This document shows, piece after piece, positions 1 to 64,000 of a stretch of DNA of 64,000 nucleotides (the stretch's first letter is position 1; each line of letters starts with the position of its first letter). This DNA comes from Polyangium sp. 15x6. GTDB lineage: Bacteria > Myxococcota_A > Polyangia > Polyangiales > Polyangiaceae. The notes beneath the pieces were generated by a model that worked only from the letters and a program-made list of their open reading frames with translations, was not told the DNA's origin and did no database searches. The stretch is taken from NCBI RefSeq assembly GCF_029960785.1, contig NZ_JASBQE010000012.1, forward strand, positions 124,001-188,000. The letters are read 5' to 3'. A program made the translations under genes and the position numbers.

Positions 1-2
1 CG

Positions 3-659
3 GGTCTGATGTCGCACGAGGAGGTGACGACGTTCTTCCACGAGTTCGGCCACGTGCTGCACCAGCTGCTCACGCGCTCGGAGCTCGCGACGTACTCGGG
101 CTCGAACGCGGTGCGCGACTTCGTGGAGGCGCCGTCGCAGATGTTCGAGGAGTGGGCGTGGTCGCGCGAGGTGCTCGACACGTTCGCGCGGCACTACAAG
201 ACGGGCGAGAAGATCCCGGACGCGCTGTTCACGGCGATGACGAAGGCGCGCACGTTCGGGCTCGCGCTCGCGACGCAACGTCAGCTCTTCCTCGCGTCGC
301 TGGACCAGGAGCTCCACGCCCGCGCGACGCCGTTCGACACGACGAAGGTCGTGGAGGAGGTGCAAGGCAAGGTCGACGTGTTCCCGTACGTGAAGGGGAC
401 GCACTTCCAGTCGAGCTTCGGTCACCTCATCGGCTACGACGCCGGCTACTACGGCTACCAGTGGGCGCTGAGCCTCTCGCGTGACGTGCTGACGCGCTTC
501 CGCAAAGAGGGCCTGCTCAACACGGCGACGGCCGAGGCCTGGAGGACCGAAGTGCTGTCGAAGGGCGGCGGCGAGGACGAGCGGACGATGATCTCGCGCT
601 TCCTCGGCCGCGCCCCGAGCCACGACGCGTACTTCGCGTACCTCAAGGGCAAGGAGTGA
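3..659 (+). CDS. M3 family oligopeptidase (thimet oligopeptidase-like), C-terminal part
   Basis: The gene enters from the left edge; codons are open from base 3 and the stop is TGA at 657-659. The protein carries the zinc-metallopeptidase motif HEFGH (bases 39-53). A downstream FVEAPSQ segment should supply the third zinc ligand, a glutamate. The C-terminal HFQSSFGH...GYDAGYYGYQWA pattern is typical of M3 peptidases (thimet oligopeptidase, oligopeptidase A, Dcp). These enzymes cleave short peptides, usually in the cytosol, although some relatives are exported. The N-terminal two thirds lie outside the window, so signal peptide and localisation cannot be judged. The family call is firm; the exact subfamily is not. 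Confidence 0.9.
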   Translation, partial: GLMSHEEVTTFFHEFGHVLHQLLTRSELATYSGSNAVRDFVEAPSQMFEEWAWSREVLDTFARHYKTGEKIPDALFTAMTKARTFGLALATQRQLFLASLDQELHARATPFDTTKVVEEVQGKVDVFPYVKGTHFQSSFGHLIGYDAGYYGYQWALSLSRDVLTRFRKEGLLNTATAEAWRTEVLSKGGGEDERTMISRFLGRAPSHDAYFAYLKGKE

Positions 660-666
660 CGCGAAC

Positions 667-689
667 GGGGGGCGCGCCTCGCGCCCCCC
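667..689. terminator. Bidirectional hairpin between convergent genes
   Basis: A perfect 10-bp G+C stem (667-676 with 680-689, 3-nt loop) lies 7 bases after the peptidase stop and just before the stop of the leftward TPR gene. It has no T-run, as is common in very GC-rich genomes. A shared terminator is inferred from its position. Confidence 0.6.
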
Positions 690-693
690 ACCG

Positions 694-3600
694 CTAAGGC
701 TGTACCGAGATCCCCATCGCCTCGCGCAGCGTGGCGTGCGCCTCGGAGACCGTGAATCCAAGCAGATCGGCGATCTTCGTCTCGGCGTCGAGCGCGCCGC
801 GCGGCTCGGCCCGGAGCAGCGTCGCGACCACGTCGAGGCTGCCGCAGAGCAGGTAACCCGCGCGCGTCGCGCATCGCTCCACGGCCGCGGCCCAGCGCGG
901 TAGGTCGGGACGAACGCTCGCGGCGGCGAACGCGGAGACGGCTTCTTCCAGCGCCTTGCGTTGCTCCTCGTCGAGGTGCGCTTCGAAGTGCGGCTTGAAC
1001 GCGAGCACCACGTCGCGGACCTTCGCGGGAATCGGCTCGTTCGGCAGCGCGATCGCGATGGCGGTGACGAAACACGCGCTGAGCTCTTCGAGCGACGGAT
1101 AGAAGAGCAGGAGCCGGTGATGGCCCACGTGGTACGTGAGGTGCCGGCCCACGAGGAACGCGAGCTCCGCGAGCGTGCGGCCGCGCAGCGCATGCTGGCC
1201 CGCGAGGACCGTGGCGTCCGCCGCGGGGATGGCCACGAGGCTCACGGCGGCGTCCTCGCGCACGTACACGTCGGGCGGCGTCACGCCGAAGAAATGGCTG
1301 CCCCAGGCGAACGAGCGGACGATCGAGATCGTGCTGCGCTGGAGGTCCTGCTTCTGGGAAGGATCCAGCGCCGGGAGCCTTCCTTCGCTTCCGAGCTGTT
1401 CGAGCCGCGCGGCGATCGCGGCGCCCGCGATCGCTTCGAGCACGCCTTCGGTGAGCGTGTCCCTTCGCTCGTCCCGCAAGAGATCCCAGCCCTCGGTGGG
1501 CATCGCGCTCAGGAAGCGCGGCACGCCGTTCGGCTTGTGCTCGTCGTAGAGGAAGCGCTCGCGCGACTCGGCGATGTTGAGGTGCGCGGTGACCACCGAG
1601 GCCGCGAACGCGACGTCCGGCTGCCGGAGCTTCTGCGCGACGTCGAAGATGTCGTGCATGGTCTGGGCGCGCTGCGGATCGAGCTTCGCCGCGTCGCGCA
1701 GGTGGACGAGCGCGCGCTCGTGCCGGCCGATCGTGCGGGCGAGGTCCGCGACGACGAGGTGGCCGCCGAGATCGTCGGGCCGCTCGTCGACCGAGCGCTC
1801 GAAGTAGGCGAGCGCGACGAGCGGATCCTCCAGGTGATCACGGAAGAGGAGCCCGAGGCGCCGCCCGATCTCCCACGCCGCGCGGCGCCGCGCTTCGCCC
1901 TGCGGCAGCCGATCGAGGCGGGAAAGCGCGCGCCGGTAGATCGCTTCGAGCTGGCTCCACTCCTGTCGCTCCGAGAGGATGCGCGCGAGGGTGTCGAGCG
2001 GCTCGAGCATGCTGGAGTCGCTGTCGATCGCGAGCTCGAGCATCTCGATCGCGAGCTCCTCGCGGCCGATGTCCTGGCAATAGGTCGCGAGCTCGAGATA
2101 CGTCGCGGCGCGATCCCGCGGGACCGGCGTGAGCTCCGCGATGCGGCGGCGGGTCTCGATCGCCTTGTCGATCTCGCTCGCGTGCTCGTACAGGCGACGG
2201 AGCTTGCCGAGCACCACGAGGTCCTCGGGGCGGATGTCGCGGGCGCGCTCGAACGACGAGCGCGCGCGTGCGGAATCGGAGCCGATGCTCTCCCAGCGCT
2301 CGCCGAACTCCATCAGGTGCTCGAAGCGCTCGGTCGCGCTCGTGAGCGTCGCGAGCAGGCGCTCCTCGGCGGCGTGGACGGCGCGGAAATCACGCTCGGC
2401 CACGTTGAGCACGACGAGCGCTTCGAGCGCGGGGCGGTACTCGGGGCGGAGCGTGAGCGCCTTGTCGAGGTTCGAGATCGCCTCCTTGCGCTTCTCCTGG
2501 CTCCACTTCGCGGTCGCGAGGCGAACGTAGAGCTCGGCGCGCTCCTCGGTGTCGCCGGGCGCGAGATGGCCGAGCGCCTTTCGGTACTCGGCGAGCGCGC
2601 CTTCGTGATCCTTCGTGGCGAGCATCGCGTCGCCGGCGTCGCGATGCTGCACCGCGGGCGATGTCTCCACCGCCGGCGGCGTCTCGGGCGCAGGCGACGC
2701 GTTCGGCGTCGTGCTCGGCGCGGCCGGCGGCGAGGACGCGCGGGGCGACGGGACCGTGGTCGCCGAGGGCTCGGGGATCGCCGGGACCACAGTGATGCGC
2801 GGCGCGGGCGCTGGCGTGATCTCTTCGGCTTGCGGGCTTGGCGTCGTCGCTGGCGCGACCGACGGAGGCGAAGGCTCCTGGATGATGACGCGAGGGACCG
2901 ACGCTTCGGGGCGCGTGAACGATCGATCCTCGGGCAACGTCGTCGCCGCGTACGCCGCAGAGGGCTCGCTCGCCTGGAGGATCGGCGCAGGCTCGGGCGC
3001 GATCTCCGGCGCGGGCTCGGGCGCGATCTCAGGCGCGGGCTCGGGCGCGATCTCAGGCGCGGGCTCGGCTGCGATTTCAGGCTCGGGCTCAGCAGCAACC
3101 TCGGGCGCGGGCTCGGGCGCTTTGGCCTCGGGCGAGGTCGAGCTCGGCATGATGCGCGAGCGCAACGTCGTCGCGGGCCCGCGTTCACCGAACGCGGCAT
3201 CGTCGAGCACGACGTCCACGCTCGACGGCATGTTCTCCGGCGAGATCTCCCGGAGCGGCGGCGGATCGATGGCCTCCACGCGCACGGAGCGCGCGAGCGG
3301 CCTGCCGAGAGATCCGAGCAGCACCTCGGCCGCCTCCGATTCGAGCGTCACCTCTTCGAGGCGCTCGTCGAGCGCCTCCGCGTCGAGCGTCGCGGGCGCG
3401 TCCGCCATCGCCGGCACCCCCGCGTCCTTCCAGATCGCCGTTCCGACAGGCACCTGGATGAGCGCGAACGGCGTCCAGCCACGCGCGTGCGCGAAGCACG
3501 GCACCACGCCGACGAGCCCTTCCTTGATGCGCTCGTAGAGCATTCGCGCGAGCAGGCCGGTCTCCGCGTCCGCGTCGTCGAACGCGTTGATGAGCGCGCG

Positions 3601-4113
3601 CGTGAACGGCGACGGCCGCTCCTCGATGGCGGGCGACGAGGGACGCGCCGCGATGAGCAGCTCGATCCCGCTGCGCTGCGGGCTCACAGCGTCCTTCGCA
3701 GCAGCGACCACGGTCGCGCTGCGGAACGGATCGGCGGGCGCGGGCGCGTGGCGGCACTCGAGCACGAAGAGCACGGGCCCCGACACATGATCCTGGAAGA
3801 CGGCGACCACGTCCGCGAGCGCGTCTCCAGTCTGCGGGTTCTCGGGATCGAGGCAGAGGAAGAACTCGCCGTCGACCGAGACCGCGACGGGGCTCGAGAC
3901 GTAGAAGAGGATCTCGTCCTCCGGGCCCGGCTTGCGCTCTTCGAAGAGCGTGTCGAGCTGCTCGGCGAGATCCACGTGCGGATCGATGTCCACCACCTCG
4001 AACGCCGTGTCTTCCAGAGGGAGACGCGAGCGGAGGATGTCGCCGTCGAGCGCGCCCGGCGGAGCGCGCATGTCGGAGAGAAGCGAGGGCGTCGCGACGA
4101 TCGCCAAACGCAT
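694..4113 (-). CDS. Caspase-like (probably inactive) and TPR-repeat protein
   Basis: This 1139-residue protein starts with ATG at 4113. Residues 1 to about 230 have the strand/helix pattern of a C14 caspase-like domain. A Cys is retained at 120 (VLECRHA, where active relatives have a D-C-x-H-type motif). The strand that normally ends in S-G-H-G reads YVSSPV, so the catalytic His appears missing. A Pro/Ala/Glu-rich linker (about 320-490) contains 24-bp DNA repeats that encode EPAPEIAP units. Several tetratricopeptide repeats follow (about 490-830), then a C-terminal domain I do not recognise. It lies 136 bp downstream of the FHA/kinase pair on the same strand and may be co-transcribed with it. 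A scaffold role in kinase signalling is an inference from context. Confidence 0.7.
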   Translation of the reverse strand: MRLAIVATPSLLSDMRAPPGALDGDILRSRLPLEDTAFEVVDIDPHVDLAEQLDTLFEERKPGPEDEILFYVSSPVAVSVDGEFFLCLDPENPQTGDALADVVAVFQDHVSGPVLFVLECRHAPAPADPFRSATVVAAAKDAVSPQRSGIELLIAARPSSPAIEERPSPFTRALINAFDDADAETGLLARMLYERIKEGLVGVVPCFAHARGWTPFALIQVPVGTAIWKDAGVPAMADAPATLDAEALDERLEEVTLESEAAEVLLGSLGRPLARSVRVEAIDPPPLREISPENMPSSVDVVLDDAAFGERGPATTLRSRIMPSSTSPEAKAPEPAPEVAAEPEPEIAAEPAPEIAPEPAPEIAPEPAPEIAPEPAPILQASEPSAAYAATTLPEDRSFTRPEASVPRVIIQEPSPPSVAPATTPSPQAEEITPAPAPRITVVPAIPEPSATTVPSPRASSPPAAPSTTPNASPAPETPPAVETSPAVQHRDAGDAMLATKDHEGALAEYRKALGHLAPGDTEERAELYVRLATAKWSQEKRKEAISNLDKALTLRPEYRPALEALVVLNVAERDFRAVHAAEERLLATLTSATERFEHLMEFGERWESIGSDSARARSSFERARDIRPEDLVVLGKLRRLYEHASEIDKAIETRRRIAELTPVPRDRAATYLELATYCQDIGREELAIEMLELAIDSDSSMLEPLDTLARILSERQEWSQLEAIYRRALSRLDRLPQGEARRRAAWEIGRRLGLLFRDHLEDPLVALAYFERSVDERPDDLGGHLVVADLARTIGRHERALVHLRDAAKLDPQRAQTMHDIFDVAQKLRQPDVAFAASVVTAHLNIAESRERFLYDEHKPNGVPRFLSAMPTEGWDLLRDERRDTLTEGVLEAIAGAAIAARLEQLGSEGRLPALDPSQKQDLQRSTISIVRSFAWGSHFFGVTPPDVYVREDAAVSLVAIPAADATVLAGQHALRGRTLAELAFLVGRHLTYHVGHHRLLLFYPSLEELSACFVTAIAIALPNEPIPAKVRDVVLAFKPHFEAHLDEEQRKALEEAVSAFAAASVRPDLPRWAAAVERCATRAGYLLCGSLDVVATLLRAEPRGALDAETKIADLLGFTVSEAHATLREAMGISVQP

Positions 4114-4249
4114 CAGGCTGCTCCCGGGCCGCGGGCCTTCATCGAAGCAGGCAATCTATCAGGCCTCGGGCGCGGAGAGCGCGCCGAACGACAAGCCCTC
4201 GTGGGCCAGGCGCTTCCGGTATCCTGGGCCGCACCGGCGACGGAGAGGC

Positions 4250-5551
4250 TCACGAGTCGTTCGCCCGCGCCATGGGCAGACGCCCGACCAGCTCCGCCCC
4301 GTTCGCTGGGCGGCGGTCGTCCGCGCCGATGCATGTGTCGGCGACGGCGCGCCACCGCGCGGCCTCTTCCTTAGCGAGCCCCCGCTCCCCGAGCCTGTGG
4401 AGCACGTCTTCGATCACGCGGCCATAGCCGTACACGTCGTCGCGCGGGTCGCTCGCTCGGCCGGCGATACGTTCGGGTGAGACGTAGCCGGCGCTGCCTC
4501 CGTCCCCGCGGGCGCCGAGCGGACGTGCGATGCCGAAGTCGCCGAGCAAGGGTTCACCCGTGTCCCGGAGGAGCACGTTCGCCGGCTTGACGTCCGCGTG
4601 GACGAACCCCCCCGCGTGGAGCCGCGCGAGCGCCCGGGCGAGCGGGAGCGCCCAGCGCTCGATCGGGACGAGCGCCGAGAGATCCCCCCGCGCGAGCACG
4701 TCGCGCACCGACCCCCGCGGGATCCACTCGAGGGCGAGCCACCCTTCCTCTGGATCCGCGTCGAGCACGCGGATCACGCCGGGTCCGCGCATCCGATCGG
4801 CGAGCCTCGCCTCGCGCTCGAGGTGCTCTCGGTCGCGACCACGCCGATGGTAGACCTTGAACGCGAGGCGCCGGCCGAGGAGCTCGTCCTCGGCTTCGTA
4901 GACGGTCCCCGCGCCGCCGCGCGCGACCTCGCGCAAGAGCCGAAACGGTGCGCGCGCGCCGGCATCCGTCACCACCGTGGCCTCGTCGAGCCGACGCGCC
5001 GGGCCGGGCGCCGCGCCGAGCGCCGCGCGCCACCGCGTGTGCCGCTCCCGCGCGCCCGGCGTGTCGATGCTCCGCGCGAGCACGCGCTCGATCGTGCCGA
5101 GCGCCCGCGGGAGCTGGCCGAGCGAGGCGTGCAGATCCGCCGCGAGCAAGAGCGCCGGCGTGCTCGACACGTTCGCCAGCGCTTCGAGCGCGCCCTTCTC
5201 GTCGCCGCGCGCCGCGAGGATGTCCGCGCACGCGAGCCGCACGGCCTCCGGCACCGCGTGATCTTCGGCGGCTTCGAGCACGCGCGCCGCGGCCTCGGCC
5301 TCGCGCACCGTCCCGCGCGCCTTGCGCAGGAGCAGGATCGCTTGCTCCTCGCTCGGGCCATCCGGCGCGCCCACGCGCGCGAGCTGCGCGAGCTCGGCGG
5401 ACGCTTCGTCGACCACGGGACGGGCACGTGCGCCGCGCGTCTCTTCGACGGCGGGACTCTCGCGCTCGTCCGCGCCGCGCAGGGCCTCCTCGCCCGCGGC
5501 CTCGTCGCTCTCGCCGAAGAGCCGCCCCTTGATCCTCCGCCACAAGCTCAC
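4250..5551 (-). CDS. Serine/threonine protein kinase with N-terminal helical repeats
   Basis: The protein has 433 residues. The GTG start at 5551 was chosen because it overlaps the upstream FHA gene's stop (GTGA) and because codon patterns decay upstream of it. Residues 60-190 look like degenerate TPR/helical repeats. Residues 203-430 form a Hanks-type kinase: a glycine loop (VARGGAGTVYEA), Lys232 in FKVYH, a catalytic loop HADVKPANV (318-326, with Ala replacing the Arg of HRD) and an intact DFG (338-340). No membrane segment is evident, so it is probably cytoplasmic. The FHA protein encoded immediately upstream is an obvious candidate partner, because FHA domains bind phosphothreonine. Confidence 0.85.
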   Translation of the reverse strand: MSLWRRIKGRLFGESDEAAGEEALRGADERESPAVEETRGARARPVVDEASAELAQLARVGAPDGPSEEQAILLLRKARGTVREAEAAARVLEAAEDHAVPEAVRLACADILAARGDEKGALEALANVSSTPALLLAADLHASLGQLPRALGTIERVLARSIDTPGARERHTRWRAALGAAPGPARRLDEATVVTDAGARAPFRLLREVARGGAGTVYEAEDELLGRRLAFKVYHRRGRDREHLEREARLADRMRGPGVIRVLDADPEEGWLALEWIPRGSVRDVLARGDLSALVPIERWALPLARALARLHAGGFVHADVKPANVLLRDTGEPLLGDFGIARPLGARGDGGSAGYVSPERIAGRASDPRDDVYGYGRVIEDVLHRLGERGLAKEEAARWRAVADTCIGADDRRPANGAELVGRLPMARANDS

Positions 5552-6780
5552 GCGCCGCTCCCGCTCCCTTCGCGGCCTCCCGCGCCCACGCGCAGCACCA
5601 CGGGCCCGCCGCGGCTCGCGCGGATCTCGTCGCCCGCGCAGAGCTCGACCTCCGCGGCGAGCTCGAACTCGCCCAGGATTGGCCGCGGCGCCCCGCTCGG
5701 CGTCTGCAGCACCACGAACCCGCTGTCGCCGTGCACCACCCGATCGACGTGCAGCGCGCCCACGACGAGCGGACCGAGCGGCGCGAGGAAACGCGTCCCA
5801 GCGACCGTCACGATCACGCCCTCCGGCGCGAGCTCGCGCTCGGGCGACGCCGTCGGCCGTTCGATCCCGCACGGCACCTCGCCGCCGAGGTCCAGGCGGA
5901 TCCCCTGACCCACCGGGATCGCTCCCTGGATCCGCGCGCCGGCGAGCATCGTCCCGTTCCGCGTATCGAGATCTTCCACGAAGATATCGCTCCCCTCGCG
6001 TCGGAAGCGCAGGTGCGTGCGGCTCACCGCCCGCGCGCCGACGAGGATCGTCGCTTCGCCGCGTCCGATCGTCACCTCCTCGCCGAGCGCCACCCGGAAG
6101 AGTTTTCCGCTGATCTCCAGATCGACGAGCGGACCCGTCGCGAGGCGCGCGCGGATCGCGCGAGCAGCGTCGGCGACCACGTCGTCGTCTCGCTCGGCGA
6201 GCGCGGCCCGCGCGACCTCGAGCGCGGCGCGGCGCTCGGCGGTCCTGTCGAGATCGGCCAGGCGCCTGCGCACGTCCGTCACCTCGCGGACCTTGCGCGA
6301 CTCGGCGTGCGAGACCTTGAGGCGCTCTTCGAGCTTCTCGATCGCGCCCATCTCCGTGAGCACGCGGATCTCCGACTCGGCGTCCCCGAGCTCCGCGTAG
6401 ACCTCGGCCGCGCGTTCGAGCTGCCCTGCACCTTCGAGATCGCGGGCGACACGCCCGAGTTCGCTCTTCAGCGAGACCCCGCCGCGGGCGCGGATCACGT
6501 CGAGCGTGAGCAGCGCCTTGCGGCCGAGCGCGCGCTTCTGGATCTCCTCGTTCTTCGCGGTCCGCGCGGCGACGTCGCAGAACGCGATCCGTTGCTCGAC
6601 CGATCCTTCGGCATCGGCGCGCAAGAGCAGCACGCGCGCCGCGTCGTCCGGCATCTCCGCCTCGACGTACAGCGCGGCCGCGGAAGCAAGGTCACCGGCG
6701 AGCTCCCGGGCGCGCGCCTCTTTTGCTCGTCGGCCCTCGCCCCACCCCAGGAAGCGATCGAAGAGACCCACTACCGGCAT
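5548..6780 (-). CDS. FHA domain protein with helical repeats
   Basis: A 410-residue protein. The ATG at 6780 (MPVVGLF) was preferred over an in-frame start at 6867, because that start would lie beyond the start of the divergent pilB. The N-terminal about 215 residues are Ala/Glu/Arg-rich helices resembling TPR-like repeats. A forkhead-associated domain follows, with its hallmark residues in order: IGRG (238-241), SRTH (253-256) and NGT (275-277). FHA domains recognise phosphothreonine peptides. A second beta-rich segment at the C terminus may be another, degenerate FHA-like domain. The stop overlaps the kinase start by 4 bp, so the two are translationally coupled and probably form one signalling module. 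Confidence 0.85.
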   Translation of the reverse strand: MPVVGLFDRFLGWGEGRRAKEARARELAGDLASAAALYVEAEMPDDAARVLLLRADAEGSVEQRIAFCDVAARTAKNEEIQKRALGRKALLTLDVIRARGGVSLKSELGRVARDLEGAGQLERAAEVYAELGDAESEIRVLTEMGAIEKLEERLKVSHAESRKVREVTDVRRRLADLDRTAERRAALEVARAALAERDDDVVADAARAIRARLATGPLVDLEISGKLFRVALGEEVTIGRGEATILVGARAVSRTHLRFRREGSDIFVEDLDTRNGTMLAGARIQGAIPVGQGIRLDLGGEVPCGIERPTASPERELAPEGVIVTVAGTRFLAPLGPLVVGALHVDRVVHGDSGFVVLQTPSGAPRPILGEFELAAEVELCAGDEIRASRGGPVVLRVGAGGREGSGSGA

Positions 6781-6853
6781 GGTAGCGCGGCTCGGAAGCG
6801 CTGGGCGAGACCTGTTGACTCTCCCCTTCCCTCCGCGGACCATCGGAGGCTCG

Positions 6854-8566
<1,713 letters not shown>

Positions 8567-8568
8567 CC

Positions 8569-9687
8569 ATGACCGCGGAGACGCCGGGGCGCGAGCCCCT
8601 CCGTTACACGATCCAGCAGCTCCTCAAGGTCATGGTCGACAAGGGGGCGAGCGACATGCACATCACGCGTGGCTCGCCTCCGCTGCTCCGCATCGACGGC
8701 TCGGTCGTCCCGCTCAAGCTCCCGCCGCTCTCCGACGAGGACACGAAGGAGCTCTGCTACTCGGTCCTCAGCGAGGAGCAGAAGATCACCTTCGAGAAGA
8801 AGAACGAGCTCGACCTCTCGTTCGGCCTCTCGAGCATCTCGCGCTTCCGCGCCAACATCTTCATGCAGCGCGGCGCCGTCGCGGGCGCGTTCCGCCAGAT
8901 CCCCTTCAAGATCCTGAGCTTCGACGATCTCGGCTTGCCGCCCGTCGCCGCCGAGATCGCCAACAAGCCACGCGGCCTCGTCCTCGTCACGGGACCTACC
9001 GGCTCCGGCAAGAGCACCACGCTCGCGAGCATCATCGACAAGATCAACTCCGAGCAGCGCCTGCACATCATCACGGTCGAGGACCCGATCGAGTACATCC
9101 ACAACCACAAGCTCTCGGTCGTGAACCAGCGCGAGGTCGGCGCCGACACGTCGTCGTTCAAGGACGCGCTCAAGTACATCCTGCGCCAGGATCCGGACGT
9201 CGTGCTCGTCGGCGAGATGCGTGATCTCGAGACCATCGAGGCGGCGCTGACGATCGCCGAGACGGGCCACCTCGTCTTCGCCACGCTGCACACGAACAGC
9301 GCGGTCTCCTCGATCAACCGCATCATCGACGTCTTCCCCGCGCACCAGCAGTCGCAGGTCCGCGCGCAGCTCAGCTTCACGCTCGCCGCGGTCATGACGC
9401 AGCAGCTCGTCCCCAAGATCGGCGGAGGCCGCGCGCTCGCGATCGAGGCCATGGTGCCGAACGCGGCCATCCGGAACCTCATCCGCGAGGACAAGCTCCA
9501 CCAGATCTACTCGCAGATGCAGGTGGGCCAGGCGGGCAGCGGCATGCAGACGATGAACCAGTGCCTCCACGGCCTCTACCAGCGCCGCTTGATCTCGCTC
9601 GAGGACGCGCTCGCGCACGCCGGTGACATCGAGGAGCTGCGCGCCATGATCGAAGGGCGCAACGCCCGCCGCGGCCCAGCGACCTAG
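8569..9687 (+). CDS. pilT: Type IV pilus retraction ATPase PilT
   Basis: A 372-residue hexameric retraction motor. The Walker A motif GPTGSGKST lies at 142-150, with an EDPIE Asp box, a GEMRD Walker B and an ATLHTNS His box. The PilT signature AIRNLIRE (300-307), which is needed for retraction in characterised family members, is intact. The zinc-binding cysteines of PilB are absent, as expected. The ATG at 8569 is 2 bp after the pilB stop, so the two antagonistic motors form an operon. It should depolymerise pili at the inner membrane, generating the pulling force of social/twitching motility. A strong hairpin follows the stop. Confidence 0.96.
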   Translation: MTAETPGREPLRYTIQQLLKVMVDKGASDMHITRGSPPLLRIDGSVVPLKLPPLSDEDTKELCYSVLSEEQKITFEKKNELDLSFGLSSISRFRANIFMQRGAVAGAFRQIPFKILSFDDLGLPPVAAEIANKPRGLVLVTGPTGSGKSTTLASIIDKINSEQRLHIITVEDPIEYIHNHKLSVVNQREVGADTSSFKDALKYILRQDPDVVLVGEMRDLETIEAALTIAETGHLVFATLHTNSAVSSINRIIDVFPAHQQSQVRAQLSFTLAAVMTQQLVPKIGGGRALAIEAMVPNAAIRNLIREDKLHQIYSQMQVGQAGSGMQTMNQCLHGLYQRRLISLEDALAHAGDIEELRAMIEGRNARRGPAT

Positions 9688-9691
9688 TCCC

Positions 9692-9716
9692 GAGGGGGAC
9701 GCCTCGCGTCCCCCTC
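9692..9716 (+). terminator. Hairpin terminator after pilBT
   Basis: An 11-bp perfect stem (9692-9702 with 9706-9716, 3-nt loop) begins 4 bases after the pilT stop. It separates pilBT from lexA. There is no T-run. Confidence 0.65.
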
Positions 9717-9869
9717 TCGGCCAGGCGGAGCCCGGCCGATTCACCCCCCGAGGCGAGCTCGCTTCGCGACCTCGCAGAGGACCGACGGCGTCGCTCCTCT
9801 GCGACCCCGGTGGATCCAGCCTCCCGCGCAAGTCCCCGAATCCCTCCCGTAAGAAACAAAGCAGGAGTT

Positions 9870-9898
9870 TTGACACCCCACCGCCCGTTCAGTAGGGT
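9870..9898 (+). promoter_or_regulatory. lexA promoter with candidate LexA box
   Basis: TTGACA (9870-9875) and TAGGGT (9893-9898) are separated by exactly 17 bp, just upstream of the lexA ATG at 9909. The spacer contains GTTCAG (9887-9892). The 17 bases at 9877-9893 match 13 positions of the CTRHAMRYBYGTTCAGS box that I recall being described for Myxococcus xanthus LexA. A repressor bound there would block polymerase, giving autoregulation. The -35 and the spacing are seen directly; the operator is an inference. Confidence 0.55.
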
Positions 9899-9908
9899 AG
9901 GCGCCGCG

Positions 9909-10571
9909 ATGCAAGGGCTCACCGAGCGCCAACAGCAGGTTCTGCATTACATCCGCCAGTCCATCAACGAGCGGGGGTATCCGCCCACGCTGCGAGAGAT
10001 CGGCGCGCACATGGGCATTCGCTCCACGAACGGGGTGAACGACCATCTGCGCGCGCTCGAGCGGAAGGGGTACTTGACGCGGGAGGACATGAAGAGCCGC
10101 GCCTTGCGGCCGAAGGACATGTCGGCCGCGAACGCCCGATCGGACGAGCCGCTCTCGATGCCCGAGGCGCCCGAGGACGACCTCGTCGAGGTCCCGGTCG
10201 TCGGCCGGATCGCCGCGGGTCTGCCCCTCCTCGCCGAGGAGCACGTCATCGACACGGTCCGCATCGATCGGATGCTCGTGCGTGGCGGCCGCGAGATCTT
10301 CGGCTTGAAGGTCACGGGCGACTCGATGATCGAGGCCGGCATCCTGAACGGCGACTACATCTTCGTGCGCCGCCAGCCCACGGCGCAGCGTGGCGAGATC
10401 GTGGTGGCGCTCATCGGGGACGAGGCGACGGTCAAGTACTACTTCCCCGAGAAGGACTACGTCCGGTTCCAGCCGGCGAACTCGAAGATGGCCCCGATCC
10501 TCGTACGGGCCTCGGACTTCAAGCCGACGATGCTGCTCGGCGTCGTGGTCTCGGTATTCCGCCGACTTTGA
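9909..10571 (+). CDS. lexA: LexA repressor (SOS regulator)
   Basis: A 220-residue protein of near-standard length. The N terminus is the LexA winged helix (LTERQQQVLHYI, PPTLREIGAHMG). The C-terminal S24 autoprotease domain has the Ala103-Gly104 cleavage site (RIAAGLP), the catalytic Ser139 (GDSM) and Lys176 (EATVKYY). RecA-stimulated self-cleavage should derepress DNA-damage genes. The ATG at 9909 was chosen over an upstream in-frame codon at 9810, because the latter lies upstream of the promoter and the reading from 9909 matches the family start. It is monocistronic, lying between the pilT terminator and the envelope cluster. Confidence 0.96.
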   Translation: MQGLTERQQQVLHYIRQSINERGYPPTLREIGAHMGIRSTNGVNDHLRALERKGYLTREDMKSRALRPKDMSAANARSDEPLSMPEAPEDDLVEVPVVGRIAAGLPLLAEEHVIDTVRIDRMLVRGGREIFGLKVTGDSMIEAGILNGDYIFVRRQPTAQRGEIVVALIGDEATVKYYFPEKDYVRFQPANSKMAPILVRASDFKPTMLLGVVVSVFRRL

Positions 10572-10637
10572 CCGCATCCCGCGTGTCACACCACCGTTGA
10601 CGCGCGGCGCGCACGCTTGATAGCGTCCCGGACACGG

Positions 10638-11066
10638 ATGGGAGCGACGGATCGGTTCCGTCGTCGCTCCAGAAAGAACGCGATCGTGAAGGCGCACGTG
10701 CGGCGGTTCCGAATCGGGGTTTGGGGCGGAGGGCGCCGAGAGGCGACCCAGAGCCCCAGGCGTCTAGCTGGGGTGCTGGCAGCGGTGGGAGGCCTCCTCC
10801 TCACCGGCGCGACCGGCTGTGGTGGATCGATCTACGCGATCACCTCGAGCAGCGCTTCCTCGAAGCTCGAGACGGCGGAGGCGCTCGGCGCCGAGCGCTA
10901 CGCGCCCTACGAGTTCTGGTACGCGAAAGAGCACCTTCACAAGGCCATGGAAGAGGCCTCGACCGCTGATTACGGCGACGCGATCAAGTTCGCGAGCACG
11001 GCGGAAGAGTACGCCGACAAGGCCATCGTTCTCGCGAAGCAGGCGCACGAGGGATCGGGCCGATGA
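10638..11066 (+). CDS. DUF4398-like secreted or lipid-anchored protein
   Basis: The start is uncertain: ATG at 10638 gives 142 residues, and GTG at 10686 gives 126 with a more credible signal peptide. The hydrophobic stretch LAGVLAAVGGLLLTGATGC resembles a lipoprotein signal, although the -3 residue (Ala) is atypical. The mature part (SKLETAEALGAERYAPYEFWYAK and after) has the Ala-rich helical-hairpin pattern of DUF4398 proteins, which are often encoded beside OmpA-family proteins. Its stop overlaps the OmpA gene's ATG (ATGA, 11063-11066), so the two are coupled. A periplasmic role is inferred. Confidence 0.7.
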   Translation: MGATDRFRRRSRKNAIVKAHVRRFRIGVWGGGRREATQSPRRLAGVLAAVGGLLLTGATGCGGSIYAITSSSASSKLETAEALGAERYAPYEFWYAKEHLHKAMEEASTADYGDAIKFASTAEEYADKAIVLAKQAHEGSGR

Positions 11067-12271
11067 AGAGCACGCGCGGCGCTACCAAGATGCAGAAGCC
11101 GGCTCGTCGGCCGGCGGATCGTTCGTACGGGCGCTGGGCGCTGCCGGCGCTCGTCGTCATGGCGATCGGGCAGGCCTCGTGCTCGCAGGTCTCCGTCATG
11201 CGCGGCGACATCGAGGGCCTCACGAAGGTCGCGGGGCAGGCCGAGCGCAACGGCGCGATCCGCTGCGCGCCGCGCGAGCTCGCGACGGCGAAGAGCCACC
11301 TCACGTTCGCGGAGACGGAGCTCGATCAGGGCTTCCTTTTCAAGGCGAAGGCGCACCTCGACATCGCGCGCGCGAACGCGCACGCGGCCTATGATCTCTC
11401 GCCGCCGCAGAAGTGCGCCGAGCGTGGCTTCGTCGAGGACGAGCCGCCGCCGCCGCCTCCCCCGCCGCCGCCTCCCGGAGATTGCGACGGCGATGGGTAC
11501 CTCGATCCGCAGGACACGAAGTGCCCGTGCGAGGCCGAGACGTGGAACGGCGTGCAGGACGAGGACGGCTGCCCCGACGATCCGGACACGGACGGCGACG
11601 GCCTGCCGAATTCGAAGGACAGCTGCGTCCTCGTGCCGGAGGACAAGGACGGCTACCTCGACGACGACGGCTGCCCCGAGCTCGACAACGACCTCGACAC
11701 GATCCTCGACGACGTGGACAAGGATCCGTCGACGGGCAAGAGCTGCGCGAACGAGCCCGAGGATCCGGACGGGTACGAGGATGTCGACGGCTGCCCCGAG
11801 CCGGACAACGACAAGGACACGGTCCCCGATCTCGAGGACCAGTGCCCGAACGAGCCGGGCGTGGTGGGCGGCGACAAGCCTGGGTGCCCGAAGAAGCCCT
11901 CTCTCGTCATCGTGACGGAGAAGGAGATCAAGATCACCCAGCAGATCCACTTCGAGTTCGACAAGGACAAGATCAAGCCGGACAGCTTCGCGATCCTCGA
12001 CGCTGTCGCGCAGGTCCTTCAGGACAACCCGAAGATCAAGATCGAGATCCAGGGCCACACGGACAACAAGGGTTCGGCCGTGTACAACAAGAAGCTCTCG
12101 GATCGCCGCGCTGCGGCCGTTTTGAAGTATCTCGTCGCGAAGGGCATCGAGCCGAGCCGGCTCACATCGCACGGCTACGGTATGGAAGTGCCCATCGTTC
12201 CGAACACGACCGATCAAAATCGCGCGCTCAATCGACGCGTGCAATTTGTCCGGACCGAAGGTCAGAAGTAA
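11063..12271 (+). CDS. OmpA family protein with thrombospondin-type-3-like Ca-binding repeats
   Basis: A 402-residue envelope protein. A signal sequence ends near Cys40 (AIGQASC), making it a lipoprotein candidate with a non-canonical -3 residue. Residues 45-115 are Ala-rich helices resembling the upstream DUF4398-like protein. A poly-proline run (128-138) leads into four or five acidic DxDxDG units (about 140-275), the calcium-binding pattern of thrombospondin type 3 repeats. The C terminus (about 290-400) is an OmpA/MotB peptidoglycan-binding domain with IHFEFDKDKIKP, IEIQGHTDNKG and NRRVQF. It should bridge the outer membrane and cell wall. It is translationally coupled to the gene upstream. 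Confidence 0.88.
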   Translation: MKSTRGATKMQKPARRPADRSYGRWALPALVVMAIGQASCSQVSVMRGDIEGLTKVAGQAERNGAIRCAPRELATAKSHLTFAETELDQGFLFKAKAHLDIARANAHAAYDLSPPQKCAERGFVEDEPPPPPPPPPPPGDCDGDGYLDPQDTKCPCEAETWNGVQDEDGCPDDPDTDGDGLPNSKDSCVLVPEDKDGYLDDDGCPELDNDLDTILDDVDKDPSTGKSCANEPEDPDGYEDVDGCPEPDNDKDTVPDLEDQCPNEPGVVGGDKPGCPKKPSLVIVTEKEIKITQQIHFEFDKDKIKPDSFAILDAVAQVLQDNPKIKIEIQGHTDNKGSAVYNKKLSDRRAAAVLKYLVAKGIEPSRLTSHGYGMEVPIVPNTTDQNRALNRRVQFVRTEGQK

Positions 12272-12322
12272 AACCTCGGTACCGAGCCCTCCCCCATCGC
12301 TCCTCCCGGAGGACAGACCGCC

Positions 12323-14098
12323 GTGTATCTTCGTCCGTTTGGGTCGTTCGCTGCCTTTGCGCTCTCCGCCGTTCTCGTGGGTGGCCTTTGTGGTTATCCG
12401 AGCACGGCCTTCGCGGCAGGCGAGAAGGACAAAGAGGCCCTCAAGCTCCACGACCAGGCGATGGACGAGGACTACCTCGCCGTCGAGTTCGACAAGGCCG
12501 AGAAGAAGCTCAAGGACGCGCTCAAGAAGTGCGGCGACGATGGTTGCAGCCCAAAGGTTTTAGGCAAGCTGCACATCGCGCTCGGCACGGTTTATGGCGG
12601 TTCGAACAAGCTCGACAAGGCCAAGGAAGAGTTCATCGAGGCCCTCAAGGCCGACCCTTCCGCCGCGCTGATCGAGTCGCTCACCACGCCCGAGCTGACG
12701 AAGGCCTTCGAGGAGGCCAAGAAGCAGGCGAAGCCGAGCAAGCCCACCGGCCCGTCGAAGCCCCCGCCGAGCAGCGAGGACGGCGGCGAGGACGGCGGCG
12801 ACAAGCCCGGCGGGGATCTCGAGCACACGCCGATCCCGGAGCAGGCGGTCAACACGCCCGTGCCCGTGTACATCGAGATCGGCGACGACATCACGGTCGA
12901 GAAGGCGACGCTGCGGTACAAGCCGTTCGGCGCCTCGAAGTGGACCTCGCTCGAGATGCAGCGCGTCGGCAAGGGCTGGGGCGCCGAGATTCCGTGCGCG
13001 GACGTCACCACGACGGGCGACGTCAAGTACTACATCGTCGTCACGGACGACGGCGGCGAGCAGCTCAAGGCGGGCTCGCAGAAGGATCCGTACCGCGTTG
13101 CGATCAAGCGCGAGATCGAGGGCGACGAGCCCTCGCTCCCGGGCAAGAAGCCCCCGCGGCAGTGCAAGGCGAAGGAAGACTGTCCGCCGGGCCTGCCGGG
13201 CTGCGAGAAGACCTCCAAGGAGGAGAAGCGCGGCGAGAAGGGCTGGGGCGCGACCTGCGAGGCCGATCAAGAGTGCCAGGCCGGGCTCATCTGCCAGAAC
13301 GGCCAGTGCGAAGAGGGCAAGCGCGAGGACGGCGATACCGGCCCCGAGCCCGCTGGCAAGGGCAAGAAGAACATCATCGGGCTCGGCGGTCAGCTCGACC
13401 TGATGCTGATCAGCAGCGCCGAGAACGTCTGCTCCGGCGATAACGACACGTACTACTGTTTCCACGCCGGCACGACCGATCGCTTCTTCGGCGATCCGAT
13501 CTCGGCGACGGGAACGAACGGCATCCAGGGCGGCTTCGGGCTCGCCGGCGGCCGGGCGTTCGCCTCGTACGATCGCGAGCTCGCCAAGCTCGGCGCCGGC
13601 TCGATCGGCGCAGGCCTCCGCTTCGGCATTGCGTTCGGCGGGCATCCCTCGTCCGATCAGCAGCCGCCGAACCCGCTCCACCCCGAGATGGTCAACTTCC
13701 CGCCCATCCACGGCGAGCTGCGCGCCTGGTACTCGTTCGGCGGCAGCCAGTTCGAGCAGGGCAAGGTCCGTCCGTTCGGCTTCCTCGGCGTCGGCCTCGC
13801 GAAGGTCTCGTCGTCCGTGCCCGTCACCGTCTGCGACCGGCTCCAGAAGAACGGCGAGGACGCGATCGCGCCGGAGGACGATGACGCGCAGTGCCCGGGC
13901 ACGGGCAACCGGTCGGCCGTTCAGCGCGAGCTCGATGCGTACCAGATCTCGGGCCTCAACTTCATCTCGGTCGGCGGCGGCGCGACCTACGCCATCACGC
14001 CGAACTTCGGCGTGACCGCCGAGATCAAGGCGATGTTCATGCTGACCACGTTCGCCGTGGTCATCGCGCCCTCCCTCGGCCCCGTCTTCGCCTTCTGA
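12323..14098 (+). CDS. Secreted TPR-like protein with probable outer-membrane barrel domain
   Basis: 591 residues from a GTG at 12323, preceded by GGAGG at 12308-12312. A signal peptide with a cleavage site near AFA-A (residue 31) is clear. Residues 33-125 look like two TPR-type helix pairs. A Pro/Gly/Asp linker (about 135-170) follows, then an Ig-like beta segment (172-265) and a Cys-rich stretch (275-335). The last about 240 residues are Gly- and aromatic-rich alternating strands ending in Phe (GPVFAF), as expected of an outer-membrane beta-barrel. It lies 51 bp after the OmpA gene. The barrel is an inference from composition and the terminal Phe. Confidence 0.7.
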   Translation: MYLRPFGSFAAFALSAVLVGGLCGYPSTAFAAGEKDKEALKLHDQAMDEDYLAVEFDKAEKKLKDALKKCGDDGCSPKVLGKLHIALGTVYGGSNKLDKAKEEFIEALKADPSAALIESLTTPELTKAFEEAKKQAKPSKPTGPSKPPPSSEDGGEDGGDKPGGDLEHTPIPEQAVNTPVPVYIEIGDDITVEKATLRYKPFGASKWTSLEMQRVGKGWGAEIPCADVTTTGDVKYYIVVTDDGGEQLKAGSQKDPYRVAIKREIEGDEPSLPGKKPPRQCKAKEDCPPGLPGCEKTSKEEKRGEKGWGATCEADQECQAGLICQNGQCEEGKREDGDTGPEPAGKGKKNIIGLGGQLDLMLISSAENVCSGDNDTYYCFHAGTTDRFFGDPISATGTNGIQGGFGLAGGRAFASYDRELAKLGAGSIGAGLRFGIAFGGHPSSDQQPPNPLHPEMVNFPPIHGELRAWYSFGGSQFEQGKVRPFGFLGVGLAKVSSSVPVTVCDRLQKNGEDAIAPEDDDAQCPGTGNRSAVQRELDAYQISGLNFISVGGGATYAITPNFGVTAEIKAMFMLTTFAVVIAPSLGPVFAF

Positions 14099-14208
14099 TT
14101 TCGTCCACGTCGACCGACGTGCGACCCGACTCTTCCACGAAAATTCGTCCGTACACCAACGATCTTCGACGCGCTGCGACCTTCGTCGGCGAGCGCTAGA
14201 AGATCACG

Positions 14209-14760
14209 GTGAGCTACGAGAGGTTCCAGATCGAGGTGATCGAGCTCGGCAGCCGCGGAGTTCCGCTCACCGTGGCCAACGTGGTCGCGCACCTGCGGAC
14301 ACCGCCCGCGCGCGTGCAGCGCGAGCTCGACAGGATGGCTCGCGAGGGGCTGGTCGATCTGGAGGTCGACGAGAACGAGGGTTTCGTCGTCTACCGCGTC
14401 CGCGGCCTCTCCACGACCGCGCCGCGCGCGCGCAGGCGCGAGGCAAGGCCGATGCAGGTCGCTCGCCCCGCGCCCATGACGTACGTGCAGCAGAGCCCGC
14501 TCACGGTGACGCGGAAGAGCGTGACGCTCGCGGTCGTGCTCGGCGCGCTCGTCCCCGGGATCGGCCTCGCGTACGCCGCGCCGCTGCGCGTGGTGCTCGC
14601 CGCGTCGCTCCTCGTGATGTTGTTCGGGCGGGTGCTCGGCGCGAGCTTGATCTTCGCGCCTCTGTTCTGGGTGTTCACGGTCGGCGTGTCCGCGCTCTTC
14701 GGCGGTCTCTACGCCATCCGCTACAACCAGGAAGGGCACCGCGCGCGGCTGCTCTCCTGA
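14209..14760 (+). CDS. Small membrane protein with N-terminal winged-helix-like segment
   Basis: A 183-residue protein from a GTG at 14209. Residues 1-65 (VTVANVVAHL, ARVQRELDRMAREGLVDLE) read like a winged-helix DNA-binding or protein-interaction fold. A basic linker follows. The C-terminal half has two or three hydrophobic spans, with PGIGLAYAAP resembling a TM2-domain turn. No enzymatic motif is visible and I do not recognise a named family. It is flanked by the TPR/barrel gene (110 bp upstream) and a convergent PilZ gene. Confidence 0.6.
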   Translation: MSYERFQIEVIELGSRGVPLTVANVVAHLRTPPARVQRELDRMAREGLVDLEVDENEGFVVYRVRGLSTTAPRARRREARPMQVARPAPMTYVQQSPLTVTRKSVTLAVVLGALVPGIGLAYAAPLRVVLAASLLVMLFGRVLGASLIFAPLFWVFTVGVSALFGGLYAIRYNQEGHRARLLS

Positions 14761-14857
14761 ACGTCGAAGCGATCGCGCGAAGCTCCACGCCGGCGCTCGC
14801 GTCGTTCACGCGCCGCCTCGAAGTCCTCGCGTGCCGCGTGAAGCTCGACGCGCGTAG

Positions 14858-15214
14858 CTACGAGAGGATCTGGAACAACGACAGCAGCGTGCCTGCGTCG
14901 TGATGCTCGAAGCGGATGCCGGCCCGCGTGCGACGACCGCCGGGCGTGCCGCGGCGGATCCAGGCGACGGTGCCGTTCAAGCGGAGCGGGTCCCAGAGCG
15001 ACGGCGTCGTCACTTCGAGGGTGACGGACGTATCGGGGGTGAGCTCATTTCCCGGGCTGGTCGAATTGTCACGCTCGAGGACCTCGATGCCGGCGCCGCC
15101 GAGGCCGAGATCCCGGATGGTGACGCCGCGGGCGCGGCCCTCCTGGTCGAGGAGGGTGGCCTCGAGCTCCATGCGCTTTCGTCCGTGCGCGCGGAAGTGG
15201 TCCCGAACGGACAT
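14858..15214 (-). CDS. PilZ domain protein
   Basis: A compact 118-residue protein that is essentially a single PilZ domain. The expected c-di-GMP-binding motifs are seen as an Arg-rich stretch (RAHGRKRMELEA) and DLGLGGAGIE, a variant of the (D/N)xSxxG motif in which Leu replaces the Ser. The altered residue leaves ligand binding uncertain. Single-domain PilZ proteins act as c-di-GMP receptors for motility or polysaccharide machinery. A second, longer PilZ protein diverges from it across a 241-bp gap. Confidence 0.82.
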   Translation of the reverse strand: MSVRDHFRAHGRKRMELEATLLDQEGRARGVTIRDLGLGGAGIEVLERDNSTSPGNELTPDTSVTLEVTTPSLWDPLRLNGTVAWIRRGTPGGRRTRAGIRFEHHDAGTLLSLFQILS

Positions 15215-15455
15215 GCGGAAATGATATCTCTATCGTAGAGGCGACACATGCGCGGCGCGCTCGATCCGCGGGATCGGCGAGCGAGCCCGAGCGTGCGGGC
15301 GTCTCTGGGCAAACGAGGGCACGGAAAGTTTCCGGCCGGAGGCCGTTACAACGTAGTTGGGTTTGTGCGCGACCTCAAGGTAACATCCGCGCCGCTGCTC
15401 GCGCCGGGGCGACCCGGAGCGACCCTTCGTTGATCGAGATGGGAGCTCTACCCTG

Positions 15456-17036
15456 ATGGCTGAGGACACTCGTAAGGACCCGCGGGCGAAGGTGCTCTCG
15501 ATGACCGTGCGCTACAAGAGCGCCACCGTCGACGAGTTCATCGAGAACCATTCACATGACGTGAGCAAGGGCGGCATCTTCATCAAGACGTCGTCGCCCT
15601 TCCCCCCCGGGACGCTGCTCAAGTTCGAGATCCGCATCCAGGAGGAGAAGTCCGTGCTCAGCGGCGTGGGCCGCGTCGTCTGGAAGCGCGATTCGGATCA
15701 GTCGACGGACGAGTCGCCCGGCGGCATGGGCGTGAAGTTCATCAAGATCGACGACGACTCGAAGGCGATGATCCAGCGCCTCGTCGACAACCAGAAGGGT
15801 GGCCCGAACGCGTACGACGCGGGCAAACCCGAAGGCTCGAGCGACGACGGCGACGGCGCAGCGACCCCTGCGCCCACGGCGGCCGCGGCGAAGGCCGGTC
15901 CGCGCGCGTCGACGATGCTCGGGCTCGGCGCGGTCGGCGCTGCGGCGAAGGCCGCGGGCAAGCCGACGACGGGCGCCGACGAGAAGAAGAGCGACTCGAG
16001 CGGCGGCGGCGGGTTCTTCCCGTCCACGACGCCCGAGCAGGACATGCCGCCGCCGGAGGAGCGCACGGTGATGCGCCAGGCCGCGGAGCTCCTGAAGCAA
16101 GCGCTCGCGGGCACGGGCAGCTCGCTCGACGACGTGAGCGGCGGCAAGATCGAGCTCGCCAAGGAAACGCCGAAGGCCGAGGAGAAGAAGGCCGAGGAGA
16201 AGAAGGCCGAGCCCAAGGTCGAGGAGAAGAAGGCCGAGGAGCCCAAGGCCGAAGCGAAGGCCGAGGAGCCCAAGGCCGAAGAGCCCAAGGCCGAGGAGAA
16301 GGTCGAGGAGCCCAAGGCCGAGGAGAAGGCCGAAGAGCCCAAGGCCGAAGCGAAGGCCGAGGAGCCCGAGGCCGAGGAGAAGAAGGCCGACTCCGAGAAG
16401 CCGGTCTCGAAGAAGCCCGAGAGCAAGGCCGGGGCGACGAAGAAGAGCGACGGCGACGATCGCCGCGAGGCGAAGACCGTCGACGTGCGCGGCACGAAGG
16501 CGAAGGCAGGCGAAGGCAAGAGCGGCGGCGCGAAGCCCAAGGCGGCCGCGGCGAAGGCGGCGCCTCCGCCCCCCGAGCCCGTCGAGGAGAGCAGCGGCGG
16601 TGGTGGCCGCATCTTGACGATCCTGCTCATCGCGGCGGCGATCGGCGGTGGTCTCTTCCTCGCGCTCGGCCAGAGCAAGAACGAGACGCCGCCCGCGCCC
16701 ACCCCGCAGGTCCAGCCGACGGTCAAGCCCGAGGTCAAGGCGGCGCCGACGCCCGCCCCGACCCCGGAGGTCGTGCCTGCAGCCTCGGCGTCGGCCGCGC
16801 CGGAGCCTGCGTCCTCGGCGAACGCGGCGCCTACCACGACGGCGAGCGCAGCGGCGCCCACCGCGACGGCGGCGCCCACCGCGGAGCCGAAGACCGAGCC
16901 CAAGGCCGAGCCGAAGACCGAGCCCAAGGCCGAGCCGAAGACCGAGCCCAAGCCCGCCGCGACGCCGGCCGAGGAGAAGCCGAAGCCGGCCCCGGCCGCG
17001 CCCAAGCCCCCCTCGGGCGGCGACGACTACGAGTGA
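15456..17036 (+). CDS. PilZ domain protein with long repetitive linkers and one transmembrane segment
   Basis: 526 residues from ATG 15456. The N-terminal about 100 residues form a PilZ-like domain of the type found repeatedly in myxobacteria (DVSKGGIFIKTSSPFPPGT, GRVVWKRD, GMGVKFIKI). A long low-complexity region (about 230-330) is built from KAEEPKAEEK units. One transmembrane helix (about ILTILLIAAAIGGGLFLAL) precedes an Ala/Pro tail with EPKAEPKT repeats. This gives a cytoplasmic sensor joined to a periplasmic Pro/Ala-rich stalk. c-di-GMP binding is plausible but not shown. A hairpin follows the stop. Confidence 0.8.
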   Translation: MAEDTRKDPRAKVLSMTVRYKSATVDEFIENHSHDVSKGGIFIKTSSPFPPGTLLKFEIRIQEEKSVLSGVGRVVWKRDSDQSTDESPGGMGVKFIKIDDDSKAMIQRLVDNQKGGPNAYDAGKPEGSSDDGDGAATPAPTAAAAKAGPRASTMLGLGAVGAAAKAAGKPTTGADEKKSDSSGGGGFFPSTTPEQDMPPPEERTVMRQAAELLKQALAGTGSSLDDVSGGKIELAKETPKAEEKKAEEKKAEPKVEEKKAEEPKAEAKAEEPKAEEPKAEEKVEEPKAEEKAEEPKAEAKAEEPEAEEKKADSEKPVSKKPESKAGATKKSDGDDRREAKTVDVRGTKAKAGEGKSGGAKPKAAAAKAAPPPPEPVEESSGGGGRILTILLIAAAIGGGLFLALGQSKNETPPAPTPQVQPTVKPEVKAAPTPAPTPEVVPAASASAAPEPASSANAAPTTTASAAAPTATAAPTAEPKTEPKAEPKTEPKAEPKTEPKPAATPAEEKPKPAPAAPKPPSGGDDYE

Positions 17037-17041
17037 TCCGC

Positions 17042-17070
17042 CGCGGGCGGCTGCGATCCGGCCGCCCGCG
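17042..17070 (+). terminator. Hairpin after the PilZ gene
   Basis: A 10-bp perfect stem (17042-17051 with 17061-17070, 9-nt loop) lies 6 bases after the stop codon, consistent with rho-independent termination or 3' end protection. Confidence 0.5.
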
Positions 17071-17225
17071 CTTCGCTCGACCTCCTCCCCTCTCTTCCCC
17101 GCCCGCTTCCTCCTCATGACCGCCACGCGCGCTTCGCAGCGCGGGCGGATGCGTCGTGTCCATCTGTTAAACCCGTCGAGCGGCATGGTGCGCGCCGCGC
17201 GTCGCCGCGTATCATGCGGACCTGA

Positions 17226-18233
17226 ATGAGCGGCGCTGGGTCGTCGGGTTCCAGGCAGGGCGCAGAGCGCGGCGTGATCGCCGAGGCAGCCACCGTGTAT
17301 GCGCCGGCTTTGCCGGGACAGGCGCCGCGCGCGCGTCCTGCGCCGACGCGCAGTCGAGGCGCGCTGGCCGTGGCGCTCGCGGGCGTGGGCCTCGTCGGCG
17401 TCGTGGGCATCGTCGCGCTCGCGATCATGCTGCGTGGCACGGCGCCGATCGACGCGCTCGAGCAGAGTTCGTCCGCGGCGGCGGTGAGCGACGCGGGCTC
17501 GGCGCAGGATGCGTCGCCGGTGATCGTGGCGTCGGCGCCGGTCGTGACGAAGGAGCCTACGACGACGACGGCGACGACGAATCGCGCGACGGCGGAGGAG
17601 CTCGATGCAGCGCGGACGAAGGGTGCGACGACGCTCGCGACGCTCGCGGAGCGGTACCCCGACGATCCCGAGGTGCTCCGGGCGCTCGTCGGCGCGTACA
17701 CGCGCGACAAGACGAACTACGCCAAGGCGATGACGACCGTGCGCAAGCTCCTCACGGTCGCGCCGGACATGGCAAAGGATCCGGACGTCAAGCAGGCGCT
17801 CTTGATCGTGGCGAATGGGCCGGTGGACGTCGCGGCGACGGCGCTCGACATCATGGGCAAGGAGATGGGCTCGCGTGGGCCCGAGTTGCTCTACGAGCTC
17901 CTCAGCGCGTCGGGCCTCGGCAAGTTTCCGAAGGAGCGCGCGACCCGGTTGTTCACGGATCCCAAGGTCAAGGAGCTCGCGGGACCTGGGCTGCTCGTCG
18001 CGAACGATCTGCGCGCGGCGGCGGGATGTGATCGCAAGAAGCTCTTCGCGCGCGCGGCCAAGGAAGGCGACGAGCGCGCGCTCGGGCACTTGAAGCCCTT
18101 GCTCGCGACGAAGGGCTGCAGCTGGCATCGCCAGACCGACTGCTTCGCGTGCCTCGGTGATCGCAAGGAGCTTCGCGCGACGATCGACGCCATCACGAAG
18201 CGGCTCGATCAGGAGAGCTCATCCAAGCAGTGA
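17226..18233 (+). CDS. Single-pass membrane protein of unknown function
   Basis: 335 residues from ATG 17226. A cytoplasmic N terminus of about 45 residues precedes one transmembrane helix (about 46-68). A Ser/Thr/Ala linker and a helical domain follow (about 118-335) that looks like degenerate TPR/HEAT repeats, with four Cys near the C terminus (CSW, CFAC). The layout resembles the extracytoplasmic part of myxobacterial kinases, but there is no kinase domain. The position just before tRNA-Val gives no functional clue. I do not recognise a family. Confidence 0.65.
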   Translation: MSGAGSSGSRQGAERGVIAEAATVYAPALPGQAPRARPAPTRSRGALAVALAGVGLVGVVGIVALAIMLRGTAPIDALEQSSSAAAVSDAGSAQDASPVIVASAPVVTKEPTTTTATTNRATAEELDAARTKGATTLATLAERYPDDPEVLRALVGAYTRDKTNYAKAMTTVRKLLTVAPDMAKDPDVKQALLIVANGPVDVAATALDIMGKEMGSRGPELLYELLSASGLGKFPKERATRLFTDPKVKELAGPGLLVANDLRAAAGCDRKKLFARAAKEGDERALGHLKPLLATKGCSWHRQTDCFACLGDRKELRATIDAITKRLDQESSSKQ

Positions 18234-18283
18234 ACCTCGCGAGGGCTCCGGGGGGAGCAAGGTCAACGAGGTTGGGTGGGTGG

Positions 18284-18355
18284 TGGGCGCAACAGGATTT
18301 GAACCTGTGACTTCGTCCGTGTGAAGGACGCACTCTACCGCTGAGTTATGCGCCC
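18284..18355 (-). tRNA. tRNA-Val (CAC)
   Basis: On the minus strand the 72 bases fold as a full cloverleaf: a 7-bp acceptor GGGCGCA/TGCGCCC, D arm with AGCGGTA loop, anticodon stem CGTCC/GGACG with loop TTCACAC, and a T arm with TTCAAAT. The anticodon CAC reads GUG valine codons. The discriminator is A; CCA is not encoded. Confidence 0.95.
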
Positions 18356-18462
18356 GTACGAGAGTTTGGCGGGGTGCCCGCCGCGTCTCGACGACGGCGA
18401 CATGACTAGCTCAAGCCATGTCGTCCGACAAGTGTTTTGATGATGGGGACGCTCGGAAGTTT

Positions 18463-19671
18463 TCAACCCCCGCCGCGGGCGGCCGTGATGGCCGCGCGGA
18501 TGGCCTCGATTCCTCCCTCGATGTCGCTCTCCGCGCAGGCGTACGAGAACCGCACGTAGCCCGGCGCGCCGAACGGCGTGCCCGCGACGCTCGCGACGTG
18601 CGCCTCTTCGAGGAGCCACATCGCGACGTCGAGGTCGGTCTGGATCGTGCCGTTCTTGTACGGGATGCCGTAGAGGCCCCGGACGTCGGCGAACGCGTAG
18701 AAGGCCCCTTCGGGCATCCTACAGCGCACGCCGGGGAGGCTGCGGAGGCCCTCGATCATGCGACTGCGGCGCTTCGCGAAGGCATCACGCATCTCGCGCA
18801 CGGCGTCCTGCGGGCCCGAGAGCGCGGCGGCGGCCGCGACCTGCGCGACGGCCGTCGCGTTCGTCGTGCTCTGGCTCTGCACGACGTCGAGCACCTTCGA
18901 CAGCTCGGGCGGCGTGATGCTCCAGCCGATGCGCCAACCCGTCATCGCGTACGTCTTGCTCACGCCGGAGATCACGATCGTACGGCTCCGTAGATCCTCG
19001 GCGATCGCGGGCACCGACATGTGGCGGAAGCCGTCGTAGGTGAGGTCGGCGTAGATCTCGTCGACGACGAGCCAGAGGTCGTGGCGGCGCACGACGTCGA
19101 GCAACGCGCGCAGATCCGACTCGGCGTAGGCCGATCCCGTGGGGTTCGAGGGCGTGCAGAGGATGATGGCCTTCGTGCGCTCGGTGATCGCGCGCTCGAG
19201 CGACGCCGCATCCATGCGGAAGCCCTGATCCTCGCGCGTCTCGACGATCACGGGCGTCGCGCCGACGATGCGCACCTGCTCGGGGTAACTCACCCAGTAC
19301 GGCGCGGGGATCACGACTTCGTCGCCGGGCTCGTAGAGGCCGAGGGCCACGTTGAAGAGCGCGTGCTTCGCGCCGCACGACACCGTGATCTCGTTCGGCG
19401 CGGGGCGGTAGCCGCGGTCGCGCTCGGTCGCGGCGCAGATGGCGGCCTTGAGCTCGGGCGTGCCGGTGACGGCCGTGTAATGCGAGACGCCCTTGTCGAT
19501 GGCGGCCTTCGCGGCGTCGAGCACGTGGCGAGGCGGCTCGAAGTCCGGCTCACCGACGCTGAAGGGGAAGACCTTGTGGCCCTGGCTGCGCAGGCGAGCG
19601 GCCTGAGCGGCCATCGCGAGCGTGGCGCTCGGGGCCACGGCGGAGAGACGATCAGCGAGCTTACGAGGCAT
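18463..19671 (-). CDS. Class I aminotransferase (aspartate aminotransferase family)
   Basis: A 402-residue fold-type I PLP enzyme. Key residues are SNPTG (175-179), D204 and Y207 for the cofactor ring, the Schiff-base Lys239 in SGVSKTYAMTGWRIG, and a C-terminal VRFSYA Arg for the substrate carboxylate. The sequence matches aspartate/prephenate-type aminotransferases of the AspC/PatA group, although substrate range cannot be read from sequence. It lies 23 bp downstream of the PNPOx-GNAT gene on the same strand, so the two are probably co-transcribed and divergent from the MocR-type regulator. tRNA-Val(CAC) lies downstream on the same strand. Confidence 0.92.
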   Translation of the reverse strand: MPRKLADRLSAVAPSATLAMAAQAARLRSQGHKVFPFSVGEPDFEPPRHVLDAAKAAIDKGVSHYTAVTGTPELKAAICAATERDRGYRPAPNEITVSCGAKHALFNVALGLYEPGDEVVIPAPYWVSYPEQVRIVGATPVIVETREDQGFRMDAASLERAITERTKAIILCTPSNPTGSAYAESDLRALLDVVRRHDLWLVVDEIYADLTYDGFRHMSVPAIAEDLRSRTIVISGVSKTYAMTGWRIGWSITPPELSKVLDVVQSQSTTNATAVAQVAAAAALSGPQDAVREMRDAFAKRRSRMIEGLRSLPGVRCRMPEGAFYAFADVRGLYGIPYKNGTIQTDLDVAMWLLEEAHVASVAGTPFGAPGYVRFSYACAESDIEGGIEAIRAAITAARGGG

Positions 19672-19694
19672 CTCTAGAGACCCTTCTCACTGCA

Positions 19695-20801
19695 CTACGT
19701 GCCTTTCCCCGCCGACGCAAGCGGACAGGCGGCCTCTCCGCTCGCTCCCGTTCGCCCGAGGATCATCTCGTGGACCTCCTGCCCATCCGTCCGGTGCACG
19801 TGCCGCGTCCGGAAGCCGAACGGCTCGTAGAGCTTCATGGCATCCCGCGTGCGCAAGAGCACCGTCTCCGCGCCGCGCACCGCTGGATGATCGAGCAAGA
19901 GTCGCATGAGCGCGCGGCCGAGCCCGCGGCCTCGCCACGCGTTCGCGACGATCACGTCGTAGATCCAGGCGCGCCGCGCGCCGTCCGCGATGGCGCGCGC
20001 TGTCCCCACGAGCGTGCCGGTTCGATCCCGCGCGCCGACCCAGGCGGACGAACCAAGCAAGCTCTTTCGAATGCGATCGGGCGGCGTGCCTTCGCACCAG
20101 TACGTGCCGACGAGCAGCGCCGTCGCCTCGTCGGCGTCCGCCTCCCCCATCGCGCACACGAGCGTCGTGTCCGCGGGCGCTTCGAGAAACGATGGCACCG
20201 CCGCGGACGGGCTCGCCGCGCGCACGAGATCGATCGCCGCCGCGTCGCCCGGCGCGCCGCGCGCCCAGAGCAGCTCGAGGATACGGCCGACCTCCGCGGG
20301 CGTGCGGTTCTGCCCGAGCTTCGATTTGCCATCGAGTCGTTCGAGGGAGACGCCGAGCACGAGCACGCCCGCAATGGCCTTCTTGTAGAGCGGATGCTCG
20401 GCGTCGATCGGCACGTACCCGCCCTCGGGCTGGTGCTTCTCCATGAGCGCCGCGAGCATCGCGGCCTTCAGGTGCGGCGCCTCGATGCGCTCGATCGTCC
20501 CGTGCACCTGCACGCTCCGGTAGAGCGTGGTGGCCGGACACGCGCGCTCCGGATCGACGAAGTAGCTCGGGATCGAGGCGACGATCTCCTCCGCCGAGAC
20601 CACGGCGCGCCTGCCGATGACGTCCATCTTCTCGCCCACGGGCGCGCCGTGAAAGAGCACGTGATCACCCACGACGACGCCGTGCACGACGCGCAGCACG
20701 GGCTCGCCGTCGGGCGTCGTCGCGCCGAGGTGCACTACGGGCGCGCGCGCGAGGAGCGCGACCGCGCTCGCACGATCCATCCGGAAGATCTCCCTACGCA
20801 T
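19695..20801 (-). CDS. Fusion of PNPOx-like flavin-binding domain and GNAT acetyltransferase
   Basis: 368 residues. ATG 20801 was chosen because further upstream in-frame codons run into the divergent regulator gene. Residues 1-200 have the split-barrel pattern of pyridoxamine-5'-phosphate oxidase-like FMN proteins (APVVHLGATTPDGEPVLRVVHG, VLFHGAPVGEKMD). Residues 215-350 are a GNAT acetyltransferase with the acetyl-CoA loop RGRGLGRALM (290-299). NCBI-style annotation uses the name bifunctional PNPOx family/GNAT protein for this architecture. The substrate is unknown. It is upstream of the aminotransferase and divergent from a MocR regulator, suggesting a PLP- or amine-related pathway. Confidence 0.85.
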   Translation of the reverse strand: MRREIFRMDRASAVALLARAPVVHLGATTPDGEPVLRVVHGVVVGDHVLFHGAPVGEKMDVIGRRAVVSAEEIVASIPSYFVDPERACPATTLYRSVQVHGTIERIEAPHLKAAMLAALMEKHQPEGGYVPIDAEHPLYKKAIAGVLVLGVSLERLDGKSKLGQNRTPAEVGRILELLWARGAPGDAAAIDLVRAASPSAAVPSFLEAPADTTLVCAMGEADADEATALLVGTYWCEGTPPDRIRKSLLGSSAWVGARDRTGTLVGTARAIADGARRAWIYDVIVANAWRGRGLGRALMRLLLDHPAVRGAETVLLRTRDAMKLYEPFGFRTRHVHRTDGQEVHEMILGRTGASGEAACPLASAGKGT

Positions 20802-20870
20802 GGCCGGAAGGTGGGCCGGAGCTGGTACCCCGAGAAGGACCAGTTCCGAGAAATCGGGTAGACCAGTCGG

Positions 20871-22361
20871 GTGCGCGCATATCCCTTCGAGCTCGCCCTG
20901 GAGCCCTCTCCCGACGTCCCGCTCTTCGTGCAGATCACGCGCGCCCTGATCGAGGACATCCGCCGCGGCCGACTTCGGCCCGGCGCCGCGCTCCCCGGCA
21001 GCCGCGCGCTCGCGCGATCGCTCGGCGTCCATCGCAACACCGTCGTCGCGGCGTACCGCGAGCTCGCCTCGCAAGGCTGGGTCGAGACCCGCAGCGCGAC
21101 GATGACCTATGTCTCCACCACGATGCCCGACGTCCCGCGGCGCCGCGCCTCGGCCACCACGCTCGGCACGATCGCTGCGCGCGCGGGCTTCGATCTCCCG
21201 GCGCGTGTCTCTGCGGCGAGCTTCACGCACGAGGTCCCGCCGGGCGCGATCGTGTTCTCGGGGGGCATGCCGGATCTGCGGCTCTTGCCCACGGAGGTCC
21301 TCGCGCGCGCGTACCGGCGCGTGCTCCGCAACTCGGCGCGGCGGGTCTTCGAGTACGGCGATGCACGCGGGGACGAGCGGCTTCGCGCGGCGCTCGCGGA
21401 CATGCTCGCGGCCGTGCGAGGCCTCGGCGCGTCGGCGGAGGACGTGCTGGTCACGCGTGGCAGCCAGATGGCGCTCGATCTCTCTGCGCGCGCGCTACTC
21501 CGGCCCGGTGACGTGGTCGCGGTGGAGGCGCTCGGATACCACCCCGCATGGGAAGCGCTCGCGCAGACAGGCGCGCGCCTCGTGCCGCTTCCCGTCGACG
21601 CGGAGGGGCTCTCGGTCGACGCCCTCGCCGCGCTCGTCGCCCGCGAGTCCGTGCGCGCCGTCTACGTCACGCCGCATCACCAGTACCCGTCGACGGCTTT
21701 GCTCTCGCCCGCGCGCCGCATCCGCCTCCTCGACCTCGCGCGCGCGCACCGCATCGCGATCCTCGAAGACGACTACGATCACGAGTTCCACTACGACGGC
21801 CGCCCGGTCTTGCCGCTCGCGAGCGCCGATCGAGCGGGCGTGGTCATCTACATCGGCACGCTGTCGAAAATCCTCGCGCCGGGCCTGCGCATCGGCTTCG
21901 TCGTCGCGCCCGCGCCGCTCGTGGAGCGCCTCGCCGCGATCCGCACATTCGTCGATCGACAGGGCGATCTCGCGCTCGAACGCGCCGTGGCGGAGCTGCT
22001 CGAAGACGGCGAGGTGCAGCGCCACGCGCGCCGCATGCGCCGCATCTACCAGGCGCGGCGCGACGTCCTCACGGACGCGCTACGGAAACACCTCGGCGAC
22101 GCTGTCGAGCTCGCCCCACCGCCCGGCGGCATGGCCATGTGGGTCCGCGTCGCGCCGGGAATCGACGTCGACACCTGGGCCGCGCGCGCCCTCGATCGTG
22201 GCGTCGTGATTCACCCCGCGCGGAGGTACGCCTTCGACGGCCGCTCGCGCCCCTTCTTCCGGGCCGGCTTCGCCGCGCTCGACGAGCGCGAGATCCACGA
22301 AGGCGTCGCGCGCCTCCGCGCGGCCCTGCCCACGAAGGGCGCCGCGCGGGCCGCTTCATGA
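20871..22361 (+). CDS. MocR/PdxR-type transcription regulator (GntR winged helix plus aminotransferase domain)
   Basis: 496 residues from a GTG at 20871. The N terminus is a GntR winged helix (PLFVQITRALIEDIRRGRL, LPGSRALARSLGVHRNTVVAAYREL). The rest is a fold-type I aminotransferase-like effector domain with EDDYDHEF (299-306) and the PLP lysine in YIGTLSKILAPGLRIG (Lys333). MocR regulators sense PLP or PLP adducts and usually control a divergent neighbour. The divergent PNPOx-GNAT start is only 69 bp away, so a shared operator in 20802-20870 is likely. Confidence 0.92.
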   Translation: MRAYPFELALEPSPDVPLFVQITRALIEDIRRGRLRPGAALPGSRALARSLGVHRNTVVAAYRELASQGWVETRSATMTYVSTTMPDVPRRRASATTLGTIAARAGFDLPARVSAASFTHEVPPGAIVFSGGMPDLRLLPTEVLARAYRRVLRNSARRVFEYGDARGDERLRAALADMLAAVRGLGASAEDVLVTRGSQMALDLSARALLRPGDVVAVEALGYHPAWEALAQTGARLVPLPVDAEGLSVDALAALVARESVRAVYVTPHHQYPSTALLSPARRIRLLDLARAHRIAILEDDYDHEFHYDGRPVLPLASADRAGVVIYIGTLSKILAPGLRIGFVVAPAPLVERLAAIRTFVDRQGDLALERAVAELLEDGEVQRHARRMRRIYQARRDVLTDALRKHLGDAVELAPPPGGMAMWVRVAPGIDVDTWAARALDRGVVIHPARRYAFDGRSRPFFRAGFAALDEREIHEGVARLRAALPTKGAARAAS

Positions 22362-22370
22362 AGCGCTTAT

Positions 22371-23495
22371 TTACTTGTTCTGCGCTGCCGACTCTTCTTT
22401 GCCCGGCGTCACCTCGACGCCCGGCTTCTTCTCGTCGTGCTTGATCGAGTACCGCACGAGCGCGCGGAGAATGTCGTTGCGGCTCACGTTGCCGACGATC
22501 GCTTTGACGTCCTCGTAAATCGAGGGATCGACGAGCAGCGCGCCCACGGTGCCCTTGCCCTTGCGCACGTCGGCGACGATGGCCCGCAGATCCGCGGTCA
22601 TCGCCGTGACGTTGGCCAGGGCCTCGGCGCCGTTGCCCTTGCCGCCGTAGAGGACGTCGTGCGCGAAGCTGTCGCTCTCGCGGATGCCCTTCAGCGTGCT
22701 CGCGACCTCGCCCGCCGCCGCGCCGAACTGCGCGATCTCCTTCTGCGGGCCGTCGCCGTAGATCACCTCGTGCGCGAAGCCGGGACCCGACTTCACGCGC
22801 GTCACCACGCCGCGCACCTCGGCCAGCGTGAGCGCGAGCTCCGAGGCCGCCCGGTCGAGGTTCTGCAGCGTGCGCGAGATCCGCTCGGCTTCCTCTTTGT
22901 CCGTCAGGAACTTCCTCGGGTACCCCTCGCCCTCGGACACGTCCTTGAGCAGCTTGTTCACCGACGCCACGCTGCCGCGCAGATCCTGGTGCAGCCGTTC
23001 GTCCGCGAGGCTCTCGCTCATCTTCGAGATGTTGCCGAGCGCCGCATCGGCCTTCGACGTCATGCCCTGCGCGATGCCCATCAGATCCGTGGGCTCCTCG
23101 CTCAAGATCTCGCCGCCCGGCGGCACGGCCTCCGGCGACTTGCCTTTCGAGATCTCGATCATCTTGTCGCCGAGCAGGCCCTTCGCCGCGACGCGCGCGA
23201 TGCTGTCCTTGCGGATGCGCTCCGCTTCGGCCTTCACGACGTCGAGCTCGACGTAGACGACGGCCTCCGCCTGACCCGGCCGATACCCGACCTTCTTCAC
23301 GTTGCCGATGTCGATGCCGCCCATACGCACCGGCGCGCCGGGCTTGAGGCCCTGCACGTCGGAGAACGTCGTCGTGAACTTCACCGACGAGCTGAAGAAG
23401 CGTCGCTCATCGCCGATCAAGAAGATCACGAGCGCGGAGAAGAGCAGCCCCGCCAGCACGAAGAGCCCGACCTTGACGTCGCGCGACCTGTTCAT
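22371..23495 (-). CDS. MlaD-type MCE domain lipid-transport protein
   Basis: 374 residues with an N-terminal transmembrane helix (about 7-28), a single MCE domain (about 37-115, with GLKPGAPVRMGGIDIGNVKKV and LLGDKMIEI), and a long helical tail with two GFAHEVIYG/SFAHDVLYG repeats. MCE proteins form hexameric periplasmic rings that pass phospholipids between membranes in Mla-type transporters. It lies 88 bp downstream of the ATPase gene mlaF. A permease (MlaE) gene would be expected in the same operon but is not present here. Confidence 0.88.
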   Translation of the reverse strand: MNRSRDVKVGLFVLAGLLFSALVIFLIGDERRFFSSSVKFTTTFSDVQGLKPGAPVRMGGIDIGNVKKVGYRPGQAEAVVYVELDVVKAEAERIRKDSIARVAAKGLLGDKMIEISKGKSPEAVPPGGEILSEEPTDLMGIAQGMTSKADAALGNISKMSESLADERLHQDLRGSVASVNKLLKDVSEGEGYPRKFLTDKEEAERISRTLQNLDRAASELALTLAEVRGVVTRVKSGPGFAHEVIYGDGPQKEIAQFGAAAGEVASTLKGIRESDSFAHDVLYGGKGNGAEALANVTAMTADLRAIVADVRKGKGTVGALLVDPSIYEDVKAIVGNVSRNDILRALVRYSIKHDEKKPGVEVTPGKEESAAQNK

Positions 23496-23583
23496 CTGCT
23501 CCCTGTTCGACAGTGGGGGCGTCGCTTGGCATAGCCAAGCTGTGCCGCCACGCCCCCCATCATGCGCGAAGACGCGCCCGTCG

Positions 23584-24369
23584 TCACGCGCGGAGGAGCG
23601 TCTCGACGTCCTCGTTGACCGGGGCGATGCCGTTGATGAAGTTCTTCACCCGCGGGTCCGTCGAGCGCTGGAAGTCCTCCACCCGGCCGGACAGGATGAT
23701 CTCGCCCGCCTGCACCATGGCCATGCGGTCGGAAATCGTGAACGCGCTCTTCATGTCGTGCGTCACCACGATGCTCGTCACGTCGAGCGCCTTCTTGAGC
23801 CCACGAATCAGGTGGTTGATGCGCTCGGTGTTGATCGGGTCGAGGCCGGTCGTCGGTTCGTCGTAGAGCAAAACCTCGGGCTGGACCGCGATCGCCCGCG
23901 CGAGCCCGACGCGCTTCTTCATGCCGCCCGAGAGATCCGAGGGCCGCATCGCCTCGATGCCCGGCAAACCCACGAGCGAGAGCGCCCAGTCGACACGCTC
24001 GGCGATCTGCGACTCGGTCATCTCGTCGCGATAGTGCTCGTGGAGCCCATACGCGACGTTCTCACCCACGGAGATCGAGTCGAAGAGCGCCGCGCCCTGG
24101 AACAGCATCGCGATCCGACGGCGGATGAGGCGCGCCTTCGCCTCCTTCATCTGCGTGATGTCCTCGCCGTGGAACGTGATCGACCCACCGTCGGCTTCGA
24201 GCAGGCGGATCAAGAGCTTGAGCATCACGCTCTTGCCCACGCCCGATCCGCCGATGACGGTGAGCGTCTCGCCCGGGAAGACCTCGAGGTTCAGGCCGCG
24301 ATAGATGACCTTCGGGCCAAACGCCTTGCGTACGTCGTGGAACCGGATGATCGGAGCGCTCACGGTCAT
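23584..24369 (-). CDS. ABC transporter ATPase, MlaF type
   Basis: 261 residues from ATG 24369. A GTG two codons later (24363) has better spacing from the GGAGG at 24371-24375, so it may be the true start. Walker A GGSGVGKSV, signature LSGGMKKR, Walker B VLLYDEPTTGLD and the His switch VVTHDM are all intact, so it should be an active ATPase. The sequence fits the MlaF group that energises phospholipid transport with MlaD/MlaE. Its start lies 5 bp after the recJ stop, so recJ-mlaF-mlaD read as one transcript. Confidence 0.9.
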   Translation of the reverse strand: MTVSAPIIRFHDVRKAFGPKVIYRGLNLEVFPGETLTVIGGSGVGKSVMLKLLIRLLEADGGSITFHGEDITQMKEAKARLIRRRIAMLFQGAALFDSISVGENVAYGLHEHYRDEMTESQIAERVDWALSLVGLPGIEAMRPSDLSGGMKKRVGLARAIAVQPEVLLYDEPTTGLDPINTERINHLIRGLKKALDVTSIVVTHDMKSAFTISDRMAMVQAGEIILSGRVEDFQRSTDPRVKNFINGIAPVNEDVETLLRA

Positions 24370-24374
24370 CCCTC

Positions 24375-26189
24375 CTAGCTCGTTCGCTCCACGCGATCGA
24401 TGCGGATCTCGACCGCGCTGCCGCCCCGGAACGTGTCGCGCCGGAGCCGCCCCACGATGTCCACGCGCCCGCCCGCGAGGCCACGCGAGAGGCTCCCGAG
24501 CTCGTAGCCGAAGGCGCCGATCACGTGCCGCTTGAGCGCGATCTCGAGCTTCAAGTGGCCCTTGATCATGCGCGACACGCGCACCGGCGCCCCACGCACG
24601 AGGACCCGCGGCGCGCGGTTGCCCTGCCCGCAAGGCTCGAGCCGCTCGAGATCACGCGCCACCACGGCCGGCTCGTCCCGATCGTCGAGGCGCACGTCCG
24701 CCTCGCCTTCGAGCGGGCCAAACTTCATCGCGCCGAGCGCGATCGCCGCGTCGCACCAGAGCACGCGCAGGGCCTCGACCCGATCCGCGCGCACCTCGAC
24801 GCCCGCCGCGGCCTGATGCCCGCCGAACCCGACGAGCCCGGCGCGCGAGAGCACGAGCGCGTCGTGCAGCGGAAAACCCGCCGGCCCACGCACCGATCCG
24901 CGGCCCGATCCGCCGTCGAGCGCCACGACGATCGTGGGCTTGCCGTACTTCGACGCCACGCGGCCCGCCACGATCCCCACGATCCCCGGATGCCACCCAT
25001 CGCGCGCGAGCACGATGGCCGGCTCCTTCGCCCACCCGTTCGCCTCGATCTCGCGCAGCGCCTGCCCGATCATCTCCTCCTGGATCGCGCGCCGCTGCGC
25101 CGTGAGCTGCTCGATCGTCGCCGCGATCCCGGCCGCGCGCATGCTGTCCCGCTCGAGCAGGAGCGCGAGCGAGAGATCCGGATCCTCGAGTCGGCCCGGC
25201 GCGTTGAGGCGCGGCGCGATGCGGAACGCGATGTCGTCCGCGCTCACGCCGTGCCCGAGATCCAGCCGCGCGAGCTCGGCCAGGGCCCTGAGGCCCGGAC
25301 GCGCACCCTGGCTGAGCACCGCGAGCCCCGCCCGCACGAGCGCGCGGTTGTCGCCGACGAGCGGCGCGACGTCGGCCACGGTCCCGATCGCCACGAGATC
25401 GAGCCACTGCCGCATGTCGAGGTTCGCGCCGAGCGCCCGACGCACCGCCGCGCCGAGCGAGAGCGCGAGCCCACACGAAGCGAGCCCCTTGAACGGGAAG
25501 CCGCACTCGGGCCGATGCGGATTCAAGAACGCGATCGCGGGCAAGGGCTCCGCGGGCACGAGGTGATGATCGATCACCAGCGTCTCGATGCCGTAGCTCC
25601 GCGCCGTCGCGAGCCGATCGTGATCACTCGATCCGCAGTCGCACGTGACGAGCAGCGTCGCGCCCGTCTTCCGCACGCGCTCGAGCGCCTTCGCGTTGAA
25701 GCCGTAGCTGCCGTCCTTGCGTGTCGCGAGCAGCGGCACGACGTCGCCGCCGAGCGCGCGCAGCACCTCGGTCACGATCGCGCACGACGTGATCCCGTCG
25801 CAGTCGTAGTCCCCGAAGACCGCGATTTTTTCGTGCGCGCGGATCGCCCGCGCGAGGCGGTCGGCGCTGAGTTCGCGATCGGCCATCGCGTCGGGCGGCG
25901 TGAGGTGGGCGAGGCGCGGATCGAGGAAGAGGCGCGTCTCGGCGTCGGCGCGACGACCCGCACGGAACAGGGCGTCGGCGACCGTGATCGACAGCCCGAG
26001 CGCCCGCGAGAGCTCCAGCGCCTCGACGGACGCCTCGCCCGGATCACGGATGGCACCTTCGCGCTCCGGGTTCGCCGCGGCGGACGGAAGGAGGAGGCTT
26101 CGAGCCTCGGGATCCGTCGCCTGTTCCCACGCGGCCTCGCTCAACATCCGTGGGGCCCACGCGTAGCGCAGCCCCCGTCCGGAGTCCAT
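24375..26189 (-). CDS. recJ: Single-stranded-DNA-specific exonuclease RecJ
   Basis: 604 residues, within the normal range for RecJ. The DHH phosphoesterase core has GDYDCDG (126-132), a CDCGSSDH segment and DHH (207-209), which bind the catalytic metals. The DHHA1 part ends in VGFGGHQAAAGVEV, and a C-terminal OB-like domain follows (VRVSRMIKGHLKLEI). RecJ degrades single strands 5' to 3' in recombination and mismatch/base-excision repair. It is the first gene of the recJ-mlaF-mlaD run and is separated from the sec genes by a terminator at 26231-26269. Confidence 0.95.
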   Translation of the reverse strand: MDSGRGLRYAWAPRMLSEAAWEQATDPEARSLLLPSAAANPEREGAIRDPGEASVEALELSRALGLSITVADALFRAGRRADAETRLFLDPRLAHLTPPDAMADRELSADRLARAIRAHEKIAVFGDYDCDGITSCAIVTEVLRALGGDVVPLLATRKDGSYGFNAKALERVRKTGATLLVTCDCGSSDHDRLATARSYGIETLVIDHHLVPAEPLPAIAFLNPHRPECGFPFKGLASCGLALSLGAAVRRALGANLDMRQWLDLVAIGTVADVAPLVGDNRALVRAGLAVLSQGARPGLRALAELARLDLGHGVSADDIAFRIAPRLNAPGRLEDPDLSLALLLERDSMRAAGIAATIEQLTAQRRAIQEEMIGQALREIEANGWAKEPAIVLARDGWHPGIVGIVAGRVASKYGKPTIVVALDGGSGRGSVRGPAGFPLHDALVLSRAGLVGFGGHQAAAGVEVRADRVEALRVLWCDAAIALGAMKFGPLEGEADVRLDDRDEPAVVARDLERLEPCGQGNRAPRVLVRGAPVRVSRMIKGHLKLEIALKRHVIGAFGYELGSLSRGLAGGRVDIVGRLRRDTFRGGSAVEIRIDRVERTS

Positions 26190-26230
26190 GCCGGTCGGAA
26201 AACCTTCCTTTCTGGCGCGTTGGTTCCTGG

Positions 26231-26269
26231 AAAAACGAAACGCCCCGCGGTGGTGCGCACCGCGGGGCG
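26231..26269 (-). terminator. Intrinsic terminator of the yajC-secD-secF operon
   Basis: A 12-bp perfect G+C stem (26241-26252 with 26258-26269) is followed on the minus strand by a T-rich tract (26240-26231, TTTCGTTTTT). Stem plus T-run is the classical rho-independent form. It lies 27 bp after the secF stop. Confidence 0.85.
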
Positions 26270-26295
26270 TCGTGGGTTCGCGGGTAGGGCGAGGT

Positions 26296-27552
26296 CTAGA
26301 CCACGGCGTCGGCGCGCTTGACGGCCTTCGTGCGGGTGATCTTCTTCTGGGCCGTCGCTTGGCCGCCGAAGAACCTGCGGTCGATCCACTCGGTGAACGG
26401 CGCGGCCACGTAGATCGACGAGTACGTGCCGACCAGGATGCCGATGAGCAGGGCGAAGGCGAAATCCTTGATGACGCCGGTGCCCCACACGAGGAAGCAC
26501 ACCATCGAGAGCGCCGTCACGCCGGACGTGATGATCGTGCGTCCGAGCATCTCGGAGATCGACAGGTTGATGATCGCCGCGAACGATATGTTCCGGTGCT
26601 TCGTCAGGTTCTCGCGGATACGGTCGTACACGACGACCGTGTCCGTGATCGAGTACCCGACGATCGTGAGCATCGCGGCGACCGTGGAGAGCGTGATCTC
26701 GCGGTGCGTGATGATCATGGCGCCGAGCGCGATGCCGACGTCGTGCACGAGGGCGAGGATGCCGCCCGGCGCGAACCGGAGATCGAACCGGAACGCGATG
26801 TAGGCCATGATGAACACGATCGCGATCGCGATGCTGCGGATGGCCGCGTCGCGGAGCTGCGCGCCCGCCTTCGGGCCGATCCACTCGACGCGCAGCGCGC
26901 GCTCGGGCACGACGTCGGCGCCGAGCTTGCTGCGCAGGCCGTCGAGGAGCTGATCGCCGCGCGACTTGAGCTGCGCCTCGACCTTGTGGTCACGCGCGCT
27001 CACGACCACGGGGTTGTTCTCGCCCGCGCGGAGCTCCACGCCGGGGATGCCCGTGAGCTGCGCCCGGATGGCCGCGAGGTCGGGCTCGGCCTCGTACCGC
27101 ATCGTGACCTTGTCGCCGCCGGGGCTGAACTTGATCTCGCTGGCGCGCGCGTTCGCGGGGCAGCGCGCCTCGTACTCCGCGCTCGGCGCCGTGCCCTCGG
27201 GCAGCACGCAGAGCTTCTGGCGGAGCGCCTCTTTCTGGTCCTCCCCGAGCGCGCTGACCTCCTGCACGCGGATCAGGAAGCGGTGCGTGTCTTCGGCGCC
27301 GCTGTCCTTCACGCGGATGACGTCCGGCGCGGCGAAGCCGAGTGACTCGACGGCCGCGCGGATGTCACCGGCCTCGGTCGACTTGAGGAAGGCGACCTCG
27401 AGCTCCGTGCCGCCCTTGAAGTCGGTGCCGAGATGGGGTCCCGGCTTGAAGAAGGTGACGATCGACGCGAGCAGGAGCAGCGCGCTGAGGCCGATGAACA
27501 GCCAGCGCTTGCCCATGAAGTCGAACTGTTGCCCAGGCTTGATGAATTCCAT
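26296..27552 (-). CDS. secF: Protein translocase subunit SecF
   Basis: 418 residues. An N-terminal transmembrane helix precedes a periplasmic domain with LGTDFKGGTELEVAF, and five further helices follow. The signature VGYSITDTVVVYDRIREN is intact and carries the conserved Asp/Arg region tied to proton-driven SecDF function. SecDF pulls translocating proteins into the periplasm using the proton-motive force. The periplasmic part is longer than in E. coli, with an insertion near residues 95-145 that contains two Cys. It starts 10 bp after the secD stop. Confidence 0.95.
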   Translation of the reverse strand: MEFIKPGQQFDFMGKRWLFIGLSALLLLASIVTFFKPGPHLGTDFKGGTELEVAFLKSTEAGDIRAAVESLGFAAPDVIRVKDSGAEDTHRFLIRVQEVSALGEDQKEALRQKLCVLPEGTAPSAEYEARCPANARASEIKFSPGGDKVTMRYEAEPDLAAIRAQLTGIPGVELRAGENNPVVVSARDHKVEAQLKSRGDQLLDGLRSKLGADVVPERALRVEWIGPKAGAQLRDAAIRSIAIAIVFIMAYIAFRFDLRFAPGGILALVHDVGIALGAMIITHREITLSTVAAMLTIVGYSITDTVVVYDRIRENLTKHRNISFAAIINLSISEMLGRTIITSGVTALSMVCFLVWGTGVIKDFAFALLIGILVGTYSSIYVAAPFTEWIDRRFFGGQATAQKKITRTKAVKRADAVV

Positions 27553-27562
27553 GTGCCGCGCC

Positions 27563-29710
27563 TCAGCCGAGGTAGAGCTTCTTGACCTTGCGGCCCCGCA
27601 CGGCCCAATCGAACATGAGCCGAGTGCAGACGACGCCGGTGAACAGGCTGACCGCGATGCCCACGATGAGCGTCACGGCGAAGCCCTTGATGGGACCCGA
27701 ACCGTACTGCGCGAGGATGAGGCCCGAGATCAGCGTGGTCACGTGCCCGTCGAGGATGGCGCTGAAGGCCTTGTCGTAGCCCACGTCCACCGCCGCCCGC
27801 GGGCTCTTGCCCTGCCGCAGCTCCTCGCGGATGCGCTCGTTGATGAGCACGTTCGCGTCGACCGCGATGCCGACCGTGAGCACGAGGCCCGCGATCCCGG
27901 GCAGCGTCATCGACGCGCCGAACATCGCGAGGATCGCCACCTGGAGCACCATGTTGAAGAGCACGGCGATGTTCGCGATCGCGCCCGCGCGGCTGTAATA
28001 GACCTGCATGAACAGGAGCACGAGGATGACGCCGGCGAGGCCGCCCTTCGCGCCCTGCACGATCGCGTCCTGACCGAGCGACGGACCGATGCGCTGCTCG
28101 TTCGAGGGCGAGATCGGCGCGGGCAGCGCGCCCGAGCGCAGCACGAGCTCGAGCTTGCGCGCGTCCGTGATCTGCTGATCCACGTTCGCCGAGCCCATCG
28201 TGATCGTCGCGACACCGCCCGGGATCTTCGTCTGGATGACGGGCGCGCTCTCGACCTTCTCGTCGAGGATGATCGCGAAGCGGCGCTTGATGTTCTTCGC
28301 GGTGATGTCCTCGAAGCGATCGCCGCCGACGCTCGTCATCTTCATCTGCACGAGCCAGCCGCCGAGACCTCGATCACTCGGATCCGGCATCGCTTGCGCG
28401 TCGCTCACCATGTCGCCGGTGATCTCGGCCTTGCTGAAGAGGTAGTAGGTCCGCCAGCCGACGTCCTCGACCGTGCCCTTCTCCTCGTCGTACGACTGGT
28501 ACTTGCCGAACCCGATCTCGTGATCGTCTGGCACCGACAGCGTCGAGGTCCACTCGCGGAGCCGCGCGAGCGCCTGCCGCATGTCCTCGCCCTCCATGTG
28601 CTCGAGGACCGCGTAGGTGTTGACCTTCTGCTTGCTGGGGCCGACCGAGACCTGCTCCTGCTGGAAGCGCAGCCCCTTCACTTCCTTGTTCTTGGGGTTG
28701 CGGACCTCGGCCTCGAAGAAGTTCACCTCGTCATCGAGAAGCTTGAACTCGAGGCGCGCCGTCTGGCTGACGATCTCGCGGATCTCGGCGAACGTCTGGT
28801 CGTTGTCGCCGGGGATCTCGATGATGATGTCCTCGTCGCGCGTGGTGACGCCGGCCTCCTTGAGGCCCATGCTGTCGACGCGGCGGAGCACCGTCTCCTT
28901 CGCCTGCGCCACGGCCTTTTCGCGGATCTGGCTCTCGACGTCGCCCTTGATCCGCAGCGTGACCCGCTTCCGATCCGACGAGAACTGCCGCTGCATCTCC
29001 TGGAACGGACGCATGAACTCGTCGTTCACCTTGTCCGCGTCCGCCGTGTCCTCGAAGTGGATGAAGAGCGTGCCCGCGTTCTCGCGCGACTTCTCGACGC
29101 GAACCTTGCCGATGAGCTTCTTCAGATCGTCGACCGACGCCTGTTGCTCCGCCCCGACGAACCCGTAGGAGCGCGCGAGCGACTGGCGAACCTCGTCGTA
29201 GTATCGATCGCGCTTGTCCTTGATCGCCTCGTCGACGTCGACCGTGTAGACGAGCCTGAGGCCGCCCTTCAGATCGAGGCCGCGCACGAGGCGGAACTCG
29301 ATGTTCGAGAGCAGCCACTCGCGCACGCCGCGGTTGCCCACGCGCGCGTCCTCTTCGACCTTCGCGCGCTCCTCGGGCCCGAGACCCGAGCGATCGATGC
29401 GGCCGTACCGCTCGTCGGCGTACGTCGGGTAGATGCAGAGCCACGATCCGAGCGCGAGGAACAGGACGAACCCGGTCTTGGTGCGCCAGGAGAGATCGAT
29501 GGTGGGCAGCGCGCAGAGGAGCGCCCACGGGACGCAAAGCCCGAAGGTCGCGGTCGCCCAGAACACGTGGTAGTGCGCGGCGATCGCGGTGCAGAACGAC
29601 GCGATCGCCGACATGACGAAGACGCCGCGCTTCGACCTCTGCCACGCGCCGAGCGCGAGGGACAGCGCGCCGAGGCCGGCGAATGCGTACTGGAGGATGT
29701 TGTAGATCAT
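27563..29710 (-). CDS. secD: Protein translocase subunit SecD with an extended N terminus
   Basis: 715 residues, longer than the about 615 of E. coli SecD. The canonical body begins with a transmembrane helix near 79-97, then GLDLKGGLRLVYTVD, the large periplasmic P1 domain and the C-terminal helices with GIAVDANVLINERIREEL. Ahead of this are about 72 extra residues with three more hydrophobic spans (about 2-22, 30-50, 52-72), an unusual addition. It works with SecF and YajC in proton-driven protein export. Its place between yajC and secF matches the common operon order. Confidence 0.95.
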   Translation of the reverse strand: MIYNILQYAFAGLGALSLALGAWQRSKRGVFVMSAIASFCTAIAAHYHVFWATATFGLCVPWALLCALPTIDLSWRTKTGFVLFLALGSWLCIYPTYADERYGRIDRSGLGPEERAKVEEDARVGNRGVREWLLSNIEFRLVRGLDLKGGLRLVYTVDVDEAIKDKRDRYYDEVRQSLARSYGFVGAEQQASVDDLKKLIGKVRVEKSRENAGTLFIHFEDTADADKVNDEFMRPFQEMQRQFSSDRKRVTLRIKGDVESQIREKAVAQAKETVLRRVDSMGLKEAGVTTRDEDIIIEIPGDNDQTFAEIREIVSQTARLEFKLLDDEVNFFEAEVRNPKNKEVKGLRFQQEQVSVGPSKQKVNTYAVLEHMEGEDMRQALARLREWTSTLSVPDDHEIGFGKYQSYDEEKGTVEDVGWRTYYLFSKAEITGDMVSDAQAMPDPSDRGLGGWLVQMKMTSVGGDRFEDITAKNIKRRFAIILDEKVESAPVIQTKIPGGVATITMGSANVDQQITDARKLELVLRSGALPAPISPSNEQRIGPSLGQDAIVQGAKGGLAGVILVLLFMQVYYSRAGAIANIAVLFNMVLQVAILAMFGASMTLPGIAGLVLTVGIAVDANVLINERIREELRQGKSPRAAVDVGYDKAFSAILDGHVTTLISGLILAQYGSGPIKGFAVTLIVGIAVSLFTGVVCTRLMFDWAVRGRKVKKLYLG

Positions 29711-29765
29711 GGGAGGGTCGACTCGGGGGGGCGGTCGCGAGCCCTTCTTAGCCGAAGCGCGCGCG

Positions 29766-30194
29766 CTACGCTTTCTTTTCCTGCGCCTTGTCCTTCGCCT
29801 CGGCGGCGGGCTTCGGCTCGCCGTCCACGCCCTGGATGGCCGCCTTCAGGACCTGCACGTTCACGCCGGGCGCGATCTCCAGCTTGACGGTCCTGTCCCC
29901 GACCTCGATGAGCTTGCCGATGAGCCCCGCCTGGGTGACGACCTTGTCGCCCGGCTTCAAGGCTGCCTCGAGCTCCTTCTGCTTCTTCGACTGGTTCCGC
30001 GTCATCAGGAAGACGAAGAGAAGCGGGAGCAGGAAGAAGAGGATCGTCATCCCGCCGAAGGGCTGCCCGCCGCCGCCTCCGCCCTCGGGCGTCTGCGTGG
30101 GAGCGCCCTGGGAGGGCTGGGCAGGGGCGGGCGCGGGCGGCGCGCCCTGGCCCGGGGAGACGGTGGTCGGCTGAGACAAAAACAGCGTGGTCAC
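29766..30194 (-). CDS. yajC: Preprotein translocase accessory protein YajC
   Basis: 142 residues from a GTG at 30194. A Pro/Gln/Gly-rich N terminus of about 47 residues precedes a single transmembrane helix (MTILFFLLPLLFVFLMTRNQ). The conserved YajC cytoplasmic part follows (KKQKELEAALKPGDKVVTQAG, GKLIEVGDRTVKLEIAPGV). Most YajC proteins are about 100-110 residues, so the disordered front end is extra. It is the first gene of yajC-secD-secF, whose products associate with SecYEG. Confidence 0.92.
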   Translation of the reverse strand: MTTLFLSQPTTVSPGQGAPPAPAPAQPSQGAPTQTPEGGGGGGQPFGGMTILFFLLPLLFVFLMTRNQSKKQKELEAALKPGDKVVTQAGLIGKLIEVGDRTVKLEIAPGVNVQVLKAAIQGVDGEPKPAAEAKDKAQEKKA

Positions 30195-30468
30195 GAGGCG
30201 GTAACCTCCACGGGGACGAAGCTCGGCTCCCCGAATGCGAGCCCCCGATCATTCGGAAAGCGGCCGTCCATACCCACGATCGAGGTTCCACGCAAGGAAC
30301 GGCCGGAGACCCTGGAACAAATGGTCGGCCCCTCCCCGGCCCTCACCGCCCGGCCCCCCCTCCCGAACCCTGCCTTTCGTTTTTTTTCTTGACCAGGTCG
30401 CAAGGGCCTGGTACCGATGCGCCTCCCTCGACGCACCGCACATCGGCGGGCGGCGGAGGAAGCGGTAC

Positions 30469-30540
<72 letters not shown>

Positions 30541-31009
30541 CAAAGTTTCGGCACGAGGACCTTTCCGCAGGTTCCCGCCTCCGGGCGGATGTCACCTGCC
30601 CGTCCTCGTGAGGACCTTTGGGGTCAGTCAGAACGGAACCGCGGCGCACGCCGAGCGAGCGGCTCACGTCGTGCACATGACGTTGGGCGTGCAAAGGCCG
30701 CTCGCGCACGCAGAACGCGCCGCCGCCCCGGACCAAGCGGAGAGCGCCGAGCGCGGCACGAAGTCCCGTGCCGCCGCGCCTCCGCGCCCCCTGCCCCTCC
30801 CGGCCCACGCGTTCGCCCTCCCGGTCGACCTTCCCCGGTGGAGAACGAGCGCTGGGCGTGACTTCGGGCCCGGAGGCAGCTTCCGCCCGTTGATAACGGG
30901 GACCATCCGGGCGAGATTGTGTAGGCCCTGCACCCGTCATCCCGACGGGCAAGCGCGGCTGACCGTGGATTGTCAGTAGATCACAAGCAAGGAGACAGCG
31001 AGACCACAC
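30541..31009 (+). other. Gap between tRNA-Val and infC
   Basis: 469 bases with no convincing gene on either strand; the open frames here are opposite-strand or out-of-frame readings of GC-rich DNA. It must contain the infC promoter and a leader. I see a weak TTGATA (30890-30895) but no good -10. An AAGGAG (30989-30994) lies 15 bases before the infC ATG, slightly far for a ribosome site. Confidence 0.4.
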
Positions 31010-31729
31010 ATGAGCATGCGACGCTTCGACCCTCGACAGGCCCAACGAGGACCGCAGATCCGAATCAATCAGCGAATCCGGGTTCCGGAAATCCGGGTCA
31101 TCGGGGAAGAGGGCGAGATGCTCGGCATCATGCCGACCCACGAGGCCCTGCGGCGCGCCCAGGAGCGAGGCCTCGATCTGGTGGAGGTCAATCCCAAGGC
31201 CGATCCGCCCGTCTGCAAGATCCTCGACTTCGGCAAGTACAAGTACGACGAGAAGAAGAAGGCGCGCGAGGCGAAGCGCAAGCAGAGCGTGGTCGAGATC
31301 AAGGAAATCAAGCTCCGCCCGAAGACGGACGATCACGACCTCCAGTTCAAGACGCGCGCTGCGCTGCGCTTCATCGAGGCCGGCCACAAGGTCAAGTTCA
31401 CCGTGCGCTTCCGCGGTCGCGAGATCACGCATCCCGAGAAGGCGCAGGAGCAGCTCGACTGGATCGTGCAGCAGTGCGACGAGCTGGCGAACGTCGAGGT
31501 GCGTCCCGTCATGGAGCAGCGCACGATGACGCTGCTCATGGCGCCGAAGCCGGCCGTCATGCAGAAGGTCGCGCAGGCACGCGCCGCCGCCGAGAAGGCG
31601 CGGCAGAAGGCCCTCCAGGAGGGCCGCGCTGCGCCGGCCCTCAACGAGCAGGACGAAGCGCTCCGCAAGCTCGAGGAGCAGCTCGACGAAGAGGATGATG
31701 ACGAGGATGACGACGAGGAAGGGAGCTAG
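31010..31729 (+). CDS. infC: Translation initiation factor IF-3 with acidic C-terminal extension
   Basis: 239 residues against about 180 in E. coli. The N domain (RINQRIRVPEIRVIGEEGE), the linker helix (KYKYDEKKKAREAKRK) and the C domain (EIKLRPKTDDHDLQFKTRAA, VEVRPVMEQRTMTLLMAPK) are all standard, so it should bind the 30S subunit and proofread initiation. After about residue 181 there is a tail of about 58 residues: Ala/Gln-rich helix, then LEEQLDEEDDDEDDDEEGS. A long C-terminal tail is known in Myxococcus xanthus IF3 (the dsg product), where it matters for development. rpmI and rplT, which usually follow infC, are absent; a PDZ protein gene overlaps its end. Confidence 0.95.
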   Translation: MSMRRFDPRQAQRGPQIRINQRIRVPEIRVIGEEGEMLGIMPTHEALRRAQERGLDLVEVNPKADPPVCKILDFGKYKYDEKKKAREAKRKQSVVEIKEIKLRPKTDDHDLQFKTRAALRFIEAGHKVKFTVRFRGREITHPEKAQEQLDWIVQQCDELANVEVRPVMEQRTMTLLMAPKPAVMQKVAQARAAAEKARQKALQEGRAAPALNEQDEALRKLEEQLDEEDDDEDDDEEGS

Positions 31730-32489
31730 TCCGCTCTCTTCATCGAACGTCCGCGGTGAGCGGCGAACGGACCTCGTTCGCTTGCTCGCCGCGATCCTCA
31801 TCGTCCTTCCGCTCGTCACCCTTCCTTTCGCGACACGCACGCTCGTCGACCGCGGCGCCTCTTCGCTCGGCGCGCAGCTCGCCGACGCACTCGATCGCGC
31901 GTTCGCCTGGCGAAACGCCGAGGAGACGGGCGCCCCCGCGCACGGCCCCGACGCACTCGATCTCGGACTCGATCTCCCGCACGTACCCGGCCTCGACGTG
32001 CTTCCGGCACCCGCCGAGCCGCCGAGCGACACGCGCGCCCCCGCGAGGACGCGCGCCCCCGCGAGGAAAGGTTCGTCCGTACGAACCCCCGCGCCGCGCG
32101 GCGGCATTCATGTTCGCGCCGACGTCGTGGCGCGCGCGGTGCAGAGCGGCGTCATCCCGTCGGGCGTGCCCGTGCCCGCGAGCGGACCGAGGCCCGCGGG
32201 CATCGCGCTCCAGGGCGTGGGCGGCTTCGGCGCGGGCCTTCGCGACGGCGACGTGCTCACGCGGATCGGCGGCGCGCCGGCGACCTCGGTGGGCATGGTC
32301 ATCGGCGCGGTCGCGGGCGCGCTCAAGCACGGCGCGAAGGTGATCACGGGCGAGGTTTGGCGCGGCGATCAGCGGCTCACGGTGGCCGTCGAGGTCCCGC
32401 CGATCGGTCGGCAAGGTGTGCCTGGCCGCGCGAGGCCGAAGCCCCGCGCCCCGACCAAGCGCGCTCAGGGCCCGAACAACCCGCCGTAG
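31695..32489 (+). CDS. Membrane-anchored PDZ domain protein
   Basis: 264 residues from ATG 31695; starts at 31698 and 31707 are also possible. All of these lie inside the end of infC in another frame, within the run encoding its Asp/Glu tail, so the start is overlapped by 35 bases. A transmembrane helix (about 28-48, LLAAILIVLPLVTLPFATRTL) is followed by a Pro/Ala/Arg linker and a PDZ-like domain (about 140-240, GVGGFGAGLRDGDVLTRIGG). The layout resembles type II secretion GspC proteins or other PDZ tethers, but no protease domain is present. The 3' end overlaps the convergent kinase gene by 25 bases. Confidence 0.7.
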   Translation: MMTRMTTRKGASPLSSSNVRGERRTDLVRLLAAILIVLPLVTLPFATRTLVDRGASSLGAQLADALDRAFAWRNAEETGAPAHGPDALDLGLDLPHVPGLDVLPAPAEPPSDTRAPARTRAPARKGSSVRTPAPRGGIHVRADVVARAVQSGVIPSGVPVPASGPRPAGIALQGVGGFGAGLRDGDVLTRIGGAPATSVGMVIGAVAGALKHGAKVITGEVWRGDQRLTVAVEVPPIGRQGVPGRARPKPRAPTKRAQGPNNPP

Positions 32490-34318
32490 TACGCGCTCGC
32501 CGCGAGCAGGAGAACCGCCGCGGCGACGTAGATCCACATCACGTTGCTGCTCGCGGCCGCGGGTGCTGGCTTCGTGATGTGCGCCTTCTTCGCGACCGCG
32601 GCCGTGCTCTCCTTGCTGAGCTTCGCCTCGGCGCGCTTCTTCCCCTTCGCGCTCGCCTTCCCTGCCTTGCCGGATTTGCCCGCGGCGTCCTGCTCCTTCG
32701 TGGGCGACGGCGTCCTCGTCGCGACCGGCGCGCTCTCGATGGCGCTCTCCTCGGCCTTGGCCTGCGGCGTCTCCTTGACCGTCTCGGCCGGCTCGCTGAT
32801 GACCGCGCCTTCGTCCGCCTTGGCTTGCGGCGTCGCCTTGACCGTCTCGGCTGGCAGGCTCTCGGCCTTCTGGCTCTCGACCGGCGCGCCATCTTCCGCC
32901 TTGGCTTGCGGCGTCGCCTTGACCGTCTCGGCCGGCAGGCTCTCGGCCTTCAAGCTCTCGGCGCCTTTGCTCTCGGCCTTCAAGCTCTCGGCGCCTTTGC
33001 TCTCGGCGGCCGTGCTCTCGGCCGCTTTGTTCTCGGCCTCCGTGCTCTCGGCTGCTTTGTTCTCGACGGCCGTGTTCTCGGCTGGCTTGCTCGGGACCGG
33101 CTTGCTCTCCGGCTCGGGTTCGCTCCTCGCCGACGCGGGACCGAGCAGCGCCGAGCGCGCCTCGCTGCTCAGCGGCGCGAGCTCCATTTCCTCGGCCCAT
33201 TTGCCGATGTCTTCGAAGTGCGACACGCGCCCGCGCGGCCGCTCTTCGGCGGGCGGCGCCTCTGCGTTGATCTCCGGCTTCGACTTCTCCCTCGGCGCGC
33301 CGGACCGCGGGTCGTCTTGCAGCGAGTTGAACTCGAGCTGCGCCGCTTCGATCAGCTTGTGCAGCGTCGTGTCTATTTCCTGGGCCGTGGTTTTACGCAG
33401 CGCAACGGTCCCGCTCACGAGCTCGGCGACGTCGTGCGCGCCGACGGGCCTTCCGAACTTGAACAAAAAGCCGTTCAGGGCGCGGCCGAGCTCGCGCGCG
33501 CTCGGGTAGCGCTTCTCCGGATCGCGGGCGAGCGCGCGGTGGATGATCTTCTCGAGCTCCGGCGGCACGTCCTTGTTGAGCTGCGCGAGCGGCGGCACGA
33601 CGGCTTCGCGCACCCGCATCACCGTCTGCAGATCGTTGTCGCCGTGGAAGAGCCGCTTTTGCGCGAGGATCTCCCACAGGATGATCCCCACGGCGAACAC
33701 GTCCGTGCGCACGTCGACCTCGAGCCCTTGTGTCGCCTCGGGCGAGAGGTAGCCGAACTTTCCTTTCACGATGCCGGGCTCGCTCTTCTCGAGCTGGCTC
33801 GTCGCTTTCGCGAGCCCGAAATCGACGATCTTGATCTCGCCGTATTTCGTGATGAGCACGTTTGCTGGCGAGACGTCGCGGTGCACGATGCGGAGCGGCT
33901 GGCCCTCGGGGTTTTTCGCCTCGTGCGCGTAGGCGAGCCCCTCGCAGATCCTCTCGGCGATGTGGACGGCGACCTCCACCGGGAAGGGCCGCTTCATCTT
34001 GCGGAGGTATTCGATGACGGCTTTCAGGTCCGAGCCATCGACGTACTCCATCACGATGAAGTACGCGTTATCGCCGACGCCGATGTCGAATACCTGGGCG
34101 ACATTCGAATGCGTGAGGTTCGCCGAGAGGCGCGCCTCGTCGAGGAACATCGCGATGAAGCGCTTCTTCTCCGAGAGGTGGGGCAAGACCTTCTTGATCG
34201 CCACCCGCTTCTTGAATCCCTCGATCCCCGCGCTCTCCGCGAGGAACACCTCGGCCATGCCGCCGGACGCGAGGCGATCGAGGACGCGGTACCGCTGCTG
34301 CTGATGCCCCTGCTTCAT
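32465..34318 (-). CDS. Serine/threonine protein kinase with C-terminal membrane anchor
   Basis: 617 residues from ATG 34318. The Hanks-type kinase domain (10-290) has LASGGMAEVFLAE, AIKKV (Lys42/43), HRDVSPANV (146-154, with Ser replacing the catalytic-loop Lys, a frequent myxobacterial form) and DFG (166-168). A long low-complexity region (about 390-570) is built of ESKGAESLKAE and ETVKATPQAKAE repeats. A single transmembrane helix ends the protein (about 593-612), so the kinase is tethered by its C terminus with almost nothing outside. A tethered cytoplasmic kinase is expected; its trigger and targets are unknown. Confidence 0.9.
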   Translation of the reverse strand: MKQGHQQQRYRVLDRLASGGMAEVFLAESAGIEGFKKRVAIKKVLPHLSEKKRFIAMFLDEARLSANLTHSNVAQVFDIGVGDNAYFIVMEYVDGSDLKAVIEYLRKMKRPFPVEVAVHIAERICEGLAYAHEAKNPEGQPLRIVHRDVSPANVLITKYGEIKIVDFGLAKATSQLEKSEPGIVKGKFGYLSPEATQGLEVDVRTDVFAVGIILWEILAQKRLFHGDNDLQTVMRVREAVVPPLAQLNKDVPPELEKIIHRALARDPEKRYPSARELGRALNGFLFKFGRPVGAHDVAELVSGTVALRKTTAQEIDTTLHKLIEAAQLEFNSLQDDPRSGAPREKSKPEINAEAPPAEERPRGRVSHFEDIGKWAEEMELAPLSSEARSALLGPASARSEPEPESKPVPSKPAENTAVENKAAESTEAENKAAESTAAESKGAESLKAESKGAESLKAESLPAETVKATPQAKAEDGAPVESQKAESLPAETVKATPQAKADEGAVISEPAETVKETPQAKAEESAIESAPVATRTPSPTKEQDAAGKSGKAGKASAKGKKRAEAKLSKESTAAVAKKAHITKPAPAAASSNVMWIYVAAAVLLLAASAYYGGLFGP

Positions 34319-34475
34319 GCCAGACGAGGACTACCCTCTCCTCGGCCGCCGGTCGAGCCCGCGCGCCGGGATCTGGCATCCTACCACGACGGAGCCGCGA
34401 GACGGATCCAGGAAGGACATCCCGCGCGCACTTCTCCCTTGCCTCGGGGAAGCGCCCGTTCGTAGGCTGGCCTTC

Positions 34476-35111
34476 ATGCTTCGACCTCGATCGAATTGGG
34501 GAATCCTTCTCGTTTCGGCCTTCCTCGTGACCACGCTCCCCGCGGCCTGCGGGAGCGAGGTCGACGGCGGAAACGGCGGAAACGGCGGCAGCGGTGGCAG
34601 CGGCGGCGCGGGCGGCGCGGGCGGCGCTCCGAATTTCGGCGCCTGCAGCGGACCGGGTCAGTGTACCCTCGTCAAGAATACCTGCTGCGGCACGTGCAGC
34701 GAGCCCACGCTCGCCGACGTCGAGCCCGTGCACGTCGATCAGGTCGACGAATACAACACCTTCGTTTGTCCAGAGCCCTCGGCCTGCCCCGCCTGCGCGG
34801 GCGCGCCGAACCCCGGCCTCTTCGCGTATTGCGAGGCCGGGGGCTGCGCGGAGGCCGACGTCGCAGAGCACGCGTTCAGCGAATGCACGACCGCCGCCGA
34901 TTGCACGCTCCGGTTCGGCTCGAGCTGCTGCGAGCCTTGCGTGGGGGGCGTGCCCGACCTCGTCGCGATCGCGTCGAGCTCCCTCCAGGCGCTCTTCGAT
35001 CTCGTCTGCCCGCCCGAGTCTGCATGCCCGCCCTGCGCCCCTGTTCATCCGTCCGAATGGAAGGCCGATTGCGTGGCCGGCCATTGCGCGGTCGTCCCGG
35101 CCATGCCTTGA
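34476..35111 (+). CDS. Cysteine-rich lipoprotein
   Basis: 211 residues. ATG 34476 was chosen because it gives a canonical lipoprotein signal (LLVSAFLVTTLPAAC). After the Cys comes a GGNGGNGGSGGSGGAGG linker typical of myxobacterial surface lipoproteins. The mature part has two similar Cys-rich halves: CTLVKNTCCGTCSEP...CPEPSACPACAG and CTLRFGSSCCEPCVGG...CPPESACPPCAP. They look like an internal duplication with disulfide-rich folds. Function is unknown. It is divergent from the Ser/Thr kinase and convergent with the next lipoprotein. Confidence 0.75.
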   Translation: MLRPRSNWGILLVSAFLVTTLPAACGSEVDGGNGGNGGSGGSGGAGGAGGAPNFGACSGPGQCTLVKNTCCGTCSEPTLADVEPVHVDQVDEYNTFVCPEPSACPACAGAPNPGLFAYCEAGGCAEADVAEHAFSECTTAADCTLRFGSSCCEPCVGGVPDLVAIASSSLQALFDLVCPPESACPPCAPVHPSEWKADCVAGHCAVVPAMP

Positions 35112-35125
35112 GGCCCTGGCCGGGA
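35095..35125. terminator. Hairpin spanning the stop of the Cys-rich lipoprotein gene
   Basis: A 9-bp perfect stem (35095-35103 with 35117-35125) overlaps the stop codon and lies between two convergent genes, so it could terminate both. Confidence 0.45.
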
Positions 35126-35144
35126 CGCACCTTCTCGAATCCGC

Positions 35145-36260
35145 TCAGTGACGCGCGCGCTCGCCGGGCGTGAGGCCGACGATTTCCTCGCCCGACGCCT
35201 TTTCGGCCGGCGCCTCGTCGCGCTTGGCCGCGACGGCCATCGTCACGGGGAAGCTCTTCTTTGCGCCTCCGACCTCCACGAAAATCGTCGCCTTTCCTGC
35301 CGCGAGCGCCTTGACCACCCCGCACGCCTCGGCGGCGTAATTCACCTCGATCGAGCCTTCGCCCGACATCACCCACCCGGAGAGGCCCGCCACCGCGCGC
35401 CCGTTCGAGACGCCCCGGAAACACACGTTGCGCCCCGAGCCCACGGGCAACGGCTTCGCGAGGTCCGCGCTGACGGTGTTCTTCACGGCGACGATATCGT
35501 CGAGCACGTCCACGATGGGCATCGTCACGGAGACCGGCGCGCCCGCCCCCGCGACCACGCTCGCGCTCACGGTCCCGGCCGCGCCCACCGTGAGGATACG
35601 CTTGTCCCACTCCGGCACCGCCGCGACCTCCTCTTTCGCGTCCCCCGTGATCGTCACGGTCATGCTTTCGTCGACGAGGCCCGCGCCGTCGGCGCTCTGC
35701 AGCGCGACGCCGAGGCGCACGCTCGACCCCTTGAACAGCGCCAGATCGAACTTGCCCGCGGCTTCGGGATCGAAGAACGACATCGGCGTCTCGGTGAGGC
35801 GCACCGACGCGATCGGGAGGACCTCGAGCTCGATCCGATCGTGCAGCGCGCCCGTGTCGACGTCGAGGATCCGCAAAAAGCCCGATCCCGCCGCGGCGCC
35901 GCGCAGCGTGACGCGCGGCGCTGCGAGCTCCGCGATCTCGAGCGGCGAAGATGCTTCGGCGTCGAAGGGCGCGAAGGCCTGCTTGCCCTCCGAATCGCGA
36001 TGGACGATGAACTCCTGCGTCCCGCCTTCCGCGGTCGCGCGCGGGGCGCCCCCGAAAATGTCGTCGAAGAGAGAGGCGCCCCGGAAGAACAGGCCATTCG
36101 GCGTATCGGACGAGCACGTTTCACCCGCCGGACAGACCGTCTCGCAAGACGGCGTGAAGCACTGATCATTGGAGAGGGCGCGCTCTCCGGGCGCCGACAA
36201 CTGGCACCCTGACAGGAAGATCATGGTCGAGAAGGCAAGAATGACCGATTGATGGCTCAT
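35145..36260 (-). CDS. Lipoprotein with Ig-like beta domains
   Basis: 371 residues. ATG 36260 was preferred over 36278 because it gives a clean signal (SVILAFSTMIFLSGC). A short Cys-rich patch (CFTPSCETVCPAGETC) follows, then mostly beta-strand sequence with several Val/Ala-rich repeats resembling bacterial Ig-like (Big-type) domains. An outer-membrane, surface-exposed location is inferred. It diverges from the haem-motif lipoprotein gene with 88 bp between starts. Confidence 0.7.
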   Translation of the reverse strand: MSHQSVILAFSTMIFLSGCQLSAPGERALSNDQCFTPSCETVCPAGETCSSDTPNGLFFRGASLFDDIFGGAPRATAEGGTQEFIVHRDSEGKQAFAPFDAEASSPLEIAELAAPRVTLRGAAAGSGFLRILDVDTGALHDRIELEVLPIASVRLTETPMSFFDPEAAGKFDLALFKGSSVRLGVALQSADGAGLVDESMTVTITGDAKEEVAAVPEWDKRILTVGAAGTVSASVVAGAGAPVSVTMPIVDVLDDIVAVKNTVSADLAKPLPVGSGRNVCFRGVSNGRAVAGLSGWVMSGEGSIEVNYAAEACGVVKALAAGKATIFVEVGGAKKSFPVTMAVAAKRDEAPAEKASGEEIVGLTPGERARH

Positions 36261-36348
36261 GCGGCCGCACTTTGGCAAACGCCGTGCCGCGCACGCGGAC
36301 GACCTTCACCCTTGCGACCTCGTTCTCCTCCCCTGTAGCATTGCCTTT

Positions 36349-38754
36349 ATGATGCATCGATCTCGCCTTGGTATTGTACTCGTATCGGCCCTCGGCACGG
36401 CGGTCCTCGCGGCTGCGTGCGGGGGCGGCGGCTCCACCGGGCTCCCAGGGGGCACCTCCTCGAGCGGCACCGGCGGCTCGAACAGCGGGGGAAACGGCGG
36501 CGTCGGCGGGGACGGCGGCGATATTTTCGTCGGCTCCTCGTCGGGCGTGGGCGGCACCGGCGGCAGCCAGACGCAGGGCTTCGACGTCCTGCCGAGCGCG
36601 CCGCAGGAGATCACGGTCGTTGCGGGTCAAAATACCCCGACGGTCACGTACACCTCGTACCTCGACGGAAACCCCATCAGCGCGGGCTGGAGCGTCGATC
36701 GCGGCGAGATCGGAAGCATCACGGCGGGCCAGACGAGCACGGCGACGTTCACGCCGAAGGGCACGGCCGGCGGCGTCGTCCGCGTCCGGGCCGGCCTCAA
36801 CGGCCAGGTCCTCGAGCGTAATCTTCTGGTCAAGCTCACATCGCAACAGAATGGGGCGGACACGAACAACCCCGCCCAGCAGGGCCAGATCGCCACGACG
36901 ATCCCCCAGCTCACGGAGGGCGGCGGCGTCGGCGGCGTCGGCGGCGAGGGCCTCGGCGTCGGCGTCGACAATCCCGTCGTGATCGCCGCGCTCGACGCGC
37001 CGACCAGCAATGGGCAGGCCGAGGGGCTGAAATTCCTCTATCCGTACGACCGCACGGTCTGGCCGCGCGGCATGACGGCGCCGCTGCTCCAGTGGGATTC
37101 GACGCTCGGCGGCGTCGACGCCATCAAGATCGAGCTCTCGACCACGAGCGGCTCGTTCTCGTGGAAGGGTACCTTCGCAAAACCGCAAATCCTCGCGCAG
37201 ACGGGAGGTGCCTTCATTCGCCACCCGATCCCGCAGGACGTCTGGGCCATGGCCACGAATACGGCCGGCGGAAAGACGCTCGACGGCTCGCCCGATCAGC
37301 TCGTCGTGCGGCTGACGGTGGCGAAGGGCGAGGTCGCGTACGGGCCGATCGAGGAGACGTGGACCGTCGCGCCGGGGCGGCTCTCGGGCGCCATTTATTA
37401 CATCTCGTATGGCACGAAGCTCGCGAAGAACCTGGGCGGCGCCGTGGGCGGCGACGGCATGTTCGGCGGCGCGGTGCTCTCGATCAAGGTCGGCGACACG
37501 GCGCCCAAGCTCACGGCGGGCAAGAGCGGCTCGGAGGCGGAGTGCCGCGTCTGCCATTCCGTCGCGGCGGATGGCTCGCGCCTCGTCGCGACGTCGAATG
37601 GCGGCGGCATCCCGTGGGCCTACGATATCGCGCCGGACATGGTGACCGAGAAGTCGCTCCCGAATGGCAGCTCCTTCCCGGGCATCACGCCGGACGGCGA
37701 GCTGGCGCTCACGACGGCGGGTCAGCTCGTCTCGCTCGCCAATGGCACCGTCCAGCCGATTTCGGGGCTGAACGGGGTCTCGACCAACGTCGGCACGCCC
37801 TCGTTCTCGCCGGACGGCAAGCGCGTCGTGTTCAATCCGATGGTGAGCGCGTCCATCACGAACCCGAAGCAGAAGCTCGTCTTGATGGATTTCGATGCGG
37901 CGACGAACGCCTTCGCGAACCCGCTCGTCGTCGTGGACAACACGGGACAACCGGCGGAGACGCGGCCCGGCTGGCCGGCGTTTTTCCCGGACGGCAAGAC
38001 CGTCGTGTATCATCAGCAGACCGCGGCGGGCGTCGACGGCAACAACCTCGGCGATCTACGCACGCGCAAGGGCGCCAAGGCCCACATCGCGATGGTCCGC
38101 GACGACGGCAGCGCGCCCGTCCCGCTCGACCAGCTCAATGGTAAGGACGCCGCGGGCAACGTGTACCTGCCGAAGCTCGGCCAGCCCATGGCGATGACCT
38201 GCACGGGCGACGGCGCGCAGGTCGGGGGCATGAACGCGGATCACGGCGATGACCTGAACCTGAACTACGAGCCGACGGTGAACCCGATTGGGTCGGGCGG
38301 GTATGCCTGGGTCGTCTTCACGAGCCGCCGCATGTATGGCAACGTCGCGGCGATCCCGCCGTTCTGCAGCGATCCGCGCGGCGTCAACCTCTTCACGAAC
38401 ATCACGCCGAAGAAGCTCTGGGTCGCGGCCGTGGACCTGAACTCGCCGGCGGGCGTGGACGGGAGCCACCCGGCATTTTACCTGCCCGCGCAGGAGCTGC
38501 TCGCCGGCAATGCGCGCGGCTTCTGGGTGCAGGAGCCCTGCCGCGCCGACGGCGCCGGCTGCGAGTCCGGCGATCAATGCTGCAATGGCTACTGCTCGCC
38601 CGATCCGATGGGCAGCGGCGCGCTCGTCTGCGGCGACACGCCCCCGAACGGCATGTGCTCGAACGAGGGCGACAAGTGCACGACGGCGGCCGATTGCTGC
38701 AACCCGGACAACATCTGCCTGAACGGCTTCTGCACGCTGGACGGGCCGAAGTAA
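36349..38754 (+). CDS. Large lipoprotein with one c-type haem motif and TolB-like repeats
   Basis: 801 residues from ATG 36349 (36352 is equally likely). The signal ends in VLAAAC, and a Gly/Ser linker of about 50 residues follows. An Ig-like stretch (about 85-165) precedes the core. A single CxxCH (CRVCH, near residue 398) should bind a c-type haem. It is followed by WD40/PD40-like segments (PSFSPDGKRVVFNP, PAFFPDGKTVVYHQ) like those of TolB propellers. The C terminus carries Cys-rich CCNGYC and CCNPDNIC knots similar to those in the small lipoproteins nearby. It is probably on the cell surface; the redox partner is unknown. Confidence 0.78.
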   Translation: MMHRSRLGIVLVSALGTAVLAAACGGGGSTGLPGGTSSSGTGGSNSGGNGGVGGDGGDIFVGSSSGVGGTGGSQTQGFDVLPSAPQEITVVAGQNTPTVTYTSYLDGNPISAGWSVDRGEIGSITAGQTSTATFTPKGTAGGVVRVRAGLNGQVLERNLLVKLTSQQNGADTNNPAQQGQIATTIPQLTEGGGVGGVGGEGLGVGVDNPVVIAALDAPTSNGQAEGLKFLYPYDRTVWPRGMTAPLLQWDSTLGGVDAIKIELSTTSGSFSWKGTFAKPQILAQTGGAFIRHPIPQDVWAMATNTAGGKTLDGSPDQLVVRLTVAKGEVAYGPIEETWTVAPGRLSGAIYYISYGTKLAKNLGGAVGGDGMFGGAVLSIKVGDTAPKLTAGKSGSEAECRVCHSVAADGSRLVATSNGGGIPWAYDIAPDMVTEKSLPNGSSFPGITPDGELALTTAGQLVSLANGTVQPISGLNGVSTNVGTPSFSPDGKRVVFNPMVSASITNPKQKLVLMDFDAATNAFANPLVVVDNTGQPAETRPGWPAFFPDGKTVVYHQQTAAGVDGNNLGDLRTRKGAKAHIAMVRDDGSAPVPLDQLNGKDAAGNVYLPKLGQPMAMTCTGDGAQVGGMNADHGDDLNLNYEPTVNPIGSGGYAWVVFTSRRMYGNVAAIPPFCSDPRGVNLFTNITPKKLWVAAVDLNSPAGVDGSHPAFYLPAQELLAGNARGFWVQEPCRADGAGCESGDQCCNGYCSPDPMGSGALVCGDTPPNGMCSNEGDKCTTAADCCNPDNICLNGFCTLDGPK

Positions 38755-38765
38755 ACATCCATGCG

Positions 38766-38798
38766 AAGGCGCGGGGGTCTGGAAGGCCCCCGCGCCTT
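38766..38798. terminator. Bidirectional terminator hairpin
   Basis: A 12-bp perfect stem (38766-38777 with 38787-38798) begins 11 bases after the haem lipoprotein stop and faces the stop of the convergent Kunitz gene. AAGG/CCTT ends give a short A/T flank on both strands. Confidence 0.75.
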
Positions 38799-38805
38799 GC
38801 TCACC

Positions 38806-39123
38806 TCACCACCGGAACGGGGGGCGATTGCAGGTGCGCTGGCAGAGGCGCATGGACTCGAAGTTGTTCATGTTCCCCTGGCAGCCGCCGTACATGAAAG
38901 GCACGCACCGACCAACGGCGCTGTTGAAGGCATACCGGCGGAAGGCCGCGCGACACGGCCCGCTCACGATCGGCTGGAGGCAGATCCGCCGCGCCGGTTG
39001 CACGACGAGATCCTGCACGTCCTCCGCGAGCTCCGCGTTCTCCGACGCATCCTCCGCCGCCGACACGGGCAGCACGAACAAGAGCGAAATCGCCGCGAAC
39101 ACACACGCGAGACCCTTCTTCAT
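38806..39123 (-). CDS. Secreted Kunitz/BPTI-type protease inhibitor
   Basis: 105 residues from ATG 39123, behind a GGGGAGG ribosome site. A signal peptide (1 to about 22, LLFVLPVSAA) precedes an acidic spacer and one Kunitz domain. Its six Cys (48, 57, 73, 81, 94, 98) have the spacing C-x8-C-x15-C-x7-C-x12-C-x3-C, identical to bovine pancreatic trypsin inhibitor. The binding loop reads GPCRAAF, so Arg58 sits at P1 as in trypsin inhibitors, and YGGC and the NNF core are conserved. It should fold with three disulfides outside the cytoplasm and block trypsin-like serine proteases. Kunitz domains are mainly animal proteins and are uncommon in bacteria. Confidence 0.92.
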   Translation of the reverse strand: MKKGLACVFAAISLLFVLPVSAAEDASENAELAEDVQDLVVQPARRICLQPIVSGPCRAAFRRYAFNSAVGRCVPFMYGGCQGNMNNFESMRLCQRTCNRPPFRW

Positions 39124-39213
39124 GGCGCACCTCCCCTTTCGAGCAGGCGCCATGCCGGCGAGCCCGCTCGCTGGAAGCATAAAGCGCACGTCCTCGACGT
39201 CCCGTGGTGCCGC

Positions 39214-39524
39214 TTCGCTGGGGCGTTGCCCCAGGCCCCACCAGGGGTTGTCCACCCCTGGACCCGGACCAGCGCAAGCGCTGGACCCAGGGTCGATGAA
39301 CTGCGCGATGCGCAGTTCATCGAACAGGCCGAGGCAAGACCAAGGGCGACCCTGCCGACCAAGACAGCCGCGCTGACCTTTCAACTGGCAACGCTATCCC
39401 GGGCCGTTGGAAGAACTGCGCATCGCGCAGTTCTTCCATCACGAGTCCAGCGCTTGCGCTGGTTCGGGTCGAGGGGCGAACAGCCCCCGCGGGGTCCGGG
39501 GCAGCGCCCCGGCGCGGCGGCCCC
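39214..39524. repeat. REPIN-like intergenic element, copy 1 (paired inverted half-elements)
   Basis: Two diverged half-elements of about 110 bp face each other around a spacer of about 80 bp (39325-39405). The left half runs from a GGGGC hairpin, through the palindrome CCAGCGCAAGCGCTGG, to a 13-bp hairpin (39294-39306 with 39310-39322). The right half mirrors it: hairpin 39409-39421 with 39425-39437, CCAGCGCTTGCGCTGG, and a terminal hairpin of the CCGGGGC type. The copy sits between the start of the Kunitz gene and the 3' end of ychF, ending 22 bases from the ychF stop. Confidence 0.85.
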
Positions 39525-39546
39525 AAGGGAGGTGGGAGCGGATCTC

Positions 39547-40644
39547 TCAGACGTTGAAGTGGAAATGCATCACGTCGCCATCCTTGACGACGTACGCCTT
39601 CCCTTCCTTGCGCATCTTCCCGGCCTGGGCCGCGCCGCTCTCGCCGCCGAATTTGACGAAATCGTCGAACGCGATGGTCTCGGCGCAGATGAAGCCCTTC
39701 TCGAAATCCGTGTGGATCTCGCCGGCGGACTGCGGCGCGGTCGCGCCGATCGGGATTGTCCAGGCGCGCGCCTCCTTCGGGCCGACCGTGAAGTACGTCT
39801 GGAGCCCGAGGAGCGCGTATGCCTCGCGGATGAGCCGGTTCAGACCGGGCTCCGCGAGCCCCAGGGTCTCCAGGAACTCCGCGCGCTCGGCGGCGCCGAG
39901 CTGGGCGATCTCCGCCTCGATCTGCGCCGAGATGACCACGGACTTCGCGCCGTCCTTCGCCGCGCGCTCGGCCACCTTCGCCGACAGGGCATTGCCCGCC
40001 CCCGCCGCGGCCTCGTCCACGTTGCACACGTAAAGCGCGGGCTTCGCGGTCAAGAGCTGCAGCATCCGCCACGCCTTCTGATCGTCGGGGTCCACCTTCG
40101 CCGTGAACGCCGGCCGGCCCGCGTTGAGCTGCTCCAGCGCGAGCTTGAGGAGGCGCAACGTATTCGCGCCCTCCTTGTCGCCGCCGCGGATCCGCTTCTC
40201 CAGGTTCGGAATGCGTTTCTCCAGGCTGTCGATGTCCGCCAGCATCAGCTCGGTCTCGATGATGTCCAGATCGGCGAGCGGGTCGACGCGCCCCTCGACG
40301 TGCGTGACGTCGTCGTTCTGGAAGCACCGGGCCACGAAAGCGACGGCGTCGCAGTCGCGGATGTTGGCCAGGAACTGGTTGCCCAGGCCCTCGCCCTTGG
40401 ACGCGCCGCGCACGAGGCCTGCCACGTCGACGAAGTTGATCCGGGCCGGGATGATCTCCTTCGAGTTCGCCAGCGACGCGAGCTTGTCGAGCCGCGGCTC
40501 GGGCACGGCCACGTCGCCGACGTTCGGCTCGATGGTGCAGAACGGGTAGTTCGCGGCCTGCGCGGCCGCCGTCTGGGTGAGGGCGTTGAACAGAGTGGAC
40601 TTGCCGACGTTCGGCAGACCGACGATCGCGACTTTCAGGGCCAT
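39547..40644 (-). CDS. ychF: Obg-family GTPase/ATPase YchF (OLA1 type)
   Basis: 365 residues, the standard length. ATG 40644 was chosen because MALKVAIVGLPNVGKST matches the family N terminus. The P-loop GLPNVGKS (9-16), NFVDVAGLVRGASKGEGLGNQFL switch region and C-terminal TGS-like domain (SAGEIHTDFEKGFICAETI, KDGDVMHFHFNV) are all present. YchF proteins often prefer ATP over GTP and associate with ribosomes and stress responses. REPIN-like copy 1 lies directly downstream, and a lone half-element lies 137 bp upstream of its start. Confidence 0.95.
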   Translation of the reverse strand: MALKVAIVGLPNVGKSTLFNALTQTAAAQAANYPFCTIEPNVGDVAVPEPRLDKLASLANSKEIIPARINFVDVAGLVRGASKGEGLGNQFLANIRDCDAVAFVARCFQNDDVTHVEGRVDPLADLDIIETELMLADIDSLEKRIPNLEKRIRGGDKEGANTLRLLKLALEQLNAGRPAFTAKVDPDDQKAWRMLQLLTAKPALYVCNVDEAAAGAGNALSAKVAERAAKDGAKSVVISAQIEAEIAQLGAAERAEFLETLGLAEPGLNRLIREAYALLGLQTYFTVGPKEARAWTIPIGATAPQSAGEIHTDFEKGFICAETIAFDDFVKFGGESGAAQAGKMRKEGKAYVVKDGDVMHFHFNV

Positions 40645-40780
40645 GGCGCAGTTCGGGGGAAAGAGGGCGGCGCGACCTAGCACGTCCGGGGCAGACGCAC
40701 CACCCCCGAGCCCTCGAGCGGACGATTCGGAGGGCCTTTCCGAGGGTGCTTCCACAGGCGTCGCCAGCGAAATCCACCTC

Positions 40781-40882
40781 TGCATCGACCGCATCGCGGT
40801 CGATGCATCAGAGGTCCAGGGCTGGCCCTGGTCCGGGTCGAGGGGCGGACAGCCCCTCGTCGGGTCCGGGGTGAAACCCCGG
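40781..40882. repeat. Lone half-element of the REPIN-like family, copy 2
   Basis: One half only: a hairpin (40781-40792 with 40796-40807), a CCAGGGCTGGCCCTGG palindrome replacing the usual CCAGCGCTTGCGCTGG, the AGGGGCGGACAGCCCCT segment, and a terminal hairpin (40866-40871 with 40877-40882). It ends 13 bases from the stop of the next leftward gene. Confidence 0.75.
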
Positions 40883-40895
40883 CGTTACTGCTCTC

Positions 40896-41420
40896 TCAGG
40901 CCGCGTCGCGCCCGTGGAGCCGATGGCTCCAGAAGCCGAAGACGGGCTTGCGCGCGATGCGCCCGTCGTGGGCGAGGCAGATCTTCTCGACCTCGCCGAC
41001 CTGGTCCATGTTCTCGACCTCGACCGTCAGGAGCACCTTGCCGGCCTTCACCTCGCGCTCGACGTCCTCGATCACGGGATCGGGTTTGCCGGCGCCGGTG
41101 AGCCCGCCGCCGAGCGCGCCGGCCGCGCCGCCGCCGAGCATGCCGAAGAGCGCGGCGGTGAGCGGGCCGGCCGCGATGAAGCCGAGCGGGCCGAGCACGA
41201 GCCCGCCGAGGAGGCCGCCGGCCGCGGAGCCGACGAGCGCGCCCGTGGTGACACCCTCGCGTGCGCTCGTCTCGGCGAGCGGCACGTCGTGCCGATTCAC
41301 CTTGTCGCGATGCAGGAGCACGGTGCACGACTCGGAGAGCCCGGGCAGCGCGCGAACGGCGTGCAGGCACCTCTCGGCGCCCGCATTGTCGTCGAACAAG
41401 GCAAAGAGCACGTGTCGCAT
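40896..41420 (-). CDS. Glycine-zipper membrane-associated protein of unknown function
   Basis: 174 residues from ATG 41420, with a GGAGGA ribosome site. An N-terminal alpha/beta start (MRHVLFALFDDNAGAERCLHAVRAL) resembles the DUF1269-like/general-stress ferredoxin-like fold. A Gly/Ala-rich hydrophobic stretch follows (about 55-115, GALVGSAAGGLLGGLVLG and LGGGAAGALGGG), a glycine zipper able to insert in membranes. A C-terminal beta/alpha segment (VLLTVEVENMDQVGEVEKIC) completes the fold. A stress-linked membrane role is plausible but unproven. Confidence 0.65.
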   Translation of the reverse strand: MRHVLFALFDDNAGAERCLHAVRALPGLSESCTVLLHRDKVNRHDVPLAETSAREGVTTGALVGSAAGGLLGGLVLGPLGFIAAGPLTAALFGMLGGGAAGALGGGLTGAGKPDPVIEDVEREVKAGKVLLTVEVENMDQVGEVEKICLAHDGRIARKPVFGFWSHRLHGRDAA

Positions 41421-41491
41421 GGCATCCTCCTCGGCCGGAGCATCGGTCCGCCGTGCTGGTTCGGCAAGCGGACGGCGGGCGATTGCGTGGC

Positions 41492-42313
41492 TCAGCTGGG
41501 CCGGCCGGACGTGCTCGCGGAGGCCTCGACGGCGTCCATCGCGCGGCGGAAGACGTCTCGCGCGAGGGCGGCGCTCTCGTTCGAGAGGCCGACACGCGAA
41601 AATGGATTCAGCTCGATGAAATGGGGGCCCACGCGATCGATCACGTAATCGATCCCGGCGACCTCGAGCCCGAAGAGCCGGGCCGCCCGGCGCGCGTGCG
41701 AGGCGATGGCCTCGTCCGGCTCCCACGCTTCGAGCGAAGCGCCGGGCGCGTTCTTGATCCAGGTGCCCTCATTCTGGATCCGCACACCGAACGTGCGCTC
41801 GCCGAGGATCAACACGCGCACGGATTCTCCTTCGAAAAACGGCTCCGCGGTCGCGATCCCGTCCCACCGCGGGATGTCCCGCGCCGACTGGATGAGGAAC
41901 TTCCCCTCCCCTCGATGCTCCTCGCCGACCTTGAGCACGTAAGGAAACGGCAGGAGCGGCTCGCGGGTGAATGTCGATTGCACGACGGGATGCTCGACGA
42001 GCCCCGCGGCGACGCACCGACCGAGCGCCGCGTGACGCTGGGACGCCGCTCGCAACGCCGCAGGATCGGGCCAGCAGGGAATCTCGTTTTCGGCGAGGAC
42101 ACGCAGGTTGTGCTGCTCGACGTCCTTGTCGCGGACGTCGGCGAAATACACGACGCCGCGGAAATCGTCGGTGGCGCTCCTCCGGCGGTGCAGGCGGCCG
42201 GCAAACACGTCGAAGGTGATCGCGGAGAGCACCGGGGCCCAGGTCGGCCGCTCTTTCAGGAGCGGGAGCGTGGCGGCGGGCTCGCCGGTGAGGAAGAGGA
42301 AACGAGGTTGCAT
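41492..42313 (-). CDS. ATP-grasp-like protein
   Basis: 273 residues from ATG 42313. Charged motifs match a RimK/glutathione-synthetase-like ATP-grasp fold: FPYVLKVGEEHRGEGKFLI for the nucleotide-binding lysines, a middle EPFFEGESVRVLILGERTFGVRI strand pair, and the metal-binding IDYVIDRVGPHFIELNPFSRVGL (ExN). Such enzymes ligate a carboxylate to an amine using ATP. The substrate is not evident. It stands alone on this strand, divergent from the three-gene cluster with 106 bp between starts. Confidence 0.7.
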   Translation of the reverse strand: MQPRFLFLTGEPAATLPLLKERPTWAPVLSAITFDVFAGRLHRRRSATDDFRGVVYFADVRDKDVEQHNLRVLAENEIPCWPDPAALRAASQRHAALGRCVAAGLVEHPVVQSTFTREPLLPFPYVLKVGEEHRGEGKFLIQSARDIPRWDGIATAEPFFEGESVRVLILGERTFGVRIQNEGTWIKNAPGASLEAWEPDEAIASHARRAARLFGLEVAGIDYVIDRVGPHFIELNPFSRVGLSNESAALARDVFRRAMDAVEASASTSGRPS

Positions 42314-42419
42314 GGTGAGCCTTCGAAACGCGCGTCGCGACCCCTCCTCGATATGCCATGCCCGTGCCCCGCCGCCCAGGGGGCTTGACGCCGGCGCCGG
42401 CCTGGTCGAATCGAGTTCC

Positions 42420-43118
42420 GTGAGGGACGACCCGCTCTGGACCGGCGCGCTGCTGCTCTTTCCCCGACGTATCGCCGAGAACCTCGCGCGCGTCGAAGAA
42501 GCGGGCCTCGTCCCGCGCGCGCCGAACCTCGTGCAGGTCTCGCTCGGCGTGATTCGCATGTGGGTGCGCCTCGTGAAGCGGCCCGAGACCATCGGCACGT
42601 GCGCCGCGCATCACGTGCGGCCGACGCTCCGCGCGCGCCTCCTCGCGCATCGCCCGCTCCGCTTTCCCTTCCTCTTGCGGGAGCGCGCCGTCGCGCCGCT
42701 CGATTTCTCCGGCCTCGCGAGCTCGCGCGAGCGCATCCTTCGCCACCTGCTCGGCGCGCACCACGACGCGAACCAGTTCGCCTACGACCTCGAGATCCTC
42801 GCCATTCACCCGGGCGGGCTCGAAGAGCTCCACGAGCGCGCGCGGCGCGTGGTCGAGGGCGAGGATCCGCGCGCCGAATGGCTGCGAGATCTCGTGGTGT
42901 TCGAGGGGTACCACGAGAATCTCCTCGCCGCCGTCGAGCACGCGCGCGCGCACGGCGTGCGCCTCGCGCCGCACGAGGCCGACGATCCCGACATCTCGTT
43001 CACCGGATACATGCGCTGGTGCGCACGTATGCCCGCGACCTGGCGCGAGGCGCTCCCGGCGCTCCTGCGCGGCGACATCGACCTCGGCGCATACCGATAC
43101 GAAGCGGTGATAGCATGA
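42420..43118 (+). CDS. Helical protein of unknown family, first gene of a coupled cluster
   Basis: 232 residues from a GTG at 42420; upstream codons in this frame have no coding character and overlap the divergent gene. The sequence is largely alpha-helical, with conserved-looking His/Asp/Glu residues (HHDANQFAYDLEIL, VFEGYHENLL) that could bind metal, but I recognise no family. The stop overlaps the next gene's ATG (ATGA at 43115-43118), so translation is coupled. Function may be linked to the ATP-grasp and SGNH neighbours. Confidence 0.6.
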   Translation: MRDDPLWTGALLLFPRRIAENLARVEEAGLVPRAPNLVQVSLGVIRMWVRLVKRPETIGTCAAHHVRPTLRARLLAHRPLRFPFLLRERAVAPLDFSGLASSRERILRHLLGAHHDANQFAYDLEILAIHPGGLEELHERARRVVEGEDPRAEWLRDLVVFEGYHENLLAAVEHARAHGVRLAPHEADDPDISFTGYMRWCARMPATWREALPALLRGDIDLGAYRYEAVIA

Positions 43119-43660
43119 ACACGAAAGACTTCCTCACGCTCTCGCACGCCGATCTCCGTTCCTTGCTGGAGCAGGGCCACCCGATCGATCCGAGCGCGCT
43201 CGACGACAGCGAATACCGCGGCGTCTCGCTCGGGCTTCCTGCGCCGATCGTCGCGATCACGTGGCTCACGTTTCGGAAGACCTTCCACCGCGATCCGAGG
43301 ACGGGCGCGCTGCGCGGGTGGAACGTCCGCATGCGGCAGGCGGGGCTCGACGGTCCGCGCGAGCCCATGCGCAACGCCAAGGGCAAACCACGATGCTTCG
43401 GGTTCTACGAGGTACGCGACGGGCGCGCGTACGACATGCCCGTGGCCGCGCGGCACGGCCTGGTGATCGATTACAACCGCGCGGGCGAGAATCCTCGGCT
43501 CGATCTGATTCGCCTCGGGCGGGATCCGCTGGTCTCGCTCGACGAGGGGCGCGTGGATCGCCTGCTCGGCTGGACGTACCTCGATCTCGGCCTCGCCCGG
43601 GTGGGCACGCCGAGTTACTTTCTGCTCGAACGAGAGGGGCCGCTGTCGTACGTCCCATGA
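43115..43660 (+). CDS. Protein of unknown function, second gene of the coupled cluster
   Basis: 181 residues from ATG 43115. It is mixed alpha/beta with many Arg, Pro and aromatic residues (LGLPAPIVAITWLTFRKTFHR, RCFGFYEVRDG). No signal peptide, membrane helix or known catalytic motif is visible. Both ends overlap neighbours by 4 bp (ATGA), giving tight translational coupling to the helical protein and to the SGNH hydrolase. I do not recognise the family. Confidence 0.6.
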   Translation: MNTKDFLTLSHADLRSLLEQGHPIDPSALDDSEYRGVSLGLPAPIVAITWLTFRKTFHRDPRTGALRGWNVRMRQAGLDGPREPMRNAKGKPRCFGFYEVRDGRAYDMPVAARHGLVIDYNRAGENPRLDLIRLGRDPLVSLDEGRVDRLLGWTYLDLGLARVGTPSYFLLEREGPLSYVP

Positions 43661-44517
43661 TCCGCAGGTTCGGCAAACCCGCCCTCGGGCTCGTGCTCCT
43701 GCTCGGTATCTCCGCGGCCGCATTTTTCCTCCTCCGCCGGCCCCCTACCCCCGCTCCAATCACGCCCGCCCCGGCGCCGTCGGCCGCACCGCCTGCACCG
43801 GCACCTCCGCCGATCGCATATCCCACGCCATTTTCCGTGCCAACCGCCGCACTCCCCCCGCGCGAGGCACTCCCGCCGGGCACGCTCCGCCTTCTCGTCG
43901 TCGGGGACTCGGTGGCGAGCTTCCTCGGCATGGCATTGCGGTATCGGCAGGACGAGGCCGGCGCGTTCGTCGCCGTTCGCGGGGTCGGCAGTTGCTCCAT
44001 CTTCGAGGCCAAGATCCGCATCGAGAACGGAAAACCCGTGCGGGGCACGAGCTGCTCGGAGCACTGGATCGAGGACGCCGCCGAGCTCCACCCCGACATG
44101 ACGCTCATCGTCATGGGCGGCGCCTTCTTCAATGAAAGGGCCTGCGAACCAGCCTGGCAGGACACCTACGAGAAGCGCATCTTCACGCTGGCCGACGGAA
44201 TGGGCACGAACGCGGGTCGCATCGTGCTGACGCGGGTCCCGTATCCGATCAAGGACTGGCGTTACGGAAACGTCCCGGCCCGCGTCGATTGCCTGAACGG
44301 TATGCTCGCGCGCGCCGCCCGAAAGCGTGGATGGCCCGTCCTCGATCTGATGGGCCACGTCTGCCCGACGCCCGCTTGCCGGGTCGAGAGCGAAGGCAAG
44401 CCCATCCGGCCCGATGGCCTGCATTTCGACGGCGCGGGCGCCGAGGAAACCGCGCGATGGGTCCTCGGCGAGCTGAAACGTTTTGCGCGTGAAGAGAGAG
44501 ACGCGGCGCGGCCCTGA
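43657..44517 (+). CDS. Membrane-anchored SGNH-hydrolase-like protein
   Basis: 286 residues. An N-terminal transmembrane helix (about 8-26) and a Pro/Ala linker (28-75) place the catalytic domain outside the cytoplasm. The SGNH block I nucleophile is in VVGDSVAS (Ser85) and the block V Asp/His pair in RPDGLHFDGAG (D253, H256). The fold resembles extracytoplasmic esterases/acetyltransferase partners acting on polysaccharides. It is the last gene of the coupled cluster, and REPIN-like copy 3 begins immediately after its stop. Confidence 0.75.
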   Translation: MIRRFGKPALGLVLLLGISAAAFFLLRRPPTPAPITPAPAPSAAPPAPAPPPIAYPTPFSVPTAALPPREALPPGTLRLLVVGDSVASFLGMALRYRQDEAGAFVAVRGVGSCSIFEAKIRIENGKPVRGTSCSEHWIEDAAELHPDMTLIVMGGAFFNERACEPAWQDTYEKRIFTLADGMGTNAGRIVLTRVPYPIKDWRYGNVPARVDCLNGMLARAARKRGWPVLDLMGHVCPTPACRVESEGKPIRPDGLHFDGAGAEETARWVLGELKRFAREERDAARP

Positions 44518-44518
44518 A

Positions 44519-44824
44519 GCCGCCGCGCCGGGGCGCTGCCCCGGACCCCGCGGGGGCTGTTCGCCCCTCGACCCGAACCAGCGCAAGCGCTGGACTCGGG
44601 TTGGAAGAACCGCGCGATGCGCGGTTCTTCCACAGGCCGGTGGCAAGACCAGGAACGGCGTTGCCCGTCGCGGCGGTCTTGGTTGGCAGGGTCGTAGCTG
44701 GTCTTGCCTTGGCCTGTTCGATGAACTGCGCATCGCGCAGTTCATCGACCCCGGGTCCAGCGCTTGCGCTGGTCCGGGTCCAGGGGTGGACAACCCCTGG
44801 TCGGGGTCCGGGGTGAAACCCCGG
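44519..44824. repeat. REPIN-like intergenic element, copy 3 (inverted relative to copies 1 and 4)
   Basis: This copy reads as the reverse complement of copy 1. It starts one base after the SGNH hydrolase stop with a GGGGC hairpin, then CCAGCGCAAGCGCTGG and a hairpin GGAAGAACCGCGC with its mirror (about 44603-44631). A spacer follows, then the hairpin around 44719-44747, CCAGCGCTTGCGCTGG, and a terminal CCGGGG-TGAAA-CCCCGG hairpin. It ends 27 bases before the stop of the convergent SUMF1-like gene, filling the whole space between two convergent genes. Confidence 0.85.
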
Positions 44825-44851
44825 CGCTACGCTCCGCTGTGAAACACCACC

Positions 44852-45823
44852 TCAGGGTGCGGGGGGCGCGTTCATCGCGCAGCGGACGCCGAGGTATCCG
44901 CAGCGGTACGTCGTCTTGAAGACGGCCGTCTTCCCTGCTTTGACCTCGTCGCCGCTGTCGCGCCAGCTCCCGCCGCGTCCGAAGCGGGCCGAGCTCACGA
45001 CGTCGTTGCCCGTCGTGGTCCACTGGAAGATGTTGCCCGCGAGATCGAGCACCCCTTGCGGGTTCGCGCCGGCCGGGAAGCTCCCGATCGGGCAGGGGCC
45101 GTCACGCTTCGTTTTTCCCGACCAGCAGAGCTGCTCGGCGGGCGCCTCGTTCCCCCACGGATAGGTCCAGCCTTCCGGCCCACCACGCGCCGCCCACTCC
45201 CATTCTTCGCCGCTCGGCAGGCGCTTGTTCTGCGCTTTGCAATAGTCGGTCGCCTGCACGAAATCGATGCAGATCATCGGCAGGTTCCCTTTCCCTTCGG
45301 CGCCGTACGTCGAGGGATCGCAGACCTTCACGGCGCCGTCGTTGCACTTCTTCGATTGCACGCACGCCGCGTACTGGTCCGTCGTGGCCAGGTTCACGTC
45401 GAGACAGTAGTCCTTCACCGTCACCTGGGCCTTGATCGCGGCGAGCTTGAAGCTGCCGCCCTTGATCCGGACCATCCCGGCCGGACAGCCGCCGGTGTCG
45501 GGCACGCTCGCCGGAGCGGGCGTCGCCGCCGGGGCCGGTGTCGCGGTCGGCTCCGGCGCCGCGCTCGCGATGGGGCTTGCCGTTCCCGGTGCGGCTGCGG
45601 CGCTCGGCGCCGGCTCGGCTTGGGCCGCGGGCGTCGTGGCCGGCGCCGCGGGCTTGTCCGCGTTTGCCGCGACGTTCGAGGGCCCCGCGGGCGGCGGCTC
45701 ACTCGCGCCGCCGCAGGCGCTCACGGAGGCCAAGACACACGCGGTCACCCACGCGAACGGGGCCATGGCGACCGCGCCCGCGTGCGCCCCGTGCAATGCG
45801 TTCTTCCATCGTTTCACCGACAT
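44852..45823 (-). CDS. Lipoprotein with formylglycine-generating-enzyme (SUMF1) fold
   Basis: 323 residues from ATG 45823 (ribosome site GGAGGG). A lipoprotein signal ends in ASVSAC, followed by an Ala/Pro linker of about 75 residues. Residues 112-318 form the FGE-sulfatase/SUMF1 fold (CPAGMVRIKGGSF, LPSGEEWEWAARGG, YPWGNEAP, GVLDLAGNIFQWT, FGRGGSW, LGVRCAM). True formylglycine-generating enzymes need two active-site Cys; bacterial relatives of this fold often serve other roles. It is last in the leftward run with the dihaem lipoprotein. Confidence 0.85.
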   Translation of the reverse strand: MSVKRWKNALHGAHAGAVAMAPFAWVTACVLASVSACGGASEPPPAGPSNVAANADKPAAPATTPAAQAEPAPSAAAAPGTASPIASAAPEPTATPAPAATPAPASVPDTGGCPAGMVRIKGGSFKLAAIKAQVTVKDYCLDVNLATTDQYAACVQSKKCNDGAVKVCDPSTYGAEGKGNLPMICIDFVQATDYCKAQNKRLPSGEEWEWAARGGPEGWTYPWGNEAPAEQLCWSGKTKRDGPCPIGSFPAGANPQGVLDLAGNIFQWTTTGNDVVSSARFGRGGSWRDSGDEVKAGKTAVFKTTYRCGYLGVRCAMNAPPAP

Positions 45824-45850
45824 CGTTCGTTCCCTCCGCGTCTCCGCCGT

Positions 45851-46369
45851 TCACATCGCCGTCACGGTGGGCGCCGCGCGATCGTCCAGCCAATGCTCTT
45901 GAATGACCAGCGAGGGTCTTGCCTTGAAAACCCCCGCCGCGTCGACCCCGCCCGTCCAGATTTGCACCACGCGGCGATCGCCGCGCCGCATCGGAAATTG
46001 CACCTCGCCGCCCTGCCGCTCGTCGCGATCGATCCAGAACGACACCTCGGCCGCGTCCCCGCCGAGCACCACCATCGCGTGCGGCTTCGTCCCGAGGCAT
46101 CGCACCTTGAGCCACTCGCGCACGCGGTACGCCGTGCAAGGCGCCGCGGCGGGGCCCGTGCGCGTCAGCCGGACCTTCGTCGCTTTTGCCCATTCGTCGA
46201 ACGTGGGCGATTTCGTCTTCTCGTTGCCCGGCGGATCCACGTCGAGCGGGACCGCCTCGCCCGGCGCCGCCGCCGACGCGGACGCGGCGGGCGGGGCCTG
46301 TGCCGGGGCCGGCGAGGACGCGGTCGCCGCCGCCATCAGCGCGAGCAGGTGGAGGGGGATGGCTCTCAT
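45851..46369 (-). CDS. Secreted protein of unknown function
   Basis: 172 residues from ATG 46369, which overlaps the upstream gene's stop (ATGA). A signal peptide (about 1-24) leads to an Ala/Pro stretch and a small beta-rich domain (about 55-170; VRLTRTGPAAAPC, VREWLKVRC, EVSFWIDRDERQGGEVQFPM). Two Cys could form a disulfide. The domain is not recognised. Coupling to the dihaem gene suggests they act together in the periplasm or outer membrane. Confidence 0.65.
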   Translation of the reverse strand: MRAIPLHLLALMAAATASSPAPAQAPPAASASAAAPGEAVPLDVDPPGNEKTKSPTFDEWAKATKVRLTRTGPAAAPCTAYRVREWLKVRCLGTKPHAMVVLGGDAAEVSFWIDRDERQGGEVQFPMRRGDRRVVQIWTGGVDAAGVFKARPSLVIQEHWLDDRAAPTVTAM

Positions 46370-48489
46370 AACGTGCGCAAGAACGCGGCGAGCGCGTCTC
46401 TCTCTTCCCTCGAGAGTTGATTCGTCTTTCCCATGCGATCGTTGTTCTTCGCGAGGAGCTCCTCGAGCGTCGCCGCGCTCCCGTCGTGCAGGTACGGCGC
46501 CCGGCCTTCGAGGTAGAGGAGCGAGGGGACGCGCAGCTCGCCGGTCTTCAATTCATCGAAATCGGTTTGGCGCGCGAGCCTCGGCAGCGGATAGACCTGC
46601 CGATCCGTGTACTCCGTCTCGGGCACGTGGCAACGCGCGCATTGCACCGCGTCCTTCATGAAAATCTCTTTCCCGCGCTGCTCGACCGCATCGAGCGTGC
46701 GCGGCTCGCGCGGCGGCGGCCGGAGGCCCGCCCGCACGAAGGCGACGATGCGCATGGCGCGCGCGTCGAGGTTCTGCGGCTCGTGCTTCGGCACGCCTCC
46801 CCAGCGGTGCAGACCGAACCCCGCGCGCAGCCGCGCCAGGAGATCGGGACTCTCGCCGACCCAGCCGTACGGACCGGGCGATTTCACGCGACCCGCGAGC
46901 ATCGGCGTCCGGCGCGGCACGCCGCGGGTGCGATCGGTCTCGGGCACGTTCTCGGCCGAGCCCACGAAATTCACGTTCGTCCCGTCCTCGGTATTGAATT
47001 TCGCCTCGTGCCACACGTGCCCATCGTCGCGCCCCTCCGGATGACAGCCGGCGCAGCCGAGGCCTCCGCTCATCAAGCGGTCCGTGGCATTGTAGAAGAG
47101 CCGCCGGCCGATGGCCGCGTCGCCGCCGAGCGGATCGTCCGCGAGGCGGACGAGCGTCGGCGCGGGCGCCTTTTCGTTGCTCAAAGCGCCGCGCGACGGG
47201 TGCGGCGCGAGCGGAATGGCGGCGAGATCGTACGTCGCGCCGCAAAAGACGAACGCCGTCGCCTCGTCCTCCGAGAGCACGACCCCCGCGGGCGCCCCGC
47301 CGCGATTCGCGATTCCCAGCGCGGGATCCCGCTCGGCGCCCACCTCGTAGGTGGCGACGACGGCCAGCGTCGGATCGACCGCGAGCGCGTCGAGCTCCAC
47401 CAGCCGATCATCACCTTCGCCCGCGACGAGCAGCGTGTCGGTGCTGCGTCGATACACGATCGCGCGCGGCTGCGTGAGAGGAGCGAGGCTCGTGCCGGGG
47501 ATTTGCAGCTCGGGCGCCGGCCCCTCCCCCACGGCCCGGATCAGCGTGGTGTGGTCGCGATGCAGCGGCGCGAGAGGCTTGTCCGAGCCCGTGACGAGCA
47601 CGTCGACCGTGGCCGCCCCGAACCATGCAATCTCCCCCAGCGCGCCGAGCGCGTGCCGCGGCGCGAAGAGCAGGCTCTCGTCGGGGGACAATGCGATCGC
47701 ATACCCGAGCGACGCATTGAGCGTCTTTCCCACGGGCGTGCGCAGCGGCGACGGAGGTAGCTCGACGCGCCGGACCGTGGGCGTGCTGCTGCCGAGCTCG
47801 TCGATCCGGGTGAGCGGCCCGCCGGTCAGATGCGAGATGTACGCGGATTGCCCGTCCTTCCGGAGCGCGATGCCCCGCGGCTCCCGAGCGACGTCGACCG
47901 TCCAGCGGACCTCGTGGCTGCGCAGATCGACGGCGCTGATCTTGTGCGTCCATGCGCTCGTCACGATCGCGAGCGATTGATCCGCCGTCACCGCGAGCCC
48001 CCAGGCGTCGGCCGGGAGTTTTACGCGGGAGGTCTCGGCGAGCGACCCGCCGGGCTCGACGCGCAGCTCGACGAGCAGCCCCGGATCGCGAATGGTCACG
48101 AGCACGCGCCCGGGCAAGGTCACGACCTGCGCGGGCGGCCCCGGCATCTCGAGGGCCGTGCCGGTCCCCGCCGACGACAACGGCAAGGCCACGCGCCGGA
48201 GCACGTTGTGATCCTCGTCCGCGACGTAGAGCGCGTCCTCGCCCACGCCACGCGCGAGCGCTGCGCCTTGACGCGGGCCGATCGACTGGGCGTTCGTGGC
48301 GGGGGGCGGCGTCGTCACGGAAGGAGCGGCGGCGACCGAGGCCGACGGCGACGCGGCGCCCGCGTCGACGGCGGTCGGGTCCGAGCCCGAGCAGGTGCAG
48401 CCGCCGCCGAGGCCGAGGGCCCCGCCGAGCGCAATCCAGGCGAGGGCGAAGCGTGAGCCGGGAGTTCCGACGCGGAGCAGGGTAGGCAC
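46366..48489 (-). CDS. Dihaem cytochrome c peroxidase/MauG-like lipoprotein with propeller domain
   Basis: 707 residues from a GTG at 48489. A lipoprotein-like signal ends at LGGGC. Residues about 75-440 contain beta-propeller-like repeats (YVADEDHNVLRRV, VAREPRGIALRKDGQSAYISH). The C-terminal part is a dihaem peroxidase fold with two CxxCH motifs, CAGCH (479-483) and CARCH (617-621). A late PSLLYLEGRAPYLHDGS segment is typical of the MauG/bacterial cytochrome c peroxidase superfamily. It could oxidise a protein or reduce peroxide outside the cytoplasm. It heads the run with a small secreted protein and a SUMF1-fold lipoprotein. Confidence 0.85.
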   Translation of the reverse strand: MPTLLRVGTPGSRFALAWIALGGALGLGGGCTCSGSDPTAVDAGAASPSASVAAAPSVTTPPPATNAQSIGPRQGAALARGVGEDALYVADEDHNVLRRVALPLSSAGTGTALEMPGPPAQVVTLPGRVLVTIRDPGLLVELRVEPGGSLAETSRVKLPADAWGLAVTADQSLAIVTSAWTHKISAVDLRSHEVRWTVDVAREPRGIALRKDGQSAYISHLTGGPLTRIDELGSSTPTVRRVELPPSPLRTPVGKTLNASLGYAIALSPDESLLFAPRHALGALGEIAWFGAATVDVLVTGSDKPLAPLHRDHTTLIRAVGEGPAPELQIPGTSLAPLTQPRAIVYRRSTDTLLVAGEGDDRLVELDALAVDPTLAVVATYEVGAERDPALGIANRGGAPAGVVLSEDEATAFVFCGATYDLAAIPLAPHPSRGALSNEKAPAPTLVRLADDPLGGDAAIGRRLFYNATDRLMSGGLGCAGCHPEGRDDGHVWHEAKFNTEDGTNVNFVGSAENVPETDRTRGVPRRTPMLAGRVKSPGPYGWVGESPDLLARLRAGFGLHRWGGVPKHEPQNLDARAMRIVAFVRAGLRPPPREPRTLDAVEQRGKEIFMKDAVQCARCHVPETEYTDRQVYPLPRLARQTDFDELKTGELRVPSLLYLEGRAPYLHDGSAATLEELLAKNNDRMGKTNQLSREERDALAAFLRTL

Positions 48490-49216
48490 GGAGATGAGAG
48501 CAACATACCGCTGCCCGAGGGTCGATCTCTATGATTTTCGCATGGTGAGGGAGGCTCCCGCGGAGACGCAATGACGGGAGCCATCGCCAGGAGGATCCAT
48601 ACGTGTCGCGTCTGGGCTGCGAGGCGGCTTCGAGATGACACCCATGCCCCGGAGCGCCTGCCGACGTGCGGGCCCGGGTTCAGACGTCCGACGGGGGCGC
48701 CGGCGATGATGCGGAGGCTCACTCAGGCGGCTGCGTACGGGTTCGTTGAGATGCGGAGGCTCACTCAGGCGGCTGCGTACGGGTTCGTCGAGGATGCGGA
48801 GGCTCACTCAGGCGGCTGCGTGCGGTCCTGCGGGGACGCGGCGGGCCTGCTCACCGGGCTGAGGAGCCTTCTGCCGTGGCGCCGGGGGCAAGTCGGGGGG
48901 CCGAGGAGGGAGCCGCATGGTCGCGGAGCGTGCGCTCAGGCGCCCGAGTACGCGTCCGCGCGCTTCGGCCCGCGGCGGGCGACCTGAACACGCACCGAGC
49001 CCTGCGCTGAGCGTGGTCTGCACGCGCTTGTGAGAGTTCTCGGCTCATGCCGCCCAGGAACTCTGCGACGCTCTGCCTGTTTGGTAAACCTCGGCCAAAC
49101 CTCACGAACGGCCTCGTCATTGCAATACCAGCGGATGTTCCTCGCCGCCGAATCGGCGGTCCGAGGCACATCCAATCGCCATCATACATCCTGGACTGGC
49201 AGGAAAGGGGGAAGGT
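48490..49216. other. Long intergenic region with tandem repeats
   Basis: 727 bases without a convincing gene. It contains the three-unit tandem repeat at 48708-48824 and the upstream regions of two divergent genes. On the minus strand, two short frames (48936-49175 and 48851-49222) contain protein-like segments that would join only with a frameshift, possibly a decayed gene, but they are too short to assign. Confidence 0.4.
48708..48824. repeat. Three-unit tandem repeat of about 42 bp
   Basis: Units at 48708-48749 (42 bp) and 48750-48792 (43 bp) are nearly identical, and a third (48793-48824) keeps the first about 29 bases before diverging. Each begins GATGCGGAGGCTCACTCAGG. There are no unique spacers, so this is not CRISPR. 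It could be read in frame as 14-residue peptide repeats, but no surrounding gene is credible. Confidence 0.85.
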
Positions 49217-49534
49217 ATGCAAACGACCAAGCGGAGAAAGGGAGCCCTCTGGATAGCGTGTGCATTCGGACTCGTGTCCGCGTTCATCACGCCGCGTGCG
49301 GATGCGCAGCCGCCGGGTACGTACTGCTGCGATTACTACGCAGGAACGAGGGTTGGGGCCGTCAGGATGACGCGCAACAGCTGCAGGTTCTACCGCACCC
49401 CGCCGTCGGGATCCAGCAGGAGGTACTGCCCCGGCTGCCTCCCTGCCGCCGCCTGCGAATCCTGCAGGTCGCTCTGGAACAGATTATGTGACATCGTGCC
49501 GCGGTCGGCTCGAGGTGCCGAACCGCCCGAATAG
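49217..49534 (+). CDS. Small secreted cysteine-rich protein
   Basis: 105 residues from ATG 49217, preceded by a strong GGGGGAAGG ribosome site. A signal peptide ends near RADA-Q (about residue 30). The mature about 75 residues hold eight Cys (YCCDYY, CRF, YCPGCLP, CESC, LCD), suggesting a disulfide-stabilised extracellular peptide. I do not recognise a family. A hairpin lies 21 bases after the stop, supporting a single-gene unit. Local GC content is slightly lower than in neighbours. Confidence 0.7.
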   Translation: MQTTKRRKGALWIACAFGLVSAFITPRADAQPPGTYCCDYYAGTRVGAVRMTRNSCRFYRTPPSGSSRRYCPGCLPAAACESCRSLWNRLCDIVPRSARGAEPPE

Positions 49535-49555
49535 TGGGCCTCGTCAATCACGGGG

Positions 49556-49583
49556 AGGGGGACAGCGTTTGCGCTGTCCCCCT
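49556..49583 (+). terminator. Terminator after the Cys-rich peptide gene
   Basis: A 12-bp perfect stem (49556-49567 with 49572-49583, 4-nt loop) stands alone in the gap. No T-run follows. Confidence 0.65.
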
Positions 49584-49814
49584 TCGCGGGCACAAGGATG
49601 AGCGTACCGCAAGAGGGGGGACGGTCTTCGTGGTCCTTCGCGAGTGCTCCGGGATGTAGAATCACCTACATGAATTGTCAGACAAGGTCCTCGGGGAGGT
49701 GTCCGTAGATACGTTCATCTCCAGCCGGAGGGCGCGGGAAGGTCGGCGCGTCGACATTGACGTTGCGCCGATGGCTTTCGGGAGGTCTCGGAGGGGGAGT
49801 CGAGTTGTCGCGGC

Positions 49815-50561
49815 TCAAGCCTCGTCGCCCCCCGCGCCGCGGGCGAGACCGAGCGCGCGGCGCAGCTCCCTTGCCGCCTGGCGGGAGACCTCGACGGCCT
49901 GGCCGTCCTTCGTGCGCGCGAGATAACCGCCCGAGGGCGTGGGTTCGAGCAGGCTCACGTGATCGAGGTTCACGAGCGCGCGGCGGTGGACGCGGACGAA
50001 GGTGCCCGCGGGCAGGCGCTCCTCCAATGCGGCCAGCGAGAGGACGGTGATCACGCGCCGCCCACCGGCCACGATCGTGACGAGCGCGCCGTCGAGCTCG
50101 GCGAACGAGATCTCCGCAGGATCGAGGAGCAACACGCCCTCGCGTGTCTCGATTGCGAGCCGCCGCGCCGCGGCGCGGGGGGCATCCGTCTTCGCAGCCA
50201 AGGCGACGCGGCGGGCGCGCTCGATCGCGACTTGCAGCCGCCCGGCCTCCACGGGTTTGAGCAGGTAATCGACCGCGCCCACCTCGAACGCGCTGACGGC
50301 ATACTCGGCGTGCGCGGTGCAGAAAATCACGTAGGGCCGCGGCTCGGGCAGGAGCCGGATCGCCTCGAGCCCGGTGAGGCCGGGCATCTCGATATCGAGC
50401 AGAATCACATCGATGCCGCCCCGCCCGAGGGCCGCGCGCACGGCGTCGCCGCGATCGCACTCGCCCGCAATCACCACGTCCGGGATCGCGCCGAGCAGCC
50501 GAAACAGGCGCGCCCGCGCGAGCTTCTCGTCGTCGGCCACGAGGACCCGCAGCGCATTCAC
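49815..50561 (-). CDS. LytTR-type response regulator
   Basis: 248 residues from a GTG at 50561, overlapping the sensor gene stop (GTGA). The receiver domain has the acidic pair DD (10-11), phospho-acceptor Asp56 in LLDIEMPG, and the conserved KP (LLKPVEAG). The C-terminal LytTR DNA-binding domain spans about 135-240 (FVRVHRRALVNLDHV). LytTR regulators bind direct repeats in target promoters. It pairs with the sensor kinase encoded directly upstream; targets are not evident from the window. Confidence 0.92.
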   Translation of the reverse strand: MNALRVLVADDEKLARARLFRLLGAIPDVVIAGECDRGDAVRAALGRGGIDVILLDIEMPGLTGLEAIRLLPEPRPYVIFCTAHAEYAVSAFEVGAVDYLLKPVEAGRLQVAIERARRVALAAKTDAPRAAARRLAIETREGVLLLDPAEISFAELDGALVTIVAGGRRVITVLSLAALEERLPAGTFVRVHRRALVNLDHVSLLEPTPSGGYLARTKDGQAVEVSRQAARELRRALGLARGAGGDEA

Positions 50562-51601
50562 GAGGTCACCTCCGGGAGTTCGAGATCGACCCGCGTGCGG
50601 CCCTCTTCGCCGCGGATCGAGAGGCGCGCGCGCCCGTCGTAGGCCAGCACGAGCCGGCGCTCCACGGTGGGCAATCCGTCGCTGCCCGACCTCGGGCCCG
50701 CGTACGCGCCTGGATTCGAGAGCGTGACGCGAAGCGCGCCCGGCGCACGTCGGATCAAGAGGCGCACCTCGCCCTCGTGCCCGGCGCCCGGACCGTGTTT
50801 CATCGCGTTCTCCGCGAGCAAGAGGAGCACGAGCGGCGGCACCGGCGTCGAGGAGGCGTCCGGATCAATCTCGAGGGCCACCGTGAACCGCGCCGGATCG
50901 CGCAGGCGAAAGAGCTCGAAGAGGGTACGCACGAGCGCGAGCTCCTGCTCGAGCGGCCACCACTCGGCGCGCACGCCGGCGAGGATCGCGCGCAGCATCG
51001 ACGCGAGGCGCAGCACGGCCTCCTCGGCGACCGCGCCGTCGACGCGGCACCACTCGGCGATGGCGTTGAGCGTGTTGAAGAGGAAATGGGGATCGAGGTG
51101 CGCGCGGAGCGCGAGGAGCTGCGCGCGCTCCGCCTCGCGTTCGAGCCTCTCGGCGCGCTCCCGCTGGGCGACGAGCCGCACCTCGAGATCGATGTCCCGG
51201 CCGAGCCCCCAGCCCCCGACCCAGTAGAGCGCGAGCGAGCTGAGGAGGTTCCACGGCGCAGTGAGCAAACTCGGCGCGAGCCGCAACCAGCGGGGGATCA
51301 CGCCCCCGATGCCGAAGACCACGATCACCCCGAGCGCCGCATACACGAGGACGCGCAGCAGCGTGGCGCGCTCGGCGGCGATCACACGCCACGAGACCGG
51401 CGCGAGCAGCGTGAACGAGGCGCAGAGCGCGAACCCGACCGCGAGCGTGGCCGAGCCGCCCGACCGCGCCTGCGCGATGAGGAGCGGGATGATGACCACG
51501 AGGATCGGCACGAGGCGGCGCGGCGCAGCAAGGGCGCGGAGCGTGGCAATCACGAGGGACTCGGAGAACTGCTCTGGTCTCCCAACCGCACTCGCCGTCA
51601 T
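50558..51601 (-). CDS. LytS/YehU-type sensor histidine kinase
   Basis: 347 residues from ATG 51601; an upstream in-frame start at 51694 exists but adds a Ser/Arg-rich stretch without coding character. Four transmembrane helices (about 30-45, 50-70, 82-102, 112-134) have little periplasmic sequence, so it probably senses within the membrane. The His_kinase family motif AHLDPHFLFNTLNA places the phosphorylated His at 172, and the ATPase domain carries LLAENAMKHGPG. It is coupled to the LytTR regulator by a 4-bp overlap. Confidence 0.9.
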   Translation of the reverse strand: MTASAVGRPEQFSESLVIATLRALAAPRRLVPILVVIIPLLIAQARSGGSATLAVGFALCASFTLLAPVSWRVIAAERATLLRVLVYAALGVIVVFGIGGVIPRWLRLAPSLLTAPWNLLSSLALYWVGGWGLGRDIDLEVRLVAQRERAERLEREAERAQLLALRAHLDPHFLFNTLNAIAEWCRVDGAVAEEAVLRLASMLRAILAGVRAEWWPLEQELALVRTLFELFRLRDPARFTVALEIDPDASSTPVPPLVLLLLAENAMKHGPGAGHEGEVRLLIRRAPGALRVTLSNPGAYAGPRSGSDGLPTVERRLVLAYDGRARLSIRGEEGRTRVDLELPEVTS

Positions 51602-51765
51602 CGAGATCGTGATAGCCGATCTCACGACGAGGCGGAACGCGAGACCGCTCGACGCATCGAAGCGCCCGCTCGCGCCCGAAGGCCGACCGCTCACGCACTT
51701 TCAGGCGGCGAACCAGGCGATCGCACCTATCCTGGCTTTGAGCATTGGTCTCATCTGGAAGCCGT

Positions 51766-52078
51766 TTCGCTGGGGCGTTGCCCCAGGCCCCACCAGGGGC
51801 TATCCGCCCCTGGACCCGGACCAGCGCAAGCGCTGGACCCGGGGTCGATGAACTGCGCTCCGCGCAGTTCATCGAACAGGCCGAGGAACGACCCCTGCCA
51901 ACCAAGACAGCCGCGCTGACCTTTCGATCGGCAACGCTGTCCCTGGTCTTCCAACGGGCCCGTTGGAAGAACTGCGCGGAGCGCAGTTCTTCCACCCTCG
52001 GTCCAGGCCGTGCCTGGTCCGGGTCGAGGGGCGGACAGCCCCCGCGGGGTCCGGGGCAGAGCCCCGGCGCGGCGGCCC
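51766..52078. repeat. REPIN-like intergenic element, copy 4
   Basis: Same orientation and arrangement as copy 1: left GGGGC hairpin, CCAGCGCAAGCGCTGG, hairpin around 51847-51873, spacer, hairpin around 51964-51993, and a terminal CCGGGGC hairpin. The hairpin loops are TCC/GGA rather than GAT/ATC, while the stems stay paired. In the right half the short palindrome has drifted (CCAGGCCGTGCCTGG). It lies between the sensor kinase start and the radical SAM gene, ending 48 bases before the latter's ATG. Confidence 0.85.
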
Positions 52079-52125
52079 AAGGAAGAGATCAATGCTCAAA
52101 TCCTGGCCCTCCGAGGAGTCCTACG

Positions 52126-53556
52126 ATGAAGGTGAGAATCGTCGTCGATTACGTGCCCCGGTACCGGCGCGGTCATCAATGGCATTTCGTCCCGCCGGTG
52201 ACGGGAATCCACCTCGCTGCGCTCACTCCGTCCGAGCACGAGGTGGAGGTCATTCATGAGCAGGTGCGCCCTGTCCCCGTCGATGCCACGCCGGACGTCG
52301 TTGCCCTCTCGTTCTTCTCGGGGTTCGCCCGCCGCGCCTATCAGCTTGCCGATCGCTATCGCGCGCTCGGCGTGCCCGTGATCGCTGGCGGCCCGCACGT
52401 CTCGTACTGGACCGAAGAGGCCCTCGAGCACGTCGACGTGGTGGTCACCGGCGAGGCCGAGTCGGTGTGGCCCGAGGTGCTGCGCGACATCGAGCGGGGA
52501 ACGACGCGCCGCGTGTATCGCGGGGAGCCGGTGCCGCTCGCTGGATTGCCGACGCCCCGGTATGACCTGCTCGAAGACCGCTTCCTCGTCCCGCGCGTCC
52601 TCCAGGCCACGCGGGGTTGCCCCTTCACGTGCAGCTTCTGCACCGTGCCCGACCTGAACCCGGGCTTCCGCGTGCGTCCCGTCGACGACGTCGTGCGCGA
52701 CATCGCGACCACGCGATTCCCTCGCTTCTGGCAGGACAAGGTCGCCTGGTTCTGGGACGACAACCTCCTCGTCCAGCGCCGCTGGGCCAAGGAGCTGCTC
52801 CACGCGATGATTGGCCTCGATCGGTGGTGGCTGACGCAGGCGTCGATCGACATCGTCAAGGATCGGGAGCTGCTCGACCTCATGGAGCGGTCCGGATGTA
52901 TTGGCATCTTCCTCGGCATCGAGAGCCTCGACGAGGCGGATCTGCGCAGCGTCGACAAGCGCCAGAACCGGGTGCGCGAGTACCGCGACGCGATTGATCG
53001 GCTCCACGACCGGGGGATCTGCGTGATGGCCGGCTTCATTTCGGGCTTCGACGATCAAACGGCCGAGACGATCGTCGCGACCGCCGATCGCCTCAACGCC
53101 GTGGGCGTGGACGTGCCCTTCCTGAGCGTGCTGACGCCGTTCCGCGGTACGCCGCTCTATGACGAGCACTTGCGCGACGGCCGGATCCTCACCGAGCGCG
53201 ACTGGCCCCATTACAGCGGCTATGGGGTGGCCTTCCGGCCCGCGAAGATGACCCCCGAGGAGCTGCTCGCGGCGCACCGGCGGCTCTGGAACCGCGCCTT
53301 TTCGCCGGCGCTCGTGATGGAGCGGCTCGCGCGCGGAGCCAGGCAATTGAGCCGCGGCGGGATGATGCTGTCGGCGGCGATGAACGGGTTTTACGGGCTC
53401 AAGCAGATCACGGGCAACGAGCCGGCATCGGCGCCGATCGACGGAGAGGGGCGGATCGTGCACCCCGATCCGAGGGAGCCGCCGCTCCGGCTGTCGCAGC
53501 TCGGCGTGCGGCGCGCCGAAAAGAAGCAAGTCCTCCGCGCGTCGGGCATGCGGTGA
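52126..53556 (+). CDS. B12-binding-domain radical SAM protein
   Basis: 476 residues. ATG 52126 (ribosome site GAGGAG) was chosen because the longer frame upstream runs through the repeat element. Residues 1-130 fit a cobalamin-binding Rossmann domain (PPVTGIHLAAL, GVPVIAGGPHVSY), although the usual DxHxxG motif is not obvious. The radical SAM core has C165-x3-C169-x2-C172 (CPFTCSFC) for the 4Fe-4S cluster, and GIESLDEADLRSVDK downstream. Family members do methylations, ring contractions and other radical steps in natural-product and cofactor synthesis. The substrate cannot be inferred; no clear biosynthetic cluster surrounds it. Confidence 0.88.
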   Translation: MKVRIVVDYVPRYRRGHQWHFVPPVTGIHLAALTPSEHEVEVIHEQVRPVPVDATPDVVALSFFSGFARRAYQLADRYRALGVPVIAGGPHVSYWTEEALEHVDVVVTGEAESVWPEVLRDIERGTTRRVYRGEPVPLAGLPTPRYDLLEDRFLVPRVLQATRGCPFTCSFCTVPDLNPGFRVRPVDDVVRDIATTRFPRFWQDKVAWFWDDNLLVQRRWAKELLHAMIGLDRWWLTQASIDIVKDRELLDLMERSGCIGIFLGIESLDEADLRSVDKRQNRVREYRDAIDRLHDRGICVMAGFISGFDDQTAETIVATADRLNAVGVDVPFLSVLTPFRGTPLYDEHLRDGRILTERDWPHYSGYGVAFRPAKMTPEELLAAHRRLWNRAFSPALVMERLARGARQLSRGGMMLSAAMNGFYGLKQITGNEPASAPIDGEGRIVHPDPREPPLRLSQLGVRRAEKKQVLRASGMR

Positions 53557-53649
53557 GAGGAAGGTGAGCCCGCGCAAGGATGCGTGGACGAGCGGCCTCG
53601 ACCGGCGGCACAATGCCTCCTCGTCGCTCTTCCACCGTATCGCCGCGAA

Positions 53650-55076
53650 ATGAACCGACTCGCCCTGTACCTCGCAGGCAGCCTCGCTCTTCTGCTGCTC
53701 GTCTCGCTGACCGTCGTGGCGTTGACCCGCGGGAAGCCCGCATCAGCGCCGACCGCGTCCGCGTCCGCGTCGGTGGCGGAGCTTCCCGTCCCGCCCGCCT
53801 CGCTGCCGTTTCCAGAGGGCAAGGTCGACCTCGTTCCCGAGCGCCGGGAAAGCCTTCGGGGCATCCGGCGCCCGCAAGGACAAGGCTTGGTCGAGCGAGG
53901 GACCGTCTGGGCCGCGCCTTCCGGACATGGCTTCGGCCGCCACGTGGCTCGCTCGCTCCACCTGCTCGCCGATCCCGAGTGGATCCTCGTCCATGCCGAC
54001 AGCGGCCGACGGTCGCCTCCGCCGCGAGGAACGGCGCGACGGTCGTTCCCCTCGACGGTCGCGGCGCACCGTGGACGGCGAAGAGAGCTCCGAACGAGTC
54101 GAGTGATGCGATCGCCGTCGTCCCGCTCGACGACACGCGCGTCGCGTACCTGACGGACGTCGCGGCGCTCATCATCCAGGACCGCGGTACGGAGCGGTTC
54201 GTGCACCGGTACCCGCTGAAGTCGACCGACTTCATCATCGTCGAGATCGCGCACACCTGGAGCGACGGCGACCTCTATTACGACGCCGTGCTCGATCGCG
54301 TGCTCAGCGTCCAGGGCGCCCAGGCCGTCGTGGTGGACGCGGCGCGCACGGAGTCCCCTCGCCTCGGCAATCCCATCGACGTCACCGCCGGGCCCGTCGA
54401 TGCGATGCGCCCCCACGCGGTCATGCGCATGGAGGAGCTCGCACGGCGCTTCCCCGTGGCCGAGAATCTCGGCTTTCCGAGCGATCGCGTCCGCGCCGCG
54501 CTCGGCGCCCGCGGCGAGGCCTCCTTCCTCTGGGGCGATGCGGTCGTCCGTCTCGAGCGCGACGCTGCGCTACGTTCGCCGGACTTCGACGCCGTCGAGG
54601 AATGGGAGTCGAGCTTCGGCGAGCACGACATCGTGTTCACGACCCACAGCGCGAACGAAACGGCTGTCCGGCGCGTCTCGCTGGCCACGCCGGCGCTCGA
54701 CGTCACGCCGGAGCGGCTCGGGGCGTTCGCCGATCATGGGCACAATCCCCCCTTCCTCTTCGAGAATGGGGATCGCGTCTTCCCGGTCGCGGACGCCGTG
54801 GACCGTGGCGGGATCGTGCGCCTGCCGCGTGGAGGCAGCCTCCAGCCGATCGCATGGTTCGACGCCAAGGCGATGAGCTTCGAGAGGACGGCGATCCGGG
54901 GCGAGGGACGCTTCGCGTTCGTGAACCCCGACTACGATCTCATCGAGGTCGTCCCGGAGGGCGCTCGTGTCCTCGATCGGATCGGGTTCGGCGCGGACGT
55001 CTCGTGGAACGTGGAGAAGAAGTGCTGGGAGGTCAGGAGGTTCATGGAGAAGAGCGCCCAGTGCATCCCGCGCTGA
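53650..55076 (+). pseudogene. Membrane-anchored protein interrupted by one frameshift
   Basis: The N-terminal frame starts at ATG 53650 with a transmembrane helix (LALYLAGSLALLLLVSLTVVAL) and a Ser/Ala linker, and stays protein-like through WILVHADSG. The downstream coding region continues in the -1 frame (NGATVVPLDGRG and on to the stop at 55074-55076), with propeller-like repeats. The frames join around 54001-54012, consistent with one missing base. The remaining protein would be about 475 residues, membrane-anchored, and of unknown function. It is a recent pseudogene or a sequencing error; both halves retain good coding character. Confidence 0.7.
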
Positions 55077-55172
55077 GGCCCCCCGATCGTCCTCCTCCTC
55101 GGAAAAAAAAAACGACCGAGACCGATGAGTTTCGCCCTGGCGGGGGGTCCAAGGTGGCGAAGGAGGAACGGT

Positions 55173-55664
55173 ATGGCCGTGAAGGGCAGCACGAAGATTT
55201 TTCCGCATCTCTGGTACGCCAAGGAGGCCGAGGAGGCGGCGAGGTTCTACGCCTCGATTTTCCCGAACTCGCGGGTCGATCATGTCACCGAGCTCCGGAG
55301 CGAGACGCCCAGCGGGCCGCCGGGCTCCGTGAAGGTCGTGGACTTCACGCTGCTCGGACAGCGCTTCCAGGCGATCAGCGCCGGGCCCCACCACGAGTTC
55401 AACGACGCGATCTCCATGGTCGTGAACTGCGACGACCAGGCGGAGCTCGACCGCTACTGGAACGCGCTCCTCGAGGGGGGCGGTCGGCCGCAGGCCTGCG
55501 GCTGGCTCATCGATCGGTTCGGCCTCCGGTGGCAGATCGTGCCCGCCGTGCTCGACGAGATGATGCGCGACCCCGATCCGGCCCGGTCGAAGAAGGTGAC
55601 GGACGCGATGCTGAAGATGGTCAAGCTCGACATCGCGGCGCTGGAAGAGGCCTACCGCTCGTAG
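55173..55664 (+). CDS. VOC superfamily (PhnB/3-demethylubiquinone methyltransferase-like) protein
   Basis: 163 residues from ATG 55173, behind AGGAGGA. It shows the paired beta-alpha-beta modules of the glyoxalase/VOC fold (IFPHLWYAKEAEEAARFYASIFPNS, VDFTLLGQRFQAISAGPHHEFNDAISMVV, RPQACGWLIDRFGLRWQIVP). Despite the family's common name, PhnB-like proteins have no proven methyltransferase role. It is followed 25 bp later by a DUF1801 gene, a frequent neighbour of such small stand-alone proteins. Confidence 0.88.
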   Translation: MAVKGSTKIFPHLWYAKEAEEAARFYASIFPNSRVDHVTELRSETPSGPPGSVKVVDFTLLGQRFQAISAGPHHEFNDAISMVVNCDDQAELDRYWNALLEGGGRPQACGWLIDRFGLRWQIVPAVLDEMMRDPDPARSKKVTDAMLKMVKLDIAALEEAYRS

Positions 55665-55689
55665 CCGCGGCGCGGCCCGGAGGGGAGAC

Positions 55690-56076
55690 ATGAAAAAATC
55701 ACTGCCGGCTGCCGACCCTGATGCGTATGTCGCATCTCTCGAAGGCTGGCAGCGCACATGCGTCGAGAGTCTTCGAGCCTCGGTGCGAGCGAGCGCCAAG
55801 CTCGAAGAGGCCATCAAGTGGGGGCACCTCGTGTACTCGTCGAATGGTCCTGTCCTGCTCATTCGTGCCGAGCCCGAGCGCGTCCTGTTCGGCTTCTGGC
55901 GAGGAAAGCGCTTGCTCGACGTCGAGGAGCGCTTGAAGCCAGGTGGCAAATACGAAATGGCCACGCTCGTGATCCGCGAGGACACCTCGGTGAGCTCGAC
56001 GAAGGCGCGTCGCTTGACCAAGGCGGCTGTGGCGCTCAACGCGTCCCTCGGGGATCCGACGAAGGTGAGCAAGTAG
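55690..56076 (+). CDS. DUF1801 domain protein
   Basis: 128 residues from ATG 55690 with a GGAGGGG ribosome site. It matches the YdhG/DUF1801 pattern (AYVASLEGWQRTCVESLRASVRASAKLEEAIKWGHLVYSSNGPVLLI, with FGFWRGKRLLD after). These small proteins have an Fe-S-assembly-like fold, but their function is unsettled. It is probably co-transcribed with the VOC gene. Confidence 0.85.
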   Translation: MKKSLPAADPDAYVASLEGWQRTCVESLRASVRASAKLEEAIKWGHLVYSSNGPVLLIRAEPERVLFGFWRGKRLLDVEERLKPGGKYEMATLVIREDTSVSSTKARRLTKAAVALNASLGDPTKVSK

Positions 56077-56198
56077 GGCGCGCGTCATTCGTTTCGGCGG
56101 CGCTCGGGATGCTTCCCGGATGTGTGACCTGGCCTCGAGGAGGCCTCAGGTATTGCGCACAAGTCTCTGACCCCGAGGTCCCAGTAGCGGGGGCGGGT

Positions 56199-58970
56199 TC
56201 AGCGGCGGGCGAGCATGCGCGAGGCTACGTGGCCCTTCTGGCGGGCGAGCCTCCCCCTGCGCCGCAGGAACGCGAAGCCGGCGAGCGTGAGGAGCCAGGA
56301 GGAGGGCGCGGCTTTCGTCGGGGCAGTCATCTCGCAGTCGCAGTTCCCGCCGCCCACCCCCCCATCGTCGCCGGCGCCGCCCTCCCCGGCCATACCACCC
56401 ATTCCTCCGGAGCCGCCTGAGCCGCCCGTTCCCCCCGAGCCCGCGCCGCCCATTCCTCCGGTCCCGCCTCCGCCGCCCGTTCCCCCCGAGCCCGCGCCGC
56501 CCATTCCTCCGGTCCCGCCTCCGCCGCCCATACCCTGAAGATCGATCTCCCGGACGAACGCCCGGCGGGCACTGGCAGGCGGGCTGGCGTCGAACCGCGT
56601 ATACGCACCCAGCACTTTCCCGCCCACCACCGTGAGCGCCGCCGGGCTCTCGTGCTCGGGGGCCTGCGACAGGAAGAAGGTCGGCCCCATCGCGCCCTCG
56701 GGGCTCATCGAGGCGGCGTGAAGATCGGTCGACCTGACATCGCCGGGCACGGTCATGGAGCGCCAGGCCAGCAGGTAGTTCGTCCCGTCGAACGCGATCG
56801 CCGGACACGAGCTCCACCCGAACCGGCAACACTCCACCGCCTGGCAGGTATCGTCCACCTGCGCGAGCGGGATCCCCTGCGAATCGAGGATCTGACCCGC
56901 AGGGCTCACCCGTGTCCCGCGGAGCTGCGACTCGTCTTGCCAGACGACGAAATGGTTCGTCCCGTCCGCCGCGAGCCGGTTCATCCGGTGGCTCGGCCCC
57001 TCGGGGACGATCTCGAACGGAGCGGCGTCGAGGAGCACCCCCTGCGAGCTCACGCGACGACCATAGACCCTCGACGAGTCATTCCAGATGACGAGATGAT
57101 TCGTTCCATTCCACGCGACCTGGGGCTCGTGCACGGGCGCCGTGTGGTCGTAGGGCCCGAGCGCGACCGTCGGTCCGAGCGGGGCGAGGTTCTGATCCAG
57201 GGCCACCGTGGCGAGGGCATACGTCGCCAGGTCGCAACCACGGCCCACGACGAGCGTCCGTTGCCCGTCCGAGGCGGCGACCGCCGGGAAGCCGTAGTTC
57301 CCCTGCATGCAGATCGGCACCACGACGGGGGCGGCGTCGAGCACCACCCCCTGCGGGCTCACCCGGACGGCCTGCAAGGGGTTGTTGTTGTCCTGGTGCC
57401 GGCGAACGAAAAAGACCACGAAATTCGCGCCGTCGAAGGTGACCGCGACCTCGTCCGCCGTCTGATCGGTGATCTTGATTCCGGCGGGATCGAGGACGGC
57501 CCCGCTCGCACCGACGCGAGCGGCATGAAGCGCAAGGCCGTCCGTGTGCGGCGGCCTCGCATCGGTCCAGACGACCAGGGAAATCGTGCCGTTCGAGGCC
57601 GCGCCCCGCACCTCCTCCGCGTGCCCGTGCTGCGTGATGGCGTGGCTCGTCGGATCGAGCTTCGCCCCGCCGGCGCCGAGGCGGATCCCCGCGACGGGCG
57701 CGTACATCCCGTCGGGATCGCTGAGATCGGGCCAGGACGTGTAGGTGAACAGCGCGCCGGCGCCGTTCGGCGCGAGGGCCACGTCGACCGCTCCTCCTTG
57801 CATGCTCTGGGTCGGGAGGGTGATCCCGCCGTTCTTGTCGATCGCGGTCCACCTCGGCGACAGCCAGAAACCGCCGCCGTCGTCCGCGCCGTCGCCGCTG
57901 AAGGCGATGATCGTACCGGCGCCGTCGGCCGCAGCGTCGAAGCGCTCGTACGATTCGAACTCCTGGAACTCCGCATGGAGCACGATGCCGGAAGGATCGA
58001 GGAGGGCCCCCTGGGGCGTGACGCGGGTCGCCTTGACGAGCGCTTTCTCGGTGGCGACGTCGTACCCTCGCCAGGCGACCACGTGACTCTGGCCGTCGAA
58101 GGCCACCGCGGGGGAAGGCACGCAGGAGGTTGAGCCGAAGGGGCTCACGTCGAGGCCGGCAGGGTCGAGGAGCACGCCCTGGGGGGAGAGGCGCGCGGCG
58201 CGGACCTGGTGATTCACCTCGTCCGTGAAGGCGACGAAATGGTTCGTCCCATCGAACGAGGCGTCCACCTCGCCGCAGATGGGCGCCTCGAAGTCCAGGA
58301 CGCCGCCGGGATCGAGAACCACGCCCCCCGGCGTGACGCGGGCGTGATACAGGCCCGCCATGGGGATCGCCTGGGTCGGGATGCGTCGCCAGGTGACGAG
58401 GTAGTTCGTCCCGTCGAACGTGATCGCCGGAGTGCCCGCGGGGACGCCGGCGGCGGAGACGTCGAACCCGCCCGGATCGAGGAGCGCGCCCGATGGGCTC
58501 ACGCGCACGCCCCGGATCCGCTTGTTCTCGGACGTGACGACGAGGTAGTTCGCCCCGTCGAACGCCACCGCGGGTCGGTAGGGCCAGCCGAGGTAGGGGT
58601 CCGTGATGACGTTCGTGAGCAGGGGGATGCCGTAGGTGTCGAGGACGGTCCCGCTCGCGTCGAGGCGCGCGCCATAGAGGATGTGCCGGAAGGCGCGGAA
58701 GTCGGACCAGGCGACGAGGTACTGGCCATTGCCGTACGCAGCCTGGGCGCGTGATCCGGGCGCCGGCGAAAGGACCGGGGTGTCCAGGGGGACCTCCGGG
58801 GACACGAACAGGTCGAGCACCGGCGGATCGGAGGGGCCGTCGAGGGGCCCTCCATGCGCGGGTGTGGCGAGCGTGGGCGTCTCGGGGGTACCGCAGGCGG
58901 AGAGCAGCCCGAGGAGGGGAACGAGCGGGAGGAGCAACGAACCGGCGCGAGGTGATATGGGTGAGTCCAT
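56199..58970 (-). CDS. Giant surface lipoprotein with propeller repeats and C-terminal sorting tail
   Basis: 923 residues from ATG 58970. The signal ends in LLGLLSAC. The body is a long array of beta-propeller-like units recurring about every 50-60 residues (VAFDGANYLVVTS, ITFDGTNYLVTW, ASFDGTNHFVAF, VAFDGQSHVVAW, VTFDGANFVVFF, IAFDGTNYLLAW). A Gly-rich stretch follows (about residues 810-880), then a Cys-containing NCDCE, a hydrophobic helix (SSWLLTLAGFAFL) and an Arg-rich end (RRRGRLARQKG). That tail is of the MYXO-CTERM type, which directs proteins to the myxobacterial surface by myxosortase-like processing. Having both a lipobox and the tail is unusual. Confidence 0.82.
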   Translation of the reverse strand: MDSPISPRAGSLLLPLVPLLGLLSACGTPETPTLATPAHGGPLDGPSDPPVLDLFVSPEVPLDTPVLSPAPGSRAQAAYGNGQYLVAWSDFRAFRHILYGARLDASGTVLDTYGIPLLTNVITDPYLGWPYRPAVAFDGANYLVVTSENKRIRGVRVSPSGALLDPGGFDVSAAGVPAGTPAITFDGTNYLVTWRRIPTQAIPMAGLYHARVTPGGVVLDPGGVLDFEAPICGEVDASFDGTNHFVAFTDEVNHQVRAARLSPQGVLLDPAGLDVSPFGSTSCVPSPAVAFDGQSHVVAWRGYDVATEKALVKATRVTPQGALLDPSGIVLHAEFQEFESYERFDAAADGAGTIIAFSGDGADDGGGFWLSPRWTAIDKNGGITLPTQSMQGGAVDVALAPNGAGALFTYTSWPDLSDPDGMYAPVAGIRLGAGGAKLDPTSHAITQHGHAEEVRGAASNGTISLVVWTDARPPHTDGLALHAARVGASGAVLDPAGIKITDQTADEVAVTFDGANFVVFFVRRHQDNNNPLQAVRVSPQGVVLDAAPVVVPICMQGNYGFPAVAASDGQRTLVVGRGCDLATYALATVALDQNLAPLGPTVALGPYDHTAPVHEPQVAWNGTNHLVIWNDSSRVYGRRVSSQGVLLDAAPFEIVPEGPSHRMNRLAADGTNHFVVWQDESQLRGTRVSPAGQILDSQGIPLAQVDDTCQAVECCRFGWSSCPAIAFDGTNYLLAWRSMTVPGDVRSTDLHAASMSPEGAMGPTFFLSQAPEHESPAALTVVGGKVLGAYTRFDASPPASARRAFVREIDLQGMGGGGGTGGMGGAGSGGTGGGGGTGGMGGAGSGGTGGSGGSGGMGGMAGEGGAGDDGGVGGGNCDCEMTAPTKAAPSSWLLTLAGFAFLRRRGRLARQKGHVASRMLARR
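56428..56529 (-). repeat. Two 51-bp tandem repeats encoding a Gly-rich linker
   Basis: Two identical 51-bp units (56428-56478, 56479-56529) lie inside the giant lipoprotein gene and encode 17 residues each on the minus strand, of the form GGGGGTGGMGGAGSGGT. Such units expand and contract easily by slippage. Confidence 0.85.
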
Positions 58971-59274
58971 GGCAATTCGAGATGGTACGACAGGCCATGC
59001 TCCACGGTCACGTGGTATGGCAAGAATCGGCTGTCTGCTGCGGGAGCGCAATGCGCGCTTGCGCTCCTCCCCGTATTGCCGTCTGCGTGATTGAACCGCA
59101 TCGGTGCCCCGGACTTGCTCATTTCGCGGCTCGATACCCAACCCGCCCGTGCCCCTGTCGAGCGTTCGGTTACGTCCTTACGGCCCTTCGCTCATGCGTA
59201 TGCGCCCCCCCCACCCCGCGACGACCCGGCTGAGCGGTCCTCGAAGACCGCGACGTCTCGCAGCGAGACCTTGT

Positions 59275-59311
59275 GTAAGTACGACTTACTCGATAAGTAA
59301 GTCGTACTTAC
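59275..59311 (+). promoter_or_regulatory. Palindromic TetR operator in front of the regulator/hydrolase operon
   Basis: A perfect 16-bp inverted repeat (59275-59290 with 59296-59311, 5-bp centre CGATA) lies 21 bases before the tetR ATG. Within it are two related boxes, AAGTACGACTT (59277-59287) and AAGTCGTACTT (59299-59309), each nearly self-complementary. It is strikingly AT-rich against the surrounding GC-rich DNA. Autoregulation by the encoded TetR protein is the natural reading. The wider gap 58971-59332 (362 bases) shows no gene. Confidence 0.85.
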
Positions 59312-59332
59312 TTCCGACGCGAGCGTGCGCCC

Positions 59333-59962
59333 ATGCCTGTGAGGAGACGGATCAAGAAGAAGTCCGCGGACGCCTACCACCACGGCGATCTGCGGCGCGC
59401 CCTCATCGACGCCGCGGCCGTGGCCGTGGCCAGGGACGGCGTCGACGCCTTGAAGGTGTCCTCGCTGGCCGAGCGCCTCGGCGTGACCGGGGGCGCGCCG
59501 TTTCGCCACTTCGAGAGCCGCCTCGCGCTCCTCGTCGCCGTGGCCGAGGAGGGGGCGCGACGCCTGCTCGAGCGCATGGAGGCCGCGGCGGGCTGCGTCG
59601 CAGATCCGCTGGCGAAGCAGCGCGCGCGCGGCATCGCCTACGTGCGCTTCGCCGTGGAGGAGCCCGGCTACTTTCGCGCGCTGACCCACGCCGAGGTCGT
59701 CGCCGCGTCGCCGCTCCTGCAGCAGATGGCCGCCGCCTCGCAGAAGACCATGGACGAGGTGCTCGGGCGCGACCACCAGGGCGTGTCGAGCCCCGTGCTC
59801 GTCTCCCGCAGCGCGGGGATGCTGGCCGCGCAAGCCCTCACGTACGGGCTCGCGCGCATGATCACCGACGGGCTGCTCGGCGACGTCAGCGCCGAGGAGG
59901 CCGAGCGCCTGACGTACGAGATCACCGGCGTCCTCGGCGTCGGACTGGGAGCTTCGTCATGA
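59333..59962 (+). CDS. TetR/AcrR family transcription regulator
   Basis: 209 residues from ATG 59333. The N-terminal HTH reads YHHGDLRRALIDAAAVAVARDG and VSSLAERLGVTGGAPFRHF, matching TetR proteins whose C-terminal half is of the WHG type. The C-terminal all-helical domain should bind a ligand. Its stop overlaps the hydrolase start (ATGA at 59959-59962), and a palindromic operator sits just upstream, so it probably represses its own operon until an inducer, perhaps a substrate of the hydrolase, appears. Confidence 0.9.
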   Translation: MPVRRRIKKKSADAYHHGDLRRALIDAAAVAVARDGVDALKVSSLAERLGVTGGAPFRHFESRLALLVAVAEEGARRLLERMEAAAGCVADPLAKQRARGIAYVRFAVEEPGYFRALTHAEVVAASPLLQQMAAASQKTMDEVLGRDHQGVSSPVLVSRSAGMLAAQALTYGLARMITDGLLGDVSAEEAERLTYEITGVLGVGLGASS

Positions 59963-61647
59963 AACGTGTCCTCAAGATCGTCGGGGTCGTCTTCGGCGTG
60001 CTCGTGGCGCTCGTCGCCATCGCCGCGGGCGTGCTCATGGCCGTGCAGCCCGAGAGGCCAAAGGCCCGCGTCAGCCGCCCGCAGGTCGCCATGCGAGACG
60101 GCGTGAAGCTCGCCGTCGACGTCATCCTCCCCGAGCCCATGCCAGCCGAGCGCGTACCCGTCGTCCTCTTTCAGACGCGTTATTGGCGGAGCTTCGCGAC
60201 GCGCTTCCCCGATCAGCCCGGCGTGCCGCCGATCGGCCCGCGCGACGCCTCGGTCGATAGGCTCGTCGCCGCGGGGTATGGTGTCGTCATCGCCGACGTC
60301 CGGGGCACGGGCGCGTCGGAGGGGACCTGGCCGCGCCCGTGGTCCGACGACGAGGTGGCCGATGCGAGCGATCTCATCGCATGGATCGCGGCGCAGCCAT
60401 TCTGTGACGGGCGCGTCGGCGCGACGGGCGTCTCGTACGAAGGGACGACCGCGCTCCTGTCGGCGACGACGACGAACCCCGCGCTCCGGGCGGTGCTCGT
60501 GCGCGAGGTCGAGTGGGATTTGCTCGACGAGCTCATCGCGCCCGGCGGCGTGCGCAACACGTCGTTCGTCGCCGCGTGGGGCAAGGACGTGGCTGGCCTC
60601 GACAGGAATCAGGTGGCAGCGTTTTTTCCCGCGCCCGCGAGATACGTCGTGACCGGCGTTCATCCCGTCGACGGCGACGAAAAAGGCCTGGGCCTCGCCG
60701 GGATCCTCGGCGCCAGGCGCGTGGCCGACGTCGCGGGAGCGGTCGTCGATGTGCGCGGCCCCTCGGATCTTTTCGCGGGCGTGCCGATCGCGAAGGTCGG
60801 CCCGGCCGCTCACGCAGAGAGGCTCGCGAAGACGAAGGCCGCCGTGGGGCTCTGGGGGAGCTTCTGGGACGGCGCCACGGCGGACGCGGTCTCGAGAGCC
60901 GATCGCGCGATGCCGCTCGTCGAGGCGGTGATGGGCCCGTGGACGCACGAGGGAAACGAGTCCGCGAGCCCATTTGGCCCGCGCGCGGGCGCCGCGGTGA
61001 ACATCGACGACGTCGTCGCGTTCTTCGACCGCCATTTGAAAGGAGCGGCTCCGCCCGCGCCGAAGCGTCGATATTGGGTCGCCGGCGCGGAGGTGTGGCG
61101 CGAGGGGGACGCGTGGCCCACGACGCGCCCCGCGACGTATTCGCTGGCCTCGGGAGGGAAGCTCGTTCGAGACGCGGCGCCGCTCGAGGCGCGGCTCGAC
61201 GTCGACTTCCAGGCGACCACGGGGACGAAGAACCGCTGGGTGACCGGCCTCCTGCGCCCCGTCGATACGGGCGACCGCGCGAAGGCCCGGGGACTCTCGT
61301 CCTTCGACCATGCGGCGCTCACGGATACGTTATCGGTCTTCGGCGCGCCGGTGCTGCGCTGCCAGGTCACGCCGGACGGGGATGAATCCGCGCTCTTCGC
61401 CTACCTCGAGGCGAAGCTCGCGGAAGGGCCCATGCGGCTGCTCACCGAGGGGGTCGCGCGCATTCGTGGCGGCGCCGTCGAGGTGCGTCTGCGGCCCATC
61501 GCATTCGAGCTGCCGCGTGGATCGTCGCTGCGGGTCTCGCTGGCCGGCGCCGATGCCGACACTTTCGAGCGCGTCCCCGCCGAGGGACCGCGCTCGATGG
61601 TATTCTCCGCCCCCTGCGCGATCGAGCTTCCCGTCGTGGTCCCTTGA
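59959..61647 (+). CDS. CocE/NonD family serine hydrolase (X-Pro dipeptidyl-peptidase-like)
   Basis: 562 residues from ATG 59959. An N-terminal transmembrane helix or uncleaved signal (about 5-28) is followed by an alpha/beta hydrolase with the nucleophile in GVSYEG (Ser159), a VIADVRGTGASEG segment before it, and the catalytic His in GPWTHEG (about 330). The C-terminal jelly-roll domain (about 370-555, with RPIAFELPRGSSLRVSLAGADADTF) is typical of CocE and PepX proteins. It should hydrolyse an ester or acyl bond outside or at the membrane. It is controlled with its TetR gene. Confidence 0.9.
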   Translation: MKRVLKIVGVVFGVLVALVAIAAGVLMAVQPERPKARVSRPQVAMRDGVKLAVDVILPEPMPAERVPVVLFQTRYWRSFATRFPDQPGVPPIGPRDASVDRLVAAGYGVVIADVRGTGASEGTWPRPWSDDEVADASDLIAWIAAQPFCDGRVGATGVSYEGTTALLSATTTNPALRAVLVREVEWDLLDELIAPGGVRNTSFVAAWGKDVAGLDRNQVAAFFPAPARYVVTGVHPVDGDEKGLGLAGILGARRVADVAGAVVDVRGPSDLFAGVPIAKVGPAAHAERLAKTKAAVGLWGSFWDGATADAVSRADRAMPLVEAVMGPWTHEGNESASPFGPRAGAAVNIDDVVAFFDRHLKGAAPPAPKRRYWVAGAEVWREGDAWPTTRPATYSLASGGKLVRDAAPLEARLDVDFQATTGTKNRWVTGLLRPVDTGDRAKARGLSSFDHAALTDTLSVFGAPVLRCQVTPDGDESALFAYLEAKLAEGPMRLLTEGVARIRGGAVEVRLRPIAFELPRGSSLRVSLAGADADTFERVPAEGPRSMVFSAPCAIELPVVVP

Positions 61648-62086
61648 GGGCAAGGGCGCCGGCCCAGCCTCGACGCAGACCAGAATTCCGAGCCGTTTCA
61701 TCTCGTTATCGATTCTTCAGGCGAAAGCTTTCCATCGCTTCGGCAATGTTGACCTTTCGCCAAACGGCGACACCGCCCCTGTTGCTGGAAGCAACCGTGA
61801 AGCTGCCCCCACGCCCAACGCCAGCGGGGACGGCGGAGGCTTGGGCGAAGGCCGAAAACGCGACGGGGCGTCATTTGTGCGCCTGCGGCTGCGCAAGGCG
61901 TGCGCCGAGCGTCCGGACGAAAGGGTGGCGTTCGGAGTTTCATGACGACCTCACGCGCCTGCACACCCAAGAGTCGCACGAGCTCTGCGTGGGCCAAACT
62001 CCGCCGGTGCCAAGTCACCCCCTTTGGGATATAAAAATAGCTGGTCGTAGTGCGTCGCCTCGACGGGCGAGCGAGCAAGGTTTTCG
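61648..62086 (+). other. Gap with a candidate promoter before the kinase/ATPase gene
   Basis: 439 bases without a convincing gene. An in-frame Cys-containing stretch (61860-61960) is protein-like but has poor codon bias and no start context. GTGCCA (62007-62012) and TATAAA (62030-62035) are 17 bp apart, followed 51 bases later by the ATG at 62087. This is a good -35/-10 pair for the downstream gene, in locally AT-rich DNA. Confidence 0.45.
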
Positions 62087-64000
62087 ATGATCGTCGGGAG
62101 AGGCTACGCGCTCCGCGAGAAGATCGAGGAAGCCGCCGATTTTACCCTGTACCGCGCGTGCCGCGAGGGCGACGGCGTCCCGGTCTTGCTGAAAATCCTG
62201 CGCGCGGAAAGAGCGACCGGCGCCGAGGTCGCGCGCTTCAAGCACCAGTACGAGCGCATCGCGCGCCTCGCCTCGCCCCGCCTCGTCGCGCTGCGCGGCG
62301 TCGATGCGCTCGCTGGCTCCTTGATCGTCGCCCTCGAGGACTTCCCGGGCAGCGATCTCGCGCGGATCCTCGCCGCGCGCCCATCACGCAGGATGCCGGT
62401 CGGCGAGGCGCTCGATCTCGCGGCTGCGCTCGCCGAAGGTCTCGCCGTGGTGCACGCGGCCGGGCTCGTCCACCGCGATCTGCGCCCGCAGAACGTGCTC
62501 GTCGGCGCGCGCGGCGCGGTCAAGATCAATAGCTTCGGCGTCGACGCCGAGGTCACCCACGCGCACGAACGGCTCTACGCGCCGGCGGTCATCGCCGACG
62601 TGCTGCCCTACGTCTCCCCCGAGCAGACAGGCCGCATGAACCGCGGCGTCGACTACCGGACCGACCTCTACGCGCTCGGCGTCATCCTGTACCAGATGCT
62701 CACGGGTCAGCGCCCCTTCGAGGCCCTGGACCCGATGGAGCTCATTCACGCGCACCTCGCCCTCGCGCCCGCGCCGCCGTCCTGCGTCGATCCGACGATC
62801 CCCGAGGCCGTCTCCGACGTCGTGCTCAAGCTGCTCGCGAAGAACGCCGAGGAGCGTTACCAGAGCGCCGAGGGCCTGCTCGCCGACCTCGAGCGCTGCC
62901 GCGAGGCCCTGCGGGGCACGGGGACGATCGAGCCCTTCGTCGCGGGGTTGCGCGATCGTCAGGACCTCTTCCGGATCCACCAGAAGCTCTATGGCCGCGA
63001 GCATGACATCGAGGCGCTCACCGCCGCGTTCGAGCGCGCGCTCGAGGGGAGCCGTGAGATCGTCCTCGTCTCCGGCTACTCGGGGATCGGGAAGTCCTCG
63101 CTCGTGCACGAAATCTTGAAGCCACTCGCGCGGCAGAAGGGCTATTTCACGAGCGGCAAATACGACCAGTACAACCGCGACGCGCCCTACAGCGCGGTGA
63201 TCCAGGCGTTCGACGGCCTCGTGCGGCAGATCCTCCCCGAGAGCGAGGCGCGCATCCTCCGCTTTCGGAGCGCGATCCTCGAGGCGCTCGGGCCGAACGC
63301 GCAGGTCGTCTGCGACGTCATCCCCTCGCTCTCGCACGTGCTCGGCCCGCAGCCGCCCGTCCCGGCGCTCGATCCGCTCGAGGCGCAGAACCGCCTGTGC
63401 CGTTGCTTCTTGCTGTTCGTCTCGGTGTTCGCGCGGCACGCGCACCCGCTCGTCCTCTTCCTCGACGATCTGCAGTGGATCGACCCCGCGAGCCTCGGGC
63501 TGCTCCGCGAGCTGCTCGCCGACGACTCGCTCGAGGCGCTCTTCTTCTGCGGCGCCTACCGCGACAACGAGGTGTCGCCCGGGCACCCGTTCGTCATGGC
63601 CATCGAGGAGCTCGAGCGCGCCGGGCTCGCCGTGTGCGACATCGTCCTCGCCCCGCTCGCGCGCCCGCACCTGCTCGAGATGCTCTCGGATAGCCTCAAG
63701 CGCAGCGACTGTGGGCCGCTCGCCGATGCGGTGCTGAAGAAGACCGGCGGCAACCCGTTCTTCGTCAAGCAGTTCGTCCGGTCGCTGCACGACCACGGCG
63801 TGCTCACGTATGCAGCCGGGTCAGGCTGGCGCTGGGACCTCGCCAGGATCGACGCGCTCGCGTACACCGACAACGTCGTCGACCTCATGGTGCGCACCAT
63901 CGCGCGGCTACCCGCGACGACCCAGGCTGCTCTGAAGCTCGCTGCGGCGATCGGCAACCGGTTCGAGCTCGACGTGCTCGCCACGGTGAGCGAGTGCTCG
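62087..64000 (+). CDS. Kinase-like/AAA-ATPase multidomain signalling protein, N-terminal 638 residues
   Basis: It runs off the right edge from ATG 62087. Residues 1-270 are a Hanks-type kinase fold with Lys36 in LLKIL and the catalytic loop HRDLRPQN (129-136). The DFG triad is replaced by SFG (149-151), removing the magnesium-binding Asp, so kinase activity is doubtful. A large ATPase region follows with Walker A GYSGIGKSS (near 330-338) and Walker B LVLFLDDLQWID. Annotated relatives are described as trifunctional Ser/Thr kinase, ATP-binding and sensor histidine kinase proteins, with GAF and histidine kinase domains further on. The C-terminal domains lie outside the window. Confidence 0.88.
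   Translation, partial: MIVGRGYALREKIEEAADFTLYRACREGDGVPVLLKILRAERATGAEVARFKHQYERIARLASPRLVALRGVDALAGSLIVALEDFPGSDLARILAARPSRRMPVGEALDLAAALAEGLAVVHAAGLVHRDLRPQNVLVGARGAVKINSFGVDAEVTHAHERLYAPAVIADVLPYVSPEQTGRMNRGVDYRTDLYALGVILYQMLTGQRPFEALDPMELIHAHLALAPAPPSCVDPTIPEAVSDVVLKLLAKNAEERYQSAEGLLADLERCREALRGTGTIEPFVAGLRDRQDLFRIHQKLYGREHDIEALTAAFERALEGSREIVLVSGYSGIGKSSLVHEILKPLARQKGYFTSGKYDQYNRDAPYSAVIQAFDGLVRQILPESEARILRFRSAILEALGPNAQVVCDVIPSLSHVLGPQPPVPALDPLEAQNRLCRCFLLFVSVFARHAHPLVLFLDDLQWIDPASLGLLRELLADDSLEALFFCGAYRDNEVSPGHPFVMAIEELERAGLAVCDIVLAPLARPHLLEMLSDSLKRSDCGPLADAVLKKTGGNPFFVKQFVRSLHDHGVLTYAAGSGWRWDLARIDALAYTDNVVDLMVRTIARLPATTQAALKLAAAIGNRFELDVLATVSECS

Follow-up and report, generated by a model that had tools for sequence, protein, structure and literature searches.

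A stand-alone Kunitz/BPTI-type gene conserved in Polyangium: an apparently exported, probable trypsin-type inhibitor among mostly acidic-P1 bacterial relatives

Kunitz domains are best known from animals. A small gene on the minus strand of the window (the whole stretch of 64,000 nucleotides of the soil bacterium Polyangium sp. 15x6 analysed here, which is part of a 190-kb contig in a 13.4-Mb genome) raised the question of whether its product is a true Kunitz protein, how the genus came by it, and what the protein may do.

The gene and its product

The open reading frame starts with an ATG at 39123 and its stop codon ends at 38806. The following features were recognized in it or next to it:

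38806..39123, minus strand: stand-alone Kunitz/BPTI-type inhibitor gene, product apparently exported, 105 amino acids (open reading frame; PF00014 match; present in 6/6 Polyangium genomes)
38830..38985, minus strand: Kunitz domain, residues 47-98 (PF00014 match; cysteine spacing as in BPTI)
38950..38952, minus strand: codon of the P1 residue Arg58 in the GPCRA loop (translation; Arg in 6/6 orthologues)
39055..39123, minus strand: apparent Sec signal peptide covering residues ~1-23, with the cut expected near VSA/A (by eye; six orthologues have a similar one)
39129..39134, minus strand: ribosome-binding site ggaggt, 5 bases 5' of the ATG (sequence; similar in 6/6 Polyangium)

Residues 47-98 matched PF00014 with 71.4 bits (curated cut-off 21; E 7.1e-20), which is far above chance. 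The six cysteines are spaced 8, 15, 7, 12 and 3, the canonical spacing of BPTI, with which 25 of 52 residues were identical; GPCRA, YGGC and NNF were all found. The sequence-only reading had proposed the family, the exact spacing and these three motifs, and it had also assigned an arginine to P1; both points were borne out, P1 being Arg58, directly after the second cysteine in GPC-Arg-Ala, and Arg in all six Polyangium orthologues. Upstream of the start codon, GGAGGTG was present in five of the orthologues and GAGAGGTG in P. fumosum, so that a ribosome-binding site accompanies the gene in 6/6 cases. The product is thus a genuine Kunitz protein, ordinary for its family, from a lineage that is an uncommon host.

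Judged by eye, the N-terminus consists of an MKK start, a hydrophobic core and VSA/A, with similar N-termini in the six orthologues; the signal peptide noticed earlier is therefore an apparent one by inspection, and the protein is apparently Sec-exported. No lipobox was seen by inspection of the N-terminus, and a home-made lipobox pattern matched none of the six Polyangium Kunitz ORFs (0/6); because of this the protein looks soluble and not anchored. The sequence-only reading had suggested that it may guard the predator's own surface from secreted proteases, a conceivable role that the results neither favour nor oppose. The same pattern matched 33 of 68 non-Polyangium Kunitz ORFs, a figure that is no reliable statistic, the pattern missing lipoboxes such as those of L003, L011 and L042 and contig ends cutting some of the ORFs.

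Structure prediction gave low confidence, with a mean pLDDT of 48.9 for the whole protein from its single sequence and of 70.5 for the domain modelled with four sequences. The latter model had an implausible helix at domain residues 13-22, which we take to be binding loop plus strand in BPTI. Kunitz structures were not found among the Foldseek matches of these low-confidence AlphaFold models; such poor results are uninformative and not evidence against a BPTI fold. The fold and its three disulfides are predicted here from the cysteine pattern and the family match.

Inheritance within Polyangium and relation to other Kunitz domains

PF00014 matched once in the genome of strain 15x6 and likewise once in each of the six Polyangium genomes. 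Among the relatives carrying the gene were Polyangium sp. y55x31, P. fumosum DSM 14668 and Polyangium sp. 6x1 (75-79% identity). Gene order is the same in 6/6 genomes, running from the kinase through the Cys-rich lipoprotein, the PD40 protein and the Kunitz gene to ychF, with the exception that in P. fumosum ychF lies ~6 kb further off. In the window these neighbours are:

34476..35111, plus strand: Cys-rich lipoprotein (lipobox by eye) with a domain to which we gave the working name Cys16, 3.7 kb from the Kunitz gene
36349..38754, plus strand: gene matching PD40 repeats, convergent neighbour (profile match; syntenic in 6/6 Polyangium)
39547..40794, minus strand: ychF GTPase gene, upstream and on the same strand as the Kunitz gene (profile match; synteny)

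The Kunitz gene is under purifying selection in the genus: over 15 Polyangium pairs, dN/dS was 0.14-0.59 for the Kunitz domain and 0.32-0.72 for signal plus spacer. Its GC3 was 0.88, against 0.82-0.91 for four neighbours. Gene trees for the Kunitz and PD40 genes had a single starred pair in common (P. fumosum and genome G086) and the same longest branch (G089), the remaining branches being weak and discordant. On the basis of the presence at one locus, the synteny, dN/dS, trees and GC3, we read the gene as settled and vertically inherited within Polyangium. A mobile origin was also considered and rejected, since tblastn of the protein at E 0.001 gave no match in 72,556 plasmid and 50,697 phage records.

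As a separate observation, an imperfect palindromic intergenic element of ~300 bp lies at 39230-39530 and an inverted copy 5 kb away at 44510-44810, the arms being 93% complementary. When 40 of 436 candidate sites in the genome were scored, 80 matches resulted, seemingly 40 places each read in the two orientations. Between the Kunitz match and that of ychF lie 427 bp here, 101-145 bp in four further Polyangium genomes and 6 kb in P. fumosum, and because of this longer gap the element looks inserted at this place.

The wider distribution was surveyed in Myxococcota and 14 control genomes. Within the family, 28 of 108 genomes had a PF00014 match; the figures were 48 of 317 for the class and 23 of 377 for an evenly drawn phylum sample (some genomes being common to the class set), and none of the 14 controls had one (0/14). 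The occurrence of Kunitz domains in Myxococcota is patchy. The Kunitz ORFs inspected were in most cases much longer than the domain, Gly/Ser-rich linkers were frequent, and some ORFs carried several Kunitz domains.

For the tree and the P1 counts given below, we took from the loci fetched those bacterial domains that reached 45 residues and 40 bits, 85 distinct ones in all; shorter or weaker domains (one copy in L006 and those in L088, L092, L110 and L111) and identical copies were left out. With 12 animal domains added, the tree was built on 51 columns and its bootstrap was not settled. The six Polyangium sequences formed one clade (99/92), with a P1-Glu domain of the family (L004, genome G071) as next neighbour (93/91, not starred); the backbone was largely without resolution, and the animal domains were scattered among the bacterial ones. 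A phylogeny of bacterial against animal domains had been proposed as the check on origin. It united the genus, and the deep placement was not resolved by 51 columns.

In BLAST comparisons with the window's domain, 12 of the 79 other bacterial domains scored above the best of the 12 animal domains and two were level with it. The best bacterial match was L004 (61% identity, 76.3 bits) and the best animal one domain 3 of SmCI (47% over 51 residues, 64.3 bits), whereas the highest animal identity, 53%, was that of bikunin domain 2 (62.4 bits). A comparison of 79 bacterial with 12 animal domains, the latter being the matches printed for two queries plus BPTI, favours bacteria; given this uneven sampling, the scores show no more than that none of the animal domains tried comes closer. 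The AU test gave p 0.020 for animals plus Polyangium as a single clade and p 0.034 for animals alone. These tests are not specific, because animals alone were also disfavoured and the two groups were chosen with the tree already in view, and they leave the direction and age of any exchange unsettled.

We consider it somewhat more likely than not that Myxococcota and animals exchanged Kunitz domains in the distant past, in either direction and long before the genus Polyangium, and this is compatible with the reading of function preferred below. The patchy presence (48/317 and 23/377, against 0/14 controls) and the interspersion of animal with bacterial domains speak for it; against it must be set that the backbone lacks resolution on 51 columns, with 12 animal domains and a survey made of Myxococcota and controls.

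P1 residues and probable function

Our preferred reading, to which we give a probability of about 0.72, is that the Polyangium protein is an exported trypsin-type inhibitor, stand-alone and soluble; the inhibition, the export and the disulfides are predicted from the sequence. After Sec export the signal peptide would be removed, and the 52-residue domain would fold with three disulfides into a small soluble canonical inhibitor. Its loop Gly-Pro-Cys-Arg58-Ala-Ala-Phe would act as a substrate mimic entering the S1 pocket of trypsin-like serine proteases, possibly those secreted by the bacterium itself or those from prey, competitors or grazers. The gene would have been passed on vertically within Polyangium as part of a phylum-wide, patchy myxobacterial repertoire.

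In that repertoire arginine is not the usual P1 residue. The 85 myxobacterial domains had Asp in 43 cases, Glu in 13, Arg in 11, Lys in 5 and others in 13, thus an acidic P1 in 56, although related species inflate these counts; four of the domains were without one or more of the six cysteines, and among the remaining 81 P1 was acidic in 54. Arg was present in 6/6 Polyangium, and Arg or Lys in 10 of the 79 others (5 each). The 12 animal domains had Lys in 5, Arg in 4 and others in 3. A three-state P1 label required at least 21 changes on the 97-domain tree, in which the P1 column was included, and this indicated that P1 changes often. Searches of the open-licence literature turned up no description of prevalent acidic P1 residues in myxobacterial Kunitz domains, nor any paper linking Kunitz proteins with Polyangium.

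According to a paper on beetle Kunitz proteins (PMC9312475), BPTI variants with Asp at P1 had the lowest association constants with four serine proteases, and in PMC3407930 acidic side chains rank among the weaker P1 residues. With acidic P1 reported as poor, the typical myxobacterial Kunitz domain would be expected to inhibit trypsin poorly, and because most relatives examined have such a residue, the bacterial family as a whole is unlikely to share trypsin inhibition as its function. The Polyangium protein is set apart from the typical myxobacterial domain by both P1 and architecture (stand-alone, without lipobox). The protein of L052 approaches it, as a 145-residue ORF with P1 Arg and seven residues past the domain, but it has a lipobox by eye.

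Other architectures were observed too. In family f48, L046 combined a Kunitz domain with six Kazal stretches by Pfam, and L048, L050, L056 and L057 encoded long proteins in which, by eye, Kunitz and Kazal-type modules occur together. The Kunitz-like domains without one or more of the six cysteines in L027 (G100) and L086 (G297) may be decaying or repurposed copies.

The same P1 counts could mean that the Kunitz domain is here a binding or structural module and not an inhibitor, since P1 is acidic in 56/85 relatives, Asp at that position is so unfavourable in BPTI, and many Kunitz domains sit in long proteins. We regard this as unlikely, as the Polyangium protein is stand-alone, has Arg at P1 in 6/6 genomes and retains the conserved reactive loop; moreover, PMC9312475 states that BPTI with an acidic P1 retains some binding to trypsin, which is strongest at low pH. 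A broader and distinctly speculative proposal is that Myxococcota hold an old, diversified repertoire in which acidic P1 is the rule, directed against Asp/Glu-specific proteases or against no protease, and that out of it a trypsin-type P1 on a freely released inhibitor became fixed independently in Polyangium and in a small number of other lineages; animal Kunitz domains may even stem from the bacterial repertoire, and not the reverse.

Returning to an exported trypsin-type inhibitor, its own genome offers candidate targets. There were 22 PF00089 matches, and a crude motif search was made in the 20 loci covering them. L114 alone joined TAAHC and GDSGGP with an Asp placed six residues N-terminal to the catalytic Ser, which we take to indicate a trypsin-type pocket. 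It has a lipobox-like start, and its PDB matches were leucine-rich-repeat proteins first, through the C-terminal part, and also tryptase, plasmin and kallikrein. L114 was present in 4/6 Polyangium genomes versus 6/6 for the inhibitor, and so the two do not form an obligate pair; a simple pairing of the inhibitor with this trypsin of its own was rejected on that count, and L114 is a candidate target, not a partner. An Asp at the same distance also occurred in four more ORFs (L165 has two of them, L168 and L170 one apiece), but with the motif GGQSG[SA]PV, presumably like that of glutamyl endopeptidases; in L169 the crude search found no motif. The proteases of L165 and L168 are of the Trypsin_2 type, with GGQSG[SA]PV at the active Ser, and also carry CarboxypepD_reg domains. 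Enzymes of this glutamyl-endopeptidase-like kind are a possible target class for the acidic-P1 Kunitz domains.

Alone, the Polyangium gene fits smoothly into a known family, and the acidic-P1 repertoire is a more interesting lead than the gene itself. Taken together, a genus-wide, vertically inherited, stand-alone bacterial Kunitz protein with trypsin-type P1 and its mostly acidic-P1 relatives make a natural series for specificity shifts and a way to test how predatory bacteria make use of protease inhibitors outside the cell.

Less favoured origins and comparison with known systems

The Cys-rich lipoprotein near the Kunitz gene suggested gene fission, in which the Kunitz gene would have split from a Kunitz-Cys16 lipoprotein of the kind found in genus g47, and the Cys16 part would have stayed as a lipoprotein 3.7 kb off. 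No match to Cys16 was obtained from Pfam or NCBIfam in the two proteins scanned. A search of the own genome gave one clear match, with seven others all below 27 bits, and a second one gave one match among the 12 of 83 candidates scored; in the class, the domain was present in at least 84 of 317 genomes, with at most 12 candidates scored per genome. An alignment of 19 sequences had 18 invariant columns. Cys16 lies near the sole Kunitz gene in 6/6 Polyangium, and in 10 further genomes, all from the window's family, 13 ORFs have it directly behind a Kunitz domain in one protein (L005, L007, L008, L009, L014, L020, L025, L027, L030, L094, L097, L101 and L102), as fission would have it. The Cys16 tree of 32 rows, for which the group of fused plus Polyangium copies was named before the tree was seen, placed Polyangium with unfused copies (98/98), and the fused plus Polyangium clade was rejected (AU p 0.012, with 13 unfused copies, from other genera only); in addition, the Kunitz domain nearest to that of Polyangium, L004, is not fused. 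Fission from such a fusion was rejected on the Cys16 tree, and we hold it to be very improbable. The linkage of the two genes in Polyangium may point to a functional connection or may be coincidental.

Least credible of all is that an animal recently passed the gene on horizontally, or that animal DNA contaminates the assembly: the renown of the domain in animals, the PDB matches shown (animal Kunitz proteins or engineered forms, going by their names) and an Arg at P1 like that of animal inhibitors are outweighed by the single locus in 6/6 genomes, the position in a 190-kb contig beside kinase and ychF, a GC3 similar to that of the neighbours, the 99/92 clade, and a best animal score exceeded by 12 bacterial domains and equalled by two, to which the AU value of 0.020 adds in its non-specific way (animals alone, 0.034; groups named post hoc). 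Instead of sporadic presence with nearest relatives in animals, we found one locus throughout the genus and top-scoring domains that are bacterial; of the animal transfer first suggested for this gene, the recent form is thus not sustained, whereas an ancient exchange may have occurred.

Among the closest known systems is BPTI itself, whose Kunitz/BPTI family PF00014 we take to be MEROPS I2. The two share the six-cysteine spacing, the GPC-[KR]-A loop, YGGC, NNF and the 25 identical residues of 52. The Polyangium protein differs in being bacterial, in its acidic spacer after the signal peptide and Arg-rich C-terminal tail, and in having Ala at P2' and Phe at P3' where BPTI has Arg and Ile. SmCI domain 3, which had the top score among the 12 animal domains, and bikunin domain 2, with the highest animal identity, belong in contrast to multidomain animal proteins, and 12 bacterial domains outscore both. 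L004, the nearest domain from outside Polyangium, comes from the window's own family, and differs by its P1 Glu, its Gly/Ser-rich linkers and a longer ORF. The pacifastin-like domains described in PMC13388995 are likewise animal-type small disulfide-rich inhibitors in large GC-rich myxobacterial genomes, but form a separate inhibitor family.

A bacterial precedent is the secreted Kunitz protein F6W77 of Acinetobacter baumannii (KABP1-5), which according to PMC11511053 (2024) has P1 Arg in KABP1, 4 and 5, the domains tested as inhibitors. Expressed P1-Arg domains of that protein inhibited coagulation proteases, and the same text calls them the first bacterial Kunitz anticoagulants, few bacterial Kunitz peptides being known. 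F6W77 is a five-domain protein of 303 amino acids from a pathogen, whereas the Polyangium protein has a single domain and is present in all six genomes of its genus.
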